Part shown: positions 1 through 5,018 of the stretch, piece by piece | Layout of the letters: each line of letters opens with the position of its first letter | Position numbering within the stretch: the stretch's first letter is position 1 | Assembly (NCBI GenBank): GCA_030630935.1 | Contig: DAOVMD010000265.1 | Coordinates: forward strand, 1 to 5,018 | DNA length: 5,018 nt | Direction of reading: 5' to 3' | DNA from: Candidatus Mcinerneyibacteriota bacterium | GTDB taxonomy: Bacteria > AUK180 > JAQVHJ01 | Translations under genes and position numbers: made by a program | The notes under the pieces: generated by a model | The model's input: the letters and a program-made list of their open reading frames with translations, nothing else | The model's database searches: none | Told to the model about the DNA's origin: nothing

Positions 1-42
1 CTATTCCTATACCTGCTTAAAAAAAGTATTGACAAAACCTAT

Positions 43-73
43 CGAGGGAGCGCAGCGACCGCGGCAATCTCGC
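43..73. repeat. Partial GC-rich ATTGC/GCAAT-type intergenic repeat
   Basis: The 31 bases run from CGAGGGAGCGCAGCGACC into GCGGCAATCTCGC and are sharply richer in G and C than their surroundings. From memory, this matches the right-hand part of a degenerate repeat common between genes in environmental bacteria, with the general form TCATTGCGAG...GCGA...GGCAATCTC. A piece like its left-hand end, TCATTGCGAG, lies separately at 133-142. The full repeat would be an imperfect palindrome (ATTGC pairing with GCAAT). Its function is unknown, and the family link is recollection rather than a search result. Confidence 0.45.
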
Positions 74-132
74 TTTTAATAAAACATTTGAATGCAGCGC
101 CCAGATACCCTAAAGAAGTGCGTGGTTCTGGG

Positions 133-142
133 TCATTGCGAG
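133..142. repeat. Short fragment resembling the left end of the ATTGC-type repeat
   Basis: TCATTGCGAG here equals the usual left end of the repeat whose right-hand part is seen at 43-73, but the expected continuation is missing and the sequence moves straight into unrelated AT-rich bases. Ten bases is short, so chance resemblance is possible. Confidence 0.25.
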
Positions 143-197
143 AGAATTTCAAAGAGGCTGTGCCTCCGATAATCTGTGTTTAAAATCATTTAGTTTT

Positions 198-222
198 TTT
201 CGTGTTTTTCGCGTCTTCGTGG
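198..222. repeat. 25-bp direct repeat, copy 1
   Basis: These 25 bases are identical to 242-266, and the copies start 44 bases apart with 19 unrelated bases between them. Read on the minus strand, the unit is built of near-repeated 8-9-base phrases: CCACGAAGA, CGCGAAAAA, CACGAAA. It is therefore itself a degenerate micro-repeat. Similar phrases are common between genes in environmental bacterial genomes. No function is evident. Confidence 0.8.
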
Positions 223-241
223 CTAATAGAAATCGAATCTA

Positions 242-266
242 TTTCGTGTTTTTCGCGTCTTCGTGG
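242..266. repeat. 25-bp direct repeat, copy 2
   Basis: This is an exact copy of 198-222. A weaker third trace follows at about 274-281 (TCTTCGTG). After the 25 bases the two copies diverge, so the shared unit is well bounded on that side. Two copies with a 19-base gap, no further units and no cas genes argue against a CRISPR array. Confidence 0.8.
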
Positions 267-292
267 TTGATAATCTTCGTGCCTTTTCGTTC

Positions 293-329
293 GGAGTTTA
301 TCCCGAATTTTTACTTCGGGGCGGTTGAA
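293..329. repeat. GGAGTTTA(T/C)CCCG hairpin repeat, copy 1
   Basis: GGAGTTTATCCCG at 293-305 matches GGAGTTTACCCCG at 2506-2518 in 12 of 13 bases. Both copies continue into a T-rich loop, then TCGGGG and a GG-T-GAA-like tail. The two copies have the same orientation and lie on either side of the barrel gene. The inner part forms the hairpin listed at 302-320. Confidence 0.55.
302..320 (-). terminator. Possible weak terminator hairpin after the barrel gene
   Basis: CCCGAA (302-307) pairs with TTCGGG (315-320) around a 7-base loop, starting about 17 bases past the minus-strand stop codon at 338. The position suits transcription termination. However, the minus-strand sequence beyond the stem is ATAAACTCC with no T-run, so it is not a classical intrinsic terminator. 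A near copy occurs at 2513-2530 away from a gene end, so this may simply be a repeat element. Confidence 0.3.
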
Positions 330-337
330 CTTATAAT

Positions 338-2014
338 TTAGAATAGCATTCCCATTCCAAAAATTACTTTGAGTCCTGCTGATTTGAAGTCAGATGTAAT
401 ATAATGATGAGAGTTGGTGAAATTTTCTAAATCAAGCGTAATATAAAATAATTCATTAAGAACATATTTTGAACTGATATTACCAGTGAAATATGAATTT
501 GTCTCTGTACCATTCCTATTAAAATACTCTTCATCACCAATATATTTCAAGGTTAAGTCACCGGATAATTTCTTTGAATATTGATATTTAACAATCACAT
601 CAAACAACAGAGAAGGTACTCCATAAACTGATGCAATGGGTAATGTTGCTTTTGGTATTACAATTGTTCTTGATTCTTCTTGGTTCTCTTTTATTGTATA
701 TTTAAAACTAGTTGCAATGGTCAAATCTTCAGAAAAAACATACGAATTTTTTATATTAAGACCGTATAACATGACTGGATAATTAACAAAGACCTGCAGA
801 TCCTTTTCATCAGTTAAGCTCATTGGTGTAATTGGATAATAATAATTTATTACCTTATCAACAAAGAATCCGAAGCTTAACATATAAAACATCTTTTCAT
901 CTGTCTCTCTTACTTTGACATACCCCATTTTCTTGAGGTTTACTTCAGTTCTTAAAACATGTTCTGCGGGGAAAAAGTATTCCGGGGAATATGAATAATT
1001 GGAATCAAAAAAGAAATTAGGTTTATACAACTCTACCTCAGGATTAAATTTCGCTTCAAGAAACATTTGGTTTTTCAATTTCCACTCACCCTTTATAAAA
1101 GGAAAAACTCGTGAATGTGAATCACCCGATTTAAATTGCTGAACTAATATCCCGGTCTTGTAATTAAAGGAGCTGGTTTTCCTTTCAATGTATAATCCAA
1201 TATTTAAGAGATTATAATCATCAGCAGTTGAATACCCAAAGTCAGTATGAATTGAATCAAACTGATTATAATTAATTCTTAGCTTTTCAACTAAGCTTAT
1301 ATAATTAAACTTTAATTCCTTCGGCAGCAGCTCTTCACCGGGAATAAATTTCTCATCGGGATAATTAATTAAAATATTTCGATTTTCAATATTTGAAACT
1401 GAGCTGGAAGGATGATTTCTGAATTGAAACTTTTTCTCGAGAATTACCTTGCCTTGAATCAGGTTGGAAGTAACTGAAAGTTTATCAAGCTCCGGGATAT
1501 GCTGGTCTTTAAAATTTGTCTTCAAACTAATTAGTAATTTTAGGTCATTCTCAAACTTATATCCCATTGTTCCCGCTAATTCATAAGAATTAGTTAATGA
1601 TGAATCTTCCGAAATTAACTCGGTATTCTTGTAAAAACCGCTTAACCGGTAATTAAATTCACCATGATTCCTTAAAACATACCCCTTTAAATTTAATGTG
1701 GATTTTGTACCGGCACCGATAGATATAAAATTCTCCTCATTGCGGGATTTATATTTCGCTTCATCTTCTTTTTCTGTTTGTTTCTTGATCTCGGTAATCT
1801 CTTTATCTATATCATCTTCTATATTAATCTCAATTTCTTTGATCGCATTTTCATCGCCCTTCTTTTCGTTATCCTCATCTTCTTCACCATGAATAATTAC
1901 TTCCGGAAGCTCAATGTCGTCTCTCTTGGTTTCAATTGTTTCGGTAGTCTTTTCCGAAAATGTAAATGAAAAAGTTAATAATACCAGAAATAAAATTAAT
2001 AACAATTTTTTCAT
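338..2014 (-). CDS. Exported outer-membrane beta-barrel protein, TonB-receptor-like but plug-less
   Basis: This 558-residue protein starts with a clear signal peptide: MKKLLL, a hydrophobic stretch to about residue 17, and a likely cleavage near 20. Residues 21-95 form a charged, probably disordered linker with about 29 Asp/Glu among 75 residues, containing IELPEVIIHG at 34-43. From about 96 to the end the sequence alternates polar and hydrophobic residues with many aromatics, as in a transmembrane beta-barrel. The end resembles the last strands of TonB-dependent receptors: LENFTN at 529-534 is like their ENLTN motif, and the final residue is Phe, as in outer-membrane insertion signals. I see no plug domain; a full receptor has a plug of well over 100 residues ahead of the barrel. 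The LPEVII motif could be a TonB-box-like contact, but that is inference. The ATG at 2014 is chosen for the signal peptide and the GGGAG nine bases upstream. The substrate is unknown. It is probably transcribed separately from the glycosyltransferases, given the 812-bp gap. Confidence 0.8.
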   Translation of the reverse strand: MKKLLLILFLVLLTFSFTFSEKTTETIETKRDDIELPEVIIHGEEDEDNEKKGDENAIKEIEINIEDDIDKEITEIKKQTEKEDEAKYKSRNEENFISIGAGTKSTLNLKGYVLRNHGEFNYRLSGFYKNTELISEDSSLTNSYELAGTMGYKFENDLKLLISLKTNFKDQHIPELDKLSVTSNLIQGKVILEKKFQFRNHPSSSVSNIENRNILINYPDEKFIPGEELLPKELKFNYISLVEKLRINYNQFDSIHTDFGYSTADDYNLLNIGLYIERKTSSFNYKTGILVQQFKSGDSHSRVFPFIKGEWKLKNQMFLEAKFNPEVELYKPNFFFDSNYSYSPEYFFPAEHVLRTEVNLKKMGYVKVRETDEKMFYMLSFGFFVDKVINYYYPITPMSLTDEKDLQVFVNYPVMLYGLNIKNSYVFSEDLTIATSFKYTIKENQEESRTIVIPKATLPIASVYGVPSLLFDVIVKYQYSKKLSGDLTLKYIGDEEYFNRNGTETNSYFTGNISSKYVLNELFYITLDLENFTNSHHYITSDFKSAGLKVIFGMGMLF

Positions 2015-2023
2015 ATTATTTAT

Positions 2024-2028
2024 CTCCC
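2024..2028 (-). promoter_or_regulatory. Ribosome binding site of the barrel gene
   Basis: On the minus strand GGGAG is followed by a 9-base A/T spacer and then the ATG at 2014. This is a good Shine-Dalgarno match and supports the chosen start, which also places the signal peptide at the N-terminus. It lies outside the hairpin at 2041-2064, so that hairpin does not itself hide it. Confidence 0.65.
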
Positions 2029-2040
2029 GTTAAACTATGG

Positions 2041-2064
2041 TTCTGTGAAATTTTTTTCACAGAA
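2041..2064. repeat. Perfect 10-bp inverted repeat (hairpin) upstream of the barrel gene
   Basis: TTCTGTGAAA at 2041-2050 pairs perfectly with TTTCACAGAA at 2055-2064 around TTTT. GG at 2039-2040 can pair with CC at 2066-2067 across a one-base bulge. It lies 27 bases upstream of the barrel start, in its probable 5' untranslated leader. It could be a leader hairpin or a protein-binding site. No T-run follows on either strand, so it does not look like an intrinsic terminator. Confidence 0.7.
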
Positions 2065-2088
2065 ACCGGTTATTATTTACTTACATAT

Positions 2089-2130
2089 GTCAGTTGCACG
2101 ATTTGTCAATTGACAAATCGTGCAACTGAC
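2089..2130. repeat. Perfect 42-bp palindrome
   Basis: Each half is 21 bases and every base pairs with its partner about the centre between 2109 and 2110, with no spacer. The core is TTTGTCAATTGACAAA and the outer part is GTCAGTTGCACG and its complement. Pairing stops cleanly at 2088/2131. In RNA it would form a very stable hairpin; in DNA it could be a large dyad operator or a cruciform-prone site. It sits 75-116 bases upstream of the barrel gene on the minus strand. A repeated extragenic palindrome or a remnant of a small mobile element is also possible. There is no T-run on either side for a terminator. Confidence 0.9.
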
Positions 2131-2136
2131 CAATTA

Positions 2137-2151
2137 TACAATAAAATTGTA
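2137..2151. repeat. Small 6-bp hairpin beside the large palindrome
   Basis: TACAAT (2137-2142) pairs with ATTGTA (2146-2151) around AAA, six bases beyond the edge of the 42-bp palindrome. It is AT-rich and weak. It is listed because it is the third hairpin in a row between 2041 and 2151. Confidence 0.45.
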
Positions 2152-2158
2152 AGAATTT

Positions 2159-2193
2159 CAAAACTATTTTTTAGTCACATTTCCTCTTACAAA
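2159..2193 (-). promoter_or_regulatory. Weak candidate Bacteroidota-type promoter for the barrel gene
   Basis: On the minus strand TAGTTTTG (2159-2166) fits the Bacteroidota -7 consensus TAnnTTTG, and TTTG at 2190-2193 could serve as the -33 element. The 23-base spacing is a little long. It is the only TAnnTTTG match I found on that strand in the bases just upstream of the gene. Transcription from here would begin near 2152 and place all three hairpins in the leader. In AT-rich DNA such matches occur by chance, so this is tentative. Confidence 0.2.
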
Positions 2194-2235
2194 ATACCTT
2201 TAAAAATTACAAATAAAAGTAAAACAAACAATCAA

Positions 2236-2322
2236 TTAACCACTGATCACACGGAACACACTGAAAATATTTAACAGAGATTACATGATTAGGGGATAAA
2301 AAAATGAACAGAAAAGATGAAT
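2236..2322 (+). repeat. Left arm of a composite inverted repeat
   Basis: This arm contains two modules. The first (2236-2267) reads TTAACCACTGATCACACGG and onward, in 9-base phrases ACTGATCAC, ACGGAACAC, ACTGAAAAT. The second (2273-2311) reads AACAGAGATT then ACATGATTAGGGGAT and an A-rich run into ATGAACAG. Both modules reappear in the same inward order on the minus strand at 2632-2605 and 2455-2396. CACTGATCACAC at 2241-2252 is exactly complementary to 2607-2618. Confidence 0.6.
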
Positions 2323-2395
2323 TCCCATTTGATTATAACTATATAATAAATTTGGATTTTATCTTATGCTAAAAAGTTCTCTATTTAGTTTTTTT

Positions 2396-2455
2396 CTATT
2401 CATTTTAATAATCCCATTAATCATGTTGTTGGAATCTTTGATTCCAATCTCTGTT
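2396..2455 (-). repeat. Right-arm module AACAGAGATT...ACATGATTA with a hairpin insertion
   Basis: Read on the minus strand from 2455, AACAGAGATT is followed by the hairpin segment, then ACATGATTAATGGGATTATT and AAAATGAATAG. This matches 2273-2311 except for an added segment of about 19 bases holding the palindrome at 2429-2447. One copy having and the other lacking this segment suggests a clean gain or loss. Confidence 0.55.
2429..2447. repeat. 8-bp hairpin TTGGAATC-TTT-GATTCCAA
   Basis: Perfect inverted repeat with 8-base arms and a 3-base loop. It lies inside the right-arm module and is absent at the matching place of the left-arm module (between 2282 and 2283). It may be a separable small palindromic unit. 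Confidence 0.6.
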
Positions 2456-2505
2456 AAAAATCTGAACTCAATTATTTCGCTTTTCTCTCTGTATTCTCCG
2501 TGTCT

Positions 2506-2537
2506 GGAGTTTACCCCGTTATTTCGGGGTGGTGAAA
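2506..2537. repeat. GGAGTTTA(T/C)CCCG hairpin repeat, copy 2
   Basis: Second copy of the element at 293-329, same orientation. ACCCCG (2513-2518) pairs with CGGGGT (2525-2530) around TTATTT. It is in the middle of the gap and not near a stop codon, which favours a repeat identity over a gene terminator. Confidence 0.55.
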
Positions 2538-2604
2538 GTTTTACATTCGGTTGTTTTATAAGTAACTCCAACTTTAAACACGTGTATTGAAATCTATAAT
2601 ATAG

Positions 2605-2632
2605 CGGTGTGATCAGTGTGTTCAGTGGTTAA
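2605..2632 (-). repeat. Right-arm CCACTGA module, 9-base phrases
   Basis: Read on the minus strand from 2632: TTAACCACTGAACACACTG and onward, in phrases ACTGAACAC, ACTGATCAC, ACCG. It mirrors the left-arm module at 2236-2267 and is inverted relative to it, with 12 exactly complementary bases (2607-2618 against 2241-2252). Confidence 0.55.
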
Positions 2633-2640
2633 AAAATTTT

Positions 2641-2701
2641 CTGCTCTCTACAGTCTATAAAACGACTGTTCTCTACTCTCTGCTCTCTATTATCTGCTTA
2701 G
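2641..2701. repeat. Degenerate 7-base periodic repeat (CTCTCTGC type)
   Basis: From 2667 the bases fall into 7-base units TGTTCTC, TACTCTC, TGCTCTC, then weaker TATTATC and TGCTTAG. CTGCTCTCTA occurs exactly twice, at 2641-2650 and 2680-2689. Between them ACAGTC (2650-2655) can pair with GACTGT (2664-2669). It has the same style as the 9-base phrase repeats nearby. No function is evident. Confidence 0.5.
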
Positions 2702-2749
2702 TAGTTAAGTATTTCTTAACATCGTAGATAAACTAATATGTCAAAGAAC

Positions 2750-2766
2750 TGATTTATATTAAATCA
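2750..2766. repeat. Small palindrome downstream of the glycosyltransferase pair
   Basis: TGATTTA (2750-2756) pairs with TAAATCA (2760-2766) around TAT, about 60 bases past the minus-strand stop at 2827. The stem is AT-rich and no T-run follows on the minus strand, so it is at best a weak terminator. Another 6-bp inverted repeat, GTTAAG/CTTAAC, lies at 2704-2720. Confidence 0.3.
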
Positions 2767-2826
2767 CCTTATACATAAAATTTCGAAAATGTGTAAGTAA
2801 AATAATCGCTTATTCATATCGTTACT

Positions 2827-3936
2827 TTAGGTAGTTTTATTTTTCATATTTTTCACGAAACCTAAACTATTTAAAATTAAAGAACTGCTCTCTTTAAATT
2901 TATTATAACTGTAACTTTTTAAGAATACAGCTTTCGCATTCTTTGCAATTGCAGTTCGTAATTTTTTATCATTAATTAAATTCGCAATTGCAATTGATAA
3001 GCCCTGTTCATCATCTTGCTGAATTATAATACCGGTTTCCGGGGAATCGATTATCTCAGAAATTATACCGGAGTTGGAAACAATTACAGGAATACCACAA
3101 CTCATATATTGGAAAATTGATTCAGGAAACTTGATCCTGCGCTTTGTAAATAGCAAACCAACATCTGCTAAGCCAAATAGCTCAGGGTATTCTCTCTCCC
3201 TGGGATTTATAAAAATACATCGTGAATTTACTTTCTTAAACTTTGCATAAGTTATCAAATCTAACTTTGTATAGTCTTTCTCCTTCCCGGAGAAAATAAA
3301 GAAACTTTTCTTATAATCTTCATCTGATAGAAAAGAGATTGCATTTAATATCTCTTTTGGTTTATTCGCCCTCAGATAATCAGTATGTATTAAAAACTTC
3401 ACTGAATCACCCGGGATCTTGTACTTCTTAATAATACCGTTCGAACCTTGACACTTAAAACTCGGATAATTCCCAAATAATACAAACGAATCATCCGGTT
3501 TAATCCTTAATTTCCTGGATAATAAAAACCGCTCATGCTCAGATAAAAAGATCAGTTTATCAATCCTTTTTGAAATTCTCTTCCCCTTACCCGTAGTTCC
3601 TCTCCAATCAATTAAAATATAGACTACCTTAAAATTTTTCTTCAACTTCTTCTTTAAATATAAAATCAAACTTAAGTCTGAATATGTATAAGCAAAAGCA
3701 ATATCTATATTTTTAATAAAATGCATAATGTTTTTATCTAATCTTAACTTCAGGTAGTTAATCTTTTTCCCCGGGAGTATCCGCATATTGGGAACATTAA
3801 AATTAATCTCAGGGGGACGTTTATTAAGAAGTAAGATTGGGGAATGTCCGAGCTCTTCCTGAATATTTGAAATGTTTTTCATGTAATTAAATCTCTCGTC
3901 ACGTTTGGAGAAATTTGCAATATGAAGTATTTCCAT
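2827..3936 (-). CDS. GT4-like (GT-B fold) glycosyltransferase
   Basis: This 369-residue protein has the length and layout of a retaining GT-B glycosyltransferase of the GT4/Glycos_transf_1 type. Residues 1 to about 165 look like the acceptor-side domain (MEILHIANFS start), and about 170-355 the nucleotide-sugar domain. In the latter, HTDYLRANKPKEILNAI (184-200) fits the loop that opens the donor site, and FPESIFQYMSCGIPVI (270-285) is the family signature. In most relatives the signature reads FEYMA.G.PV; here the Glu is Gln (Q276), and the partner Glu eight residues earlier is Ile268. There is no signal peptide or membrane helix, so it is probably cytoplasmic or peripheral, with a basic tail. 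Its ATG follows the TAA of the upstream glycosyltransferase by one base, and the GAAGAGG at 3952-3958 is 15 bases away, so translational coupling is likely. The likely role is adding a sugar to a surface glycan; donor and acceptor cannot be told. Confidence 0.8.
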   Translation of the reverse strand: MEILHIANFSKRDERFNYMKNISNIQEELGHSPILLLNKRPPEINFNVPNMRILPGKKINYLKLRLDKNIMHFIKNIDIAFAYTYSDLSLILYLKKKLKKNFKVVYILIDWRGTTGKGKRISKRIDKLIFLSEHERFLLSRKLRIKPDDSFVLFGNYPSFKCQGSNGIIKKYKIPGDSVKFLIHTDYLRANKPKEILNAISFLSDEDYKKSFFIFSGKEKDYTKLDLITYAKFKKVNSRCIFINPREREYPELFGLADVGLLFTKRRIKFPESIFQYMSCGIPVIVSNSGIISEIIDSPETGIIIQQDDEQGLSIAIANLINDKKLRTAIAKNAKAVFLKSYSYNKFKESSSLILNSLGFVKNMKNKTT

Positions 3937-3937
3937 T

Positions 3938-5018
3938 TTACTTTTTTAAAACCTCTTCGTAAACATCAAGTGTTCCTTTTACAGTGTTCTTAAAGTCAAA
4001 ATTCTCAGAATGCTCAAGGCCATTCTTTGAAAACTCGTTGCGAATATTCTCATCTTCAATTAATCTAATTAGTTTCATTGCCAGGTCATCAGGATCTTCG
4101 GGTGCAGCAAGGAATCCAGTCTTATTATCAAGAACTGCTTCAGGGATCCCGCCGGTCTTTGTTGCAACTATCGGGAGACCGCAGGCTGATGCATCAATTA
4201 ATGATGTGCATAAACCCTCAAGGTTTGAGGATAAAACAAAAATTCCAAACTGCTTCATATAAGAGATTATATCCTTATGAAAACCCGCAAAAATAATATA
4301 CTCTTCTAAATTAAGTGATTTGGTCAAATGTTTCAGATCAGCTTCTTCACTTCCTTCACCGAAAATAAGAAGAACTATCTCAGGATGGCTCTCCTTAACA
4401 ATCTTAATTGATTTGATTAAAGTCCGGTGATCCTTATGCGGAGCTAAGGCTGCAACATTCCCTAAAATAAAACGGTCGGCTGAAATTGAAAATTTCTCCC
4501 TGATATCATTGGTTATCTCAGCTGCCTTAATTGATCTAATATCAACACCGGAATATACAATTGTAATATTATCACCATTTAAACCTGACTTGATTAGAAC
4601 CTTTTTCACGCCTTCCGATATCGCAATAATCTTATCTACAGTCTGTGAATATTTTATCCTGGAAAAAAAATTCTTCCCCACTTCAAAATCTACACGGCGT
4701 GATAAAATTACCCTGGGCCTACGCGTAACCATCTTTAATGCCATCAAACCAATTGCATGAGAATGGGCAGTGTGAAAATGAATCACATCATACTTTTCCT
4801 TACTTAAAATTCGCGATAGTCGATAAGAAGAAAAAATATCCCATTCATTTACACTTTTTATTGGAACAATTTCAAATCCGGCTCTCGATACTTTTTTTGC
4901 TAAAGGTGAATTTGGGTATGTACAAACTGCATTCTCAACTCCTGATTCACGAAGTCCGGTTATCAAATTAAAAACTTGATTCTCACCACCGCGCCAGGTC
5001 TTTTCAAAATCAATATGA
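3938..5018 (-). CDS. GT4 family glycosyltransferase, 5' end cut by the window edge
   Basis: The frame stays open to the right edge, giving 359 visible residues. It begins HIDFEKTWRGGENQVFNLIT, the usual start of a GT4 enzyme minus perhaps four residues. The frame contains a TTG at 4966, but it is an internal Leu codon. GGENQV is the variant GG-loop of the acceptor domain. In visible numbering, HFHTAHSH (80-87), VYSGVD (154-159), the donor-loop region NVAALAPHKDH (187-197), FGEGSEEADL (219-228) and GFHKDI (245-250) follow the family order. EGLCTSLID (267-275) is the E-x7-E motif with Asp at the second place, followed by ASACGLPIVATKTGGIPEAV. This should be a cytoplasmic retaining sugar transferase using a nucleotide sugar for glycan or lipopolysaccharide assembly. 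It sits immediately upstream of a second glycosyltransferase in one operon. The exact sugar is unknown. Confidence 0.9.
   Translation of the reverse strand, partial: HIDFEKTWRGGENQVFNLITGLRESGVENAVCTYPNSPLAKKVSRAGFEIVPIKSVNEWDIFSSYRLSRILSKEKYDVIHFHTAHSHAIGLMALKMVTRRPRVILSRRVDFEVGKNFFSRIKYSQTVDKIIAISEGVKKVLIKSGLNGDNITIVYSGVDIRSIKAAEITNDIREKFSISADRFILGNVAALAPHKDHRTLIKSIKIVKESHPEIVLLIFGEGSEEADLKHLTKSLNLEEYIIFAGFHKDIISYMKQFGIFVLSSNLEGLCTSLIDASACGLPIVATKTGGIPEAVLDNKTGFLAAPEDPDDLAMKLIRLIEDENIRNEFSKNGLEHSENFDFKNTVKGTLDVYEEVLKK

Follow-up and report, generated by a model that had tools for sequence, protein, structure and literature searches.

Among described systems, those closest to the locus studied here are the ArsR/SmtB repressors with their operators, the REP sequences that accompany RAYT genes, and MITEs that carry protein-binding sites. 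In the ArsR/SmtB systems (SmtB, CzrA, SdpR, BigR), the gene for a small winged-helix dimer adjoins an inverted-repeat site, as it does in relatives of the genome studied here, and the site may overlie the promoter. REPs are dispersed extragenic palindromes, of several types per lineage, that bracket their own cognate genes; in REPINs these are the RAYT genes (PMC3116915). Correia elements with an IHF site are short MITEs with terminal inverted repeats, and they can bring a protein-binding site near promoters (PMC10969869). We did not find the combination of these known parts in the open literature, nor an account there of palindrome-flanked ArsR cassettes; most subscription journals lay outside this search.

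The window, by which we mean the whole stretch of 5,018 nucleotides that was analyzed, contains a perfect 42-bp palindrome (PAL) at positions 2089–2130, without strand, as delimited by a repeat search and by comparison of its copies. The arms (2089–2109 and 2110–2130) are 21 nt each, 100% complementary and separated by 0 nt of spacer in the repeat search, and the symmetry stops abruptly at T2088 and C2131, which do not pair. At the 33% GC of the window, with a pair probability of 0.28 and base composition alone considered, about 1.3e-8 such palindromes are expected per 5 kb and 8e-6 per genome of 3.16 Mb. Intrinsic terminators have a G+C-rich stem-loop followed by a U-run; PAL has neither loop nor T-run, and a terminator scan of 1900–2900 returned none. 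The sequence-only reading had described just such a zero-spacer palindrome with sharp ends, unlike a terminator, and was right on both counts. Two details call for correction: the part kept between copies is 32–40 bp, so that few copies have the outermost pair in common, and PAL is a repeat instead of a single-copy feature. The conserved family core spans 2094–2125 (TTGCACGATT-TGTC-AATT-GACA-AATCGTGCAA). An Rfam search of the window gave no match.

A minus-strand ORF of 558 aa (338–2014), which was characterized from the ORF list and by family and homologue searches, has its ATG (position 2014) 74 nt downstream of PAL. The ORF has a signal-peptide-like start and resembles a secreted or outer-membrane protein without relatives. 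The earlier placement of PAL upstream of an outer-membrane gene is accurate as to position, but the label, which reflects the appearance of the translation, found no match in Pfam or NCBIfam. No homologue occurs in the six other genomes of the taxonomic class, so the same promoter is not comparable in relatives. A predicted sigma-70-type promoter for this ORF, TTGAAA-N17-TATAAT (11 of 12 consensus positions; 2133–2161, minus strand), directly adjoins PAL; it is a consensus match, to be read against a background of 5.5 matches per shuffled kilobase at a looser threshold. The start site implied by this promoter would fall at about 2126, inside PAL. The RNA leader of the gene is predicted to form a 19-bp stem with a z-score of -8.2. 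Closer to the gene are a second, shorter leader hairpin (TTCTGTGAAA/TTTCACAGAA; 2041–2065, minus strand), about 25 nt before the start codon and belonging to a separate dispersed family, and a Shine-Dalgarno-like GGGAG (2024–2028, minus strand), read off the sequence 9 nt before the ATG.

The option of a repeated extragenic palindrome or mobile remnant, one of several raised from the sequence, is confirmed by the copies of PAL in its own genome (3.16 Mb, 471 contigs, 80% complete). A 161-bp query around PAL gave dozens of matches in this genome, and the 32-bp core pattern occurs at 20 places with three or fewer mismatches. When any base was allowed at the four middle positions of both arms, the pattern TTGCACGATTNNNNAATTNNNNAATCGTGCAA was found to occur at two or fewer mismatches in at least 24 places, compared with 0 for a reversed-pattern control. 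The search of genome and relatives suggested earlier also located this pattern at 1–3 places in each of five genomes from another family of the same class. The window genome's own family was represented by one further genome (72% complete), which contained no copies, and viral collections held no exact match to the palindrome. The own-genome copies occupy distinct loci with different flanks, as singlets and not as inverted doublets.

Two settings account for all but three of the copies. In class A, about 15 own-genome copies lie within MITE-like elements of 130–300 bp (measured 129–301 bp) whose inverted ends read CTATATAACTGCGCA; one end is truncated in some of these elements. These copies are intergenic and occur in both orientations, many at 100–500 bp from genes. 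At least four other types of palindrome are found between these ends as well, among them TCGCGATTTCGTATATACGAAATCGCGA (C46) and AATGTCGCGATTTCGTAATTACGAAATCGCGACATT (C424). No clear target-site duplication was seen by eye at the elements, no pair of inverted ends more than 301 bp apart was recognized, and no parent transposase was found. In class B, 6/6 copies, that of the window included, lie 23–79 nt before a start codon and in the same direction as the gene. None of the class B copies has MITE-like inverted ends, and the window copy in this respect differs from Correia-type elements, as does the varying type of palindrome found inside the same ends. At two class B loci (L051 and L043), the palindrome is immediately preceded by a stretch (AAATATTTGGTAGAG) similar to the end of the ArsR-like gene described below. 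As a side observation, the elements of the window genome with other palindromes between the same inverted ends (C46:9959-10259, L263; C424:902-1202, L326; C433:2769-3090, L042; C175:10453-10617, L327) look as if the palindrome had been swapped and the ends retained.

Comparison of copies reveals constraint on the arms. Over 23 distinct copies, 95.9% of arm positions are paired, a value reached by 0/500 shuffles, and six pairs have changed on both sides, again matched by 0/500 shuffles. One-sided G-U changes are rarer than two-sided ones (4 vs 21 cells), and copy L048 has lost the identical single nucleotide from both arms. Variation is seen at the four middle positions of each arm (TGTC, GGTC, GGCC, TCGT, TCTC). 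An alignment of 14 class A copies gives a diversity of 0.022 for the outer arms and of 0.19–0.23 for the flanks, roughly a nine-fold difference. Template switching both creates and repairs perfect stems (PMC8794818), and within a copy it could maintain the symmetry. The low outer-arm diversity across copies is not explained by such a within-copy process, which argues that something recognizes TTGCACGATT. PAL is, like the operators of ArsR/SmtB repressors, a dyad-symmetric site with constrained half-sites.

A candidate for the recognizing protein emerges from the relatives. In one of them (G004), the same palindrome flanks the gene for a 93-aa winged-helix protein: one copy is 93 nt upstream of the ATG and the other 8 nt downstream of the stop codon. 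The protein is of the ArsR type (HTH_5, E 3e-16), and its nearest solved structures are SmtB, HlyU and CzrA. A second relative (G006) has the same palindrome 2 nt after the stop of an ArsR-like gene 71% identical to that of G004. In a subfamily sample of 15 genes from five genomes, which includes some orthologous pairs and is not fully independent, a zero-spacer palindrome follows within about 45 nt of the stop in 12/15; in a few of these cases the palindrome is weak or has mismatches (L089 has three mispairs and L104 is short), and the downstream palindromes of L102, L108 and L103 are only weak or imperfect. An upstream palindrome is present in 6/15, mostly of the same sequence as the downstream one. 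The arrangement occurs in 0/14 other ArsR genes of the class; 71 ArsR genes from other phyla have isolated palindromes or hairpins only, none strongly common to both sides, and the longest stretch common to both sides is 13 nt.

The type of palindrome differs between ArsR paralogs (ATGTCGCATTGTCGTAATTACGACAATGCGACAT, CGTATGTTCGTATATACGAACATACG, TAGTACTTTCGTATTTAGCTAAATACGAAAGTACTA and others), and its likeness tracks the likeness of the proteins (Mantel r 0.73, p 5e-5; r 0.55, p 0.011 with near-duplicates removed), a match that can also arise from shared cassette descent without binding. Additional ArsR-like genes of the class (L103, L104, L099, L093, L114) have different palindromes, or short tandem repeats such as ATATGCGAATATGCGAATATGCG, on their downstream side, which hints at still other recognition types. 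Compared with known ArsR/SmtB operators, the sites here are long perfect palindromes located on both sides of the gene or after its stop; they are specific to the paralog, are scattered as solo copies and have no constant operon partner. In relatives the palindrome after the stop codon is more regular than the one before the gene. The upstream palindrome stands 13–93 nt from the ATG and, in G004, well upstream of a consensus promoter, so simple autorepression misfits some cases.

No ArsR gene of the subfamily was found in the window genome, which is 80% complete; a cognate ArsR may be or may once have been present there. The three ArsR genes that this genome does contain are of other kinds. 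Own ArsR genes near class A copies (in the thioredoxin operon of C109, and in C223) have ordinary-looking neighborhoods, and their proximity was put down to coincidence or to insertion of a MITE nearby. The viral collections yielded only two distant ArsR relatives, neither of them with a palindrome.

The complete unit seen in relatives, palindrome–ArsR-like gene–palindrome, measures about 410 bp and recurs at unrelated loci. The neighboring genes at the various loci are unrelated to one another and include dapF, a TldD-like gene, transketolase, cyclase-type ATPases and a pRiA4b ORF-3 protein (names were read from translations, that of the pRiA4b ORF-3 protein by Pfam). In G002, three loci have the palindrome-to-palindrome stretch in common at about 83% identity with different surroundings downstream, two of the three also having some 5′ flank in common; a fourth cassette locus in this genome is internally deleted. 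The dapF locus of G003 is 94% identical to that of G002 up to the dapF stop and then diverges, with no cassette. Its downstream side is not conserved, so this locus does not provide a clean empty site. The unit contains no transposase gene. We believe, from its recurrence at different loci, that the cassette is probably mobile.

We somewhat favor the interpretation that PAL is a dispersed palindrome recognized by a lineage of winged-helix repressors of the ArsR/SmtB type, and that it covers the predicted start of the outer-membrane-like gene. The window genome shows solo palindromes only, about 15 in MITE-like elements and six just upstream of genes. An ArsR-like homodimer would bind the two-fold symmetric PAL; the bound repressor, lying over the start site, would block RNA polymerase and the 558-aa gene would be repressed. 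The parts of this proposal differ in strength. That PAL is a binding site is likely: the dyad-site option raised earlier gives the best account of arm conservation and is supported by the linkage to cognate ArsR-family genes in relatives, though the binding itself is deduced from these patterns. That PAL regulates the 558-aa gene is conceivable, and we would sooner doubt it than assert it. Counting against an operator are the own-genome copies themselves, most of which are in MITE-like elements and many of which are 100–500 bp from genes; at copies so placed no regulation is expected. The window PAL could also be the relic of a lost cassette. A bolder and more doubtful idea is that the ~410-bp palindrome-ended cassette is a new minimal mobile element with an ArsR-like gene as its sole gene and a lineage-specific palindrome, its solo palindromes, left at promoters, rewiring regulation; it would resemble REP-RAYT with a repressor in place of the transposase.

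The REP/REPIN systems themselves offer an alternative, in which PAL is the single-stranded hairpin used by a Y1 (RAYT-type) transposase in trans and the ArsR genes are passengers. PAL is dispersed, intergenic and palindromic and flanks a small gene in the way that REPs flank RAYT genes (PMC3116915), and Y1 transposase genes are present in 7/7 genomes of the class. However, such a palindrome is near 0/30 of the Y1 loci examined as opposed to most ArsR-subfamily genes, the bracketed gene encodes an ArsR-like DNA-binding protein and not a Y1 transposase, the palindromes are perfect and have no spacer, and the inverted doublets typical of REPINs are absent from the singlet copies of the window genome; we regard this alternative as unlikely. 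The main functional rival, given the predicted 19-bp leader stem, is a role in RNA, with PAL as a hairpin at the mRNA 5′ end (for stability, as an RNase III site or in attenuation) and the ArsR genes using it as a 3′-end hairpin. In keeping with this role, PAL lies within or beside leaders in class B and directly follows stop codons in the cassettes. Yet no U-run follows the stem, the scarcity of one-sided G-U changes is that of a symmetric DNA site, the roughly 15 copies within MITE-like elements lie in either orientation, and ArsR paralogs differ in their exact type of palindrome. The leader hairpin raised by the sequence-only reading would fold strongly as RNA, but nothing ties PAL specifically to RNA, and we hold this role to be rather improbable.

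PAL might instead be selfish debris without function, the core of a MITE family whose symmetry results from correction of one arm by the other through template switching in replication. The MITE-like elements that contain PAL, the other palindrome types enclosed by the same ends and the symmetric deletion of L048 all fit such an origin. It leaves unexplained why diversity between loci is nine-fold lower in the outer arms, and why the palindrome is matched with ArsR genes in other genera, and we consider it very unlikely. An assembly fold-back artefact, a worry raised at the outset, has a negligible chance of being correct: contig C117 does start inside a copy, so that copies do disturb assembly, but 24 distinct loci with different flanks and independently assembled genomes contain the palindrome.

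If the recognition-palindrome interpretation is true, it links a repressor family, long perfect palindromic sites and dispersed repeats, which are usually studied apart, and it shows a route by which a bacterium gains many operator copies at once. The matched repressor–site pairs would be a natural series, within one small uncultured class, for studies of recognition, and the question raised is what moves a cassette that has no transposase gene.

Other repeats were observed along the way. The second leader hairpin (TTTCTGTGAAWAAAMATTTCACAG at window 2041–2065, minus strand; also L310–L323 and L043) belongs to a family with at least 15 scattered copies, the majority of which lie 24–26 nt before a start codon. 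It is usually preceded by a dyad, CCTGTAAATATCGTATTATTCGATAAATAACAGG, in the place where the window has the 42-bp palindrome. Rfam gave no match for this family, and the idea that its upstream parts are the end of a gene was dropped after translation in all frames. On the minus strand of L310 (140–176), in the same genome, there is a match to abiF RNA (RF03085, 54 bits, above the gathering score). Within the window, the direct repeat TTTCGTGTTTTTCGCGTCTTCGTGG occurs twice at 198–272, and a 37-bp inverted pair (2225–2261/2607–2643) is built around TTAACCACTGATCACACGGAACACACTGA. Stretches resembling GTGTGTTCAGTGGTTAA recur upstream of other leaders of the same genome.
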